Source of the DNA: an uncultured Roseburia sp.
GTDB taxonomy: Bacteria; Bacillota; Clostridia; Lachnospirales; Lachnospiraceae
DNA: 50,900 nt
NCBI GenBank assembly: GCA_945787015.1
Contig: CALZGM010000024.1
Span: 1 to 50,900 of the forward strand
Direction of reading: 5' to 3'
Part shown: in pieces, positions 1 through 50,900 of the stretch
How positions within the stretch are numbered: the stretch's first letter is position 1
How the letters are laid out: the number at the start of each line of letters is the position of its first letter
Position numbers and translations under genes: made by a program
Notes under the pieces: generated by a model
The model's database searches: none
The model's input: only the letters and a program-made list of their open reading frames with translations
Told to the model about the DNA's origin: nothing

Positions 1-2
1 TA

Positions 3-3000
3 GATGTCAAGGCAGCGGTAGGAACGAATAAAGGAACCTTACAACTTCGTACCACGATTGCATCCGAAATTACAAAAGCAATTGAGACAGACGAACTTGG
101 CAAGGTTACATCTGCTGACCAGTTGGTAACAGGTACTTATGTAATGGTGGCTAATAATGGATATGCTCCATTACTGCAGAATGGAAAATGGATTTCATCC
201 GTTCAGCCTGTGATTGAAAACAATCGAGTTACTGATGCAAAAGGTGCAGTTTGGACATTAACTGTTAGCGGAAATACGGTTATGTTAACTGATAGTGCAC
301 GTCAGACAATTGCTCCTATGGCAGATGGGTCGAACGGAGTTAGCACAGGTGTCTATAATTGGACATGGACATTTAATGATGAGACGGACACATTTAGAAT
401 TACAGGATCAAGTGGAGGAAAATCGCTTACATTAGTTAGTTATCTGACAGACAGTAATCATCCAAATGAATTCCGTGCTCTTAATACAGAAAGTTTAAAT
501 AGTAGTCCTAGTAAGTATGCTGCAGACTTTACTCTCTATAAAGTAGACCCAAATCAGGGTGTTCAGAGTGATCTTCCGGAAGAAGGCAGCAAAGTAGTTA
601 TTTACAACGTTTCAGCAGAAGGTGTTCTTGCAGCACAGGATGACAACGTTGACAGCCCATCTGTTCTGGGCGTTTCTGCAACAATTGCAGATGGTAAAGC
701 AACTGTAGCAAACGGCGGTGTTGTATTTGAAGTAAAGAAGAATGGTACATACTATCGTTTCTATAATGAAACATATGGTTATCTCTGCTCAAAAGGTACA
801 GGTAATAACGCTTATTATTCAACGGAAGCCTGTGACGAAGCAGATTGGATTTTGGAGACACTTGGTGGTGGATTTAAGCTGAAGAGCAATGTTGCAAAAT
901 ATGTCAGCTCATCAGGTTCCACATCACCGCAGTACCTTGAGTACTTCTCAAATTCATATAAGACTTACAGCTTCTATACCACAAATAAAGATGGTACACC
1001 GGCAGATACCACAATCTACGAGTTCCATTTCTATCCTTGTGGAAATGAAAAAATTACAGGCGGTATTGTAAACGAGCCGACCGTAATACCGGGAACTGTT
1101 CTTGATGCATATGTAGGAGCTGATTATTCGTTTACATTTACAGTAGATGCACCTTTTGGAGTAAAAGAGTTAACAGCTACTCTTGGTGCAGATACATTAG
1201 CCATGGTAGAAGAACTTGGTACCTACACAGTTACCATTCCTGTAGCTAAGATTACAGGTGATAAATTAACAGTTAGCATCTCAGGTAAAGATAACAAGGA
1301 TGTTGTTATTTCCGGAACAGTTGAAATTCAGGTAAAAGATGAGCCTGTTATTGGAAACGTAACACCTGCAGCAGGCAGCGAGACCGGGGATAATAAGAAG
1401 CCACTTATTTCTGCTGATATCGTAAATGCGGGAGAGAATCCAACTGTTACAATGAAACTGAATGATACAGCAGTTTCAGCGGTTTACAAAGATGGTAAAA
1501 TTTCTTACACAGCAGCTTCTGATATGGAAGACGGCAGATACAGCGTAACAGTTACTGTAAAACGTGCAGACGGAAAAGAAGCAACAAAAACATGGGCATT
1601 TACAGTTGGTAAGGCACAGTATCAGTTATACTTTGGACAGTTACACTCACATACAACATTCTCCGATGGTTCAGGTTCATTAACAAGTGCTTTGGACTAT
1701 GTAACGAACTTGCCGGATAGCGCAAATGTAGATTTCGTGGCATTTACAGATCATTCGAACTATTTTGATACATCCGGCGCAGCAAATCCGGAAGCAGCGC
1801 TTTATGATATGAGTCTGGCAACCGCAGATAGTCAGGCGAAGTGGAAAGAATACAAAGACACCGTTGCAGCATTTAATGCAGGTCAGTCAGATATTGTTGC
1901 CATTGCCGGTTTTGAAATGACATGGTCAGGCGGACCGGGTCATATGAATACGTTCAATACACCGGGTATTGTTTCGCGTAATAATACAACACTTAACAAT
2001 AAGACAAAGGATGCAGGTATGAAGGCATACTATGCATTATTAAGTCAGTCAGAGGGTGCAGATTTAGTTGCACAGTTTAACCATCCGGGTTCTACCTTCG
2101 GTACATTTTCGGATTTCTCTTACTGGGATCCGGTAATCGATTCACGTATTTACATGGTAGAAGTTGGTAATGGTGAAGGAGCAATTGGCTCTGGCGGATA
2201 TTTCCCAAGCTATGAATATTATACGATGGCTTTGGATAAGGGCTGGCATGTAGCACCTACAAACAATCAGGACAACCACAAAGGTAAATGGGGCAATGCA
2301 AACGATGCCCGTGACGTTATTCTTACAGATAACTTCACAGAGGAAGGTATTTATCAGGCAATGCGTGAGATGCGCATGTATGCAACGGAAGATAAGAACC
2401 TTGAACTTTACTACACAGTAAATGGATATCAGTTGGGAAGCATTATTGAAGAAGTGCCGGAGTCACTTGTAATCAATGTAAATGTATATGATCCGGATGC
2501 TTCTGACTCAATCTCTAAGGTAGAAGTAATCGTTAACTCCGGTAAGACTGCTTACACATGGGACAACCCGGCAGAACTTGTAAAAGGTGAGCTGACATGT
2601 ACATTAGATCCAACATATTCATATTATTATATTCGTGTAACAGAAGGTGATGGAGATTTAGCAGTTACAGCACCGGTTTGGGTAGGTGAAGCATTAAAAC
2701 TTGGCATTTCAACTGTAGAATGCGGAACATCTACTCCTGTTACAAATGAAGAAGTTACAATTAAGACAACCTTATTTAATAGTGAGTCTACAGATGCAAC
2801 TATAAAAGCATTAACTTATACTGTTAATGGCAGTGAAGTAATTGGTACAGATACAACTGGTTACACCTTGGCAGCTTCAGGTTCGACAGAGGTTGAGTTT
2901 AAGTATACACCGACCGTAGGTAAGCTTACAAAGATTACCGTTACAGCGGTTGTAGAGCAGAACCGTGTTGAATATACCTTTGCGATGGATATTACTCTTG

Positions 3001-5450
3001 ATGTACTGGATGCTTCAAAACTTGCATACATTGGTATAGATGCGGCTCATTATAATGAGTATGTAGCAGGTAATTATAAAGATTCCATGGGTAACTTTGG
3101 AGAACTGGCAGCAGGCTATTCTGTTCGTACAGTAGAGCTTAAAACATGTGAAGATTTAATTGCGGCATGTTCAAATTCGAAATATAAAGCATTGATTCTT
3201 ACGGCTCCATCTCGTCGATTGGCAGCTTCCTGGACAGACCCAAGAACCTATTCTGCAGAGGAGATAGCAGCAATTAAGGCTTTCAATGAAAACGGTGGAA
3301 CAGTCATCCTTTCAGGATGGTCAGATTTCTACGAATTTCCATCAAAGACCGGTAATACCAGTGGTATTGACTTCAAGCATATGGCTGCAACGCAGAATGA
3401 AATTTTGGAAGCATTAGGATCATGCTTAAGGATTAGTGATGATGCTACCTATGATGATTCATATAATGGCGGACAGCAGTATCGTCTGTATTTCAATACC
3501 TATGGAGAGAATTTCTTAACTGAGGGTGTAGAGGTAGACGCAGAACATCCACATGATCGTTTGTATACAGAGGTATTCAGCCACTATGGCGGTGCATCCG
3601 TTTACGCTGTAGATAAAGCGGGTAATCCGGTTGCAACATTGCCGGCAACAGTTTCACCTGTTGTATTTGGTCACAGTACAACTTATTCCGTAGATGCGGA
3701 TGAAGATGGTTTAGGAGCAACCACCATTCCGAAGTATGAATATGCAGAAGGTGACAGTCGTTTAATGGCGATGGCGATGGAACAAATTGAAGGCAGGGGA
3801 GCAATTATTGTTTCCGGTGCGGCATTTATGTCGAACTTCGAAGTCCAGGCAACAATAGAGGATTCTTCTTCTGAAAAGAATTACTCTAACTACAAGATTT
3901 GTGAAAACTTAGTACAGTATATCAACCCGGTAACGATTACTCCGATTAAAGAAGTACAGGCTCAGACAGAAGCGGGATATAAATATACAATTGAAGGTAT
4001 TGTTACATCAAATGCTTCCGGCTATGATAAGGATACCGCATTCTTTGATTGTATTTACGTTCAGGATGAGACAGGCGGCGTATGCTGCTTCCCGGTTGCA
4101 GGAAACTTTAAGATTGGTGATAAGGTTCGTGTAACAGGTACAACTGATTTCTATCAGGGTGAAATGGAATTACAGGTAAGTGCGATTGAAACAATTGGCA
4201 CAGGCAGCGTAACACCTACAGAGGTTACGGCAGCCCAGATTAATGACAAGTCTGTTCTTGGACAGTTAATTACTGTAAAAGGTACGATTGTAAGCTTTGA
4301 GGAAGCAAATGGTCTGATTCAGACGATTATGGTGAAAGATGCAGCAGGTAATGTCTGTCGTGTATTTATTGATGGATATATTACAACAGCGGAAGACGTG
4401 AAGAATGTAAAAGAAGGTTATGCAATTACAGCTACAGGTCTTGCTTCTTATGATGATACCTTTAATGCACCATATGGACCATTCCCAAGAATCCGTATCA
4501 GAAACCGCGCAGACATTGTATGTACAGCAGTAGAAACACCAGTAACACCATCGACACCGGATACACCATCCACAGATGATACACCATCTGCAGATGATAC
4601 ACCATCAGCTGAGAATAAACCGGCAACAGGTAATAAGCCTTCAACAGGCAGCAAGCCGTCAACAGATAATAAGCAGAATGAGAGCGAAGAAGTTACTGAA
4701 ATTATTATTCCGGTAGACGGAAACTTCTCAGAAAAGCTGGATGCGGTTATTGATGCCATCGAAGAAGTGAAAAAGGGAAGTAATGTTGTTATTAAATTGT
4801 TAGACGCTAAGGAAGATGAAAATTCTAATGTACCATTAGAAGTATTTATCACCTTAAAAGAGAACAAAGATAAAAACATTAATTTAGTAATTGAACTTTC
4901 AAACGGCTTTACATGGACCATTAATAGCAATACAATTGATGAAACCAAGTGGAGCGAAGACATGGAATCAATCAATTTCTTTGCGGAAATCGTTGAAGAT
5001 GTTATTCCAACAGAATTGGTTACTGAATTAGTTAAAGATGGTCAGAAAGCGATTGAATTAACCTTAAAGCATAATGGTGAATTTGGATTCAATGCAGCGT
5101 TGGATGTATCGGTTGGTAAAGAATATGCAGGAAAGAACATTACTTTATATTACTACAATACAGAAGTCGGTGCACTAGAAATACAGGAAACATCCTTAGT
5201 GGATGAGAATGGTTATGTCAGATTCACATTCACACATGCTTCTGATTATGTCATGGTAGTGGAGGAATCAGCAGTTACGACTCCGGAAAAAGAGAACACA
5301 CCTGTGGAAACACCGATTGTAGAACCGGTGGTTGAAAAAGAAGGTTCTGTGGTACCAATCATTGTTATTATTTTAGTTTTATTAGCAGTTGCTCTTGTAT
5401 GCTTTGCTTATGCATACAAGTCCGGAAAGATTGGTGCAAAGAAAAAATAG
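3..5450 (+). CDS. Large surface-anchored PHP-domain metallohydrolase (CehA/McbA-like), 5' end outside window
   Basis: The frame is open to the first base of the window, so the true start and signal peptide lie upstream; 1,815 codons are visible. In order: two cell-surface-like beta-rich modules (to about nt 1080), Ig/Big-like segments (about 1080-1620), and a PHP-type phosphoesterase domain (about 1620-2430) with metal-binding signatures: HSH at nt 1644-1652, FTDHS, an E in AGFEM, GPGHMN, FNHPGS and QDNH. Then come Ig-like segments, a glutamine-amidotransferase-like segment (about 3000-3900), an OB-fold segment of the kind seen in secreted nucleases (about 3950-4520), a Thr/Pro/Ser/Asp linker with DDTPSADDTPSA-type repeats (about 4530-4690), and a C-terminal hydrophobic helix followed by a basic tail ending KKK. 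No LPxTG is seen, so it is probably anchored by the membrane helix. PHP enzymes hydrolyse phosphoesters; the substrate is unknown. Domain calls are by motif recognition, and the PHP part is the surest. Confidence 0.8.
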   Translation, partial: DVKAAVGTNKGTLQLRTTIASEITKAIETDELGKVTSADQLVTGTYVMVANNGYAPLLQNGKWISSVQPVIENNRVTDAKGAVWTLTVSGNTVMLTDSARQTIAPMADGSNGVSTGVYNWTWTFNDETDTFRITGSSGGKSLTLVSYLTDSNHPNEFRALNTESLNSSPSKYAADFTLYKVDPNQGVQSDLPEEGSKVVIYNVSAEGVLAAQDDNVDSPSVLGVSATIADGKATVANGGVVFEVKKNGTYYRFYNETYGYLCSKGTGNNAYYSTEACDEADWILETLGGGFKLKSNVAKYVSSSGSTSPQYLEYFSNSYKTYSFYTTNKDGTPADTTIYEFHFYPCGNEKITGGIVNEPTVIPGTVLDAYVGADYSFTFTVDAPFGVKELTATLGADTLAMVEELGTYTVTIPVAKITGDKLTVSISGKDNKDVVISGTVEIQVKDEPVIGNVTPAAGSETGDNKKPLISADIVNAGENPTVTMKLNDTAVSAVYKDGKISYTAASDMEDGRYSVTVTVKRADGKEATKTWAFTVGKAQYQLYFGQLHSHTTFSDGSGSLTSALDYVTNLPDSANVDFVAFTDHSNYFDTSGAANPEAALYDMSLATADSQAKWKEYKDTVAAFNAGQSDIVAIAGFEMTWSGGPGHMNTFNTPGIVSRNNTTLNNKTKDAGMKAYYALLSQSEGADLVAQFNHPGSTFGTFSDFSYWDPVIDSRIYMVEVGNGEGAIGSGGYFPSYEYYTMALDKGWHVAPTNNQDNHKGKWGNANDARDVILTDNFTEEGIYQAMREMRMYATEDKNLELYYTVNGYQLGSIIEEVPESLVINVNVYDPDASDSISKVEVIVNSGKTAYTWDNPAELVKGELTCTLDPTYSYYYIRVTEGDGDLAVTAPVWVGEALKLGISTVECGTSTPVTNEEVTIKTTLFNSESTDATIKALTYTVNGSEVIGTDTTGYTLAASGSTEVEFKYTPTVGKLTKITVTAVVEQNRVEYTFAMDITLDVLDASKLAYIGIDAAHYNEYVAGNYKDSMGNFGELAAGYSVRTVELKTCEDLIAACSNSKYKALILTAPSRRLAASWTDPRTYSAEEIAAIKAFNENGGTVILSGWSDFYEFPSKTGNTSGIDFKHMAATQNEILEALGSCLRISDDATYDDSYNGGQQYRLYFNTYGENFLTEGVEVDAEHPHDRLYTEVFSHYGGASVYAVDKAGNPVATLPATVSPVVFGHSTTYSVDADEDGLGATTIPKYEYAEGDSRLMAMAMEQIEGRGAIIVSGAAFMSNFEVQATIEDSSSEKNYSNYKICENLVQYINPVTITPIKEVQAQTEAGYKYTIEGIVTSNASGYDKDTAFFDCIYVQDETGGVCCFPVAGNFKIGDKVRVTGTTDFYQGEMELQVSAIETIGTGSVTPTEVTAAQINDKSVLGQLITVKGTIVSFEEANGLIQTIMVKDAAGNVCRVFIDGYITTAEDVKNVKEGYAITATGLASYDDTFNAPYGPFPRIRIRNRADIVCTAVETPVTPSTPDTPSTDDTPSADDTPSAENKPATGNKPSTGSKPSTDNKQNESEEVTEIIIPVDGNFSEKLDAVIDAIEEVKKGSNVVIKLLDAKEDENSNVPLEVFITLKENKDKNINLVIELSNGFTWTINSNTIDETKWSEDMESINFFAEIVEDVIPTELVTELVKDGQKAIELTLKHNGEFGFNAALDVSVGKEYAGKNITLYYYNTEVGALEIQETSLVDENGYVRFTFTHASDYVMVVEESAVTTPEKENTPVETPIVEPVVEKEGSVVPIIVIILVLLAVALVCFAYAYKSGKIGAKKK

Positions 5451-5467
5451 TAAATAGTAATTTATAA

Positions 5468-5509
5468 AAATAGAAGCAGGGTATCGAGATACCCTGTTTC
5501 TATTTTTTT
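5468..5509 (+). terminator. Rho-independent terminator of the PHP surface protein gene
   Basis: A 17-bp stem (AAATAGAAGCAGGGTAT paired with its complement, one G-U) with a CGAG loop is followed by a T-run, 17 bases after the stop codon. The A-tract on the 5' side could make it act in both directions, but the next gene on the right is also on the + strand. Confidence 0.9.
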
Positions 5510-5523
5510 GCGGGAAAGAAATC

Positions 5524-5552
5524 TTGACAAACGCTTCTGAACCGAATAAACT
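5524..5552 (+). promoter_or_regulatory. Sigma-A-type promoter for the cysS cluster
   Basis: TTGACA (5524-5529), a 17-base spacer and TAAACT (5547-5552). It lies between the terminator of the previous gene and cysS and would give a leader of about 140 bases. A second TTGACA at 5569 has no good -10 partner. Confidence 0.6.
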
Positions 5553-5596
5553 ATAAAAAGGAAACTAATTGACACAAGTTATGTGTTTTGCGAGAA

Positions 5597-5645
5597 CCGC
5601 GGACATATTCGTCTCTGTTTTGGGACGTATTCCCGCGGGCTTTTT
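5597..5645 (+). terminator. GC-rich hairpin with T-tract in the cysS leader (possible attenuator)
   Basis: CCGCGG arms enclose an inner CGTCTC/GGGACG stem with a TGTTTT loop. The outer arm is followed by CTTTTT at 5640-5645, about 50 bases before cysS. The form is that of an intrinsic terminator lying inside the leader, downstream of the promoter. I see no T-box (no specifier stem or TGGNACCGCG box), so what would control it, if anything, is unknown. Confidence 0.5.
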
Positions 5646-5697
5646 GCATTTAGCAGATACATCAAAATAAATTGGAAAGCATATGAGGGAAATAGAT

Positions 5698-7113
5698 ATG
5701 GATAATAATTTCAAAATTTATAACTCACTGACGAGAAAAATTGAGCCTATTATTCCACACGAAGATGGAAAGATTGGTATGTACACCTGTGGACCAACCG
5801 TATACCATTTTGCACATATTGGTAATTTGAGAAGCTACATTATGGAAGATGTTCTGGAAAAATCTTTGCGTTATGTAGGATATGATGTAAAACGTGTTAT
5901 GAATATTACGGACGTAGGACACCTCTCCTCTGATGCGGACACCGGGGAAGATAAGATGTTAAAGGGCGCACAGCGTGAGCATAAAACGGTTATGGAAGTT
6001 GCAAAGTTCTATACGGATGCGTTTTTTGCAGACTGCGAAGCATTAAATATTAAGAGACCGGACGTGGTAGAACCGGCAACAAATTGTATCGATGAATTTA
6101 TTCATATGGTTGAAGGATTGCTTGAAAAGGGGTATGCCTACCTTGCAGGCGGTAATGTCTATTTTGATACTTCAAAGCTGGATAAATATTTTGTATTTTC
6201 TTCTCAAGAAGAGCTGGAGAATTTAGTTGGAGTGCGTGATGACGTAGAAGAAGATACCAATAAGAAGAATAAAAATGACTTTGTTTTGTGGTTTACCAAA
6301 TCCAAATTTGAAGACCAGGCATTAAAATGGGAGAGCCCATGGGGCGTTGGATATCCTGGCTGGCACATTGAGTGCTCATGCATTGGTATCAAGCATTTGG
6401 GTGAATATATGGATATTCACTGTGGTGGTGTAGATAATATGTTCCCACATCATACCAATGAGATTGCGCAGTCAGAAAGCTTTTTGGGACACAAATGGTG
6501 CCCATACTGGATGCATGTTCAGCACTTAAATGATAAACAGGGAAAGATGAGCAAGTCCAAGGGAGACTTTTTAACCGTATCGCTTTTAAAAGAAAAAGGT
6601 TACAATCCATTGGTATATCGTATGTTCTGCTTACAGTCACATTATAGAAAACCACTGGAATTCTCCTATGAAATTCTGGATAACACAGCAGCTGCCTATA
6701 ACAAGCTTGTAAAACGAATCACCGGTTTAAAGGAAGACGGAGCAGTAGAGCAGAACATATATGATGAATTTAATGGTAAGTTTATCGATGCGATTTCTAA
6801 TGATATGAATACTTCCATGGCGATTACTGTGTTGTATGATTTGTTGAAGGCAGATACAAACGATGCGACCAAGCTTGCACTGATCAAAGAATTTGACAAG
6901 GTTCTTTCTTTAGGTTTAACAGATGTAAAAGAGGAAAAAGCCGAAGTAGATGCCGAATTAGAAGCTTATGTTTTGGCGAAGATTGAAGAACGTAAAGAAG
7001 CAAAGAAAGCAAAAGATTTTGCAACAGCAGATGCAATTCGTGATGAATTACTTTCCAAAGGAATTGTGATTAAGGACACAAGAGAAGGTGTCGTATGGCA
7101 TTTAGAGGGCTAG
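5698..7113 (+). CDS. cysS: Cysteinyl-tRNA synthetase
   Basis: Class I aminoacyl-tRNA synthetase that charges tRNA-Cys in the cytoplasm. The catalytic Rossmann fold carries CGPTVY (zinc-ligand Cys31), the HIGH-type motif HIGN at 40-43 and KMSKS at 283-287; GWHIECS and the HHTNE stretch supply the remaining zinc-site region. The C-terminal DALR-type anticodon region has the usual KDFATADAIRDEL sequence. At 471 residues it has normal length. An in-frame ATG at 5683 exists, but the AGGGA at 5687-5691 is well placed for the ATG at 5698 (protein begins MDNNFKIYNS), so the shorter start is chosen. It heads the cysS-mrnC-rlmB-sigH run, the order known from Bacillus and clostridia. Confidence 0.97.
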   Translation: MDNNFKIYNSLTRKIEPIIPHEDGKIGMYTCGPTVYHFAHIGNLRSYIMEDVLEKSLRYVGYDVKRVMNITDVGHLSSDADTGEDKMLKGAQREHKTVMEVAKFYTDAFFADCEALNIKRPDVVEPATNCIDEFIHMVEGLLEKGYAYLAGGNVYFDTSKLDKYFVFSSQEELENLVGVRDDVEEDTNKKNKNDFVLWFTKSKFEDQALKWESPWGVGYPGWHIECSCIGIKHLGEYMDIHCGGVDNMFPHHTNEIAQSESFLGHKWCPYWMHVQHLNDKQGKMSKSKGDFLTVSLLKEKGYNPLVYRMFCLQSHYRKPLEFSYEILDNTAAAYNKLVKRITGLKEDGAVEQNIYDEFNGKFIDAISNDMNTSMAITVLYDLLKADTNDATKLALIKEFDKVLSLGLTDVKEEKAEVDAELEAYVLAKIEERKEAKKAKDFATADAIRDELLSKGIVIKDTREGVVWHLEG

Positions 7114-7140
7114 ATTGTCGGCAGGAGAGATATTTTATTT

Positions 7141-7575
7141 ATGGAAAAAGGAATTGATTCTTATTTAAAAGAACAATTTAATATCCCGGATGTAGATGTG
7201 CGGACCTATTCACCGCTGACGTTGGCATATATCGGGGATGGTATTTATGATTTGATTATCCGTTCTCTGGTGGTTGCAAAAGGCAACACCAGAGCCGGAG
7301 AATTACATAAAAGAACCAGCCAGATTGTAAAGGCAAAAACACAAGCCGAGATGGCGGAGATTCTTTTGCCGATACTGTCGGAAGAAGAAGCGGATATTTA
7401 CCGCAGGGGCAGAAATGCCAAGTCACCGACCATGGCGAAGAATGCAACGATGTCTGATTATCGGAAAGCCACGGGCTTTGAAGCTTTGATGGGTTACCTG
7501 TATGTAAAGGATGAGTTGCCGCGTATGGTGGAATTAGTCAAAACAGGAATTGAAAAGATGGAATTGCATTTGTAG
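7141..7575 (+). CDS. mrnC: Mini-ribonuclease III
   Basis: A 144-residue RNase III catalytic domain without a dsRNA-binding domain, the hallmark of Mini-III, which matures the ends of 23S rRNA precursor in Firmicutes. The family signatures are visible: YIGDGIYDL near residues 31-39 with the catalytic Asp, the RGRNAKSPT segment, and GFEALMGYLY near the C-terminus with the catalytic Glu. It starts 27 bases after cysS and ends 16 bases before rlmB, whose product acts on the same rRNA, so co-transcription is likely. Confidence 0.95.
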   Translation: MEKGIDSYLKEQFNIPDVDVRTYSPLTLAYIGDGIYDLIIRSLVVAKGNTRAGELHKRTSQIVKAKTQAEMAEILLPILSEEEADIYRRGRNAKSPTMAKNATMSDYRKATGFEALMGYLYVKDELPRMVELVKTGIEKMELHL

Positions 7576-7591
7576 GTTTTAAGGAGAACAT

Positions 7592-8332
7592 ATGGGATAC
7601 GAGGAATTGAAAATTGAAGGAAGAAATGCGGTCTTAGAGGCGTTTCGTTCCGGAAAGACAATCGATAAATTATTTGTGCTGGATGGCTGCCAGGATGGGC
7701 CAATCCGTACCATCGTAAGAGAAGCCAGAAAGTATGATACCATTATTAATTTTGTGGAAAAAGAACGTTTAGATCAGCTTTCTGAGACAAAGAAGCATCA
7801 GGGTGTGATTGCGGTTGCAGCAGCATATACCTATGCGGAAGTGGATGATATTTTAAAGAAAGCAGAAGAAAAAGGCGAGCCGCCGTTTATTTTCCTGTTG
7901 GATAATATTGAAGACCCTCACAATTTGGGAGCGATTATTCGTACGGCAAATCTTGCAGGAGCACATGGCGTCATTATCCCTAAGCGCCGCGCAGTAGGAT
8001 TGACGGCAACGGTTGCGAAAACCTCGGCAGGAGCCATCAATTATACACCGGTTGCAAAGGTGACAAACCTGACAGCGACGATTAAGGAGCTGAAAGAAAA
8101 AGGTATCTGGTTTGTGTGCGCGGATATGGGCGGTACACAGATGTACGAGCTGGATTTAAAAGGTCCTATCGGATTAGTAATCGGAAATGAGGGGGAGGGT
8201 GTCAGCAAGCTTGTCCGTGACAATTGTGATTTTATCGCATCCATTCCGATGAAGGGCGACATTGATTCTTTGAATGCATCGGTGGCGGCAGGAGTACTTG
8301 CTTACGAAATTGTAAGACAGAGATTACAGTAA
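7592..8332 (+). CDS. rlmB: 23S rRNA (guanosine-2'-O)-methyltransferase RlmB, SpoU/TrmH family
   Basis: A SPOUT (alpha/beta knot) methyltransferase of 246 residues. The N-terminal substrate-binding domain begins with EGRNAVLEAF. The three SpoU motifs are present: LDNIEDPHNLGAIIRTA, then GLVIGNEGEGVS, then IPMKGDIDSLNASVAAGV near the C-terminus. By family it methylates the 2'-hydroxyl of a conserved guanosine (G2251 in E. coli numbering) of 23S rRNA using SAM. AAGGAG precedes the ATG. The generic alternative, tRNA 2'-O-methyltransferase TrmH, is less likely given the mrnC neighbour and the N-terminal domain. Confidence 0.92.
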   Translation: MGYEELKIEGRNAVLEAFRSGKTIDKLFVLDGCQDGPIRTIVREARKYDTIINFVEKERLDQLSETKKHQGVIAVAAAYTYAEVDDILKKAEEKGEPPFIFLLDNIEDPHNLGAIIRTANLAGAHGVIIPKRRAVGLTATVAKTSAGAINYTPVAKVTNLTATIKELKEKGIWFVCADMGGTQMYELDLKGPIGLVIGNEGEGVSKLVRDNCDFIASIPMKGDIDSLNASVAAGVLAYEIVRQRLQ

Positions 8333-8348
8333 TAAAGAGGAGCAGATA

Positions 8349-8966
8349 TTGGAACGATATCAGAACCTAAAAGATGAGGAATTAATTGAACAGCTGCGTC
8401 TTGGCGATGCCAAAATCATGGATTTTATTTTGGACAAGTATAAGCCGCTGGTACGAAAAAAAGCGAATGCCATGTATCTGATTGGCGGTGACACCGATGA
8501 TTTGATACAGGAAGGCATGATTGGTTTATTTAAGGCGATTCGTGATTTCAGTAAAGAAAAGGAGTCGTCTTTTTACCATTTTGCGGAACTTTGCATCAGC
8601 CGCCAGATTTATACTGCAGTAGAAGCATCTAACCGGAAAAAGCATGCTCCGCTGAATACTTACATTTCGCTATATTCCGGAACAAATGAAGATGGGGTAG
8701 TGTTAGCTGATTCTCTTATGGCGGGTTTGCAGGAAAATCCGGAGCAGATGATGATTGATCAGGAAAATATGACGTTGTTTTTGGAACAGTTGAAGGAACG
8801 CTTAAGCAAGCTGGAACGCGAAGTGCTGGATTATTATCTGGCAGGCTTAAATTATCAGCAGATTGCGGAGCAAATGGGAAAAAACCCGAAGTCAATTGAT
8901 AATGCATTGCATCGGATAAAAGAGAAATTGTACACTATGCACAAAAAAACATTGAAAAAATTGTAA
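8349..8966 (+). CDS. sigH: RNA polymerase sigma factor SigH (sigma-30, sporulation/transition phase)
   Basis: A sigma-70 family factor of 205 residues. The sequence tracks Bacillus SigH closely: region 1.2/2 contains YLIGGDTDDLIQEGMIGL and FAELCISRQI, followed by HAPLNTYISL, and region 4 ends with KSIDNALHRIKEKL. Translation starts at TTG 8349, supported by AGGAG at 8338-8342; no ATG lies closer. In B. subtilis the order is rlmB-rae1(yacP)-sigH; here rlmB and sigH are separated by only 16 bases and no rae1 lies between. SigH directs entry into sporulation in relatives; presence of the gene does not prove this strain sporulates. No terminator is seen right after it. Confidence 0.92.
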   Translation: MERYQNLKDEELIEQLRLGDAKIMDFILDKYKPLVRKKANAMYLIGGDTDDLIQEGMIGLFKAIRDFSKEKESSFYHFAELCISRQIYTAVEASNRKKHAPLNTYISLYSGTNEDGVVLADSLMAGLQENPEQMMIDQENMTLFLEQLKERLSKLEREVLDYYLAGLNYQQIAEQMGKNPKSIDNALHRIKEKLYTMHKKTLKKL

Positions 8967-9075
8967 CATTTGTGAACACTTTTGGAATGGGATATGCTAT
9001 TATAATTTTCGTAAAAACCCCCCAATACATTATATATAGTTTTTGCTATACCCCATAGTAAAAATACCTTCTCCT

Positions 9076-9108
9076 AAAAAGACAGCAGATCGAATGGCTG
9101 TCTTTTTT
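9076..9108 (+). terminator. Rho-independent terminator downstream of sigH
   Basis: An 11-bp perfect stem (AAAAAGACAGC / GCTGTCTTTTT) with a ten-base loop, ending in a T-run. It lies about 110 bases after the sigH stop. The stretch 8967-9075 holds only AT-rich sequence with no convincing gene. Confidence 0.85.
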
Positions 9109-9134
9109 ACTGCCCAGAGACATGGTACTATAGT
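9106..9134 (+). promoter_or_regulatory. Putative sigma-A promoter for the DUF4870-like gene
   Basis: TTTACT (9106-9111), a 17-base spacer and TATAGT (9129-9134), just after the sigH terminator and about 80 bases before the next start codon. Confidence 0.45.
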
Positions 9135-9215
9135 TCTATTGGAATTTCTATGAAAAAGAGATAGCATAGACAAAGGAAGAAAATTTCTAGATTTATTTAT
9201 AAAGGAGAACATAAG

Positions 9216-9503
9216 ATGGATAAGAAAGCTACAGATATTGTATGTTATTTAACATGGGTTGGCTGGGTGATTGCATTTATCGCAGGCGATAGAGAAGGTG
9301 CAAAATTTCATTTAAACCAGTCACTTGTTTTAGCAATTGCAGGACTCATTTGTACTGTAGCCGGTCGTTTGCACGTTGTCGGCTGGATTGCAGGATTGGT
9401 TGGATTTGTAATCGGTATCTTTACTCTTATTGGATTTATTTATGCCTGCATGGGCGAAGAAAAAGAACTGCCAATCATTGGTGGGATTAAGATTTTGAAT
9501 TAG
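9216..9503 (+). CDS. Small DUF4870-like membrane protein
   Basis: A 95-residue protein with AAAGGAG before its ATG. It begins DKKATDIVCYLTWVGWVIAF, followed by GDREGAKFHLNQSLVL, two further hydrophobic segments (about 43-60 and 60-82) and a short polar tail. This is the layout of the DUF4870/Tic20-like small membrane proteins, in which a charged FHLNQ-type loop separates the first two helices. Function is not known. It is transcribed alone, between a terminator on each side. Confidence 0.75.
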   Translation: MDKKATDIVCYLTWVGWVIAFIAGDREGAKFHLNQSLVLAIAGLICTVAGRLHVVGWIAGLVGFVIGIFTLIGFIYACMGEEKELPIIGGIKILN

Positions 9504-9540
9504 TATTTTGTGTTCGGAATTGAGACAAATGTAGTAACAT

Positions 9541-9602
9541 GCTCTCTTCTAAGTGAACAAGTGGAATGATGAAACTTGTTGCATAGGAGAGGGCTATTTT
9601 TA
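9541..9602 (+). terminator. Long terminator-type hairpin after the DUF4870-like gene
   Basis: Outer stem GCTCTCTTCTA (9541-9551) with TAGGAGAGGGC (9584-9594), two G-U pairs, and an inner AACAAGT/ACTTGTT stem, followed by TATTTTT. It also separates this gene from the convergent minus-strand gene. Confidence 0.75.
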
Positions 9603-9639
9603 TGTCTGAAATCATGACACTAGCAACCTGCGCTCGGCC

Positions 9640-10146
9640 CTAGCCGGAAAGTACAGCAAAGAGTCCAATGCATGGAGGATAATAGGTAAAAACAAGAAAG
9701 CAAATTGCAGTAAGAAAGACCAGAATTTTTAAACATAATGAAAATGAATCAAGTACACAGGATAAAGAAAGCCTGTAAACAGCTATAAATGCTAGTAGTA
9801 CACTTAAGATAAAGGTGGCAATATCAAGAGACACATAGTTTTGTCCTAAGATCCCAGAATAGGTGTAAAAAATCATAGGAATTAGAAATGTCCCAAGTAA
9901 AATACCAAAGAGTAGAGCAGATGTAACACAGGGATAGTCGCCTTTTAGTTTTTTATTCATGAAAAAGAAGTAGAGAAGCATTGGGAAAAAGCAGAGTTTC
10001 ATATGCTCCCATGTAGATTCATTTACAGGAAAGAAAAAACCAAGGATGAAATTGTAACCGGACCACTCATAAACAAAGTGTGAAAGCGTACCGGTGATGA
10101 TGACAAATAGGATGCCTAAGATAGTGTAACATTTTAATTGATTCAT
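9640..10146 (-). CDS. DUF6512-like integral membrane protein
   Basis: A 168-residue hydrophobic protein with about five membrane helices. The N-terminal part holds GTLSHFVYEWSG and SPVNESTWEH-like text (here FPVNESTWEHMKLCFFPMLL), which I recall from the clostridial DUF6512 family; function unknown. No Shine-Dalgarno is visible upstream of the ATG. Instead TATAAT lies only seven bases before it on the minus strand, so either the message is nearly leaderless or the true promoter is elsewhere. The gene is isolated and convergent with the preceding one. Confidence 0.7.
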   Translation of the reverse strand: MNQLKCYTILGILFVIITGTLSHFVYEWSGYNFILGFFFPVNESTWEHMKLCFFPMLLYFFFMNKKLKGDYPCVTSALLFGILLGTFLIPMIFYTYSGILGQNYVSLDIATFILSVLLAFIAVYRLSLSCVLDSFSLCLKILVFLTAICFLVFTYYPPCIGLFAVLSG

Positions 10147-10258
10147 AAAGGGATTATATGCAAGAAAAGGGGTAAATATATATATCTGATTAAATTTTTT
10201 TGTAGATTATGTTAATGATGTATATAGAAAGTAGTGGTAATTATACTTTCGTTTTTAA

Positions 10259-10287
10259 TTGGCATACGGTGTACCGTATGTTACTAT
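10259..10287 (+). promoter_or_regulatory. Promoter with an 18-bp palindromic operator in its spacer
   Basis: TTGGCA (10259-10264), a 17-base spacer and TACTAT (10282-10287). The palindrome CATACGGT-GT-ACCGTATG (10263-10280, perfect 8-base arms) overlaps the -35 and fills the spacer, the classic site for a dimeric repressor. It precedes the DUF4160/DUF2442 remnants, so autoregulation of a toxin-antitoxin-like module is plausible but inferred. Upstream, GAAAGTA/TACTTTC (10227-10250) forms a hairpin followed by GTTTTT. Confidence 0.6.
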
Positions 10288-10310
10288 GTATATAAAGGAG
10301 GGGTATTGAT

Positions 10311-10414
10311 ATGCCAGAGATTAGTAGATGGTTAAAGAGTGGATGATTCAGAATCAGAAAGAATTACTTGAGATGTGGGATAGTCAGAATTTGAAGAAAC
10401 TGCCGCCGTTATAA
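10311..10414 (+). pseudogene. DUF4160 family gene remnant (internal deletion and frameshift)
   Basis: After a strong AAGGAGG, the frame starting at 10311 reads MPEISR, the usual N-terminus of DUF4160 proteins, but stops at 10344-10346. In the overlapping frame from 10328 to 10414 the peptide MVKEWMIQNQKELLEMWDSQ followed by NLKKLPPL matches the family C-terminus (EW..H..EL...W). The roughly 50 residues in between are missing and the two ends are out of frame, so an internal deletion is the simplest reading. DUF4160 and DUF2442 genes are commonly adjacent and are suspected toxin-antitoxin partners. Confidence 0.65.
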
Positions 10415-10443
10415 GCGGCATTGTCATATGGGAGGCAGCATGT

Positions 10444-10701
10444 ATGATACCAAGAATAAAAAGTGTTGAACCAATGGAGAATTATGTACTACACGTTGTA
10501 TTTGATGATGGAAAAAGTATTTTATATGATATGAACGAGGATATTGATACGCTTCCGGGATATGATGCCTTAAAAAGTATTTATGGTTTATTTAATCAGG
10601 TGCAGTTAGATGAGAGTCGGACTTGTGTATTTTGGAATGAAGATATTGACTTGCCTAGCGATATGATTTTTGAGTATGGAAAAGTATTACTTGAGGTTTA
10701 A
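10444..10701 (+). CDS. DUF2442 domain protein
   Basis: An intact 85-residue protein, GGGAGG before the ATG. It begins MIPRIKSVEPMENYVLHVVF with the DDGKSILYDM strand pair and ends DLPSDMIFEYGKVLLEV, as in the DUF2442 family (IxxVxPLxDYxLxVxFxDG ... FWPNGxDIxPDxLYE). The family is associated with toxin-antitoxin-like operons; the biochemical role is not established. The partner DUF4160 gene immediately upstream is broken, leaving this one as an orphan behind an intact operator. Confidence 0.8.
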   Translation: MIPRIKSVEPMENYVLHVVFDDGKSILYDMNEDIDTLPGYDALKSIYGLFNQVQLDESRTCVFWNEDIDLPSDMIFEYGKVLLEV

Positions 10702-10707
10702 AGGGAT

Positions 10708-10898
10708 ATGAGTACTGAAAAGAAGAGGCCACAAGATAGGTGGAATGAAAAAGCTGGGCTAATCAGCAAGTCTTACAAATTAAAAAAGAATTGACTGAGG
10801 AATTTGCAACCGCATGTGATGCTATGGGAGTAAGTCAAGCAAGCCAGATTAGTAAGATGATGCGAGAATTTATTGATGATGTACAAGTAAAGAATTGA
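10708..10898 (+). pseudogene. Small RHH/Arc-like gene split by a -1 frameshift at a slippery A-run
   Basis: The frame from ATG 10708 encodes MSTEKKRPQDRWNEKAGLIS plus KSYKLKKN and stops at 10792-10794. The -1 frame continues the same family's sequence without a gap: ELTEEFATACDAMGVSQASQ, then ISKMMREFIDDVQVKN, stopping at 10896-10898. The full 63-residue product resembles small phage/ICE-type proteins predicted to bind DNA (ribbon-helix-helix-like). The break falls exactly on TTA-AAA-AAG, i.e. the heptamer A-AAA-AAG (10782-10788) in the phase that permits -1 slippage. It is either a one-base loss in the A-run, a sequencing error, or a recoded gene. Its ATG is seven bases after the DUF2442 stop. 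Confidence 0.65.
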
Positions 10899-10911
10899 AA
10901 TATGATTTATG

Positions 10912-10938
10912 GGAGAGACTGATAATAGACTCTCCTTT
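10912..10938 (+). terminator. Weak terminator-like hairpin
   Basis: GGAGAG (10912-10917) pairs with CTCTCC (10930-10935), followed by TTTT. Short stem; a stronger terminator lies immediately downstream. Confidence 0.4.
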
Positions 10939-10946
10939 TGAAGTGA

Positions 10947-10977
10947 ACCGGCAGGGAGAAATCCTTGCCGGTATTTT
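10947..10977 (+). terminator. Rho-independent terminator of the DUF2442 island
   Basis: A 10-bp stem ACCGGCAGGG / CCTTGCCGGT (one G-U) followed by ATTTTC. Just after it the direct repeat CGTGTTGCAT (10978-11000) occurs twice in 23 bases. Confidence 0.7.
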
Positions 10978-11055
10978 CGTGTTGCATTTCGTGTTGCATA
11001 ATATGTACTTTAAAGGCATATTTTATGTTTTTATAGCAAGCATAAATAACTAAAA

Positions 11056-11096
11056 AAATCCAGTAAAATCAAGTGTTCCTTGAAATTACTGGATTT
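11056..11096 (-). terminator. Terminator of the tRNA-Thr gene
   Basis: AAATCCAGTAA and TTACTGGATTT are perfect arms with an inner CAAG/CTTG pair; read on the minus strand the stem ends in a T-run, about ten bases past the tRNA 3' end. Confidence 0.8.
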
Positions 11097-11106
11097 ATTA
11101 ATGTAA

Positions 11107-11178
11107 GCTGCTGACGGGAATCGGACCCGTGACCTCCGCCTTACCAAGGCGACGCTCTACCGACTGAGCCACAGCAGC
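11107..11178 (-). tRNA. tRNA-Thr (anticodon GGT)
   Basis: On the minus strand the 72-base sequence folds as a full cloverleaf: acceptor arms GCTGCTG/CAGCAGC, D arm GCTC..GAGC, anticodon stem TCGCC/GGCGG with loop TTGGTAA giving anticodon GGT, and a T arm ACGGG with the TTCGAAT-type loop written GTCCGATTCCCGT. The 3' CCA is not encoded. The flank beyond its 3' end carries broken, mobile-type small genes, as is common beside tRNA integration sites. Confidence 0.95.
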
Positions 11179-11207
11179 ATCTGTGTCATCTGCTCGACAC
11201 TTAAAAT

Positions 11208-11236
11208 ACTATACTATACAAGCTATAGAAAGTCAA
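11208..11236 (-). promoter_or_regulatory. Promoter of tRNA-Thr
   Basis: On the minus strand TTGACT (11231-11236), a 17-base spacer and TATAGT (11208-11213), about 30 bases before the tRNA. Confidence 0.75.
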
Positions 11237-11357
11237 GAAAAACATTCATAAAATATCACCTTTTTCTTTAGAAATTCTTTCGATTTCTATACAAAGTATC
11301 TTTAGATTTATTGGATATGATAGGTACAGTAAAACGAGGGATAGATGGAGGAGCGAT

Positions 11358-11867
11358 ATGGAACTGGAAGTAATTATGCAATATTTTACGCAATATGGTC
11401 CGATAGCAATTTTTGTGATTGTGCTATTAGAGTATATGAATCTGCCGGGATTTCCGGCGGGAGTGATTATGCCGTTAGCAGGTGTGTTTGCTGCACAGGG
11501 ACGGATCAGTTTTTTGGAAACGATGGTGATTACGGTTTTGGCAGGATTGTCAGGAAGTATTCTTTTATATGGGCTTGGAAGATACGGAGGAAATTTTTTT
11601 CTGGAAAAATATTATAAACACTTTCCAAAACAAAAAGATACCATAGAAAAAAATATTTCTTATTTAAGAGAGCGGGGCTGTGTAGGAGTTTTTGTCAGCA
11701 AGCTCATCCCGATGGTGCGGACATTGATTTCCATTCCGGCAGGAGTAGTTCGGATGAAATTTTATGAATACTGTGTCAGCTCAACTCTGGGAGTAGTAGT
11801 TTGGAATTTTGTATTTGTAGGAGCCGGCTATTTCTTTGGAGATACTGTGCTGGGGCTTTTGAAATAA
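11358..11867 (+). CDS. DedA/VTT family membrane protein
   Basis: A 169-residue protein of the DedA (VTT, SNARE-associated) family of integral membrane proteins, some of which act as lipid-carrier flippases. Visible family features are the N-terminal segment with LLEYMNLPGFPAGVIMPLAG, a GxxGxxxxYxxGRYGG motif, and the FVSKLIPMVRTLISIPAGV motif containing the conserved Arg, followed by two helices. GGAGGAG at 11348-11354 supports ATG 11358. It is 18 bases from the glycosyltransferase and forms an operon with it and the two-component system, suggesting an envelope lipid role; substrate unknown. No persuasive promoter was found between 11237 and 11345. Confidence 0.85.
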   Translation: MELEVIMQYFTQYGPIAIFVIVLLEYMNLPGFPAGVIMPLAGVFAAQGRISFLETMVITVLAGLSGSILLYGLGRYGGNFFLEKYYKHFPKQKDTIEKNISYLRERGCVGVFVSKLIPMVRTLISIPAGVVRMKFYEYCVSSTLGVVVWNFVFVGAGYFFGDTVLGLLK

Positions 11868-11885
11868 GGTAAGAGGTGAAGAAAT

Positions 11886-13118
11886 ATGAGAATTGCAATG
11901 TTAACAAACAACTATAAGCCATATATGGGCGGCGTACCGGTTTCCATTGAGCATCTAGCGCAGGCGCTAAGGGCGCAGGGACATGAGGTGTATATTTTTG
12001 CACCTACCTACAAAAACCAGGTGGAGGAGGAATATGTGATACGGTATCCGTCATTCCCGCTTTCCATAGTAGGGGCTCCGGTACCGAATGTATTTAGCAG
12101 TATTTTTGAGAAAAAAATCATCGAACTGGGGATTGATGTGATACATGTGCATCACCCGGCACTGGTAGGAAATGTAGCCTTGAGGTTGAAAAAGCAGTAC
12201 GGAATTCCGGTTGTGTTTACCTATCACACAAGAGTCGAAGCATATCTGCATTATGTAAAACCAATTGAGTGGTTGGAACATGCAACCGGTATCATCGGAC
12301 GCTATATGAGATGGTTTTGTAATCAATGCGACATGATAGCTGCCCCAACGGATGGAATCAGAGATTATCTGGTGGAAAATGGAATAAAGACGCCGATTGA
12401 AGTGCTTCCGACCGGAGTGAAAGAGGAGGCTTTTTATCCAAAACCGGAGCAGGTGAGGGAGGTACGCAGACAATTCAAAGGCGATGCAGATTATCTGCTT
12501 TGCAGTGTATCAAGGCTGGCAAAGGAAAAGAATATCGATTTTCAGTTTGAGGGTTTAAAGCTTTTAAAAGAAAAACTGAAAGTAGAAGGAAAAAGCTTTC
12601 GCTATCTGTTGATTGGAGATGGACCGGAGCAGGGACACCTAAAAAAGAAAATCAGGGAAATGGATTTGGAAAACGAGGTGATTTTAACCGGAAGGGTGGA
12701 AAACGAGTACATATCTTCCTACCAGAAAGCGTGTGATGCATTTTTATTCTCTTCCAAATCAGAGACGCAGGGAATTGTAATATTAGAGGCGATGGCAGCA
12801 GGAAATCCGGTGATTGCGGTGGATGCCAGCGGCGTAAAGGATTTAGTAGAAAATGGCGTAAATGGGTATCTGACAAAAGAGGAACCTATGGAATGGGCAA
12901 ATCAGATTGCCACAGTTTTATTGGATGAACTGCATCAGACACAGCTTTCTTATGGGGCTTATATTACCGCGACGAAATACTCTGAAAACCAAATTGCGCA
13001 AAAGGCAGCAGAAGCTTATAATAAGACTGTCTGCTATAGTCACTTCCAGGTGGAAGAACGGACATGGCAGTTTGAAAGAGTATGGATGAGAGGAAAAGCG
13101 TATTTATGGAACCATTGA
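11886..13118 (+). CDS. Glycosyltransferase family 4 (diacylglycerol glucosyltransferase-like)
   Basis: A 410-residue GT-B fold enzyme. The N-terminal domain opens MRIAMLTNNYKPYMGGVPVS (nucleotide-glycoprotein fold with the GG loop) and contains DVIHVHHPALVG and FTYHTRVEAYLHY; the C-terminal donor-binding domain has LLIGDGPEQ, the FLFSSKSETQGIVILEAMAA region with the conserved Glu-x7-Glu, and GNPVIAVDASG. This pattern resembles the glucosyl- and diglucosyl-diacylglycerol synthases that make lipoteichoic acid anchors in Firmicutes; that substrate is an inference. It overlaps the start of the response regulator by up to 37 bases, so translation is probably coupled. Confidence 0.85.
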   Translation: MRIAMLTNNYKPYMGGVPVSIEHLAQALRAQGHEVYIFAPTYKNQVEEEYVIRYPSFPLSIVGAPVPNVFSSIFEKKIIELGIDVIHVHHPALVGNVALRLKKQYGIPVVFTYHTRVEAYLHYVKPIEWLEHATGIIGRYMRWFCNQCDMIAAPTDGIRDYLVENGIKTPIEVLPTGVKEEAFYPKPEQVREVRRQFKGDADYLLCSVSRLAKEKNIDFQFEGLKLLKEKLKVEGKSFRYLLIGDGPEQGHLKKKIREMDLENEVILTGRVENEYISSYQKACDAFLFSSKSETQGIVILEAMAAGNPVIAVDASGVKDLVENGVNGYLTKEEPMEWANQIATVLLDELHQTQLSYGAYITATKYSENQIAQKAAEAYNKTVCYSHFQVEERTWQFERVWMRGKAYLWNH

Positions 13119-13825
13119 AGAATGCAGAATATCACATTTTAGTTGTAGAAGATGATAAAGAAATCCGGGACGGTATTGAAATTTTCCTGAAAAGTCAGGG
13201 CTATCAGGTACATAAGGCAGCAGACGGAATCGAAGGATTAGAAGAAATGGAAAAAAATGAAATTCATTTGGCAATCGTAGACATTATGATGCCGCGTATG
13301 GATGGTGTGACTATGACGATGCGTCTGCGGGAAAAATACGATTTCCCGGTGATTATGCTTTCGGCGAAATCAGAGGAAACAGATAAGGTAATCGGTTTAA
13401 ATATCGGTGCAGATGATTATGTGACAAAACCGTTTACACCATTGGAACTGATGGCAAGGGTGAATTCGCAGCTTCGCCGTTATGTGCGCTTTACGAATAA
13501 AAATGGTGCAGGTGTAAAAACGGAGCGGGTGTATGTGATTGGCGGCCTGGAACTGAACGAAGATACGATGGAATTTACAGTAGATGGTAACCCGGTTAAA
13601 TTAACACCGATTGAATTTAAAATTTTAGCGCTGCTGATGCGTAACGCAGGAAGAGTTTTTTCTTCGGAAGAGATTTATGAGCGTGTCTGGAACGAAAAAG
13701 CAATCAATACAGACACGATTATGGTACATGTAAGGAATATTCGGGATAAAATTGAGATTAACCCGAAGGAACCAAAATATTTAAAGGTGGTGTGGGGCGT
13801 TGGATATAAAATTGAAAAGCAGTAG
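13082..13825 (+). CDS. OmpR/PhoB-family response regulator
   Basis: A receiver domain (ILVVEDDKE acidic pocket, phosphoacceptor Asp67 in AIVDIMMPRMDG, LSAKSEE Thr/Ser switch, and KPFTPLEL with the conserved Lys) is joined to a winged-helix DNA-binding domain (PIEFKILALLMRNAGRVFSS ... VHVRNIRDKIE ... VWGVGYKIE). At 247 residues it is a normal length. An internal ATG at 13106, with AGAGGA 11 bases before it, gives MEPLKNAEYH and may be the true start; the 13082 ATG has only a weak site. It overlaps both the glycosyltransferase before it and the kinase after it, so the pair is co-expressed with the envelope genes. Confidence 0.93.
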   Translation: MDERKSVFMEPLKNAEYHILVVEDDKEIRDGIEIFLKSQGYQVHKAADGIEGLEEMEKNEIHLAIVDIMMPRMDGVTMTMRLREKYDFPVIMLSAKSEETDKVIGLNIGADDYVTKPFTPLELMARVNSQLRRYVRFTNKNGAGVKTERVYVIGGLELNEDTMEFTVDGNPVKLTPIEFKILALLMRNAGRVFSSEEIYERVWNEKAINTDTIMVHVRNIRDKIEINPKEPKYLKVVWGVGYKIEKQ

Positions 13826-16010
13826 AAAGTTAAGAATTACAATTGCAGTAGTGGCGTTGGCAGTAATGGCATTATTGAATGTGTGCTATTTCCCAACGAT
13901 GAACAAAAATGTGGTAAAAACGTATCAGGGAGAACAAAATCTGAACTGGGAGTTGGATTTCGAGTTTTTAAGGGCACTTTATCAGGGGACGCAGGTACTC
14001 TATTATGATCAGATGACGCAGGGAGAGAGTGCCGGATTATCTCCGATGCAGGTCTTTTTGGATACAGAAAAGCTGAATGGAGACAATAGCGACTGGATTA
14101 CAGACTCGTTTGATGACCAGTTTGAAAGTCATGAAGAAAATTTTTATGAATACCGTTACCGGATGAATTATTATGCCACAAATGGCACATTAGAATCGGA
14201 GAATACGGATAAAAATTTAAAGGGTGTACTGGACAAAGCAGCGAAGGCGGCAGCAGAAAAGGAACTGGAGAAGTATTTCAGCAATCTGTGGATTATGCGT
14301 TTTGACGAATATGGCCGTATGCACATTGAGGTTCTAAAATCCGACAATGTGGCAGCGGATGTGTTAATCAAGGCATTTCAGGAAATTGAGGAACAAAATT
14401 CTATTTCCGGGATGTTAGAGCAGGGATTTGGCTTGAAGAATGCACGCTTGGCTGCAAAGGAAGTTAATAATTTTACAATCGTCTATGGAATTGCAGCTGA
14501 CGCAAGCGAGGGGCTGGTAATAGCTGAGGAAGGCTTGGATATTTGGAATTATTATGCGAGTGTGGAAGCGTATGCACTTCCGTTATACTGGCTTATGACC
14601 TTGCTTGTGATAGCATTGGCATTTGTGCTTACCAGCCCGAAAATCTGGACAGATATTACGTCTGTTAATCGAAAAGGAAAATGGTATGTATTGGAACCGG
14701 CAGTTTTAGGTGTTTGCCTGTTTTTATCAGGAGCTTTTTACAGAGGATATGAAGAGGCTATTTATCACATCTATTTAAGTGGATTGACCAGTATTTTTGA
14801 ACTTGGAAATAAAATGAGTTTCGAAGTGGTTATGTACTTACTGCGGTCATGGTTCGCTACATTCCTTGGATTTGGCCTGTTGTATCTTACTGCAGTAGCG
14901 CTTTCACCGGTTCTTACCTTAGGCGTTAGGAAATACATCCGACAGTATAGTTTCCTGTATCAGATTTTTCCGACGATGAAGAAATGGTGGGAAAAGTTTA
15001 AGGACGAAACAGCACATGTAAATTTTGCGGAAAAGAACACAAAAACCATCATTAAAATTGTGGTGGTTAATGGAATTGCAATTACAATTCTTACCTGTTT
15101 CTGGTTTGTAGGAACCATTGGAGTCATCATTTACAGCCTGATTTTATTTTGGGCACTGATGAAATACTATGAAAAGATTTCAAAGGATTATAAAGTCCTG
15201 ATGAAGGCAACCAATCGTATCGCAGAAGGGGATCTGGATACAGAAATCACAGAAGATATCGGTGTATTTGAACCAATGAAGGGTGAACTCACCAAGATTC
15301 GAACCGGCTTTAAGAAGGCGGTAGATGAGGAAATCAAGAGCCAGAGAATGAAGACAGAATTAATTACAAACGTCTCTCATGATTTAAAAACACCTTTGAC
15401 AGCAATTACTACCTATGTGGAACTGTTGAAAAAAGAGGATCTTACAGAGGAAGAACGAAAAGAGTACATTGATACGTTAGAGCGGAAGTCCTTGCGTTTG
15501 AAAGTTTTAATTGAAGATTTGTTTGAGGTAAGTAAGGCAACCAGCAATAATATTACGTTAAATCTGATGAAGGTAGATCTTGTAAAACTTTTAAAGCAGG
15601 TGTCCATCGAGCACACGGAAAAATTAGAAGCAGCGGGAATGGATCTGCGTTGGAATGTTCCAAGTGAAAAGGTGGAACTGATGCTTGACAGCCAGAAGAC
15701 TTATCGCGTATTTGAAAACCTGTTTGTGAATCTGCAGAAATATGCAATGCCGAACAGTCGTATCTACATTGATGTTACAGAGAATCAGAATGAAGTAGTG
15801 GTAGTGATAAAGAATATGTCAGCTGCACCTCTAAACGTGGCACCTGAAGAACTGACCGAACGGTTTGTCAGAGGAGATGCTTCCAGAAATACGGAAGGTT
15901 CCGGACTTGGGCTTGCCATTGCAAAGAGTTTCACCGAGGCCCAGAAAGGGAAATTTGAAGTTGCGGTGGACGGTGACTTGTTTAAGACCATCTTGAGGTG
16001 GGAGAAATAG
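13800..16010 (+). CDS. Sensor histidine kinase with several membrane helices
   Basis: A 736-residue kinase partnering the upstream regulator. An N-terminal helix (about 12-28) and a long extracytoplasmic segment (30-255) are followed by about four more helices (260-280, 300-318, 350-378, 415-448). Then come a HAMP-like region (IAEGDLDTEITED), HisKA with His527 in NVSHDLKTPLTAI, and an ATPase domain. The ATPase has an N-box-like stretch (FENLFVNLQKYA) and GSGLGLAIAKS, but the DxGxG box is not recognisable: IKNMSAAPLN and RFVRGDASRN replace it, as in a subset of clostridial kinases I recall. The start is TTG 13800, overlapping the regulator by 26 bases. The stop codon TAG abuts a large palindromic element. 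Confidence 0.88.
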   Translation: MDIKLKSSRKLRITIAVVALAVMALLNVCYFPTMNKNVVKTYQGEQNLNWELDFEFLRALYQGTQVLYYDQMTQGESAGLSPMQVFLDTEKLNGDNSDWITDSFDDQFESHEENFYEYRYRMNYYATNGTLESENTDKNLKGVLDKAAKAAAEKELEKYFSNLWIMRFDEYGRMHIEVLKSDNVAADVLIKAFQEIEEQNSISGMLEQGFGLKNARLAAKEVNNFTIVYGIAADASEGLVIAEEGLDIWNYYASVEAYALPLYWLMTLLVIALAFVLTSPKIWTDITSVNRKGKWYVLEPAVLGVCLFLSGAFYRGYEEAIYHIYLSGLTSIFELGNKMSFEVVMYLLRSWFATFLGFGLLYLTAVALSPVLTLGVRKYIRQYSFLYQIFPTMKKWWEKFKDETAHVNFAEKNTKTIIKIVVVNGIAITILTCFWFVGTIGVIIYSLILFWALMKYYEKISKDYKVLMKATNRIAEGDLDTEITEDIGVFEPMKGELTKIRTGFKKAVDEEIKSQRMKTELITNVSHDLKTPLTAITTYVELLKKEDLTEEERKEYIDTLERKSLRLKVLIEDLFEVSKATSNNITLNLMKVDLVKLLKQVSIEHTEKLEAAGMDLRWNVPSEKVELMLDSQKTYRVFENLFVNLQKYAMPNSRIYIDVTENQNEVVVVIKNMSAAPLNVAPEELTERFVRGDASRNTEGSGLGLAIAKSFTEAQKGKFEVAVDGDLFKTILRWEK

Positions 16011-16321
16011 ATATTTAGTTCATTAATTGGATTTTTTAAAGTGTATATCAGAGAAAAAGAGAGGCTTCCTATTTTCTTTCTTCGGATGTATGCGTGTAAG
16101 AAGTTCTATTATCCATATATATAAGTTTTCTATTGTTTACGCGCCGCATCGTAGCGGAGTCCATTCCGCACGATGCTGAAAATGACGTCCTGTCATTTTC
16201 GCGCTGTATACTGAAATATGGATAAAGAACTTCTAACGCGCTCCCAAACGAAAAAGGAAATTAGGAAGCCTCTCTTTTTCTCTCATTTACACTTTGAAAA
16301 ACAATTACTGTAGCTAAATAT
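16011..16321. repeat. Large palindromic element, copy 1 (ATATTTAGT-ended, type I)
   Basis: The 311 bases begin ATATTTAGTTCA and end with the complement of ATATTTAGCTACA. About 105 bases on each side pair with each other at roughly 80 percent identity (for example AGAGAAAAAGAGAGGCTTCC on the left and its exact complement near 16268-16287). The middle holds two smaller hairpins: GCATCGT...ACGATGC (16146-16176) and GAAAATGAC...GTCATTTTC (16179-16200), enclosed by GCGC/GCGC, so as RNA or extruded DNA it would form a branched structure. It starts directly after the kinase stop TAG. No ORF of note is inside. A related copy is at 28939-29242. Confidence 0.85.
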
Positions 16322-16353
16322 AAGCTTTCGGGGCTTACAAAGCTTTAAAAGAT

Positions 16354-16522
16354 ATATTTAGTGCAGAATTTGAATTGATTCTTTTTCGCTTTCTCGCATG
16401 ATATCTGCGGAACTTATGCCGTCAAGGCCAAGCCAAGTTGCTGTGCAACCTTGACGGCACAAATTCCGCAGATAAAATATAAGAAAGCGAAAAAGAATCA
16501 AATTAAATTCTGTACTAAATAT
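16354..16522. repeat. Palindromic element, type II (ATATTTAGT-ended)
   Basis: The 169 bases are bounded by ATATTTAGTGCAGAATTTGA and the complement of ATATTTAGTACAGAATTT. Arms pair over most of their length: GATTCTTTTTCGCTTTCT with its complement, ATCTGCGGAA with TTCCGCAGAT, and GCCGTCAAGG with CCTTGACGGC, leaving a loop of about 20 bases (16427-16447). The right end lies four bases from the stop codon of the convergent ECF gene, again with TAG next to it. Together with the preceding element and the 32 bases between them (which contain AAGCTT/AAAGCTTT) it fills the whole 516-base gap between two convergent genes. Its terminus recurs at 50491. Confidence 0.85.
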
Positions 16523-16526
16523 CTAT

Positions 16527-17030
16527 TTAATCATTCTTAACAATCTTCTGCAAAATTGGAAGAAGAATCGTAGAAATAATCAATCCTGACAATCCTTGCA
16601 TAAGGTTAGCAGGTACGCTTGCCAATGCAGCGCTTCCGTAAATGAAGAATTCAAAGAACAGATAGCCTAAAGCAACCATAAGGGTAGAGTAAATACCACA
16701 AAGGATGCATTTGACAATGGAGTTATGTAAGTTTTTAGCCAGCTTGTGATAAATGAGACCAACGCCGCCTGCGATGACTGCTTTTACAATCAGCGTGATT
16801 GGTACGTAGATAAAATATCCACCCAGTAAATCTGCAAGCGCAGAGCCGATTCCACCTGCAAGAGCACCATAAACCGGTCCTAAAAGAATGCCGGAAAGTA
16901 CGACAAAGGCATCACCTAAATGTACATAGCCGCCGGTTCCGGGAGTTGGGAGTTTAATAATCATAGTTGCGATACAGCAAAGTGCCATAAATAAGGCAGT
17001 TGTAGTGAGTTTTTTAATATTATTGTTCAT
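16527..17030 (-). CDS. ECF transporter S component
   Basis: A 167-residue substrate-binding membrane subunit for an energy-coupling-factor vitamin transporter. Six hydrophobic segments are visible, with the family text KKLTTTALFMALCCIATMII near the N-terminus and GGYVHLGDAFVVLSGILLGP in the middle (the ECF-ribofla_trS type family). AAAGGA before ATG 17030 decides the start; an upstream in-frame ATG at 17051 lacks a site. No EcfA/EcfT genes are in the window, so it probably shares a common energising module (group II ECF). The substrate is not determined; direct repeats upstream hint at MocR/PdxR-type control and hence vitamin B6, but this is weak. Confidence 0.82.
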   Translation of the reverse strand: MNNNIKKLTTTALFMALCCIATMIIKLPTPGTGGYVHLGDAFVVLSGILLGPVYGALAGGIGSALADLLGGYFIYVPITLIVKAVIAGGVGLIYHKLAKNLHNSIVKCILCGIYSTLMVALGYLFFEFFIYGSAALASVPANLMQGLSGLIISTILLPILQKIVKND

Positions 17031-17102
17031 AATGATTCCTTTCTTTTGCATATTATCAATTTATATTTCGCGTTTTATCATACTCGTTATGTGGATATGT
17101 TA

Positions 17103-17140
17103 AAATAACCAGTTTTAATAAAAATAACCATACCAGTTTA
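17103..17140. promoter_or_regulatory. Direct-repeat operator candidate between the ECF and acetyltransferase genes
   Basis: AAAATAACCA occurs at 17103-17112 and 17122-17131, and ACCAGTTT at 17109-17116 and 17133-17140 (on the minus strand AAACTGGT...TTATTTT twice). Direct rather than inverted repeats next to a vitamin-type ECF gene recall operators of MocR/PdxR or GabR regulators. The regulator is not in the window. Confidence 0.4.
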
Positions 17141-17155
17141 AAGAGAATTGCTCGT

Positions 17156-17184
17156 TGAATTTAATAAAGTAACGTGATACAATA
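17156..17184 (+). promoter_or_regulatory. Promoter for the acetyltransferase-azlCD operon
   Basis: TTGAAT (17156-17161), a 17-base spacer and TACAAT (17179-17184), 28 bases before the start codon of the AAC(3)-fold gene. Confidence 0.55.
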
Positions 17185-17212
17185 CACCTTAGTATAAAAA
17201 CCGGAGGACAAA

Positions 17213-18034
17213 ATGCAGGTATATACAAAGGAAGATTTGAAAAAACAGCTTGAGGAGATGGGAGTATCCGGAAGGGATGCAGTCATGATACATTCTTCTA
17301 TGAAAGCGTTGGGAAATGTAGAAGGCGGTGCAGATACCGTAGTCGATGCTTTTATGGAATATTTTGCAGAGGGACTGCTTATGGTACCAACGCACACTTG
17401 GGCACAGATGAGTACAGAACATTGCGTGTTTGATCCACAGACAGAACCGGCTTGTGTAGGCATCATTCCGAATATTTTTCGAAACCGTGAAGGGGTTGTG
17501 CGCTCGCTGCATCCAACCCATAGCATCGCAGCCTATGGTCCTAAGGCGGCAGAGTATATCAAGGGAGAAGAAAATGCCACAACACCATGTCCGCCGGGTG
17601 GCTGCTGGGATCGTTTGCGAGAAGTGAATGCAAAGATTTTACTGGTTGGGGTAACACATATCAGAAACACGTTTATTCATGCTGTGGAAGAGGTTTTTGA
17701 TGTCCCGGAGCGTTTTACTGCGGAACCTACTGCATTTCAAATCAAAATGTCTGATGGCAGCTTGAAAACTGTAAAAATGTTTCGACACTATAATCGTGTT
17801 TTGGAGCATATTTCAGAGAGTTTTGACAAGATGCAAGAGGGATATTATAGAACCGGTGCGGCAAAAAAAGTGCATTTAGGGGATGCAGAATGCATATTGT
17901 GTGATGCGAACCGATTATTTGAAGTGACAGGTGCTATATTAAAAAGGGAAATTAATTGCTTTATAGATAAAGAAGAGATACCGGAAATATGGTACGAAGA
18001 TTATATTTTGGAACCAATCAAGCTGGAAAGATAG
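17213..18034 (+). CDS. AAC(3)-family N-acetyltransferase
   Basis: A 273-residue protein of the AAC(3)/YokD acetyltransferase fold, which uses acetyl-CoA. Family motifs are VMIHSSMKALG near the N-terminus, LLMVPTHTW, and SLHPTHSIAAYGP with the catalytic His region, followed by PCPPGGCWDRL and LLVGVTHIRNTFIHAVEE. Chromosomal members of this family in gut Firmicutes are widespread and mostly not proven to modify aminoglycosides, so resistance should not be assumed. GGAGGA precedes the ATG. It is followed after 13 bases by a second acetyltransferase, with which it is probably co-transcribed. Confidence 0.85.
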   Translation: MQVYTKEDLKKQLEEMGVSGRDAVMIHSSMKALGNVEGGADTVVDAFMEYFAEGLLMVPTHTWAQMSTEHCVFDPQTEPACVGIIPNIFRNREGVVRSLHPTHSIAAYGPKAAEYIKGEENATTPCPPGGCWDRLREVNAKILLVGVTHIRNTFIHAVEEVFDVPERFTAEPTAFQIKMSDGSLKTVKMFRHYNRVLEHISESFDKMQEGYYRTGAAKKVHLGDAECILCDANRLFEVTGAILKREINCFIDKEEIPEIWYEDYILEPIKLER

Positions 18035-18047
18035 TAGTGAGGAAATC

Positions 18048-18560
18048 ATGGAAATTCGAAAGACCAGACCGGAAGAACTGGAGGAAGTAAAGGAGATTTA
18101 TGCGTATGCAAGAAGGTTTATGGCAGAGCATGGAAATCCGAATCAGTGGAAAAATACGAATCCGCCGGTAGAACGTATCAAACAGGATATTGCGGAGGAA
18201 AAAAGTTATGTCTGTGTAGCAGACAATGAGATTTTAGGAGTCTTTTATTTTGCGATAGAGGATGATCCGACTTATGTAAAGATATACGAGGGAGAATGGA
18301 AAAGTCCCGGGAGGTATGGTGTTGTACACCGCATCGCTTCCGCAGGAAGGGCAAAAGGTGTGGGAAGCTTCTGCATGAATTGGGCTTTTGAGCAATTTCC
18401 TAATATAAAGATTGATACGCATCGCGACAATGTAGTGATGCAAAATATGCTAAAGAAGAATGGCTTTTCCTATTGTGGAATCATTCATTTGGAGAATGGT
18501 GAGGAACGATTGGCATTTCAAAAATTCGGGGAAAGTACAAGTTGGAGTGAGAAAAAATGA
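18048..18560 (+). CDS. GNAT family N-acetyltransferase
   Basis: A 170-residue protein with the GNAT layout: MEIRKTRPEELEEVKEIYAY start, the central strand VCVADNEILGVFYF, and the acetyl-CoA loop VHRIASAGRAKGVGSFCMNW (an RxxGxG/A variant). DTHRDNVVMQNMLKKNGFSY and a beta-bulge region follow. The acceptor substrate is unknown. GAGGAAA precedes the ATG. Its stop overlaps the azlC start (ATGA), so the two are translationally coupled. Confidence 0.88.
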   Translation: MEIRKTRPEELEEVKEIYAYARRFMAEHGNPNQWKNTNPPVERIKQDIAEEKSYVCVADNEILGVFYFAIEDDPTYVKIYEGEWKSPGRYGVVHRIASAGRAKGVGSFCMNWAFEQFPNIKIDTHRDNVVMQNMLKKNGFSYCGIIHLENGEERLAFQKFGESTSWSEKK

Positions 18561-19252
18561 GAGAATCGTTTTTTAGAGGAGTAAAGGCGGGAATCCCGAT
18601 TGGGCTTGGTTACCTGTCTGTATCATTTACATTTGGTATTATGGCGGTGTCTTATGGCTTTCGCTGGTGGCAGGCACTATTGATTTCGATGTTGACGGTT
18701 ACCTCTGCAGGCCAGTTTGCGGGGATTGGAACCATGTTGCATCCGGGACAGTATATAGAGATGCTGATATCGCAGCTGACCATTAACGTGCGTTATTCTT
18801 TTATGTCTATATCCTTGTCTCAGAAGACAGATGAAAAATTTAAAGGAATCTGGCGCTGGCTGTTCGGATTTATGATGACAGATGAAATTTTTGCAGTAGC
18901 AAGTACGGAAAAAGAGGTCAGCCGCTCTTTTTTTGCAGGACTGATGACAACACCATATTTGGGCTGGAGCCTTGGAACGCTGATTGGAGCTTTGCTTGGA
19001 AATGTGCTACCGCATCGCCTGATGAGTGCGTTAAGCCTGGCTATTTACGGAATGTTTGTAGCCATTGTCATGCCGGGTATGAAGGAGAGCAGAGCGGTGG
19101 TTATGGTCGTACTGCTGGCTTTGGGATTAAGCAGCCTGTTTTATTATGTGCCGGCGCTGTCTTTCGTATCAAGCGGTTTGGCAATCAGTATTTGTGCTAT
19201 TCTTGCGGCTTTGGCCGGTGCAGCACTATTTCCGGTAAAGGAGGAGGCATAG
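18557..19252 (+). CDS. azlC: AzlC family branched-chain amino acid exporter subunit
   Basis: A 231-residue integral membrane protein of the AzlC/YgaZ family. It shows FFRGVKAGIPIGLGYLSVSF, the TVTSAGQFAGIG motif, the INVRYSFMSISLSQK segment and several hydrophobic helices to the end. With the small AzlD subunit it exports branched-chain amino acids or related compounds in B. subtilis and E. coli. It starts inside the GNAT stop codon and is followed after one base by azlD. Confidence 0.92.
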   Translation: MRESFFRGVKAGIPIGLGYLSVSFTFGIMAVSYGFRWWQALLISMLTVTSAGQFAGIGTMLHPGQYIEMLISQLTINVRYSFMSISLSQKTDEKFKGIWRWLFGFMMTDEIFAVASTEKEVSRSFFAGLMTTPYLGWSLGTLIGALLGNVLPHRLMSALSLAIYGMFVAIVMPGMKESRAVVMVVLLALGLSSLFYYVPALSFVSSGLAISICAILAALAGAALFPVKEEA

Positions 19253-19253
19253 A

Positions 19254-19571
19254 ATGGAATTAAAAAGCTTTTTCATTTATCTGGCAATTATGGCCGGCTC
19301 TACCTACCTGATACGTGCCATACCGTTTGCGGTGATTCATAAGAAAATTGAAAACCGATTTATAAAATCCTTTTTGCATTACATTCCGTATGCAGTGTTG
19401 ACAGCGATGACGTTCCCGGCAATTTTGTATGCAACGGATTATGTGCTTTCCGCTGCCATTGGTTTTGCGGTGGCGATGCTGTTTGCTTCGAAAGGGAAAA
19501 GCCTTACGACGGTAGCAGCAGCTGCCTGCGTGGCGGTATTTTGCGTAGAAAGTCTGATGGTAATGTTTTAG
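19254..19571 (+). CDS. azlD: AzlD family small subunit of branched-chain amino acid exporter
   Basis: A 105-residue membrane protein with the AzlD/YgaH pattern: YLAIMAGSTYLIRAIPFAVI at the N-terminus, FLHYIPYAVLTAMTFPAILY in the middle, and two further helices. AGGAGG lies just before its ATG, inside the azlC end. Partner of AzlC; last gene of the operon, followed by a terminator. Confidence 0.92.
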   Translation: MELKSFFIYLAIMAGSTYLIRAIPFAVIHKKIENRFIKSFLHYIPYAVLTAMTFPAILYATDYVLSAAIGFAVAMLFASKGKSLTTVAAAACVAVFCVESLMVMF

Positions 19572-19597
19572 AAATGTGTGTGCTGCAGCACACATGA

Positions 19598-19631
19598 AAA
19601 AAGCCTCATATTCATTGATATGGGGCTTTTT
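19598..19631. terminator. Bidirectional terminator between azlD and the ABC exporter
   Basis: AAAAAGCCTCATAT pairs with ATATGGGGCTTTTT (one G-U), with A-tract and T-tract on both sides, between two convergent operons. A separate palindrome GTGTGCTGCAGCACAC lies just before it (19578-19593). Confidence 0.9.
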
Positions 19632-19676
19632 CATGTCGTTTACCTGGGGCTTCAGGTATGCATTTGCCAAGGTTGT

Positions 19677-21599
19677 TTAAGTCTCAGCCAGATTACCGGT
19701 ATATAATTGATAATACTTGCCTTTTTCAGCAATCAATTCATCATGGCTGCCGCGTTCAATGATGTGGCCCTGTTCGAGAACCATGATACAATTACTATTC
19801 TTAACGGTAGATAAGCGGTGGGCGATAACGAAAGTGGTTCGTCCGTGCATTAACTTATCCATACCATCCTGAACAATCTTTTCTGTTCTGGTATCAATGG
19901 AAGAAGTAGCTTCATCCAGAATTAATACCGGTGGGTTTGCGATAGCGGCTCTTGCGATGGCAAGCAGCTGACGTTGTCCCTGGCTAAGATTTGCACCGTT
20001 TCCGGTCAACACGGTATTGTAGCCGTCCGGCAGCTGACGAATGAAGGTATCGGCATTTGCAAGTTTTGCAGCTGCAATGACTTCTTCATCGGTTGCATCT
20101 AATTTACCGTAACGGATATTTTCCATAACAGTCCCGGTAAAGAGGTTGGTATCCTGTAGAACAATACCAAGAGAGCGACGTAAGTCTGCTTTTTTGATTT
20201 TGTTAATATTGATGCCGTCATAGCGAATTTTTCCATCTGCAATATCGTAAAAACGGTTGATCAGGTTGGTAATTGTCGTTTTTCCGGCGCCGGTACTGCC
20301 GACAAAGGCAATTTTTTGACCAGGAGTTGCAAACATATCAATGTTATGCAACACAAGTTTTTCTTCTGTGTAGCCAAAATCAACATCATCAAAGGTTACA
20401 TCACCTTTTAATTCGATATAATCCACAGAACCGTCTGCCTGATGTACATGCTTCCATGCCCAGATGCCGGTACGTCCGATAGTCTCTACGAGTTTATCCC
20501 CATCACGCTTCACATTAACTAAAGTAACATATCCATCGTCGGTTTCCGACCGCTCATCCAATAAAGCAAAGATTCGCTCACAGCCGGCTAAAGCCATAAT
20601 GACGCTATTAAGCTGCTGGCTTAACTGGTTGATTGGCATGTTAAAGCTTTTATTATAGGTTAAAAAACTGGCAAGTTTACCAATCGTAAAACCGCCGATT
20701 TTACTTAAAGCAAGGGTACCGCCGATAGCAGCGGCAACCACATAGCTTAAGTGACCGAGATTGTTATTAATAGGACCTAATATATTGCCAAACTTATTGG
20801 CATTATTGGCACTTTCAAATAGATTCTCGTTTAATTCATTAAACTTCTCAATGCTTTCTTCTTCATGGGTAAAGACCTTAACAACCTTCTGGCCTTCCAT
20901 CATTTCTTCAATGTAACCATTTAAGGCACCCAGAGATTTTTGCTGTGCTACAAAGTACTTGGAGCTTTGTGCACCGACTTTTCCACTGACGAAAATATTT
21001 AAGCCTACCATTGCAACGGTAAGAATCGTAAGAGGAACATTTAACAATAACATCATGGTAAATACGCCAACGATTGTAATGGCACTGTTAATCACCTGAG
21101 GAAGTGCCTGAGATACTAGCTGGCGGAGGGCATCAATATCGTTGGTATAAATGGACATGATGTCACCGTGTGCATGTGTATCGAAATATTTAATCGGAAG
21201 ATTTTCCATGTGTGTAAACAGTTCACCACGCATACGACGCTGGGTTCCCTGAGTAACGGTTACCATCAGACGAGCCTGCACATAGGCTGCGATAATACCG
21301 ACGGCATAGAAGCAGGCAACTCTTCCGATAGCTCTTGCCAATTCTGAAAAATCCGGATTGGCCTGCCTGGTTAATGGAATGATGTAATCATCAATTAAGG
21401 TCTGCATAAATTTAGTTCCCTGTATATTTGCCAATACAGAGAGGAAAATACAAATGACAACGATTACAAGATGAAACGCATAGTATTTTCCGATATAGCG
21501 GAGCAAGCGCATAAAGAGCTTCCCCGGATTTTTTACCTTTGGTTTCGGACCTCTAGGGCCTCTCGGACCCGGTCCGTGCATGGGTTTTTGTCCTGCCAT
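19677..21599 (-). CDS. Heterodimeric ABC exporter, subunit B (fused permease-ATPase)
   Basis: A 640-residue half-transporter. A Gly/Pro-rich N-terminal tail (MHGPGPRGPRGPKPK) is followed by a six-helix transmembrane domain and the ATPase domain with Walker A STGAGKTT, signature LSQGQRQ, canonical Walker B LILDEATSSID and the IAHRLSTV H-loop. The D-Glu after Walker B is intact, so this subunit supplies the competent catalytic base. About 30 residues before the ATPase domain are a family-typical insert (DERSETDDGYVTLVN). It begins inside the stop of the upstream partner (TAATG), consistent with 1:1 expression. Likely a drug, lipid or peptide exporter; substrate unknown. Confidence 0.92.
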   Translation of the reverse strand: MAGQKPMHGPGPRGPRGPKPKVKNPGKLFMRLLRYIGKYYAFHLVIVVICIFLSVLANIQGTKFMQTLIDDYIIPLTRQANPDFSELARAIGRVACFYAVGIIAAYVQARLMVTVTQGTQRRMRGELFTHMENLPIKYFDTHAHGDIMSIYTNDIDALRQLVSQALPQVINSAITIVGVFTMMLLLNVPLTILTVAMVGLNIFVSGKVGAQSSKYFVAQQKSLGALNGYIEEMMEGQKVVKVFTHEEESIEKFNELNENLFESANNANKFGNILGPINNNLGHLSYVVAAAIGGTLALSKIGGFTIGKLASFLTYNKSFNMPINQLSQQLNSVIMALAGCERIFALLDERSETDDGYVTLVNVKRDGDKLVETIGRTGIWAWKHVHQADGSVDYIELKGDVTFDDVDFGYTEEKLVLHNIDMFATPGQKIAFVGSTGAGKTTITNLINRFYDIADGKIRYDGININKIKKADLRRSLGIVLQDTNLFTGTVMENIRYGKLDATDEEVIAAAKLANADTFIRQLPDGYNTVLTGNGANLSQGQRQLLAIARAAIANPPVLILDEATSSIDTRTEKIVQDGMDKLMHGRTTFVIAHRLSTVKNSNCIMVLEQGHIIERGSHDELIAEKGKYYQLYTGNLAET

Positions 21600-23347
21600 T
21601 ATGCCACACCTCCTTCATCAAAATCACCGCTGCCGGAAGTCTGGGCTTCATAGACTTCACGGTAAATAGCATTTGTTTCCAATAATTCTTCGTGGGTACC
21701 AAAGCCGTCTACGACACCGTCATTTAATACGATAATCCGATCCGCATTTTGAACGGAAGAAATACGCTGGGCAATGATAAGCTTTGTCGTATTTGGAATT
21801 TCTTCTGCAAAAGCTTTCCGAATCTTTGCATCGGTAGCAGTATCAACAGCGCTGGTACTGTCATCTAAAATAAGAATTTTTGGCTTCTTAAGAAGCGCTC
21901 TGGCAATACAAAGTCGCTGCTTCTGACCACCGGAAACATTGGCGCCGCCTTGCTCAATATGGGTTTCATAGCCATCAGGGAATCGTTCGATGAATTCGTC
22001 TGCGCAGGCTAATTGACAGGCATGCTGACATTCTTCATCTGTGGCATTCTTATCTCCCCAGCGTAAGTTCTCATAAATGGTACCGGAGAAAAGCACATTC
22101 TTCTGTAATACGACGGATACCTCATTACGGAGTGTATCCATATCATAAGTACGAACGTCTTTGCCACCGACTAAAACACGGCCTTCGTTTACATCATATA
22201 AACGGCTGATTAAGTTCACCAAAGAAGACTTCGAACTTCCGGTTCCGCCAATGATACCAATGGTCTCACCGGAATGAATGGTCAGATTGATGTCATCTAA
22301 TACCGGGCGTTCCGCATGGTCATTGTAACGGAAGGTAACGTGGTCAAAAACGATGCTTCCGTCCGGAATATCGTAATCAGGATGCTCCGGATTTGTGAGG
22401 GTACTTTTTTCATTTAATACTTCACAGATACGTTTCCCGGCAGCAGCACTCATGGTAAGCATAACAAAAATCATGGAGAGCATCATCAGGTTCATTAAGA
22501 TGTTCATACAATAAGTAAGCAAACTCATTAAATTACCGGTGGAAAGATCTCCGGCTACAATCATTTTAGCTCCGAGCCAGCTGATAGCAATAATACATCC
22601 GTAAGAGGCTAACTGCATCAGTGGACCGTTGAAGGCGAGAATTTTTTCTGCCTGCGTGAACATCTGACTGAGGTTGGTATTGGCTTTCCCGAAGCGTTCC
22701 TTTTCATAGTCCTCTCTGACAAATGCTTTTACCACGCGAATGGCGGAAACGTTTTCCTGTATCGATGCATTTAATTCGTCGTATTTTTCGAAGGTTGCAG
22801 AAAAATATCTGTGTGCCCTTGTAATCATAAAACTAAGGAAAAGTCCGAGAATGATGACTGCAACAACATAAACGCTGGCAAGCTTCGGACTGATGTAAAA
22901 TGACATAAATAAAGCACAAATCAGTGAAATCGGTGCACGGAAGCAGATTCGTAAAATCATCTGGTAGGCATTCTGCACGTTGGTAACATCTGTGGTAAGA
23001 CGTGTAATTAAGCCTGCCGTACTGAATTTATCAATGTTAGCAAAGGAAAAGGTCTGAATATTTTCAAACATTGCCTTCCGTAAATTTTTCGCAAAACCGG
23101 TAGAGGCTTCGGCTCCGAAACGACCGCCCATAATTCCGGAAAAAAGCGAGATGCATGCGATAACCAACATGAGACCGCCCATAACAAAGATATGTGACAG
23201 GTTGCCGGCTTCCACACCGTCGTCAATAATTGAGGCCATTAATAAAGGAATCAGCATTTCCATCAATACTTCCAAAATCATAAAGCATGGAGTAATAATG
23301 GAAGGCTTTTTGTACTCTTTTATCTGGCCTGCCAAAGTTTTTAGCAT
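21599..23347 (-). CDS. Heterodimeric ABC exporter, subunit A (degenerate-site half)
   Basis: A 582-residue permease-ATPase. Six membrane helices are followed by Walker A GGTGSSKSS, signature VSGGQKQRL and Walker B ILILDDSTSAVD. The residue after the Walker B Asp is Asp rather than Glu, the usual mark of the inactive site in heterodimeric exporters such as TM287/288 and LmrCD. ATG 23347 is preferred over 23359 because AAAGGA lies at the right distance from it and overlaps the earlier ATG. It is first in the operon, behind a promoter and a MarR-type operator. Confidence 0.92.
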   Translation of the reverse strand: MLKTLAGQIKEYKKPSIITPCFMILEVLMEMLIPLLMASIIDDGVEAGNLSHIFVMGGLMLVIACISLFSGIMGGRFGAEASTGFAKNLRKAMFENIQTFSFANIDKFSTAGLITRLTTDVTNVQNAYQMILRICFRAPISLICALFMSFYISPKLASVYVVAVIILGLFLSFMITRAHRYFSATFEKYDELNASIQENVSAIRVVKAFVREDYEKERFGKANTNLSQMFTQAEKILAFNGPLMQLASYGCIIAISWLGAKMIVAGDLSTGNLMSLLTYCMNILMNLMMLSMIFVMLTMSAAAGKRICEVLNEKSTLTNPEHPDYDIPDGSIVFDHVTFRYNDHAERPVLDDINLTIHSGETIGIIGGTGSSKSSLVNLISRLYDVNEGRVLVGGKDVRTYDMDTLRNEVSVVLQKNVLFSGTIYENLRWGDKNATDEECQHACQLACADEFIERFPDGYETHIEQGGANVSGGQKQRLCIARALLKKPKILILDDSTSAVDTATDAKIRKAFAEEIPNTTKLIIAQRISSVQNADRIIVLNDGVVDGFGTHEELLETNAIYREVYEAQTSGSGDFDEGGVA

Positions 23348-23395
23348 AAATGAAACCATCCTTTCTATTATTATGTATTTTTTACTTGATTTTTG

Positions 23396-23415
23396 ATTGT
23401 TAGTGTGCTAACAAT
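23396..23415. promoter_or_regulatory. MarR operator candidate (perfect 20-bp palindrome)
   Basis: ATTGTTAG-TGTG-CTAACAAT, with perfect eight-base arms. It lies 3-4 bases beyond the -10 of the exporter promoter, so a bound repressor would block initiation, and it is also close to the divergent marR gene. Size and symmetry suit a MarR dimer. Confidence 0.75.
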
Positions 23416-23418
23416 ATA

Positions 23419-23446
23419 ATTATACTTCTATTATACTGAATGTCAA
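23419..23446 (-). promoter_or_regulatory. Promoter of the ABC exporter operon
   Basis: On the minus strand TTGACA (23441-23446), a 16-base spacer and TATAAT (23419-23424), immediately upstream of the operator palindrome. Confidence 0.75.
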
Positions 23447-23497
23447 TTCTAAAATAAGAAAAATTCTATAAACTGCTCTGTTTGAGGTGGGGAAAAC

Positions 23498-23986
23498 ATG
23501 GAAAAAATAGAAAATGTCGGATATAAAATAAGACTTTTACATAATCAATTGCATAAACGGATGGAATATAATAATAAGAGAAGCGAGGCTGAGACCGGTG
23601 ACCTTACAAGGATGCAGAGGTTTACAATTGGTTATTTGCACCGGAATACGGATCGGGAAATTTACCAGAAAGACCTGGAGTCGGAGTTCGCGATTTCCAG
23701 AGCAACAGCATCAAATATGTTAGCTGTCATGGAGCGGAAAGGCCTGATAAAAAGGGAACCTGTGGAGCACGATGCCAGATTAAAAAAGATTGTTTTAACT
23801 GAGCAGGCAAAGCAGATGCATAGGCAGGTGGAAGTAGCCATTAGGGAAACAGAAAGTTTGTTAACAAAGGGAATGAGTGAGGATGACAAACGAAATCTTC
23901 ATCGTTACTTAAACCTGATGATACAAAATCTGGTAGAGGAAGAGGGGTATACCACCACTATATCTTGTGAAAAAGAGAAAAAATAG
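23498..23986 (+). CDS. MarR family transcriptional regulator
   Basis: A 162-residue winged-helix regulator. The recognition region reads YQKDLESEFAISRATASNML followed by MERKGLIKREPVEHDARLKK, the usual MarR helix-turn-helix and wing, with a C-terminal dimerisation helix. GAGGTGGGG precedes its ATG. It is divergent from the ABC exporter and separated by the perfect palindrome described above, the standard arrangement of a ligand-relieved repressor controlling its exporter. Confidence 0.92.
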   Translation: MEKIENVGYKIRLLHNQLHKRMEYNNKRSEAETGDLTRMQRFTIGYLHRNTDREIYQKDLESEFAISRATASNMLAVMERKGLIKREPVEHDARLKKIVLTEQAKQMHRQVEVAIRETESLLTKGMSEDDKRNLHRYLNLMIQNLVEEEGYTTTISCEKEKK

Positions 23987-24039
23987 TATTGGAAAAATTT
24001 AACGATTTCTGCATGAAAAATTTGGTGAAATTGATTAAG

Positions 24040-24075
24040 AGTGGCTTAAACACTGGGTTTGAGCCACTTTTTTTT
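24040..24075 (+). terminator. Terminator of marR
   Basis: A 12-bp stem AGTGGCTTAAAC / GTTTGAGCCACT (one G-U) followed by eight Ts, 54 bases past the marR stop. Confidence 0.9.
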
Positions 24076-24109
24076 CTGATTTTCAAAACACACAATGTAG
24101 TAAAGGGAG

Positions 24110-24137
24110 TTGACAACGGCACAAGATATTGTATACT
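24110..24137 (+). promoter_or_regulatory. Promoter of nrdD
   Basis: TTGACA (24110-24115), a 16-base spacer and TATACT (24132-24137), giving a leader of about 70 bases containing the small hairpin ACGCG/CGCGT. I looked for the NrdR box and did not find a convincing one. Confidence 0.7.
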
Positions 24138-24211
24138 AGATTGTGGACGCGGAAAAAACGCGTGTTTGAAACAGAAGAAAAATGTTTGATTCAAGGATGA
24201 AGGAGAATGGT

Positions 24212-26401
24212 ATGAAAATTATTAAAAGAAGTGGTAGTGAAGTTTCTTTTGATATCAAAAAGATTGAAGCGGCGATTCGTGCAGCAAACGATAGTGTTAT
24301 TGATTATGAAAAACTGAGTGATGAGCAGATTCAGGAAATCCTTAATAATGTTGAGAACGCATGTGGAAATATGAAGCGTTCCCCTAGCGTGGAAGAGATT
24401 CAGGATATGGTAGAGAACCAGATTATGAATCAGAGAGCGTTTACGGTAGCACGTAACTACATTACATATCGTTATAAGAGAGCATTGGTTCGTAAATCAA
24501 ATTCTACAGATGAACAGATTTTAAGTTTGCTTGAATGTAATAACGAAGAAGTAAAACAGGAGAATTCCAATAAAAATCCAACGGTTAACAGCGTACAGCG
24601 TGACTACATGGCCGGTGAAGTAAGCAAAGATATTACAAAGAGATTTTTGCTGGATGAGGATATTGTAGAAGCACATGAGAAGGGATTAATTCATTTCCAT
24701 GATGCAGATTATTTTGCACAGCACATGCACAACTGCTGTCTGGTAAACTTAGAGGATATGCTTCAGAATGGAACTGTCATCAGTGAAACAATGATTGATC
24801 CTCCAAAGAGCTTTTCTACAGCCTGCAATATTGCAACACAGGCTATTGCACAGATTGCCAGCTCACAGTATGGCGGACAGAGTATTTCCTTATCTCATCT
24901 GGCGCCGTTTGTAGATGTCAGCCGTCAGAAATTCCGTAATCAGGTTCGTGAAGAATTAGAAGCGGCAGGTTTTGAGGCAGATGAGGAAAAAATTAATAAG
25001 ATTGCTGAACTGCGTGTAAAAGAAGAAATTAACCGCGGTGTTCAGATGATTCAGTATCAGGTCATTACACTTATGACAACAAACGGTCAGGCACCGTTTA
25101 TTACGGTATTCATGTATTTGGATGAAGTACCGGAAGGCCAGTTACGGGATGACCTTGCAGCGATTATTGAAGAGATGCTGCATCAGCGTATTTTAGGTGT
25201 GAAGAACGAAAATGGTGTTTATATTACACCTGCCTTCCCAAAACTGATTTATGTATTAGAGGAAGATAATATCAGAGAGGACAGCAAATACTGGGAACTC
25301 ACCAAGTTAGCAGCTGCCTGCACCGCTAAGAGAATGGTACCTGATTATATCTCTGAAAAAATTATGAAGAAATTAAAGGATGGAAACTGCTATACCTGTA
25401 TGGGATGCCGTTCCTTCCTGACTGTAGACAGAACAAAAGAAAATTATGCGAAAGCTAAAAATTATGTTCCGGGTAAGAAATATTACGGAAGATTCAATCA
25501 GGGCGTCGTTACCTTAAATCTTGTAGATGTAGCTTGCTCATCAGGAAAAGATATGGACAAATTCTGGGAGATTATGGATGAACGTCTCGAACTTTGCTAT
25601 CGTGCACTTATGGCTCGTCATAACCGATTGAAAGGCACGCCGTCTGACGTGGCACCGATTCTCTGGCAGAATGGAGCATTGGCACGTCTGGAGAAGGGCG
25701 AGAAAATTGATAAGCTGTTATATGATGGTTATTCAACGATTTCTCTTGGTTATGCCGGACTTTGCGAATGTGTAAGATACATGAAGGGCGTTTCTCATAC
25801 AGATCCGGAAGGCACACCATTTGCTTTAGAAGTAATGCGCTACTTAAATGCAGCCTGTGCAAAATGGAAAGCAAAACATAACGTTGATTTCAGTTTATAT
25901 GGAACACCTTTAGAGTCCACTACTTATAAATTTGCAAAATGCTTACAGAAACGTTTTGGTATCATTGAAGGTGTAACTGATAAGAACTATATTACAAACA
26001 GCTATCATGTACATGTAACAGAGGAAATCAATGCATTTGATAAATTGAAATTCGAATCACAGTTCCAGGAACTTTCACCGGGAGGTGCTATCAGCTACGT
26101 TGAAGTTCCAAATATGCAGAATAATCTGGATGCTGTCCTTTCTGTTATGCAGTATATCTATGATAACATTATGTATGCAGAGCTTAACACAAAGAGTGAT
26201 TATTGCCAGGAATGCGGTTACAACGGAGAAATCCAGATTGTAAACGATGAACATGGCAAGCTTGTCTGGGAATGTCCAAACTGTGGTAACAGGGATCAGA
26301 CACGCATGAGCGTTGCAAGAAGAACCTGTGGTTATATCGGTACACAGTACTGGAACCAGGGCAGAACACAGGAAATTAAAGAACGAGTTCTACACTTATA
26401 G
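24212..26401 (+). CDS. nrdD: Anaerobic ribonucleoside-triphosphate reductase
   Basis: A 729-residue class III glycyl-radical ribonucleotide reductase that makes dNTPs without oxygen. An N-terminal ATP-cone (about 1-95, beginning MKIIKRSGSEVSFDI) gives allosteric control. The barrel follows with FHDADYFAQHMHNCCLVNLE and the CYTCMGCRSFL segment. The C-terminus carries a four-Cys zinc site (CQECGY ... CPNCGN) and the radical loop RTCGYIG with the predicted glycyl radical at Gly707. AGGAG at 24201-24205 supports ATG 24212 over the in-frame ATG at 24182. Its activase NrdG is encoded about 19 kb away at 45539, not next to it. Confidence 0.97.
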   Translation: MKIIKRSGSEVSFDIKKIEAAIRAANDSVIDYEKLSDEQIQEILNNVENACGNMKRSPSVEEIQDMVENQIMNQRAFTVARNYITYRYKRALVRKSNSTDEQILSLLECNNEEVKQENSNKNPTVNSVQRDYMAGEVSKDITKRFLLDEDIVEAHEKGLIHFHDADYFAQHMHNCCLVNLEDMLQNGTVISETMIDPPKSFSTACNIATQAIAQIASSQYGGQSISLSHLAPFVDVSRQKFRNQVREELEAAGFEADEEKINKIAELRVKEEINRGVQMIQYQVITLMTTNGQAPFITVFMYLDEVPEGQLRDDLAAIIEEMLHQRILGVKNENGVYITPAFPKLIYVLEEDNIREDSKYWELTKLAAACTAKRMVPDYISEKIMKKLKDGNCYTCMGCRSFLTVDRTKENYAKAKNYVPGKKYYGRFNQGVVTLNLVDVACSSGKDMDKFWEIMDERLELCYRALMARHNRLKGTPSDVAPILWQNGALARLEKGEKIDKLLYDGYSTISLGYAGLCECVRYMKGVSHTDPEGTPFALEVMRYLNAACAKWKAKHNVDFSLYGTPLESTTYKFAKCLQKRFGIIEGVTDKNYITNSYHVHVTEEINAFDKLKFESQFQELSPGGAISYVEVPNMQNNLDAVLSVMQYIYDNIMYAELNTKSDYCQECGYNGEIQIVNDEHGKLVWECPNCGNRDQTRMSVARRTCGYIGTQYWNQGRTQEIKERVLHL

Positions 26402-26424
26402 TGGATAACCCGTAGTTGTAACAG

Positions 26425-26450
26425 AAACCCTTGATGATTCAGGGGTTTTT
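26425..26450 (+). terminator. Terminator of nrdD
   Basis: A 10-bp stem AAACCCTTGA / TCAGGGGTTT (one G-U) with a TGAT loop and a T-run. Confidence 0.85.
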
Positions 26451-26457
26451 GTTCATG

Positions 26458-26492
26458 ATAATAGAAAGTTCGCAGAGCGTACTTTCTATTAT
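26458..26492. repeat. Perfect inverted repeat before the hybrid kinase gene
   Basis: ATAATAGAAAGT and ACTTTCTATTAT are perfect arms around TCGCAGAGCGT, itself with CGC/GCG. It ends 32 bases before the kinase ATG. It could be a second terminator (weak TTTT) or an operator. Confidence 0.6.
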
Positions 26493-26524
26493 TTTAGAAT
26501 TGCAATGTAGTGGGGTTTTAACAT

Positions 26525-28966
26525 ATGTTTTTTAGAAAGAGACGGGAGCAGCAGGAGCAGGCATTGCGTATCCGGGACCTTTACCGGAAAATTTTAGATG
26601 AGACGCAGACTGCTGTTGTAGCTTATGATATGAAAACCGGTGAGATTTTTTATGCAAATGAACCGCTAAAGCGTATCTATGGAGTAGAGGGAGATCTGGA
26701 GAATCTTTCCCCTGATTCCGCACTGATACGTGAACGCGGTGCAAAACATTTGGATCTTGATTACATAGCACTGAAAAACGGAGCCAGTAACGAAGCAATT
26801 GAATATCATGAATCCGGCCGCATCTATCAGGTAAAGGGAAAGATTATCGACTGGAACGGGCGGGAAGCTTATCTGGAATATTTGTTTGATATCACAGACA
26901 GTAAGCGTTTTAACGAGCAGCTGCAGTTAGAACACGAGGAGCTTCAGAGAAAGTATCAGGAAGAAATGCTTTATCGGGAGAAGTCTGTTTCGGATGATGT
27001 GATTGCATCCAGCCGTATTAACCTTTCCCACGGCTATATTGAGGAGATGCGTGTTGGAAAGAAGGATGGTTACGAGGAAAAATATCACTATGCTGCAGAT
27101 TTGATATCAAGAATTGTGGCGTTTACGAATGAGGTATGGCTGACAGAAGAACAGAACATGAATATGTCAACACCGATTATGCTGCGTCGCTATTTGCAGG
27201 GGGAACGCAGCTTTTCAGAAGAATATATGGCAGAACTGAAGGACGGCCGGCATGTATGGCTCAGAACAGAAGCGAAGCTGGTGCAGCGCCCTGAAACAGC
27301 GGAAATTATTGCATTCTGTTACAGCAGGGATATTACTCACGAAAAGGTTCTGACGGGTATTTTGGAATGTATTATGTCCTTTGATTATGATGAAATTTTT
27401 ACGGTGGATGTTACAAATGGACAGATTTCACTGGTGGCAACCGGGCGTTATGTCATGGATGAACAGGTGGAGGGCGGTTTATATGAACAGGAAGTTGACA
27501 ATCTGATTTCACGTATTCATTCCGAGGCAGATGCAAAGCGGATAGAAAACGAATTAAAAATTGAGAACATTTTGGTGAATCTGCAAAAGGACCCGGTATA
27601 TATTACAGAGGTGGCAATGCTTTCCAAAAACGGCAAGTCACGTTTGAAACAGTTGCGTTTTATTTATTTGAATGAGACGATGGGAACACTGCTTTTTACC
27701 ATTACCGATATTGATGATATGGTACAGGCGGAAAAGCAGAAGCAGGAGGAATTGGAAAATGCTCTGCAGGTGGCAGAAGAGGCAAACGATACGAAAATGC
27801 GGTTTCTTGCCAATATGAGTCATGAGATTCGAACGCCAATGAATGTAATCATTGGTCTGGCGTCAATTATTCGCGAGGAGTCTGCAAATCAGCAGAAGGT
27901 GTTGGAAAGTACAGAACGTTTAGAGGCAACCTCTAAATATCTGCTGTCTTTATTAAATGACGTTCTGGATATGTCCAGGGTGGAAAATGGAAGTGTAAGC
28001 TTAAGTAAGCAGGAGTTTTCTATGGACCAGTACTGGCAGACTGTGAATACGCTTGCAGAATCACAGTCCAAAGCGGCAGGTGTATCCTATCTGTTTGAGC
28101 AGGAGGCGGGTATACAGAAGGCCTATATAGGGGATGTTGTAAGACTGCAGCAGATTTTGATTAATTTGATTAACAATGCGATTAAGTTTACTCCTTCGGG
28201 CGGTACTGTGACGGTACGCGCGAAACAGTTGGAAACTGTGAACCGGCGGGTAAGGCTTCAAATGCAGGTAGAGGATACCGGTATTGGTATTTCGAAAGAA
28301 TTTTTGCCGAAGGTATTTCAGGCATTTACGCAGGAACATGATGCAGCGACCAGTTCTTACGGAGGAAGCGGACTTGGACTTTCCATTGCGAAAAATTTTG
28401 CAAGAATGATGGGCGGTGATATTACCGTTATCAGTGAAGAAGGAGTCGGAACGACTTTTACCGTGGAGGTATGGCTTGATTTGACAGCTGCATCAGATCA
28501 AATGGAGGACATCGAACTTCCGATGGATAAAACGGATTTCTTCCTTGGAAAGAAGATTCTGCTGGTGGAAGACCACCCGCTAAATGCCATGGTTGCAAAA
28601 CGTTTGCTTGAGAAGCAGAAAATGGAAGTATTCCATGCAGATGATGGGAAAAAGGCGCTTAATCTTTTTGAAGAGAGTGAAGAAGGTACATTTGATGCCA
28701 TTCTGATGGATGTTCGAATGCCGGTCATGGATGGAATTACAGCCACGAAAAAGATTCGTGCCTTACAGCGTGAGGATGCGAAAACCATTCCGATTATTGC
28801 TATGACAGCGAATGCGTTTGATGAGGACAAGAAGCACACCTATGAAGCCGGAATGAATGCACATCTGGCGAAACCGATTGAACCAAGAATGTTGTATGAT
28901 ACGCTTGCGCAGCAGTTACTTGGAAAGAAAAGAAATAGATATTTAGTCCAAAATTTGAATTTATAG
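26525..28966 (+). CDS. Hybrid sensor histidine kinase with PAS and receiver domains
   Basis: An 813-residue soluble kinase. PAS-like sensing domains occupy the N-terminal half (first at about 15-100, DETQTAVVAYDMKTGEIFYA). HisKA follows with His433 in FLANMSHEIRTPMN, then an ATPase with N box LINLINNAIKF, G1 EDTGIGIS and G2 GSGLGLSIAKN, and a C-terminal receiver with EDHPL, phosphoacceptor Asp729 in ILMDVRMP and the conserved Lys in LAKPIEP. No membrane helix is predicted. The start codon has no clear Shine-Dalgarno. The last residues (about NRYLVQNLNL) are read from the left end of a palindromic repeat element rather than from kinase-type sequence: TAG at the element boundary is out of frame here. 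The output partner is not evident. Confidence 0.9.
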   Translation: MFFRKRREQQEQALRIRDLYRKILDETQTAVVAYDMKTGEIFYANEPLKRIYGVEGDLENLSPDSALIRERGAKHLDLDYIALKNGASNEAIEYHESGRIYQVKGKIIDWNGREAYLEYLFDITDSKRFNEQLQLEHEELQRKYQEEMLYREKSVSDDVIASSRINLSHGYIEEMRVGKKDGYEEKYHYAADLISRIVAFTNEVWLTEEQNMNMSTPIMLRRYLQGERSFSEEYMAELKDGRHVWLRTEAKLVQRPETAEIIAFCYSRDITHEKVLTGILECIMSFDYDEIFTVDVTNGQISLVATGRYVMDEQVEGGLYEQEVDNLISRIHSEADAKRIENELKIENILVNLQKDPVYITEVAMLSKNGKSRLKQLRFIYLNETMGTLLFTITDIDDMVQAEKQKQEELENALQVAEEANDTKMRFLANMSHEIRTPMNVIIGLASIIREESANQQKVLESTERLEATSKYLLSLLNDVLDMSRVENGSVSLSKQEFSMDQYWQTVNTLAESQSKAAGVSYLFEQEAGIQKAYIGDVVRLQQILINLINNAIKFTPSGGTVTVRAKQLETVNRRVRLQMQVEDTGIGISKEFLPKVFQAFTQEHDAATSSYGGSGLGLSIAKNFARMMGGDITVISEEGVGTTFTVEVWLDLTAASDQMEDIELPMDKTDFFLGKKILLVEDHPLNAMVAKRLLEKQKMEVFHADDGKKALNLFEESEEGTFDAILMDVRMPVMDGITATKKIRALQREDAKTIPIIAMTANAFDEDKKHTYEAGMNAHLAKPIEPRMLYDTLAQQLLGKKRNRYLVQNLNL

Positions 28967-29242
28967 TTTCGTATATTGAGGAAGAGAGAAAGAGACTGAC
29001 TTTTTTCTATTCGGATGTACACATATAAGAAGTTCTATTATCCATATATATAAGTTTTCTATTGTTTACGCGCCGCATCGTGCGGAATGGACTCCGCTAC
29101 GATGCGGCGCGTAAGCTTTCGATGACTTACACATAGGAATGTTAGAGTTTCTTATACATGTATGACCGCATATAAAAATAAAGGTTCCTCTTTTTTCTTA
29201 CAAATTTATATTATGCCTAAAATAATTTACTGAACAAAATAT
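28939..29242. repeat. Large palindromic element, copy 2 (ATATTTAGT-ended, type I)
   Basis: The 304 bases run from ATATTTAGTCCA to the complement of ATATTTTGTTCA, exactly at the typA stop codon (TAG on the minus strand). The two halves are complementary along most of their length. The centre is a long perfect stem TTACGCGCCGCATCGT / ACGATGCGGCGCGTAA around the tip at 29082-29098. Fifty-six bases (29026-29081) are identical to 16097-16152 in copy 1, whereas the 17-base tip is the exact reverse complement of the tip there. The element overlaps the last 28 bases of the hybrid kinase ORF and fills the gap to typA. Confidence 0.87.
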
Positions 29243-31081
29243 CTATTTCTTCATATTCGCACGTTTTCTTAAAGTAGGATCTAAGATACGTTTTCTGATA
29301 CGGAGACTGGATGGTGTCACCTCCAGTAACTCATCTACGTCGATAAAGTCTAATGCCTGTTCCAAACTTAAAATTTTGGGCGGAACAAGGGTTAAAGCTT
29401 CATCAGCGGAAGAAGAACGGGTATTGGTTAGGTGTTTCTTTTTACATACGTTTAACTCGATATCCTCGTTTCTTGAGCAGGAACCGATTACCATACCTGC
29501 ATATACTTTCTGACCCGGTCCGATGAATAAGGTTCCGCGGTCCTGAGCAGAGAACAAACCGTAAGTAACAGATTCACCGGATTCATAAGCAATTAAGGAA
29601 CCAAGTTTCCGGTAAGAGATGTCACCACGGTAGTAGTCATAGCCGTTGAAAATCGTATTGATGATACCATTTCCTTTTGTATCCGTTAAAAATTCTCCGC
29701 GATAACCGATTAAGCCACGGGACGGAATGTTGAATTCCAAACGGGTGTAGCCGCCGGTAATCGGTTTCATATTAACCAATTCACCTTTTCTCTGGCTTAA
29801 TTTATCAATAACAGTTCCTGTAAATTCATCCGGAACATCGACATAAGCGATTTCCATAGGTTCCATTTTTTTGCCGTTTTCATCGGTATGGTATAAAACT
29901 TCTGCCTTACTTACTGCGAACTCATAACCTTCACGGCGCATGTTCTCAATTAATACAGATAAATGTAACTCACCACGTCCGGACACCTTATAGCTGTCAT
30001 GACTGTCTGTTTCCTCGACACGAAGTGACACGTCGGTGTTTAATTCGCGGAACAGACGGTCTCTTAAGTGGCGGGAGGTGACGTATTTTCCTTCCTGACC
30101 GGCTAACGGGCTGTCGTTTACAATAAAGTTCATAGAAAGGGTTGGCTCCGAAATCTTCTGGAACGGGATGGCAACCGGATTTTCTACAGAACAGATGGTA
30201 TCACCAATGTGAATATCGGAAATACCGGAGATAGCTACGATAGAACCGATACCGGCTTCCGTAACTTCTACCTTATTTAAACCGTCAAACTCGTATAACT
30301 TACTGATGCGGACTTTTTTCTGCTTGTCAGGGTCATGATGGTTTACTACCACTGCGTCCTGATTTACTTTGATAACGCCATTGTCTACTTTTCCAACACC
30401 GATACGGCCAACATATTCATTGTAGTCGATGGTGCTGATGAGTACCTGTGTCGGAGCTTCCGGATCTCCTTCCGGTGCCGGAATGTAGTCGAGGATGGTT
30501 TCAAATAATGGAACCATATTCTTGCCACCGTTTACTAAATCCAAGATTTCACGAACAGCATATCCGTCTCTTGCAGATGCAAATAAGAACGGGCAGTCTA
30601 ACTGCTCATCGGAAGCATCCAAATCCATAAATAATTCCAACACCTCGTCAACTACTTCGTTTGGACGAGCTTCCGGACGGTCAACTTTATTGACACAGAC
30701 GATAACCGGAAGGTTTAATTCCAACGCCTTCATTAATACGAATTTGGTCTGTGGCATAACGCCCTCAAAAGCGTCTACCACTAAAATGACACCATTTACC
30801 ATTTTAAGGACACGTTCTACTTCACCGCCGAAGTCTGCATGGCCCGGAGTATCAATAATGTTAATCTTTACTCCTTTATAAGTGATGGCAGTATTCTTAG
30901 CGAGAATAGTGATACCGCGTTCTCGCTCGATATCATTAGAGTCCATGACACGTTCCTGCACTTCCTGATTTTCACGGAATACGCCGCTTTGTTTTAAAAG
31001 CTCATCGACCAGAGTTGTTTTACCATGGTCAACATGAGCGATGATTGCTATGTTACGTACATCTTCACGTTTTGTTCTCAT
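29243..31081 (-). CDS. typA: Ribosome-associated GTPase TypA/BipA
   Basis: A 612-residue translational GTPase of the EF-G-like superfamily, involved in ribosome assembly and stress adaptation. G1 is AHVDHGKTT (15-23), the switch region is RERGITI, G3 is DTPGHADFGG and G4 is NKVDRPEA. Domains II, III, V and the TypA-specific C-terminal domain follow (SRGLIGYRGEFLTDTKGNG, and the C-terminal LDFIDVDELLEVTPSSLRIR). GAGG precedes ATG 31081; the in-frame ATG at 31093 has no site. The TAG stop abuts the palindromic element. Confidence 0.97.
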   Translation of the reverse strand: MRTKREDVRNIAIIAHVDHGKTTLVDELLKQSGVFRENQEVQERVMDSNDIERERGITILAKNTAITYKGVKINIIDTPGHADFGGEVERVLKMVNGVILVVDAFEGVMPQTKFVLMKALELNLPVIVCVNKVDRPEARPNEVVDEVLELFMDLDASDEQLDCPFLFASARDGYAVREILDLVNGGKNMVPLFETILDYIPAPEGDPEAPTQVLISTIDYNEYVGRIGVGKVDNGVIKVNQDAVVVNHHDPDKQKKVRISKLYEFDGLNKVEVTEAGIGSIVAISGISDIHIGDTICSVENPVAIPFQKISEPTLSMNFIVNDSPLAGQEGKYVTSRHLRDRLFRELNTDVSLRVEETDSHDSYKVSGRGELHLSVLIENMRREGYEFAVSKAEVLYHTDENGKKMEPMEIAYVDVPDEFTGTVIDKLSQRKGELVNMKPITGGYTRLEFNIPSRGLIGYRGEFLTDTKGNGIINTIFNGYDYYRGDISYRKLGSLIAYESGESVTYGLFSAQDRGTLFIGPGQKVYAGMVIGSCSRNEDIELNVCKKKHLTNTRSSSADEALTLVPPKILSLEQALDFIDVDELLEVTPSSLRIRKRILDPTLRKRANMKK

Positions 31082-31131
31082 AAATGTCCTCATTTCTTAT
31101 TAAAACAAACTTATTGTTGCTCAACTAGCCT

Positions 31132-31159
31132 ATTTTATCACATTTTCTCGATTTTACAA
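31132..31159 (-). promoter_or_regulatory. Putative promoter of typA
   Basis: On the minus strand TTGTAA (31154-31159), a 16-base spacer and TAAAAT (31132-31137), about 50 bases before the start codon. Confidence 0.5.
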
Positions 31160-31295
31160 GATACAAAGTTCGACAAAAAGCAAAATTTGGTTATCGACAC
31201 GAAGCACGAAAAAATGTTGTGCCACCCGTGGTAAAAATATACCTGTCAAACAGGTCGCCAAGGGGATGCGATAAGAGGAAGGGAGAAAAATATTC

Positions 31296-31925
31296 ATGCC
31301 AGATAAAATTTTTGAAAACAACCAGGTATCTATAGTAGGAGAAATCGTTTCTGATTTCCGATTCAGCCACGAGGTGTATGGAGAAGGCTTTTACATGGTA
31401 GATGTAGCCGTAAATCGTCTCAGCAATTTTATGGATTACATACCACTCATGATTTCCGAGAGGCTGATTGATGTCAATGCGGACTATAGAGGACAGATAA
31501 TTTATGTAACAGGTCAGTTTCGTTCGTTTAACCGCCATGAGGAAAAGAAAAACCGGCTGGTGTTGTCTGTTTTTGTAAGAGAGCTCGAATTCTTAGAGGA
31601 AACAACAGATGATGTAAAAAGCAATCAGATTTTCCTGGACGGCTACATCTGTAAGGAACCGATTTACCGCAAAACGCCGTTGGGAAGGGAAATTGCGGAT
31701 CTGTTGATTGCAGTAAACCGGTCCTATGGAAAATCCGATTATATTCCGTGCATCTGCTGGGGGAGAAATGCACGTTTTGCATCCGGATTTGAGGTTGGCG
31801 GTCATGTATTAGTATGGGGAAGAATTCAGAGCCGTGAGTATGTAAAAAAACTGTCTGATTGGGAGTCGGAAAAGAGGGTTGCTTACGAGGTTTCTGTAAG
31901 TAAAATTGAGTTTTTGGAGGATTAG
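31296..31925 (+). CDS. SSB-like protein with two OB folds
   Basis: A 209-residue protein. Residues about 8-98 (NNQVSIVGEIVSDFRFSHEV ... IIYVTGQFRSFN ... LSVFVRELEFLE) and 107-208 (NQIFLDGYICKEPIYRKTPL, GREIADLLIAVNRSYGKSDY, VLVWGRIQSREY) each have the order of strands of a single-stranded-DNA-binding OB fold. The second half matches Ssb best (the TPxGxxxxxxxxAVNR motif). There is no acidic Ssb C-terminal tail, so it is probably not the housekeeping Ssb. It is followed by the lysine riboswitch unit. A hairpin ACCTGT/ACAGGT (31231-31247) lies before it. Role in DNA metabolism is inferred. Confidence 0.75.
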   Translation: MPDKIFENNQVSIVGEIVSDFRFSHEVYGEGFYMVDVAVNRLSNFMDYIPLMISERLIDVNADYRGQIIYVTGQFRSFNRHEEKKNRLVLSVFVRELEFLEETTDDVKSNQIFLDGYICKEPIYRKTPLGREIADLLIAVNRSYGKSDYIPCICWGRNARFASGFEVGGHVLVWGRIQSREYVKKLSDWESEKRVAYEVSVSKIEFLED

Positions 31926-31927
31926 CA

Positions 31928-31956
31928 TTGACAAGGGAAAAAGTTAATGCTATGCT
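31928..31956 (+). promoter_or_regulatory. Promoter of the dapAB operon
   Basis: TTGACA (31928-31933), an exact 17-base spacer and TATGCT (31951-31956), just after the SSB-like stop and about 12 bases before the expected transcript start of the riboswitch. Confidence 0.8.
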
Positions 31957-31974
31957 TTATGAAAATAAATAGTT

Positions 31975-32203
31975 GATAGAGGTTGCGTGATTTATCAGTA
32001 GCAGGTTGGATGCCGCAGGGGCAGAAGAAGATTTGTGAAAGGGGAGAACGCCGAAAGGACACATACCTGTAACTGTGTTACTTGGGCATAAGGTGAAGAA
32101 TCTTATGACTGTCATCTTTTAGATGGGGAGCTATCGGTTTCATATTTAATGATTGTAGCTACTGGCTGTAAAAACAGCTAAAGCTGTATGTTAGAATATT
32201 TAG
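31975..32203 (+). promoter_or_regulatory. Lysine riboswitch (L box)
   Basis: The leader has the conserved lysine-aptamer blocks in order: GATAGAGGTTGCG (31975-31987) with its P1 partner CTATC (32131-32135), GTGATTTATCAGTAGC, GTGAAAGGGGAGAACGCCGA (about 32034-32053), CTTGGGCATAAGG, and GGGGAGCTATC. It controls dapA-dapB, the lysine/diaminopimelate branch, exactly the expected target. Lysine binding should favour the downstream terminator and so switch the genes off. Identification rests on primary-sequence blocks and pairing that I could see. Confidence 0.93.
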
Positions 32204-32233
32204 ACCAGCTCGTCATGAGCTGGTTATTTTTTT
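32204..32233 (+). terminator. Riboswitch-controlled terminator before dapA
   Basis: ACCAGCTC / GAGCTGGT perfect stem with loop GTCAT and a T-run interrupted only by one A, 23 bases before the dapA start codon. The upstream AGCTAAAGCTG and ACTGGCTG segments could pair with the terminator arm as an anti-terminator. Confidence 0.9.
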
Positions 32234-32255
32234 GCATTTACAAGGAGGAAACGGC

Positions 32256-33146
32256 ATGGCAATTTTTAAAGGCGCAGGTGTTGCTATTGTTACACCGATG
32301 AAGAACAACGAAGAAGTGAATTATGACAAATTAGAGGAATTGATTGAATTTCAGATTTCGGAAGGAACCGATTGCATCATTATCGCGGGAACGACCGGTG
32401 AAAGCTCTACCTTAACGATGGAGGAACATAGTAAGGTTATTAAAGCAGCGGTCGATTTTGCAAAGCATCGTGTTCCGGTTGTAGCAGGTTCCGGTTCTAA
32501 CTGCACAAGGGAAGCAATTTTCCTTTCAAAGGAAGCAGAAGAAGCAGGTGCAGACGGACTTTTAGCAGTCACACCATATTATAACAAGGCAACACAGGGC
32601 GGTTTAATCCGTTATTATTCCGAGATTGCAGCAGAAACCAAGCTCCCTATCATTATGTATAATGTTCCGGGACGTACCGGCTGCAACATTTTACCGGAGA
32701 CAGCTGCAACATTATTTAAGAATGTAGATAATATCGTTGGTATCAAGGAAGCAACCGGAAATGTAGCACAGGCCTGCAAGCTTATGAATCTGACAGACGG
32801 AAAAATTGACCTTTATTCCGGTGAAGATGCCATTGTGGTACCGTTACTTTCCATTGGTGCAAAAGGTGTGATTTCTGTCTGGTCGAATATTGCGCCGGCA
32901 AAGGTTCATGCGATGTGTCAGAGCTTTTTCGATGGAGATTTGGAAACTGCCATGAAGTTACAACTAGAAGCACAGGATTTGGTAGATGCCTTATTTAGCG
33001 AAGTAAACCCAATTCCGGTGAAGAAGGCATTAAATCTCATGGGCTATGAAGTGGGACCACTTCGTTCACCTCTTACCGAGATGACACCGGCAAATGCAGC
33101 AAAAATGGCAGATATTATGAAGGCTTATGGATTAAAGCTTGCTTAA
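32256..33146 (+). CDS. dapA: 4-hydroxy-tetrahydrodipicolinate synthase
   Basis: Condenses pyruvate with aspartate semialdehyde in lysine and diaminopimelate synthesis. A 296-residue TIM-barrel of the DapA/NAL family with GTTGESSTL near residues 45-53, the YYNKATQGG loop, the catalytic Tyr in MYNVPGRTG and the Schiff-base Lys in VGIKEATGN. AAGGAGG at 32242-32248 fixes ATG 32256; the upstream in-frame TTG at 32232 lies inside the terminator tract. It is the first gene under the lysine riboswitch. Confidence 0.97.
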   Translation: MAIFKGAGVAIVTPMKNNEEVNYDKLEELIEFQISEGTDCIIIAGTTGESSTLTMEEHSKVIKAAVDFAKHRVPVVAGSGSNCTREAIFLSKEAEEAGADGLLAVTPYYNKATQGGLIRYYSEIAAETKLPIIMYNVPGRTGCNILPETAATLFKNVDNIVGIKEATGNVAQACKLMNLTDGKIDLYSGEDAIVVPLLSIGAKGVISVWSNIAPAKVHAMCQSFFDGDLETAMKLQLEAQDLVDALFSEVNPIPVKKALNLMGYEVGPLRSPLTEMTPANAAKMADIMKAYGLKLA

Positions 33147-33182
33147 AAATTGCGACAGACTAAGATACAAGGAGTAACAAAT

Positions 33183-33947
33183 ATGATAAAAGCAATTATG
33201 CATGGATGTAATGGAAAGATGGGACAGGTCATCACCGGTATCTGCAAAGAGGATGCAGGGATTGAAATCGTAGCCGGTATTGATGTATACGATGGCATTA
33301 AAAATGATTATCCTGTATTTTCAAACATCTCTTTATGCAATGTGCCTGCAGATGTAATTATTGATTTTTCCAATGCAGGTGCTGTAGATGATTTATTGGT
33401 ATATAGTGTGGAAAAACAGATTCCGGTTGTGTTATGTACAACAGGATTAAGTGAAGAACAGTTGGAAAAGGTGAAGAAGGCTTCGACAAAAGTTGCTATC
33501 CTTCGCTCCGCAAACATGTCGCTAGGTATCAACACTTTAATGGAATTATTAAAAAAAGCGGCACAGATTTTTGCCCCGGCAGGATTTGACATGGAAATCG
33601 TAGAAAAGCATCACAACCAGAAGCTGGATGCACCGAGCGGAACCGCTTTGGCACTGGCAGATTCTATGAACGAAGCTTTGGAAAATGCTTATGAATACAA
33701 GTATGACCGCAGCCAGGAACGCAAAAAGAGAGACAAGTACGAAATCGGTATTTCTGCGGTGCGAGGAGGAAGCATTGTTGGAGAGCATGAAGTGATTTTT
33801 GCGGGACAGGATGAGGTGATTGAGTTTAAGCACACCGCATATTCAAAGGCTGTGTTTGCAAAGGGTGCAGTTGAGGCTGCTAAGTTTTTAGCAGGAAAAG
33901 AGGCTGGTCACTATGAGATGAGTGATGTGATCAAGGCGACTATGTAA
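33183..33947 (+). CDS. dapB: 4-hydroxy-tetrahydrodipicolinate reductase
   Basis: The next step of the diaminopimelate pathway, NAD(P)H-dependent. A 254-residue protein with an N-terminal Rossmann fold (IMHGCNGKMGQ) and IIDFSNAGAV, VLCTTGLSEEQ, and the substrate-binding EKHHNQKLDAPSGTAL loop. AAGGAG precedes ATG 33183; the longer frame from 33150 starts at a TTG without a site. It lies 36 bases after dapA and ends the operon at a terminator. Confidence 0.97.
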   Translation: MIKAIMHGCNGKMGQVITGICKEDAGIEIVAGIDVYDGIKNDYPVFSNISLCNVPADVIIDFSNAGAVDDLLVYSVEKQIPVVLCTTGLSEEQLEKVKKASTKVAILRSANMSLGINTLMELLKKAAQIFAPAGFDMEIVEKHHNQKLDAPSGTALALADSMNEALENAYEYKYDRSQERKKRDKYEIGISAVRGGSIVGEHEVIFAGQDEVIEFKHTAYSKAVFAKGAVEAAKFLAGKEAGHYEMSDVIKATM

Positions 33948-34052
33948 TAGACTATAAGGAAATTGTTGATCGGTTGATTGAAGAAAGCTATTTATATATG
34001 GACATTTAAAAATGAAAAATAAGCAAAAATTAAAGTATGGTAAAAAGCATGT

Positions 34053-34080
34053 GCGGACGGGAGTTTTCTCGTCCGCTTTT
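34053..34080 (+). terminator. Terminator of the dapAB operon
   Basis: GCGGACG (34053-34059) pairs with CGTCCGC (34070-34076), extended by GAG/CTC, followed by TTTT. The interval 33948-34052 contains no gene. Confidence 0.8.
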
Positions 34081-34187
34081 GTGTGAAAAACAAACATGCT
34101 TTTGCAGTCTTTGCCGGTCTTTACCGGCAGTTTGGCGATTCGCCGGATTTTCAAACTGAAACTCATATTATGATAGGAGGAGATTAT

Positions 34188-34565
34188 TTGAAGAGAAATG
34201 TTACAATAATCAAGGATTTAAAAGGAAGAAATATTGTTTTGATTAATGATATTTATTTTAAGGGAAGACAAAATATCGAATGGAAAGAGGTTGAACAGTA
34301 TTTAAAACGATATGTAGGGGAGTTTATAGAAATTGCTGTAAATAAAAGATTTAAAGATAATTTGGCAGAAAAACATAAGGGAGATGCAAAATATGGTTGG
34401 TATCGATATGATTCGCGTTTTGCATTGCCGGTATATGATAACAATGAAGAAATAATAAGGTATAATGTTTTTTATGTGGAATTAGTAATAAGACATGCCG
34501 CTAATAAGAAGTTGTATTTATATGATGTTATAAACGTAAAAAAAGAAACGGGTAAACCATTGTGA
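34188..34565 (+). CDS. Small AT-rich protein resembling large-polyvalent-protein associated (BECR-like) domains
   Basis: A 125-residue protein with start TTG 34188, chosen because AGGAGGAG at 34175-34182 sits at ideal distance; an open frame reaches back to 34083 but looks non-coding. It contains GRNIVLINDIYFKGRQNIEW, KDNLAEKHKGDAKYGWYRYD, SRFALPVYDNNEEIIRYNVF and NKKLYLYDVINVKKETGKPL. I recall very similar strings at the ends of large polyvalent proteins of clostridial phages and conjugative elements (LPD3 / phage BECR-nuclease type), but cannot verify this here. AGA/ATA-rich codons and low GC differ from its neighbours and suggest transfer. It stands alone, between the dapAB terminator and the fbp promoter. 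Confidence 0.6.
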   Translation: MKRNVTIIKDLKGRNIVLINDIYFKGRQNIEWKEVEQYLKRYVGEFIEIAVNKRFKDNLAEKHKGDAKYGWYRYDSRFALPVYDNNEEIIRYNVFYVELVIRHAANKKLYLYDVINVKKETGKPL

Positions 34566-34681
34566 AACCATGGTGAAAAACTCGCTTCTTTTGATATCAT
34601 AATAAGGGCTTTATCATTTTTTGTCAAGGTAATATTGATATTTTATTTAATAAAGAAAATGTAGCATTACAGTGCGGGCAG

Positions 34682-34710
34682 TTGTTTTGTACATAAACTT
34701 AAGATATAAT
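34682..34710 (+). promoter_or_regulatory. Promoter of fbp
   Basis: TTGTTT (34682-34687), a 17-base spacer and a consensus TATAAT (34705-34710), about 45 bases before the fbp start codon. Confidence 0.75.
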
Positions 34711-34754
34711 AAAGAAAGATTTTAGATTTAGGAATCATTTAGGAGAGACAGTAC

Positions 34755-36710
34755 ATGGAGGAGAAGGATTTACGTTATTTAAAGGTACTTGCAAAGCAGT
34801 ACCCAACTGTGGCTAAGGCTGCAACAGAAATCGTGAATTTACAGGCGATTTTAAGTTTGCCAAAAGGGACAGAGCATTTTATCACGGATATTCATGGGGA
34901 GTATGAACAGTTTCAGCATATTTTAAAAAACGGTTCCGGTGCAATTAAACGTAAAATTGAGGAAGAGTTTGGCAGCGCCATTACGGTTGCAGAAAAGAAG
35001 GCGCTGGCTACATTGATTTATTACCCGGAACAGAAGATAGAGCAGGTGCTAAAAACCGAGGAAAATATGGATGACTGGTACAAGGTGACCATGTACCGTC
35101 TGATTCGTGTGTGCAAAAGTGCTTCTTCAAAATATACACGGTCAAAGGTGCGTAAAGCCATTCCGGAGGAGTTTTCTTACGTTATCGAGGAACTTCTGAC
35201 CGGTCGCCCTGATGTATCCGATCAGGAAGCTTATTATAATGAAATTATAAACTCTGTCATACGAATTGGTCAGGCTAAAAAATTGATTATTACAATTTGT
35301 ACCTTGATTCGTACCCTGGTAGTGGACCATTTACATGTGGTTGGAGATATTTTTGACAGAGGACCATATCCGCATCTGGTCATGGATACGCTGATGGAGC
35401 ACCGTTCTGTAGACATCCAGTGGGGAAATCATGATATTTCATGGATGGGAGCGGCAGCAGGGTGTCCGGCATTGATTTGTAATGTCATTCGTATATCAGC
35501 AAAATATGGAAACTTAAGCATGTTAGAGGATGGCTATGGTATCAATCTGGTACCGCTTGCCCGTCTGGCTATGACAAAATATGACAAGGATTCCTGTGCG
35601 CAGTTTAACCTGGATTACAGAGAAGATGAGTACGACATTCGGGATGCCCAGCTGGATGAGAAAATGCATAAAGCGATTACGATTATGCAGTTTAAATTAG
35701 AAGGCCAGATTATTAAAGCACATCCGGAGTTTGATATGGACGACCGGTTGCTGTTAGATAAAATTGATATAGAAAAAGGGATTGTAAGAGTCGGAGATAA
35801 AGAATTTAAGCTTTGCGACACCAACTTCCCGACCATTGACTGGAATGATCCGTACAAGCTTTCGCAGGATGAGGAAGATGTAATGGAGCGTTTACAGATG
35901 GCGTTTGTCAATTGTGAAAAATTACAGCGGCATGTGCGTTTCCTTTTTACAAAGGGAAGCTTATATAACGTGTATAATGGCAATCTTTTGTATCATGGAT
36001 GCGTACCGATGAATGAAGATGGCAGTTTTCGGAAAGTGAATGTAAACGGAAAAGAGTATGCCGGGAAAGAGCTTTACGACATTTTAGAAAATTATGCACG
36101 GAAAGGTTATTATTCCATTGACCCGGAAGAGAAAAAACGTGGTCAGGACATTATGTGGTTCTTATGGGGAAGCAAGAATTCACCGGTGTTTGGAAAAGAG
36201 CGTATGACGACCTTTGAACGCTACTTTATTGCAGACAAAAGTATTCAGTCAGAACCTAAAAATACATATTATTCGATGTTGGAAAAGGAAGAAATTGCAG
36301 TTCGTATTTTAAATGAGTTTGGCTTGTCCGGCCCGGAGGCCCATATTATTAACGGACACATTCCGATTGAGGCGAAGAAAGGAGAATCCCCGGTAAAATG
36401 TAATGGGAAACTATTAATTATTGATGGCGGTTTCTCAAAAGTGTATCAGTCAAAGACGGGAATTGCAGGGTATACGTTGATTTTTAATTCCTATGGTCTG
36501 ATTTTAGCTGCTCATGAGCCATTCGAATCCGTTGAAAAAGCAGTACGGGATGGAAGTGATATTGTATCTCATTCCATTCTGGTGCAGCATGTAATCAGAA
36601 GAAAAACAGTTGCAGATACGGATGCGGGAAGAGTGATGCAGGAAAATATCAAAGATTTGGAAGCACTGCTTTTGGCTTATCGGGAAGGTAAAATAAAAGA
36701 AATGCTATAA
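34755..36710 (+). CDS. fbp: Fructose-1,6-bisphosphatase class III
   Basis: A 651-residue gluconeogenic phosphatase of the Firmicutes-type class III, which belongs to the metallophosphoesterase (calcineurin-like) superfamily. FITDIHGEYEQF gives the first metal motif, VVGDIFDRGPYP the second, and WGNHDISWMGAAAG the third; NGHIPIEAKKGESPVKCNGK lies near the C-terminus with the last His ligands. AGGAG precedes the ATG. Length and motifs are complete. It is transcribed alone from its own promoter to its own terminator. Confidence 0.96.
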   Translation: MEEKDLRYLKVLAKQYPTVAKAATEIVNLQAILSLPKGTEHFITDIHGEYEQFQHILKNGSGAIKRKIEEEFGSAITVAEKKALATLIYYPEQKIEQVLKTEENMDDWYKVTMYRLIRVCKSASSKYTRSKVRKAIPEEFSYVIEELLTGRPDVSDQEAYYNEIINSVIRIGQAKKLIITICTLIRTLVVDHLHVVGDIFDRGPYPHLVMDTLMEHRSVDIQWGNHDISWMGAAAGCPALICNVIRISAKYGNLSMLEDGYGINLVPLARLAMTKYDKDSCAQFNLDYREDEYDIRDAQLDEKMHKAITIMQFKLEGQIIKAHPEFDMDDRLLLDKIDIEKGIVRVGDKEFKLCDTNFPTIDWNDPYKLSQDEEDVMERLQMAFVNCEKLQRHVRFLFTKGSLYNVYNGNLLYHGCVPMNEDGSFRKVNVNGKEYAGKELYDILENYARKGYYSIDPEEKKRGQDIMWFLWGSKNSPVFGKERMTTFERYFIADKSIQSEPKNTYYSMLEKEEIAVRILNEFGLSGPEAHIINGHIPIEAKKGESPVKCNGKLLIIDGGFSKVYQSKTGIAGYTLIFNSYGLILAAHEPFESVEKAVRDGSDIVSHSILVQHVIRRKTVADTDAGRVMQENIKDLEALLLAYREGKIKEML

Positions 36711-36711
36711 G

Positions 36712-36743
36712 AAAAAGCTGTGCTTTAATTGCACAGCTTTTTT
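36712..36743. terminator. Bidirectional terminator between fbp and the yjfB-asnA operon
   Basis: A perfect 12-bp stem AAAAAGCTGTGC / GCACAGCTTTTT, with A and T tracts on the two sides, placed between convergent operons. Confidence 0.92.
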
Positions 36744-36772
36744 ACTCTTATGCCTTGTAACACGCATTAGCG

Positions 36773-36985
36773 TTATACATATAAATCAATATTGCCCCCG
36801 AGATGTGGTGTGACGGAACGTTCTAATGCCTGAATCATAGAGGCATTTAGCTGCTCATTTAACTCCATTGTTTTATCAAGCATTGCAACACCAACATACT
36901 CTTGCAGGGATACACCGCTGACAGAAGTACCAATATTATAAGAAGATACCGTGTTTAATGCGGAACTTACATTTGCAATATCCAT
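36773..36985 (-). CDS. YjfB family putative motility protein
   Basis: A 70-residue protein with AAGGAGG before the ATG. It starts MDIANVSSALN, has a central helix VGVAMLDKTMELNEQLNASM, and ends QALERSVTPHLGGNIDLYV, the characteristic ending (SVnPHLGxNiDi.V) of the YjfB motility-related family (PF14070 type). The family is linked to flagellated Firmicutes and its function is not worked out. It lies 27 bases behind asnA, so it is probably read as the second gene of that transcript, an odd pairing. Confidence 0.8.
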   Translation of the reverse strand: MDIANVSSALNTVSSYNIGTSVSGVSLQEYVGVAMLDKTMELNEQLNASMIQALERSVTPHLGGNIDLYV

Positions 36986-37011
36986 AGTAACTACGACCTC
37001 CTTTTGTAGGA

Positions 37012-38022
37012 CTATAGTAACATAATTCCTGCCTCATTGCAAGCTTCTACCATTTCGTCCGGCCAGAGAGAAGACTGTACTTCACCGATATGGGCCTTGC
37101 GAAGGAAGAACATACAGATACGGGACTGACCGATTCCGCCACCGATGGTGTAAGGAAGGGTTCCGTCAATAATGGATTTCTGGAACGGAAGTTCTGCGCG
37201 CTCTGGGCAACCGGCTTTTTCCAACTGAGATAATAAAGCTTCTTTGTCCACACGGATACCCATGGAAGAGAGTTCCAAAGCGATATCCAAAACAGGGTAG
37301 TAAACGATAATATCAGCATTTAATGCCCAGTCATCATAGTCCGGTGCACGTCCGTCATGCCGTTCGCCATTTTCTAAGGTATCACCAATCTGCATAATAC
37401 ATACGGCACCTTTGGTCTTGGCTATGTAGTATTCACGTTCCTTTGGTGTATAATCCGGAAACATATGTGCCAGCTCCTGCGTGGTGACAAAGAATATATC
37501 ATGTGGCAGGATTTCTTCAATATAGTCATACTGAATAGACATATATTTTTCTGTTTTGCGGAGACATTTGTATACGGTTTTTACAACATCCTTTAAGGTG
37601 TCAAGGGTACGGTCCTCCCTGTCAATCACCTTTTCCCAGTCCCACTGGTCCACGAAGATAGAATGAATGTTGTCTGTTTCCTCATCGCGCCGAATGGCAT
37701 TCATATCGGTATAAATACCTTCATCATAAGAGAAGCCGTATTTGTATAATGCATATCGTTTCCATTTTGCAAGGGAATGTACAATTTCTGCTTGTTTTTC
37801 CGGCTGATTTTTGATATCAAAGCTGACAGGTCGCTCTACGCCATTTAAGTTATCGTTGAGACCGGAGGCACTGTCAACAAAAAGCGGTGCGGAAACACGT
37901 GTCAGATTCAGACGCGTTGCAAGCAGGTTTTGAAAAAAGTCTTTTACTGTCTTGATTGCAACCTGTGTTTCATATAAATTAAGCTCCGAATGGTAATTGC
38001 TCGGAATAATGAGTGGTTCCAT
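37012..38022 (-). CDS. asnA: Aspartate-ammonia ligase (asparagine synthetase A)
   Basis: A 336-residue ATP-dependent enzyme forming asparagine from aspartate and ammonia, with a fold like class II aminoacyl-tRNA synthetases. Recognisable stretches are RVSAPLFVDSASGLNDNLNG, ERPVSFDIK, the DQWDWEKVI motif, AVCIMQIGD and the C-terminal GGGIGQSRICMFFLRK motif 3. GAAAGG lies rather far (about 14 bases) from the ATG. It has its own promoter; no T-box leader is present in the 130-base gap upstream. Confidence 0.96.
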   Translation of the reverse strand: MEPLIIPSNYHSELNLYETQVAIKTVKDFFQNLLATRLNLTRVSAPLFVDSASGLNDNLNGVERPVSFDIKNQPEKQAEIVHSLAKWKRYALYKYGFSYDEGIYTDMNAIRRDEETDNIHSIFVDQWDWEKVIDREDRTLDTLKDVVKTVYKCLRKTEKYMSIQYDYIEEILPHDIFFVTTQELAHMFPDYTPKEREYYIAKTKGAVCIMQIGDTLENGERHDGRAPDYDDWALNADIIVYYPVLDIALELSSMGIRVDKEALLSQLEKAGCPERAELPFQKSIIDGTLPYTIGGGIGQSRICMFFLRKAHIGEVQSSLWPDEMVEACNEAGIMLL

Positions 38023-38057
38023 GTCTAATAACCATGCCTTTCTAATTGTTTCAGTTT

Positions 38058-38085
38058 ATTATAGCACAGTATGAAAGAAATTCAA
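38058..38085 (-). promoter_or_regulatory. Promoter of asnA
   Basis: On the minus strand TTGAAT (38080-38085), a 16-base spacer and TATAAT (38058-38063), about 35 bases before asnA. Confidence 0.7.
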
Positions 38086-38096
38086 GAAAAAAACAC

Positions 38097-38125
38097 TTTC
38101 AACAATTGCAAAAGTATTGTATGCT
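38097..38125 (+). promoter_or_regulatory. Promoter of the 38.1-kb rightward operon
   Basis: TTTCAA (38097-38102), a 17-base spacer and TATGCT (38120-38125), back to back with the asnA promoter. Confidence 0.5.
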
Positions 38126-38160
38126 AGAAGTGGTGATTTTTGTGAGAAAAGAGGGAAATC

Positions 38161-38592
38161 ATGAGAAGAGAAGATTTGACAACGGGAAATGCTCTGTGTG
38201 AAGCGGTCGGAATTGTATGTGCACTCATTTATATAGGGTTACAGGTGTATTGCGGACTGCTCTATCATGCCGGTGCAACTGCTATCTTGCTGAATGTCAT
38301 TATGGTAGCACTGGTTTATGCAGGATTAACACTGTTGGCATTTTATCCGGAACGGGTAAATGGCCTGGATGCACAAATCTGTACCGGAAAGGTAAGAAAA
38401 CTGACAATTCACATGGTTTTGTACATGAAGCTGATTTTTGTCATGAGCTTGCTTTTTACTTCCATCTGCGATGTGATGGGAAAACAGGTAGATGGTGCCT
38501 ACAGCCTGATTACAGCGGGGCTTATGATAGTGATTGCTGTTTTATATGAGATAAAAATCTTTCAACTTTTAAAAAATAATAAGAAAAAATAA
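38161..38592 (+). CDS. Small integral membrane protein, family not recognised
   Basis: A 143-residue protein with GAGGGAAA before the ATG. Four hydrophobic segments are visible (about 13-33, 38-62, 85-107 and 112-133), arranged as two hairpins, with a Lys-rich C-terminus (NNKKK). I do not recognise a catalytic or transport motif. It lies 18 bases before the S1-domain gene and may share its transcript. Confidence 0.7.
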   Translation: MRREDLTTGNALCEAVGIVCALIYIGLQVYCGLLYHAGATAILLNVIMVALVYAGLTLLAFYPERVNGLDAQICTGKVRKLTIHMVLYMKLIFVMSLLFTSICDVMGKQVDGAYSLITAGLMIVIAVLYEIKIFQLLKNNKKK

Positions 38593-38610
38593 GAAGAGGG
38601 GGATATTACC

Positions 38611-39513
38611 ATGGAAACAATGAAAGATTATGAAAGAGAACTGGAAGCATCTTTTCGCAAAATTAACGAGGGAGATATTCTTACAGGAACGGTTATTGCT
38701 GTTAGTGAAGAAGAGATTATTTTAGACTTAAAATACTACACACAAGGAATTATTAAGGTAGAGAATTTCAGCAATGATCCGGACTTTGCAGTGCTGGAGG
38801 AAGTGCATATCGGAGACGAAATCGAGGCAACTGTCATCCGTAAAGATGATGGACAGGGAAATATCGAACTTTCCAGAAAAGAAGCAAACGATACGCTTGC
38901 GTGGGACAAGTTAAAAGAGATGATGGAAGCAGAGACGGTTGTAACTGTAAGAATCAAAGAGAGTGTGCCAAGCGGAGTGGTTGCGTATCTGGAAGGAATC
39001 CGTGCATTTATTCCGGCATCTCAGTTAGCTCTGGATTATGTGGAAGATACAGAAAGCTGGATTGGAAAAGAAGTGGAAGTAAAAGTAATTACTGTGGATG
39101 CAAAAGCGAATAAATTGGTACTTTCCGGAAAAGCAGTAGCAAGAGCTGTGGCAGAAACGGAACGGAATCACAAAATTTCGATGCTGGTACCGGGAAGCAT
39201 TTTAGAAGGAACGGTAGAGTCCTTAATGCCATATGGCGCTTTTATCAGTCTTGGAGACGGTTTAAGTGGCCTGGTGCATATCTCACAGATTTGTGAACGC
39301 AGAATCAAAAAGCCTTCCGAAGTATTAAAAGAGGGCCAGAAAGTAAAGGTTAAGGTTTTAAATACAAATGACGGAAAAATCAGCCTGTCCATGAAGGCTT
39401 TGGAAGAAGAAATGATTGATACAGAACCGGTAGAAGAGCTTAGCAGCTATACTTCAAATGAAAGTGTGGGATCAAGTCTTGGAGCACTTCTTAAAGGCTT
39501 GAAGTTCGATTAA
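38611..39513 (+). CDS. S1 RNA-binding domain protein (ribosomal protein S1-like)
   Basis: A 300-residue protein made of three S1 (OB-fold) repeats: about 18-88 (GDILTGTVIAVSEEEIILDL), 104-175 (TVRIKESVPSGVVAYLEGIR, AFIPASQL) and 190-258 (GSILEGTVESLMPYGAFISL, GLSGLVHISQI). The third is the most canonical. Low-GC Firmicutes often have such short S1-like proteins in place of, or in addition to, a full-length S1; the role is in RNA or ribosome binding, but which is unclear. GAGGGGGATA precedes its ATG. Confidence 0.85.
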   Translation: METMKDYERELEASFRKINEGDILTGTVIAVSEEEIILDLKYYTQGIIKVENFSNDPDFAVLEEVHIGDEIEATVIRKDDGQGNIELSRKEANDTLAWDKLKEMMEAETVVTVRIKESVPSGVVAYLEGIRAFIPASQLALDYVEDTESWIGKEVEVKVITVDAKANKLVLSGKAVARAVAETERNHKISMLVPGSILEGTVESLMPYGAFISLGDGLSGLVHISQICERRIKKPSEVLKEGQKVKVKVLNTNDGKISLSMKALEEEMIDTEPVEELSSYTSNESVGSSLGALLKGLKFD

Positions 39514-39569
39514 AAATTTGGTACAATTCTTTGCGTGTGTAACGAATAGAATAAGAGGGAAAGAAACAG

Positions 39570-40313
39570 ATGTTAGAACTAAGAAATGTTTCCTTTGAAG
39601 TACCAAAGGAAAATGGAGCAAAAGAAATCATACGTGACATCAGTCTTACGATTGAGGAGCATAAATTTGTCGTGATTACCGGACCAAATGGTGGAGGAAA
39701 ATCGACGCTTGCCAAGTTAATCGCCGGAATTGAAAAGCCGACTTCCGGACAGATTTTCTTTAACGGAGAGGATATTACAGAAAAATCAATTACAGAACGT
39801 GCCAATATGGGAATCAGTTTTGCGTTTCAGCAGCCGGTGCGTTTTAAGGGAATCCAGGTGTTGGATTTAATCCGTATGGCAGCAAATAAGAATTTGTCCG
39901 CAGCAGATGCCTGTGAATACTTGTCAGAAGTGGGGCTTTGTGCAAAGGACTATATTAACCGCGAAGTAAATGCAAGCCTTTCCGGTGGCGAATTAAAACG
40001 AATCGAAATCGCAACTGTACTGGCAAGAGGTACGAAATTATCGGTGTTTGATGAACCGGAAGCCGGAATTGACCTTTGGAGTTTCCAAAACCTGATTCAG
40101 GTGTTTGAACACATGCAGAAAAAGAATACAGATGGTTCAATTCTGATTATCTCCCATCAGGAGCGTATTTTAAATATTGCGGATGAAATTGTTGTAATTG
40201 CAAACGGACAAATTTCAAAGAAGGGACCTAAGGATGAGATCTTACCGCAGCTTTTGGGGACTACTTCCGCAGTTGATATGTGCAGCAAGTTTACACAGGG
40301 AGGAACGCAGTAA
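39570..40313 (+). CDS. sufC: Fe-S assembly ATPase SufC (SmsC-type)
   Basis: A 247-residue ABC-type ATPase without membrane segments. Walker A is GPNGGGKST, the SufC-type LSGGELKRIEIA signature follows, then Walker B-D-loop FDEPEAGID and the H-loop IISHQERIL. The sequence FDEPEAGIDLWSF replaces the LDEIDSGLDID typical of classical SufC, consistent with the divergent SufC of anaerobes. Its stop overlaps the start of a short SufB-like gene, and no sufS, sufU or sufE is nearby, so this is the two-gene minimal layout (called SMS) rather than a full SUF operon. AGAGGGAAAG precedes the ATG. Confidence 0.88.
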   Translation: MLELRNVSFEVPKENGAKEIIRDISLTIEEHKFVVITGPNGGGKSTLAKLIAGIEKPTSGQIFFNGEDITEKSITERANMGISFAFQQPVRFKGIQVLDLIRMAANKNLSAADACEYLSEVGLCAKDYINREVNASLSGGELKRIEIATVLARGTKLSVFDEPEAGIDLWSFQNLIQVFEHMQKKNTDGSILIISHQERILNIADEIVVIANGQISKKGPKDEILPQLLGTTSAVDMCSKFTQGGTQ

Positions 40314-41230
40314 TGGACCAGATTCAGAAACGGTTATTAGAGGAAGTCGCAGACCTTCATGATATTCCGGAGGGGGCATACAATATCCGGGCAAACGGAG
40401 AGATGGCTGCCAGAAATACAACCGCTAACATTGATATTATTTCAAAGGAAGATGGAAGCGGAATCAATATAAGGGTAAAACCGGGTACGAAAAAGGAAAG
40501 TGTTCATATTCCGGTTGTATTAAGCAAAAGTGGTTTAAAAGAGGTTGTTTACAACGATTTTTATATTGGAGAAGATAGTGACGTGTTCATTGTTGCCGGC
40601 TGCGGTATTGACAACTGTGGAAATCAGGACTCTGAACATGACGGGATTCATCGTTTTTTCATAGGAAAGAATGCAAAGGTAAAATATGTGGAGAAACACT
40701 ATGGGGCCGGAGATGGGCTTGGAAAACGTATTTTAAATCCTGGCACCGAAGTGTACATGGAGGAAGGCAGCTCCATGGAAATGGAAATGGTTCAGATTAA
40801 AGGTGTGGATTCTACAGAACGAAAAACCATTGCAAAATTAAAAGCCGGTGCAAAGCTGGTTGTGAGAGAACGTTTGATGACACATGGAAAGCAGTCTGCG
40901 GTCAGCGATTATATCGTAGAATTAAATGGGGAAGGTGCCAATGCGGATGTGGTGTCGCGTTCTGTAGCAAAGGATGCATCCTATCAGAAGTTTGATTCCC
41001 GTATTGTTGGGAATGCACCATGTACCGGACATACAGAGTGTGATGCGATTATTATGGGAAATGCAAAAATTCTTGCCATTCCACAGTTGGAGGCAAATAA
41101 TATTGATGCAGCCCTGATTCATGAAGCGGCAATCGGTAAGATTGCCGGTGAGCAGATTATTAAGCTTATGACTTTAGGCCTTACAGAAGAGGAAGCAGAA
41201 GAACAGATTGTAAATGGATTTCTTCGCTAA
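40313..41230 (+). CDS. SufB/SufD family Fe-S scaffold protein (SmsB-type)
   Basis: A 305-residue protein, much shorter than classical SufB (about 465). The C-terminal beta-helix core is clear: SVAKDASYQKFDSRIVGNAP, CTGHTECDAIIMGNAKILAI, HEAAIGKIAGEQIIKLMTLG, LTEEEAEEQIVNGFLR. The N-terminus is reduced. ATG 40313 shares a base with the sufC stop (TAATG) and has GGAGGAACG before it, giving coupled translation. The Cys in GCGIDNCGN and CTGHTECD are candidate cluster or metal ligands. With SufC it would assemble Fe-S clusters in the cytoplasm; feoB follows 18 bases later. Confidence 0.88.
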   Translation: MDQIQKRLLEEVADLHDIPEGAYNIRANGEMAARNTTANIDIISKEDGSGINIRVKPGTKKESVHIPVVLSKSGLKEVVYNDFYIGEDSDVFIVAGCGIDNCGNQDSEHDGIHRFFIGKNAKVKYVEKHYGAGDGLGKRILNPGTEVYMEEGSSMEMEMVQIKGVDSTERKTIAKLKAGAKLVVRERLMTHGKQSAVSDYIVELNGEGANADVVSRSVAKDASYQKFDSRIVGNAPCTGHTECDAIIMGNAKILAIPQLEANNIDAALIHEAAIGKIAGEQIIKLMTLGLTEEEAEEQIVNGFLR

Positions 41231-41248
41231 AGAAAAGAGGAATGTATT

Positions 41249-43591
41249 ATGACATTAAAGGAGTTGGAAGTTGGTAAGACTGCAAAAATTGATGCTGTCG
41301 GGGGAGAAGGCGCCCTCAGACAGCATTTTTTAGACATGGGAGTGATACCGGGAGCAACGGTTTCCTTAATTAAGTATGCACCGATGGGAGATCCGATGGA
41401 ACTGGAAATCCACGGATACGGACTGACACTTCGTCTGGCAGACGCGGAAAAGATAGAAATTACTCCGATTGCGGCAGAAGTACAGGCAGCAAGAAAAGAG
41501 AAGAAAAAGAAAATCGAGCATCCGGGTTTGGGTGAAGGTGGAAAGTATCATTCGAAAAAAGAAGAAAATCCACTGCCGGATGGAACGAAACTGACCTTTG
41601 CATTGGCCGGTAACCAGAACTGTGGAAAGACAACACTGTTTAATCAGTTGACCGGTTCCAATCAGCATGTCGGCAATTTTCCGGGAGTCACAGTAGACCA
41701 GAAAAGCGGTGTTATTAGAGGACATAGTAATACTTTGGTAACCGATTTGCCGGGAATCTATTCTCTATCACCATATACCAATGAGGAAATTGTTTCCCGT
41801 CAGTTTATTTTGAATGAAAAGCCGACCGGTATCATTAACATCGTAGATGCGACAAATATTGAGCGAAACCTTTATCTGACCATGCAGCTTATGGAACTGG
41901 AAGTTCCGATGGTACTGGCGCTTAATATGATGGATGAAATGCGCGGAAACGGTGGTTCCGTACATATCAATGAGATGGAAGAATTCTTAGGAATTCCTGT
42001 GGTAGCAATCTCGGCATCAAAAAACGAAGGAATTACGGAATTAATTAACCATGCAGTGCATGTGGCAAAATATCAGGAAAGACCGGCCAGAACAGATTTC
42101 TGTGAGGAATCTGCAAATGGTGGGGCTGTACACCGCTGTCTCCATGGAATTATGAATCTGATTGAAGACCATGCGAAAAGAGCCGGTATTCCGGTTCGTT
42201 TCGCGACGACTAAGGTGGTAGAAGGTGACACAGCGATTTTAGAAGCCTTAGAGCTGTCTGAAAATGAAAAGGAAATGTTAGAGCATATTATCACGCAGAT
42301 GGAAGAAGAACGCGGTTTAGACAGGGCAGCTGCAATCGCAGACATGCGGTTTTCGTTCATTAAGAAACTGGTAGGAGAATGTGTGGTAAAGCCAAGAGAA
42401 AGCAAGGAACGAGAACGGAGTCAGAAACTGGACCAGATTTTGACCGGAAAGTATACAGCGATTCCGATGTTTATCGCCATTATGGCGGCTGTCTTTTTCC
42501 TGACCTTCAATGTCATCGGTGCATGGCTGCAGGGACTTTTAGAGGGAGGAATCGGCCATCTTACAGGTGTCGTAGATACTTTGCTTACGACATGGAAGGT
42601 AAACGGAACGCTGCATTCTTTGATTATAGATGGTATTTTTAATGGAGTTGGAAGCGTCATCAGCTTTTTGCCGATTATTGTAATCCTGTTTTTGTTCTTG
42701 TCCCTATTGGAAGACACCGGTTATATGGCACGTGTGGCATTTGTGATGGATAAGCTGCTTCGAAAAATCGGATTGTCAGGAAGAAGCATTGTGCCAATGT
42801 TAATCGGCTTTGGCTGTACGGTGCCGGGCGTTATGGCAAGCCGTACCTTACCGTCTGAGCGTGACAGAAAGATGACCATTTTGCTGACGCCTTTTATGAG
42901 CTGTACTGCAAAACTCCCGATTTACGGGTTCTTTTCCGAGGTGTTTTTCCCGGAACACAGCGGACTGGTTATGGTGTGCTTATACTTCTTGGGGATAGCA
43001 GTAGGAATTCTGGTAGCATTTGTCATGAAAAATACGGCGTTTAAGGGAGAGACGGTTCCATTTGTTATGGAACTTCCGAACTATAGAATGCCGGGCTTAA
43101 AAAATGTGCTACAGCTGATGTGGGAAAAGGCGAAAGACTTTTTACAACGTGCATTTACAGTGATTTTCCTTGCAGCGATTGTAATCTGGTTTTTGCAGAC
43201 CTTTGATCTTCATATGAATGTAGTAGCGGATTCGAAAGACAGTATATTGGCAATGGCAGCAGGCCTCATTGCACCGGTATTTGCACCAATGGGATTTGGT
43301 GACTGGAGAGTGGTGACTGCTTTGATTGCGGGTTTTATGGCAAAAGAAAGTGTCGTATCGACCTTATCTGTACTATATGGAAGCACAGAGGCACTGTTAG
43401 CATCTCTTTCTATACCGGCTGCGGCAGGACTTTTGGTATTTTGCCTGCTTTATACACCATGTGTGGCTGCAATTGCATCCATCAAGCGTGAGCTTGGCGG
43501 AAAGTGGGCAGCAGTAGTTGTATTGATGCAGTGTGCAATTGCCTGGATTTGTGCAGGAATTGTATCTTTGATTTTTGGAATGTTTCTATAA
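41249..43591 (+). CDS. feoB: Ferrous iron transporter, FeoA-FeoB fusion
   Basis: A 780-residue Fe(II) importer. An N-terminal FeoA SH3-like domain (1-75; FLDMGVIPGATVSLIKYAPM) is joined by a charged Lys/Glu linker to the FeoB G domain, with G1 GNQNCGKTT, switch region NFPGVTVDQKSG, G3 DLPGIYSLS and G4 NMMDE. A helical GDI region follows, then about eight membrane helices with the two gate motifs (PMLIGFGCTVPGVMASR and LLYTPCVAAI). FeoA and FeoB are usually separate genes; the fusion occurs in some clostridia. Tight coupling to the Fe-S genes upstream suggests an iron-handling operon. No Fur box is obvious upstream. Confidence 0.96.
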   Translation: MTLKELEVGKTAKIDAVGGEGALRQHFLDMGVIPGATVSLIKYAPMGDPMELEIHGYGLTLRLADAEKIEITPIAAEVQAARKEKKKKIEHPGLGEGGKYHSKKEENPLPDGTKLTFALAGNQNCGKTTLFNQLTGSNQHVGNFPGVTVDQKSGVIRGHSNTLVTDLPGIYSLSPYTNEEIVSRQFILNEKPTGIINIVDATNIERNLYLTMQLMELEVPMVLALNMMDEMRGNGGSVHINEMEEFLGIPVVAISASKNEGITELINHAVHVAKYQERPARTDFCEESANGGAVHRCLHGIMNLIEDHAKRAGIPVRFATTKVVEGDTAILEALELSENEKEMLEHIITQMEEERGLDRAAAIADMRFSFIKKLVGECVVKPRESKERERSQKLDQILTGKYTAIPMFIAIMAAVFFLTFNVIGAWLQGLLEGGIGHLTGVVDTLLTTWKVNGTLHSLIIDGIFNGVGSVISFLPIIVILFLFLSLLEDTGYMARVAFVMDKLLRKIGLSGRSIVPMLIGFGCTVPGVMASRTLPSERDRKMTILLTPFMSCTAKLPIYGFFSEVFFPEHSGLVMVCLYFLGIAVGILVAFVMKNTAFKGETVPFVMELPNYRMPGLKNVLQLMWEKAKDFLQRAFTVIFLAAIVIWFLQTFDLHMNVVADSKDSILAMAAGLIAPVFAPMGFGDWRVVTALIAGFMAKESVVSTLSVLYGSTEALLASLSIPAAAGLLVFCLLYTPCVAAIASIKRELGGKWAAVVVLMQCAIAWICAGIVSLIFGMFL

Positions 43592-43608
43592 AAAAGGAGA
43601 GTTATCAA

Positions 43609-45519
43609 TTGAAAAACGTAAATTATTCATCACCGGAATTTGAAAAAACATATACTTACACAGGAGCGGACCTTGGAGCAGTCTGGAGTGAAAAAGAAAC
43701 CAGATTCCGCGTATGGGCGCCAACTGCAGAGGCAGTAACTTTAAATCTGTATGAGAGTGGCACAGCAGGCACAGAGGATTTATTAGAAAAAATTTCTATG
43801 CAGCCTGATGTAAATGGAACATGGATTGCAGTAAAACCTGGCAATTTAAATCATGTGTACTATACATACTCTGTAACCATTGATGGAAAAGAAAAAGAAG
43901 CCTGTGACCCATATGCAAAAGCCTGTGGAGTGAATGGCAGACGTGCTATGGTACTGAATTTGGAGGAAACAGATCCGACAGACTGGGAGAACGATAAGGA
44001 CCCACATGCCGCAGAGCGGATTACCGATGCAATTCTCTATGAACTGCATGTAAGAGATGTGTCTATGGATGCTGCATCACAAATTGTAAATAAGGGAAAA
44101 TTTTTGGGACTGACGGAAACCGGAACAAAAACACCATCCGGACAGCCAACCGGCTTAGACTACATAAAAGAACTGGGAATTACACATCTTCATCTGCTTC
44201 CGTCTTTTGACTATGGCTCAGTTGATGAAGCAAGGCTTTCAGAGCCGCAGTTTAACTGGGGTTATGATCCGGTGAACTATAATGTGCCGGAAGGCTCCTA
44301 TGCGACAGACCCGTACCATGGTGAAGTTCGTGTCAGAGAAATGAAACAGATGATAAAGACACTTCACGAGAATGGAATTAGTGTAGTGATGGATGTGGTT
44401 TACAATCATGTACATGATGCGGAAAGTTTTTGTTTTAACATACTGGTACCGGGATATTTTTCCAGAATCGATGCAAACGGTATTTACTCAAATGGTTCCT
44501 TCTGTGGAAATGATACAGCCTCAGAACGTTCCATGGTGAAAAAATTTATTGTGGATTCCGTAAGCTACTGGGCAGACGAATATCATATTGACGGCTTTCG
44601 TTTTGACCTGGCCGGACTGATTGATACAGAAACAATCAATGCCCTGATAGCGGAAGTAGAGAAAAAACATCCGAACGTAATCTTTTACGGCGAAGGCTGG
44701 ACGATGCCAACCAACCTAACCAAAGCGGGGTATACGATGGCAACCCAGCTAAATTCCGATAAAACACCGAAGTTTGCGTATTTTAGCGATACGATTCGCG
44801 ATGGACTTAAGGGCAGCGTATTAAGAGAAGAAGAAACCGGTTACGTTACGGATAATTTTGAGACAACAGAGCAGATAAAGAAGTGTCTGCTTGGACAGGC
44901 AGACTGGTGCAAGTCTCCGTCCCAGACAGTAAATTATGCTTCCTGTCACGATAACAACACGCTGCTAGATCGGATTTCTATTAATATGCCAAATGCTTCT
45001 TTTGAAGAAAAAGTGGCCAGAAACAGGCTTGCGGCAGCAATCTATATGCTTTCACAGGGAGTTCCTTTTCTTCAGGCAGGAGAAGAAATATTGAGGACGA
45101 AGGTAGACGAGAGTGGAAACTTTGTAGAAAACAGCTACGCATCTTCCGACTTGGTAAATTGTATCAAGTGGAAGACTCTGGATGAGAAAATGTATCAGGA
45201 GACACTTGCCTACTATAAGGGGCTAATTCGGTTTCGGAAGGCACATGAAGAACTGCGTTATGCTACGGCAGAAGAAGTCGAGGCAAATGCAAAGTTTTTG
45301 GAAACCCCGTTTGCATATGTGATTGCATTGCAAGTAAAAAAGATACTTATGGTATTTAATCCATCAATGGAGGCAGTAGAAATTGAACTGCCGGAAGGAA
45401 GCTGGGATGTTTATGTGGATGCAGAGCATGCAGGAACAGAAAGCATAAAAACGATAGTAACAGGAATGGTTTCTGTTGATGCAATTTCTGCCATGGTTCT
45501 TGTAAATACAGCTCTTTAA
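43609..45519 (+). CDS. pulA: Type I pullulanase
   Basis: A 636-residue cytoplasmic GH13 debranching enzyme (no signal peptide) that hydrolyses alpha-1,6 linkages of pullulan or limit dextrins. An N-terminal CBM48-type domain (FRVWAPTAEAVTLNLYE) precedes the barrel with the pullulanase signature FNWGYDPVNYNVPEGSYATD, nucleophile Asp333 in DGFRFDLAGL, acid-base Glu362 in FYGEGW, and ASCHDNNTL. TTG 43609 is the start, supported by AAGGAG; the open frame extends back into feoB but without a site. It lies 17 bases after feoB, though the functions seem unrelated. Confidence 0.93.
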   Translation: MKNVNYSSPEFEKTYTYTGADLGAVWSEKETRFRVWAPTAEAVTLNLYESGTAGTEDLLEKISMQPDVNGTWIAVKPGNLNHVYYTYSVTIDGKEKEACDPYAKACGVNGRRAMVLNLEETDPTDWENDKDPHAAERITDAILYELHVRDVSMDAASQIVNKGKFLGLTETGTKTPSGQPTGLDYIKELGITHLHLLPSFDYGSVDEARLSEPQFNWGYDPVNYNVPEGSYATDPYHGEVRVREMKQMIKTLHENGISVVMDVVYNHVHDAESFCFNILVPGYFSRIDANGIYSNGSFCGNDTASERSMVKKFIVDSVSYWADEYHIDGFRFDLAGLIDTETINALIAEVEKKHPNVIFYGEGWTMPTNLTKAGYTMATQLNSDKTPKFAYFSDTIRDGLKGSVLREEETGYVTDNFETTEQIKKCLLGQADWCKSPSQTVNYASCHDNNTLLDRISINMPNASFEEKVARNRLAAAIYMLSQGVPFLQAGEEILRTKVDESGNFVENSYASSDLVNCIKWKTLDEKMYQETLAYYKGLIRFRKAHEELRYATAEEVEANAKFLETPFAYVIALQVKKILMVFNPSMEAVEIELPEGSWDVYVDAEHAGTESIKTIVTGMVSVDAISAMVLVNTAL

Positions 45520-45538
45520 TAGTAAAATGGGGGATAAG

Positions 45539-46057
45539 ATGAATTATTCAGGATTAAAAACATATTCAATTGAAAACGGAACCGGAATCCGGGTGTCTTT
45601 ATTTGTGTCCGGCTGCAGACATCATTGCAAAGGATGCTTTAATGAAGAAACCTGGGACTTTAATCATGGGGAACCCTTTACAGAAGAGGTGGAAAATCAG
45701 ATTATAGAGGCAATGGAACCGGATTATATGGCGGGAATTACGCTATTAGGCGGAGATCCCGCAGAACCGGAAAATCAGGCAGCATTACTGCCGCTTTTAC
45801 GCCGGATTAAAACGGAATTGCCGAAAAAAAATGTGTGGATGTACACCGGATATCTGCTGTCTGACTTTTTGCCGGGAAATCGTGCATACTGTGATGCAAC
45901 GGAGGAATTCTTACGTTGCTGTGATGTGGTTGTAGATGGCCCGTTTATTATGGAACAGAAGGACTTATCCATTAAATTCCGGGGCTCAAGGAATCAGCGA
46001 ATCATCGATATGGAAAAAACCATCGAGACAGGCAGCATTGTACTGTTAATGGAATAG
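45539..46057 (+). CDS. nrdG: Anaerobic ribonucleotide reductase activating protein
   Basis: A 172-residue radical-SAM enzyme that installs the glycyl radical on NrdD. The cluster motif CRHHCKGC (about 24-31) is the CxxxCxxC of the family, followed by FNEETWDF, the GGDPAEPEN loop (SAM contact GGD/E), MYTGYLLSDF and CDVVVDGPFI. GGGGGAT supports ATG 45539 rather than the ATG at 45527. It is encoded far from nrdD (24212) but within this window, and next to iron and Fe-S genes on which it depends. Confidence 0.95.
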   Translation: MNYSGLKTYSIENGTGIRVSLFVSGCRHHCKGCFNEETWDFNHGEPFTEEVENQIIEAMEPDYMAGITLLGGDPAEPENQAALLPLLRRIKTELPKKNVWMYTGYLLSDFLPGNRAYCDATEEFLRCCDVVVDGPFIMEQKDLSIKFRGSRNQRIIDMEKTIETGSIVLLME

Positions 46058-46076
46058 AGAAAGGAAAGAATTTATA

Positions 46077-46325
46077 ATGAAGTTTTCTTGGAAGGATTTG
46101 GTGGCGGCACTTTGCAGCTTGCTTGGAAGTCTTTCCTGGTTGTATATAGGAGGATTTCGTTTTCTTACCGGTCCGGTAAGAAAGCTGGTGGTGGCAAAGC
46201 TGGAAGGAAGCCTGACAATGGCATTGTTTATTGAGGATTGTTTTGAGGGATTTCTTTGCCTGACGCTTGCCGGAGCTATTTGGTGTGTCTGGTATATGCT
46301 GGAGAGTTATTTTAGCAGAAAATAA
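46077..46325 (+). CDS. Small membrane protein, family not recognised
   Basis: An 82-residue protein with AGAAAGGAAAG before the ATG and two hydrophobic segments (about 8-28 and 48-76). The intervening loop FRFLTGPVRKLVVAKLEGSL is basic. No motif is recognised. It lies 19 bases after nrdG and 9 bases before the methyltransferase gene, so it is probably part of the same transcript. Confidence 0.6.
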   Translation: MKFSWKDLVAALCSLLGSLSWLYIGGFRFLTGPVRKLVVAKLEGSLTMALFIEDCFEGFLCLTLAGAIWCVWYMLESYFSRK

Positions 46326-46334
46326 AGGAAGATT

Positions 46335-47816
46335 ATGGTAAATAAATACGTAGAGAATTTGGAGAAAAAAGAAAATCCAAGAGAGGCTTTAAGCAAGCTT
46401 CGCAGTCTGATAAAGGAAGAGGAGCAGAGAACTGCACTGATACAGTTAATTGGAAACGGCGATGTACTGGTTTCCTATTTGACACATGAGGATGCAAAGA
46501 CCAGAAAAAATGCGGCGCTTCTCATCGGTGATTTGCAGCTGCAGGAAGCACTTTTGATGCTTAAAACTGCTTATGAACAGGAAACAACGCTTTTTGTAAA
46601 AAGTTCTTATCTGACTGCGATGTCAAAGCTTAACGTGACAGATCTGTTAGGATTTTTCAAGGAACAAAGAGAACGTCTGCTGACATCGGAACCGGCGGAA
46701 GAAGATAGAAAGCATGTCAGTGAGGAATTACACGAGCTTTATGCGATTATATCAAGAATAGAAGGTAGAAAAAAACATACTTTTTGTGGATTGAAAAAGC
46801 CACATGAGATTTTACTTTCCACAAATAGAGAGCAAAGGGAAGTGACCTTGGGCGAAGTATCAGAGCTTTCAAAGGCAGTACAAAGGCGTGTGGAACTGCA
46901 TCCTTTGGGAGTAATGGTGTACACAAAAGATGTATTGCCGTTTACGACCTTACGAACCTATCGGGAGCTATTATTCCCTCTTTTGGAAAAGGTTTCTGAA
47001 AAACCGAGAGAAGCAGCGGAGCAGTTGTGGAATAGTGGATTACTTGAATTTTTACAGGAATGTCATAGGCAGGAGGCACCATTTGCATTTCGTGTGGAAG
47101 TAAAAGATGTCACACCGCAGACAGAATACGCAAAAAAACTTTCGTTAGCATTAGAACAGTTATCGAATGTAATGCTTGTAAATGACGCGAAGGATTATGA
47201 AGTGGAGATTCGACTGCTCGCCACGAAAGAAAATGGATATACAGCATTTTTACGTTTAAAGACAATTCCGATGCATAGATTTTCTTATCGTAAAAATGCC
47301 ATTGCCACGTCGATTCATCCGGCGGCGGCAGCGATGATGATGCGTCTGGCCAAACCTTATCTAAAAGAAAATGCACAGATTCTGGATCCTTGCTGTGGCG
47401 TGGGGACAATGTTGATTGAGCGTGACATCTGTGTGCCTGCAAGAGAAATATACGGAATAGACCTATTTGGGGATGCGATTTCCGGTGCCAGGGAAAATGC
47501 CAGCCTTGCAGGAGAAGAAATTCATTTTATTCATCGCGATTTTTTTGATTTTAAACATGAGTATCTTTTTGATGAAATCATAACAAATATGCCTGTACGT
47601 GGGAAAAAGAGCAAAGAGGAAGCGGATGCTTTTTATGGTTCCTTCTTTCAAAAAGCAGCTCCTCTTCTGGTAAGTCATGGAAAGCTGATTCTGTATACAA
47701 ATGAAACAGGTTTTGTAAAGAAGCAGTTACGACTGCATGAGGAATATCATCTGCTACAGGAATTTTGCATACGAAAGAAAGAACAGTTTTATTTATACAT
47801 CATAGAGAGAAGATAA
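46335..47816 (+). CDS. HEAT-repeat plus class I SAM-dependent (RNA-type) methyltransferase
   Basis: A 493-residue protein. Residues about 1-150 are alpha-helical repeats of HEAT/PBS-lyase type (ALLIGDLQLQEALLMLKTAY). A middle region (150-310) may be a THUMP-like or RNA-recognising domain, and 310-493 is a Rossmann methyltransferase with motif I LDPCCGVGTMLIE, acidic motif II YGIDLFGDAI, and motif IV TNMPVRG in place of the NPPY/DPPY of base methyltransferases. It resembles the Trm11/RlmL-type THUMP methyltransferases, suggesting an RNA guanine-N2 target, but the NMPV variant and HEAT fusion leave the substrate open. It follows the small membrane gene by 9 bases. Confidence 0.78.
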   Translation: MVNKYVENLEKKENPREALSKLRSLIKEEEQRTALIQLIGNGDVLVSYLTHEDAKTRKNAALLIGDLQLQEALLMLKTAYEQETTLFVKSSYLTAMSKLNVTDLLGFFKEQRERLLTSEPAEEDRKHVSEELHELYAIISRIEGRKKHTFCGLKKPHEILLSTNREQREVTLGEVSELSKAVQRRVELHPLGVMVYTKDVLPFTTLRTYRELLFPLLEKVSEKPREAAEQLWNSGLLEFLQECHRQEAPFAFRVEVKDVTPQTEYAKKLSLALEQLSNVMLVNDAKDYEVEIRLLATKENGYTAFLRLKTIPMHRFSYRKNAIATSIHPAAAAMMMRLAKPYLKENAQILDPCCGVGTMLIERDICVPAREIYGIDLFGDAISGARENASLAGEEIHFIHRDFFDFKHEYLFDEIITNMPVRGKKSKEEADAFYGSFFQKAAPLLVSHGKLILYTNETGFVKKQLRLHEEYHLLQEFCIRKKEQFYLYIIERR

Positions 47817-47835
47817 AGTATGAGGTAGGGGATAC

Positions 47836-50487
47836 ATGGCTTTTTCAATCAAAACGAGAGAAGAGAAAAAAGCAAAAGAAAATTTTGGACTGGTAGATGC
47901 CGGGCTTTTACAGGAGCTTCAGGATCATTTTTGTGATGCAAATAATATGTATCTGGCTTGTATCAGTAAAAAACAGGGGGTTATTACAAAGGCTTATGGT
48001 TCACGGGAAGAACTTTTGTATATCCACAGTAAGGTAAATATGGATATGCATATGCAGCTTTTAAACCGCCTGATTAACAGTAATATTGAGAATGTGATTG
48101 AGATGAACTGCGGACAGAATATTACCAGAATGTGCGGTGTAGCAGTCCGTGTTAAGGGGGAAATCATTGCTATTTGGATTGCGGTAGGAATTATGGAGGG
48201 GTCTGATGATAAGATTCCGGAGTATATGCAGTGTACAACGCCCGACCGCTTTTATAAGTCTATTGAGTTTTTAGAAACCCTTTCCAAACAGATATTTGCT
48301 GTAAAACAGGAAGAGCAGATGGCACAGGAAGCCTTTTTAATTAGCCGTGCCCAAGAAACGAAGATGGAGGAACAGCTTCGCCGTAACGAAGTAATGACTT
48401 CCGTCGTAAAAATGTTGGAATCAGAGAATGAATTTACAAAAATTGCAGATGATATTTTGCGCAGTGTCAGTGAGTATCTGGGTATTTCAGATGCCTGCCT
48501 TTTGCGTGAAATTTCTTCGGGCAATGTAGTAGACATGATTTGCGAATATGCCGTAAATCAGGAAGAGCGTATGATAAATGCGTTTCAAAATGTAGAAAAA
48601 CGATATCTTCCGTTTTTTAATGGAAAACCATATATGATTTCGTCGAATTCTATGATGCCGGAGGAATTTCGTACGTTTTTCAACCGGTGTAAATTGATGG
48701 CGGGGGTATTCCTGCCGATTGAAATCAATGGTAAGTGCAGTATGTATCTGTGCTTCTTAGAGCGTAACAAGGAACTTATCTGGAATGTGAGCGACATTAA
48801 GCTTATGAATGACGTAAGGCGTATTGTGCAAACGATTCTTGTAAAGCGCATCGCCAAAAATTCTCTTGCCAGCTCTTATGCGTCTCTGGAAGCCATTTTG
48901 GAAAATGTAGGCTGTGGAATCTTTGTAAAAGACCCTGCAAACGGTCATGTTCTCTATACGAATCAGAAATTTGAAACTTCCTTTGAGAAGATTTTGAATA
49001 AATACGGAATTGACAAATATATAGAAAATGCACTTTTGTCAGAGAACGGCTATCAGGAATACTATTATGAGGATGAACAGAAATGGTTTGAATTTGACTG
49101 CAATCGGATTAAGTGGGTAGATGGCAGGGATGTAGAACTGAGCGCTATTTTTGATGTTACAGATAAGAAAAATTATCAGAAAAAAATTGAAAAACAGGCA
49201 AACCATGATTTTCTGACAGGACTTTATAACCGTATTCGCTGTGAACAGGATTTGGCACGCTGCCTTAACAGTACGATTGAGAATGGTACAGAAGGTGCTT
49301 TTTTGTATATAGATTTGGATGACTTTAAGCATATCAATGATGGTCTTGGTCATCATTATGGGGATATTCTGCTGCAAAATATAGCTAAGCAGCTTGCAAT
49401 GATTCCAAGTGTTGAGAACAATTGTTATCGAGTAGGAGGCGATGAATTTGCAATCATTGTGCAGCATCATCACTATCCAATGCTTTATAAAATTATTGAG
49501 GATATCGAGAATCTTTTTTCAAAACCATGGATGCTGAAGGGAACAGAGTATTATTGCACTATGAGTATGAGTGTGGTTCGGTTCCCAACAGAAGGAGACA
49601 ATTTTGAAACGATTATAAAGAAAGCGGATGCAGCGCTTTTTGATGCAAAGGATTCCGGAAAGAACCGTGTCATTTTCTATGATGAGAATATTGAGACAGG
49701 TTCTTATAAGCGTTTGGATTTGGAAAAGAATATGAGAAATGCGACCAGAAGTCGCATAGAGGAATTCGAGGTATATTATCAGCCGGTAGTAGATGTGTCC
49801 AAAACAGGAAATCCGTGTATCGGTGCAGAAGCACTGGTGCGTTGGAATTCCAGTGAGATGGGATTTATTTCACCCGGTGATTTTATACCACTGGCAGAGT
49901 ATTTGGGATTAATTATTCCTATTGGCGAGCATGTGCTGCGTGAAGCCTGTCAACGATGCAAATACTGGAATGACATGGGACAACCGGATTTTAGCGTGAA
50001 CGTGAACTTGTCTGTTGTGCAGTTACTGCAGTCGGACATTGTGGAGGTAATCAGACGTGCAATTTCAGACACGGGAATTATTCCGGAACATTTACATCTG
50101 GAGGTAACAGAAAGTCTCGCAGTCAATGATATGGAACGCATGAAGAAAATACTTGCGGACATTAAAGGGTTGGGAGTAAAGGTTGCACTTGATGATTTTG
50201 GAACGGGTTATTCTTCTTTAAATCATATTCGTGAGATGCCGATTGATATCATAAAGATTGACCGCTGTTTTATTATCGATATTGGAAAAGACAGCTATTC
50301 CAATGCTTTTGTAAAAATGGTCACAGAACTGGCACGTGCCATTGATGTGGTAACCTGTGTGGAAGGGGTAGAAGAAGCAGAACAGGTGAAATTATTAAAG
50401 GAAATGAATGTGCAGCTGATTCAGGGATTTTATTTTGGAAAACCGATGGAAGCAGAAATGTTTGAAAAGAAATATTTGTGGGAGTAG
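47836..50487 (+). CDS. GGDEF-EAL protein with PocR-like, GAF-like and PAS domains
   Basis: An 883-residue c-di-GMP enzyme without obvious membrane helices. The N-terminus (about 18-150, LLQELQDHFCDANNMYLACI) resembles the PocR ligand-binding domain, followed by a GAF-like region (185-340), a PAS domain (about 350-440, ILENVGCGIFVKDPANGHVL), GGDEF with intact motif GGDEF at 534-538, and EAL with intact EALVRW at 665-670, LDDFGTGYSS, the following KIDRCF and VEGVEEAEQ, and QGFYFGKP. Both the cyclase and the phosphodiesterase sites look complete, so either activity is possible. The TAG stop is immediately followed by a repeat element. YjfB nearby fits a motile organism. Confidence 0.93.
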   Translation: MAFSIKTREEKKAKENFGLVDAGLLQELQDHFCDANNMYLACISKKQGVITKAYGSREELLYIHSKVNMDMHMQLLNRLINSNIENVIEMNCGQNITRMCGVAVRVKGEIIAIWIAVGIMEGSDDKIPEYMQCTTPDRFYKSIEFLETLSKQIFAVKQEEQMAQEAFLISRAQETKMEEQLRRNEVMTSVVKMLESENEFTKIADDILRSVSEYLGISDACLLREISSGNVVDMICEYAVNQEERMINAFQNVEKRYLPFFNGKPYMISSNSMMPEEFRTFFNRCKLMAGVFLPIEINGKCSMYLCFLERNKELIWNVSDIKLMNDVRRIVQTILVKRIAKNSLASSYASLEAILENVGCGIFVKDPANGHVLYTNQKFETSFEKILNKYGIDKYIENALLSENGYQEYYYEDEQKWFEFDCNRIKWVDGRDVELSAIFDVTDKKNYQKKIEKQANHDFLTGLYNRIRCEQDLARCLNSTIENGTEGAFLYIDLDDFKHINDGLGHHYGDILLQNIAKQLAMIPSVENNCYRVGGDEFAIIVQHHHYPMLYKIIEDIENLFSKPWMLKGTEYYCTMSMSVVRFPTEGDNFETIIKKADAALFDAKDSGKNRVIFYDENIETGSYKRLDLEKNMRNATRSRIEEFEVYYQPVVDVSKTGNPCIGAEALVRWNSSEMGFISPGDFIPLAEYLGLIIPIGEHVLREACQRCKYWNDMGQPDFSVNVNLSVVQLLQSDIVEVIRRAISDTGIIPEHLHLEVTESLAVNDMERMKKILADIKGLGVKVALDDFGTGYSSLNHIREMPIDIIKIDRCFIIDIGKDSYSNAFVKMVTELARAIDVVTCVEGVEEAEQVKLLKEMNVQLIQGFYFGKPMEAEMFEKKYLWE

Positions 50488-50490
50488 GGG

Positions 50491-50842
50491 TATTTAGTGC
50501 AGAATTTGATTTGAATTCTTTTTCGCTTTTTATGTAAATTCTTTGATTTTAGTGCCCTCATATGGTTTTTCTGATTTAAAAAGTATCTATAGAGATTTTT
50601 TTATCTTCCAGGAACTTTTTGTGTAGTTATGTAAACCATTGCAGCCTTATTTCGTATCTAAAAGTTACTATACAGAAAAATTCAACTCCAAGGAACCTAT
50701 TTTTAGAGATTTCGGTTCCTGACGCATCAATTTTTTTGTATAGTAACTTTTTCCGCTATTTTTAAGGAAATTTTGCTGCTTTTTCTTTAAAAAAGTTTCT
50801 AGGAACTCTATTTTTTTCTATAGTAACTTTAATGAGCGGAAG
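50491..50842. repeat. AT-rich repeat region with a half of a type II palindromic element
   Basis: The region starts right after the GGDEF-EAL stop with TATTTAGTGCAGAATTTGAT and then TTCTTTTTCGCTTTTTATG, matching the left arm of the element at 16354, but no complementary right arm follows. Instead there are short repeats of the type GGAACyTwTTTTT and CTATAGTAACTTT. No gene is seen in the 413 bases from 50488 to the window end. Confidence 0.7.
50660..50751. repeat. Nested inverted repeat inside the 50.5-kb repeat region
   Basis: AAAAGTTACTATACAGAAAA at the left pairs with its complement at the right (one mismatch), enclosing AAGGAACC ... GGTTCCT. A third, direct copy of the right arm (TATTTTTTTCTATAGTAACTTT) lies at 50808-50829. 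Confidence 0.75.
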
Positions 50843-50845
50843 GGG

Positions 50846-50900
50846 TATTTAGTCCAATAAATTATTTTGACATAAAGTAATTGCACAATAAGAAAGAGTA
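50846..50900. repeat. Start of a further ATATTTAGT-type element, cut by the window end
   Basis: TATTTAGTCCAATAAATTAT matches the right terminus of the element at 28939-29242 read in reverse (TATTTTGTTCAGTAAATTAT). It is preceded by GGGG, as is the terminus at 50491. Confidence 0.55.

What the first reader, a model, noticed from the sequence alone, without database searches (positions are those of the whole stretch)
16011..16321. Undescribed-looking family of giant palindromic elements ending in ATATTTAGTnCA
Copies at 16011-16321 and 28939-29242 are 300-310 bp, close to full-length inverted repeats, share a 56-base identical core, and share the terminal motif with a shorter element at 16354-16522 and with ends at 50491 and 50846. 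Length, branched internal hairpins and lack of an ORF are more than a terminator needs; they could be non-autonomous mobile elements (MITE-like), RNA-structured terminators, or protein-binding sites. I cannot match them to a named family.
Basis: partly seen in the sequence, partly recalled or inferred. Interest (0 to 1): 0.78.

Follow-up and report, generated by a model that had tools for sequence, protein, structure and literature searches.

The report
Flipping DNA palindromes carrying CsrA-decoy hairpins
A bacterium related to Roseburia carries many scattered copies of a long mirror-image DNA element whose centre folds into paired RNA hairpins that look like docking sites for the regulator CsrA, and whose centre flips in place in the chromosome; the core was known as an orphan RNA motif, but the element, its flipping and its link to CsrA-bearing genomes were worked out here.

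Summary
In detail: elements 1 (16011-16321), 2 (28939-29242) and 3 (16354-16522) are real, extreme palindromes (fold z -17.8, -10.9, -15.4) that share ends and, for 1 and 2, a 56-base core. They are not wholly undescribed: the centre of element 1 is Rfam RF01731, TwoAYGGAY, in the clan of E. coli CsrB; a 2014 paper proposed CsrA binding. Elements 2 and 3 do not reach that model. New here: (1) the motif is the centre of a 250-310 bp palindromic repeat, 14 matches in this genome, 38 in a complete relative; (2) 154 of 170 hairpin loops keep GGA while stems change compensatorily, G-U favoured over A-C on one strand; outer arms show no overall strand preference; (3) centres invert in place (6 of 22 shared sites between two close species; the 17-base apex between elements 1 and 2) and arms change together, marks of template switching; (4) among 250 genera of the family, 38 of 39 with the motif have CsrA against 88 of 211 without. 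Best reading: dispersed CsrA-decoy RNA elements in template-switching palindromes. Binding and transcription are untested; how copies spread is unknown.

The parts
16011..16321 (-). Element 1: palindromic element; TwoAYGGAY sense is the minus strand
16085..16248 (-). Rfam RF01731 TwoAYGGAY core, 103.3 bits (gathering 43)
16178..16200 (-). Core hairpin 1, loop AGGAC on the minus strand (pentaloop with GGA)
16146..16176 (-). Core hairpin 2, loop AUGGAC on the minus strand (hexaloop); 25 nt between the two GGAs
16097..16152 (+). 56-base arm identical to 29026-29081; the 17 bases that follow are the exact reverse complement of those in element 2
16354..16522 (.). Element 3: 169-bp palindrome with the same ends but a different interior; no GGA in its apical loop (my reading of the fold)
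28939..29242 (+). Element 2: palindromic element filling the gap between two convergent genes; single apical hairpin
29087..29092 (+). AUGGAC loop of element 2, at the apex, on the plus strand
50490..50845 (+). Left end of an element-3-like copy (TATTTAGTGCA) followed by a different segment with inverted AGTAACTTT repeats
50845..50900 (+). Left end of a further element that runs off the contig

Best explanation
The elements are dispersed non-coding repeats. In the main kind (element 1) a long palindrome presents, on one strand, two neighbouring RNA hairpins whose loops carry GGA, the geometry that a CsrA dimer binds; when a copy is transcribed its RNA titrates CsrA, beside the FliW-CsrA protein switch that this genome also encodes. 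The palindromic arms are a separate layer: replication template switching between the arms keeps the two arms of each copy matched although copies differ from one another, and flips the centre in place, so that orientation to neighbouring genes is not conserved. SHOWN: the palindromes, copy number, GGA loops, stem covariation, strand asymmetry in the hairpins, inversions, concerted arm changes, co-occurrence with CsrA. INFERRED: transcription, CsrA binding, titration, template switching as the molecular cause. UNKNOWN: how copies disperse; what the GGA-less kind (element 3) does.
For: Core of element 1 = RF01731, Rfam clan CL00106; E. coli csrB falls in the same clan. 154 of 170 hairpin loops (85 of 99 copies; the 14 copies in which two hairpins were not found were dropped) hold GGA, 91 of 105 distinct hairpins. 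In 43 aligned cores G62 A63 and G90 G91 A92 are invariant. Hairpin stems on that alignment: 97.0% of cells paired, 143 two-sided changes against 42 in shuffles, score 0.720 against 0.171, 0 of 500. Strand asymmetry: G-U 14, A-C 2 in 84 distinct GGA hairpins with fixed 7-bp stems, one-sided P 0.002; G-U 12, A-C 0 on the alignment (my count). Outer arms: 154 G-U, 138 A-C in 99 copies (my sums). Inversion: 6 of 22 G014/G016 pairs (alignments of 3 of the 6 read) and elements 1/2 in the window. Concerted arm changes: 13 in 21 pairs against 76 single ones (one pair with a replaced element dropped; 4 of the 13 lie in one pair). CsrA: 37 of 38 motif-bearing genomes plus G000, against 88 of 211 motif-free ones (taken to be the same draw; Fisher 6.5e-12). 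fliW-csrA pair in this genome.
Against: No transcript data. The motif's sense strand is not tied to neighbouring genes: 29 copies in sense and 24 antisense between co-directional genes, and promoter-like sites in the window's elements are no more than in shuffles, so it is not shown that the GGA strand is transcribed. The co-occurrence test has no phylogenetic correction, and the absences of the motif rest on stricter Infernal filters with 10 candidates scored per genome; one motif-bearing genome (G251, 93% complete) has no CsrA match. The outer-arm ratio is uneven: G016 alone favours G-U 74:34, G004 favours A-C 17:44, G014 40:33, G000 23:27, which does not fit simple neutrality of strand. 16 of 170 loops lack GGA, 3 of them among the 13 first hairpins of this genome. 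G014 is a draft: some inversions could be assembly errors. Element 3 has no GGA loop; element 2 has one hairpin only; hairpin 1 of element 1 has a five-base loop.
Confidence: 0.52

Rival explanations
1. Selfish non-autonomous mobile element (MITE/REP-like): ends are recognised by a transposase supplied in trans; hairpins are recognition structures and there is no host function.
For: Ends shared by different interiors; copies 94, 96 and 99% identical to element 1 in flanks unlike its own; patchy presence, 12 of 36 genomes of the genus and 39 of 250 genera; composite units with two copies in inverted orientation; 14 of 36 G016 elements had no partner among the G014 elements and were not followed, so gains there are possible; at 40:5700 a GAAAAT repeat bounds the stretch that G016 lacks.
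Against: No stop-to-stop frame over 66 aa in the two composite units read; no target duplication visible at five copies; of 11 G014 elements without a first-pass partner in G016, 2 are present, 2 partly deleted, 2 gone but with an arm remnant, 2 cleanly absent, 3 unresolved, so in that direction loss is the commoner finding; RNA-type strand asymmetry in the hairpins and the CsrA link are not predicted.
Confidence: 0.25
2. Bidirectional 3'-end structures: the hairpins end or insulate convergent transcription.
For: 24 of 45 element ends read in this genome lie 1-6 bases after a stop codon (no null computed); elements 1+3 and element 2 fill the gaps between convergent genes; of 77 copies left after removing G014 orthologues, 18 lie between convergent and 7 between divergent genes (P 0.04); many relatives have shorter hairpins after typA; both strands fold.
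Against: No terminator-like site with a T tract; 53 of 99 copies lie between co-directional genes and 12 between divergent ones (52 and 13); GGA loops unexplained.
Confidence: 0.13
3. Cis-regulatory RNA of the adjacent gene, as Rfam's type label 'Cis-reg' says.
For: Rfam type label.
Against: No preferred orientation to neighbours, in-place inversions; Weinberg's table marks it probably not cis-regulatory. Conservation of the neighbouring gene was not tested systematically.
Confidence: 0.04
4. DNA-level protein-binding or chromosome-structuring palindrome (cruciform).
For: Outer arms are kept palindromic without an overall RNA strand preference.
Against: Does not explain GGA loops or the strand asymmetry of hairpin stems.
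Confidence: 0.06

Closest known systems
TwoAYGGAY RNA (Rfam RF01731; listed in Weinberg et al. 2010, PMC2864571, table passage seen)
   Same: 14 matches in this genome reach the model, element 1 among them; two hairpins, mostly with GGA loops
   Different: The family model is a 168-position RNA; here it is the centre of a longer, multi-copy, invertible palindromic element; elements 2 and 3 do not match
CsrB/RsmZ-type CsrA-sequestering sRNAs (clan CL00106; proposal for TwoAYGGAY in PMC4333381, passages seen)
   Same: GGA in hairpin loops, Rfam clan, host has CsrA
   Different: Two sites per copy in many dispersed copies instead of one RNA with many sites; expression and binding not shown
Campylobacter flaA leader, a CsrA-titrating mRNA with two adjacent GGA hexaloops, and FliW (PMC4894983, passages seen)
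   Same: Two adjacent GGA loops (spacing given as 21 nt there, 25 nt between the GGAs here), FliW-CsrA setting
   Different: A single leader in one mRNA, not a dispersed repeat
Template-switching inverted repeats: arm homogenisation and spacer inversion (PMC8604942, abstract and passages seen; PMC8794818, search listing only)
   Same: Both signatures seen here
   Different: Outer arms here align over 30-118 bases around cores of about 165 bases, far larger than the yeast cases in the passages seen (spacers of a few bases)
MITEs / REP-BIME elements (recalled, no paper seen)
   Same: Non-coding, dispersed, palindromic, intergenic
   Different: No target duplication seen at five copies and no partner transposase found

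Membership tests
Rfam RF01731 TwoAYGGAY | Score above the gathering threshold | tested here: met
   Element 1: 103.3 vs 43 bits. Element 2 has no RF01731 match up to E 1 and element 3 none at gathering: these two are not members
Rfam RF01731 TwoAYGGAY | Two hairpins with AYGGAY loops | tested here: inconclusive
   Element 1: one AUGGAC hexaloop and one AGGAC pentaloop; over 85 copies 154 of 170 loops hold GGA
CsrA-binding RNA | GGA in hairpin loops, kept while stems covary, with strand asymmetry | tested here: met
CsrA-binding RNA | CsrA present in carriers | tested here: met
   38 of 39 against 88 of 211; not corrected for phylogeny
CsrA-binding RNA | Transcribed and bound by CsrA | not testable with these tools
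   no expression or binding data
MITE | Target-site duplication | tested here: inconclusive
   none visible at five element-1-type copies; a GAAAAT repeat bounds the absent stretch at one of two clean G016 empty sites
MITE | Autonomous element with the same ends | tested here: inconclusive
Intrinsic terminator | G+C-rich stem followed by T tract | tested here: not met
   0 found in 15900-16640 and in 28880-29320
Template-switching inverted repeat | Arm homogenisation and spacer inversion | tested here: met
   13 concerted arm changes in 21 pairs; 6 of 22 pairs inverted; apex inversion in the window. The molecular cause itself was not tested

The most novel reading that the evidence does not exclude
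A class of invertible, self-homogenising palindromes that seeds a genome with CsrA sites: each inversion moves the GGA strand from one neighbour's read-through transcript to the other's, so that tens of loci act as independent, heritable on/off switches of CsrA titration.
Probability: 0.15. Interest if true: 0.85.

Novelty: new variant of a known kind. Interest (0 to 1): 0.6.

Why it matters
It turns an orphan RNA motif into a testable system: a possible CsrA-sequestering RNA outside Gammaproteobacteria, dispersed as many repeats in Roseburia-like bacteria that also have FliW, the protein antagonist of CsrA in Bacillus and Campylobacter (PMC4894983, passages). It also suggests that base-pair covariation can come from DNA-level arm homogenisation: the inner arms and the hairpins covary about equally (scores 0.667 and 0.720), but only the hairpins carry the strand asymmetry that RNA selection should leave. 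That is a useful caution and a simple test for RNA families defined by covariation.

Tried and rejected
Palindromes as ordinary terminators: no T tract. RNA selection on the whole palindrome: outer arms show no overall G-U over A-C preference, though G016 alone does (74:34). Cis-regulatory RNA: no orientation preference. An autonomous carrier: the composite units C6:90682-91811 and C26:7680-8909 hold no stop-to-stop frame over 66 aa. Empty-site proof at the window's own sites: no fetched relative locus beside typA or the ECF gene showed the gene on the other side (the contigs of the nearest relative G021 end at the elements), so G014/G016 was used; only the G014 elements without partner were followed into G016, not the 14 G016 elements without partner in G014. 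Searches for prior description: 'TwoAYGGAY', 7 papers, 5 listed; palindromic/Lachnospiraceae/intergenic, 12 of 859 listed; CsrA sponge/mobile element, 10 of 61 listed; Eubacterium rectale palindromic repeat elements, none: nothing on the element in the listings. Supplements of PMC2864571 could not be read, so an earlier remark there is possible. A first hairpin count scored G-U more kindly than A-C; the recount blind to that is. A first fold-based count of G-U pairs on both strands (79 sense, 89 antisense in 17 copies, my sums) and a first whole-arm count that ran into the core (101 G-U, 49 A-C in 38 rows of G016) were superseded by the outer-arm count.

Full report
THE OBSERVATION. The three palindromes, the shared 56-base core and the shared ends are in the sequence as described. 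Folds are far beyond dinucleotide shuffles: z -17.8, -10.9 and -15.4. Corrections: the ends at 50491 and 50846 point the same way, so they begin two things, the second of which leaves the contig; the right end of element 2 differs by one base from the motif.

SETTING. Element 1 and element 3 together fill the gap between a histidine kinase gene (13800-16010, +) and an ECF riboflavin-type transporter gene (16527-17051, -); element 2 fills the gap between a hybrid histidine kinase (26525-28966, +) and typA/bipA (29243-31093, -); the 50491 end follows a GGDEF-EAL gene. In this genome 24 of 45 distinct element ends with at least 240 bases of flank lie 1-6 bases after the stop of an open frame of 70 or more codons, 11 of them as TAG one base before TATTT. 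No null was computed for this.

IDENTITY. cmscan places RF01731 TwoAYGGAY on the minus strand at 16085-16248 with 103.3 bits. Elements 2 and 3 are not hit. Over the genome 14 matches were found, one of them partial. The Rfam clan CL00106 also holds CsrB, checked with the E. coli csrB locus. A paper of December 2014 proposed from loop matches that TwoAYGGAY RNAs bind CsrA (PMC4333381, passages); Weinberg et al. list the motif as probably RNA and probably not cis-regulatory (PMC2864571, table passage), while Rfam types it Cis-reg.

DISTRIBUTION. RF01731 occurs in 12 of 60 relatives drawn: 12 of 36 of the genus, own genome included, and 0 of 24 of other families; 38 matches in the one-contig genome G016, 33 in G014, 22 in G004, 14 in the own genome. 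In 250 genomes of the family, one per genus, 39 have it, 37 over the cut-off (stricter filters, 10 candidates scored per genome, so a lower bound). A pattern scan of named genomes found the apical hairpin of the window in one uncultured Roseburia sp. MAG, 3 stretches; that the genus is Roseburia-like and the family Lachnospiraceae is inferred from this. G016's length, 3,449,685, recalls the type strain of Eubacterium rectale; that is memory, not a result.

ANATOMY OF THE CORE. I read 99 copies: 36 of 38 in G016 (two partial ones dropped), 33 of 33 in G014, 17 of 22 in G004 (five not fetched) and 13 of 14 in G000 (the partial one dropped). Two hairpins were found in 85; of their 170 loops 154 hold GGA, AUGGAC being the commonest; 91 of 105 distinct hairpins. 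Stem bases vary in matched pairs. On 43 aligned cores (43 of the 95 distinct ones, chosen by me) 33 of 39 predicted pairs show two-sided changes. For the hairpins alone: score 0.720, shuffles 0.171, slid controls at most 0.179. For the inner arms alone: score 0.667, shuffles 0.198, slid controls at most 0.132.

A STRAND TEST. RNA tolerates G-U but not A-C; DNA palindromes are symmetric. In hairpins fixed at 7 bp and chosen by Watson-Crick pairs only: G-U 14, A-C 2. On the alignment: hairpins 12 to 0, inner arms 13 to 20, 13 of the 20 in one column pair (my count of the pair types). In outer arms of the 99 copies: 154 to 138 (sums). The outer-arm ratio is uneven between genomes: 74:34 in G016, 40:33 in G014, 17:44 in G004, 23:27 in G000. 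So the hairpins look selected as RNA on the TwoAYGGAY strand; for the arms there is no consistent preference, although G016 taken alone would suggest one.

INVERSION AND ARM MATCHING. G014 and G016 have element flanks of 85-99.8% identity, mostly above 94%. Of 22 element pairs with matching flanks (20 on both sides, 2 on one side only), in 6 the core is reversed relative to the flanks. I read the alignments of 3 of these 6 and of 4 unreversed pairs: outer arms and flanks stay in register and only the centre is reversed; for instance identity over the core and 40 bases each side is 0.97 in element orientation against 0.65 in flank orientation at 14:35152. The window shows the same on a small scale: after the identical 56 bases the next 17 bases of element 2 are the exact reverse complement of those of element 1, and then ACGATGC follows in both. 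Leaving out one pair whose element was replaced (16:94699), 13 arm positions changed on both sides alike, in 8 of 21 pairs and 4 of them in one pair, and 76 changed on one side, in 841 columns; by my estimate about one such double change or fewer would be expected by chance. Arm homogenisation together with spacer inversion is what template switching between inverted repeats produces (PMC8604942, abstract and passages). Homologous recombination between arms would also invert centres and is not excluded; G014 being a draft, assembly error is not excluded for single cases.

TURNOVER. Eleven G014 elements had no first-pass partner in G016; at those sites G016 has the element in 2, a partial deletion in 2, a remnant of an arm in 2, a clean absence in 2, and 3 stayed unresolved (alignments read for 8). 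So at least 26 of the 33 G014 elements have an element or part of one at the same site in G016, and loss is the commoner explanation there. The 14 G016 elements without partner among the G014 ones were not followed, so recent gain in G016 is open. In the own genome three further copies are 94-99% identical to element 1 with identity ending at the element ends and flanks unlike those of element 1 (two of these copies share their right flank with each other). At the typA site, 2 of the 30 genus loci that I read carry this kind of element (G000 and its near relative G021, where the interior partly differs); G024 has another long palindrome there.

CsrA. CsrA (PF02599) is in 36 of 40 genomes of the genus, so the genus does not discriminate. 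Across the family draw it is in 126 of 250 over cut-off; 37 of 38 motif-bearing genomes plus the own one have it, so 38 of 39 against 88 of 211 by subtraction, being taken as the same draw (same handles); Fisher P 6.5e-12; among good-quality genomes 31 of 32 against 71 of 170, P 1.3e-9. Genera are not independent and no tree correction was possible. The own genome has fliW directly before csrA, and Arg44, known from memory as an RNA contact, is kept in the translation.

AGAINST. Orientation is free: between co-directional genes 29 copies are in sense and 24 antisense. A read-through decoy should prefer sense; a decoy with its own promoter need not, but no promoter stood out. Element 3 and its kin share only the ends and have no GGA loop, so something besides CsrA unites the family, perhaps an unseen mobilising or end-processing activity.

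VERDICT. A known RNA motif, in a form that I found described in none of the listings: dispersed, flipping, self-matching palindromes around a CsrA-type hairpin pair. The CsrA function is likely but unproven; the spread mechanism is open.

Noticed in passing
own genome, contig ends (lengths): By my count at least 28 of the 59 TATTTAGTNCA matches lie within 310 bases of a contig end: the draft assembly tends to break at these palindromes, so copy numbers in drafts are probably too low.
   Followed up: partly
L094 883-2012 and L095 881-2110 (C6:90682-91811, C26:7680-8909): 1.1-1.2 kb non-coding composites with element-3-type palindromes at both ends; by my reading the interior is inverted between the two, and holds GCCGGCGAAAGCCGGC and TTTTTAGGCA hairpins.
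   Followed up: partly
window 50560-50845: Separate segment with inverted AAAGTTACTATA arms; the similar stretch TTCTATAGTAACTTTAATGAG precedes another element end at C41:26883.
   Followed up: no
window 31969-32141: Lysine riboswitch (100 bits), and a tRNA at 11106-11178 (-).
   Followed up: no
L258 2110-2320 (G024): A different palindrome of about 200 bp directly after typA in a genome without RF01731 matches.
   Followed up: no
12 G016 elements, outer arms: Outer arms are copy-specific yet match within each copy, lying between a frequent end motif (GTAAG left, GTACG right) and the shared core.
   Followed up: partly
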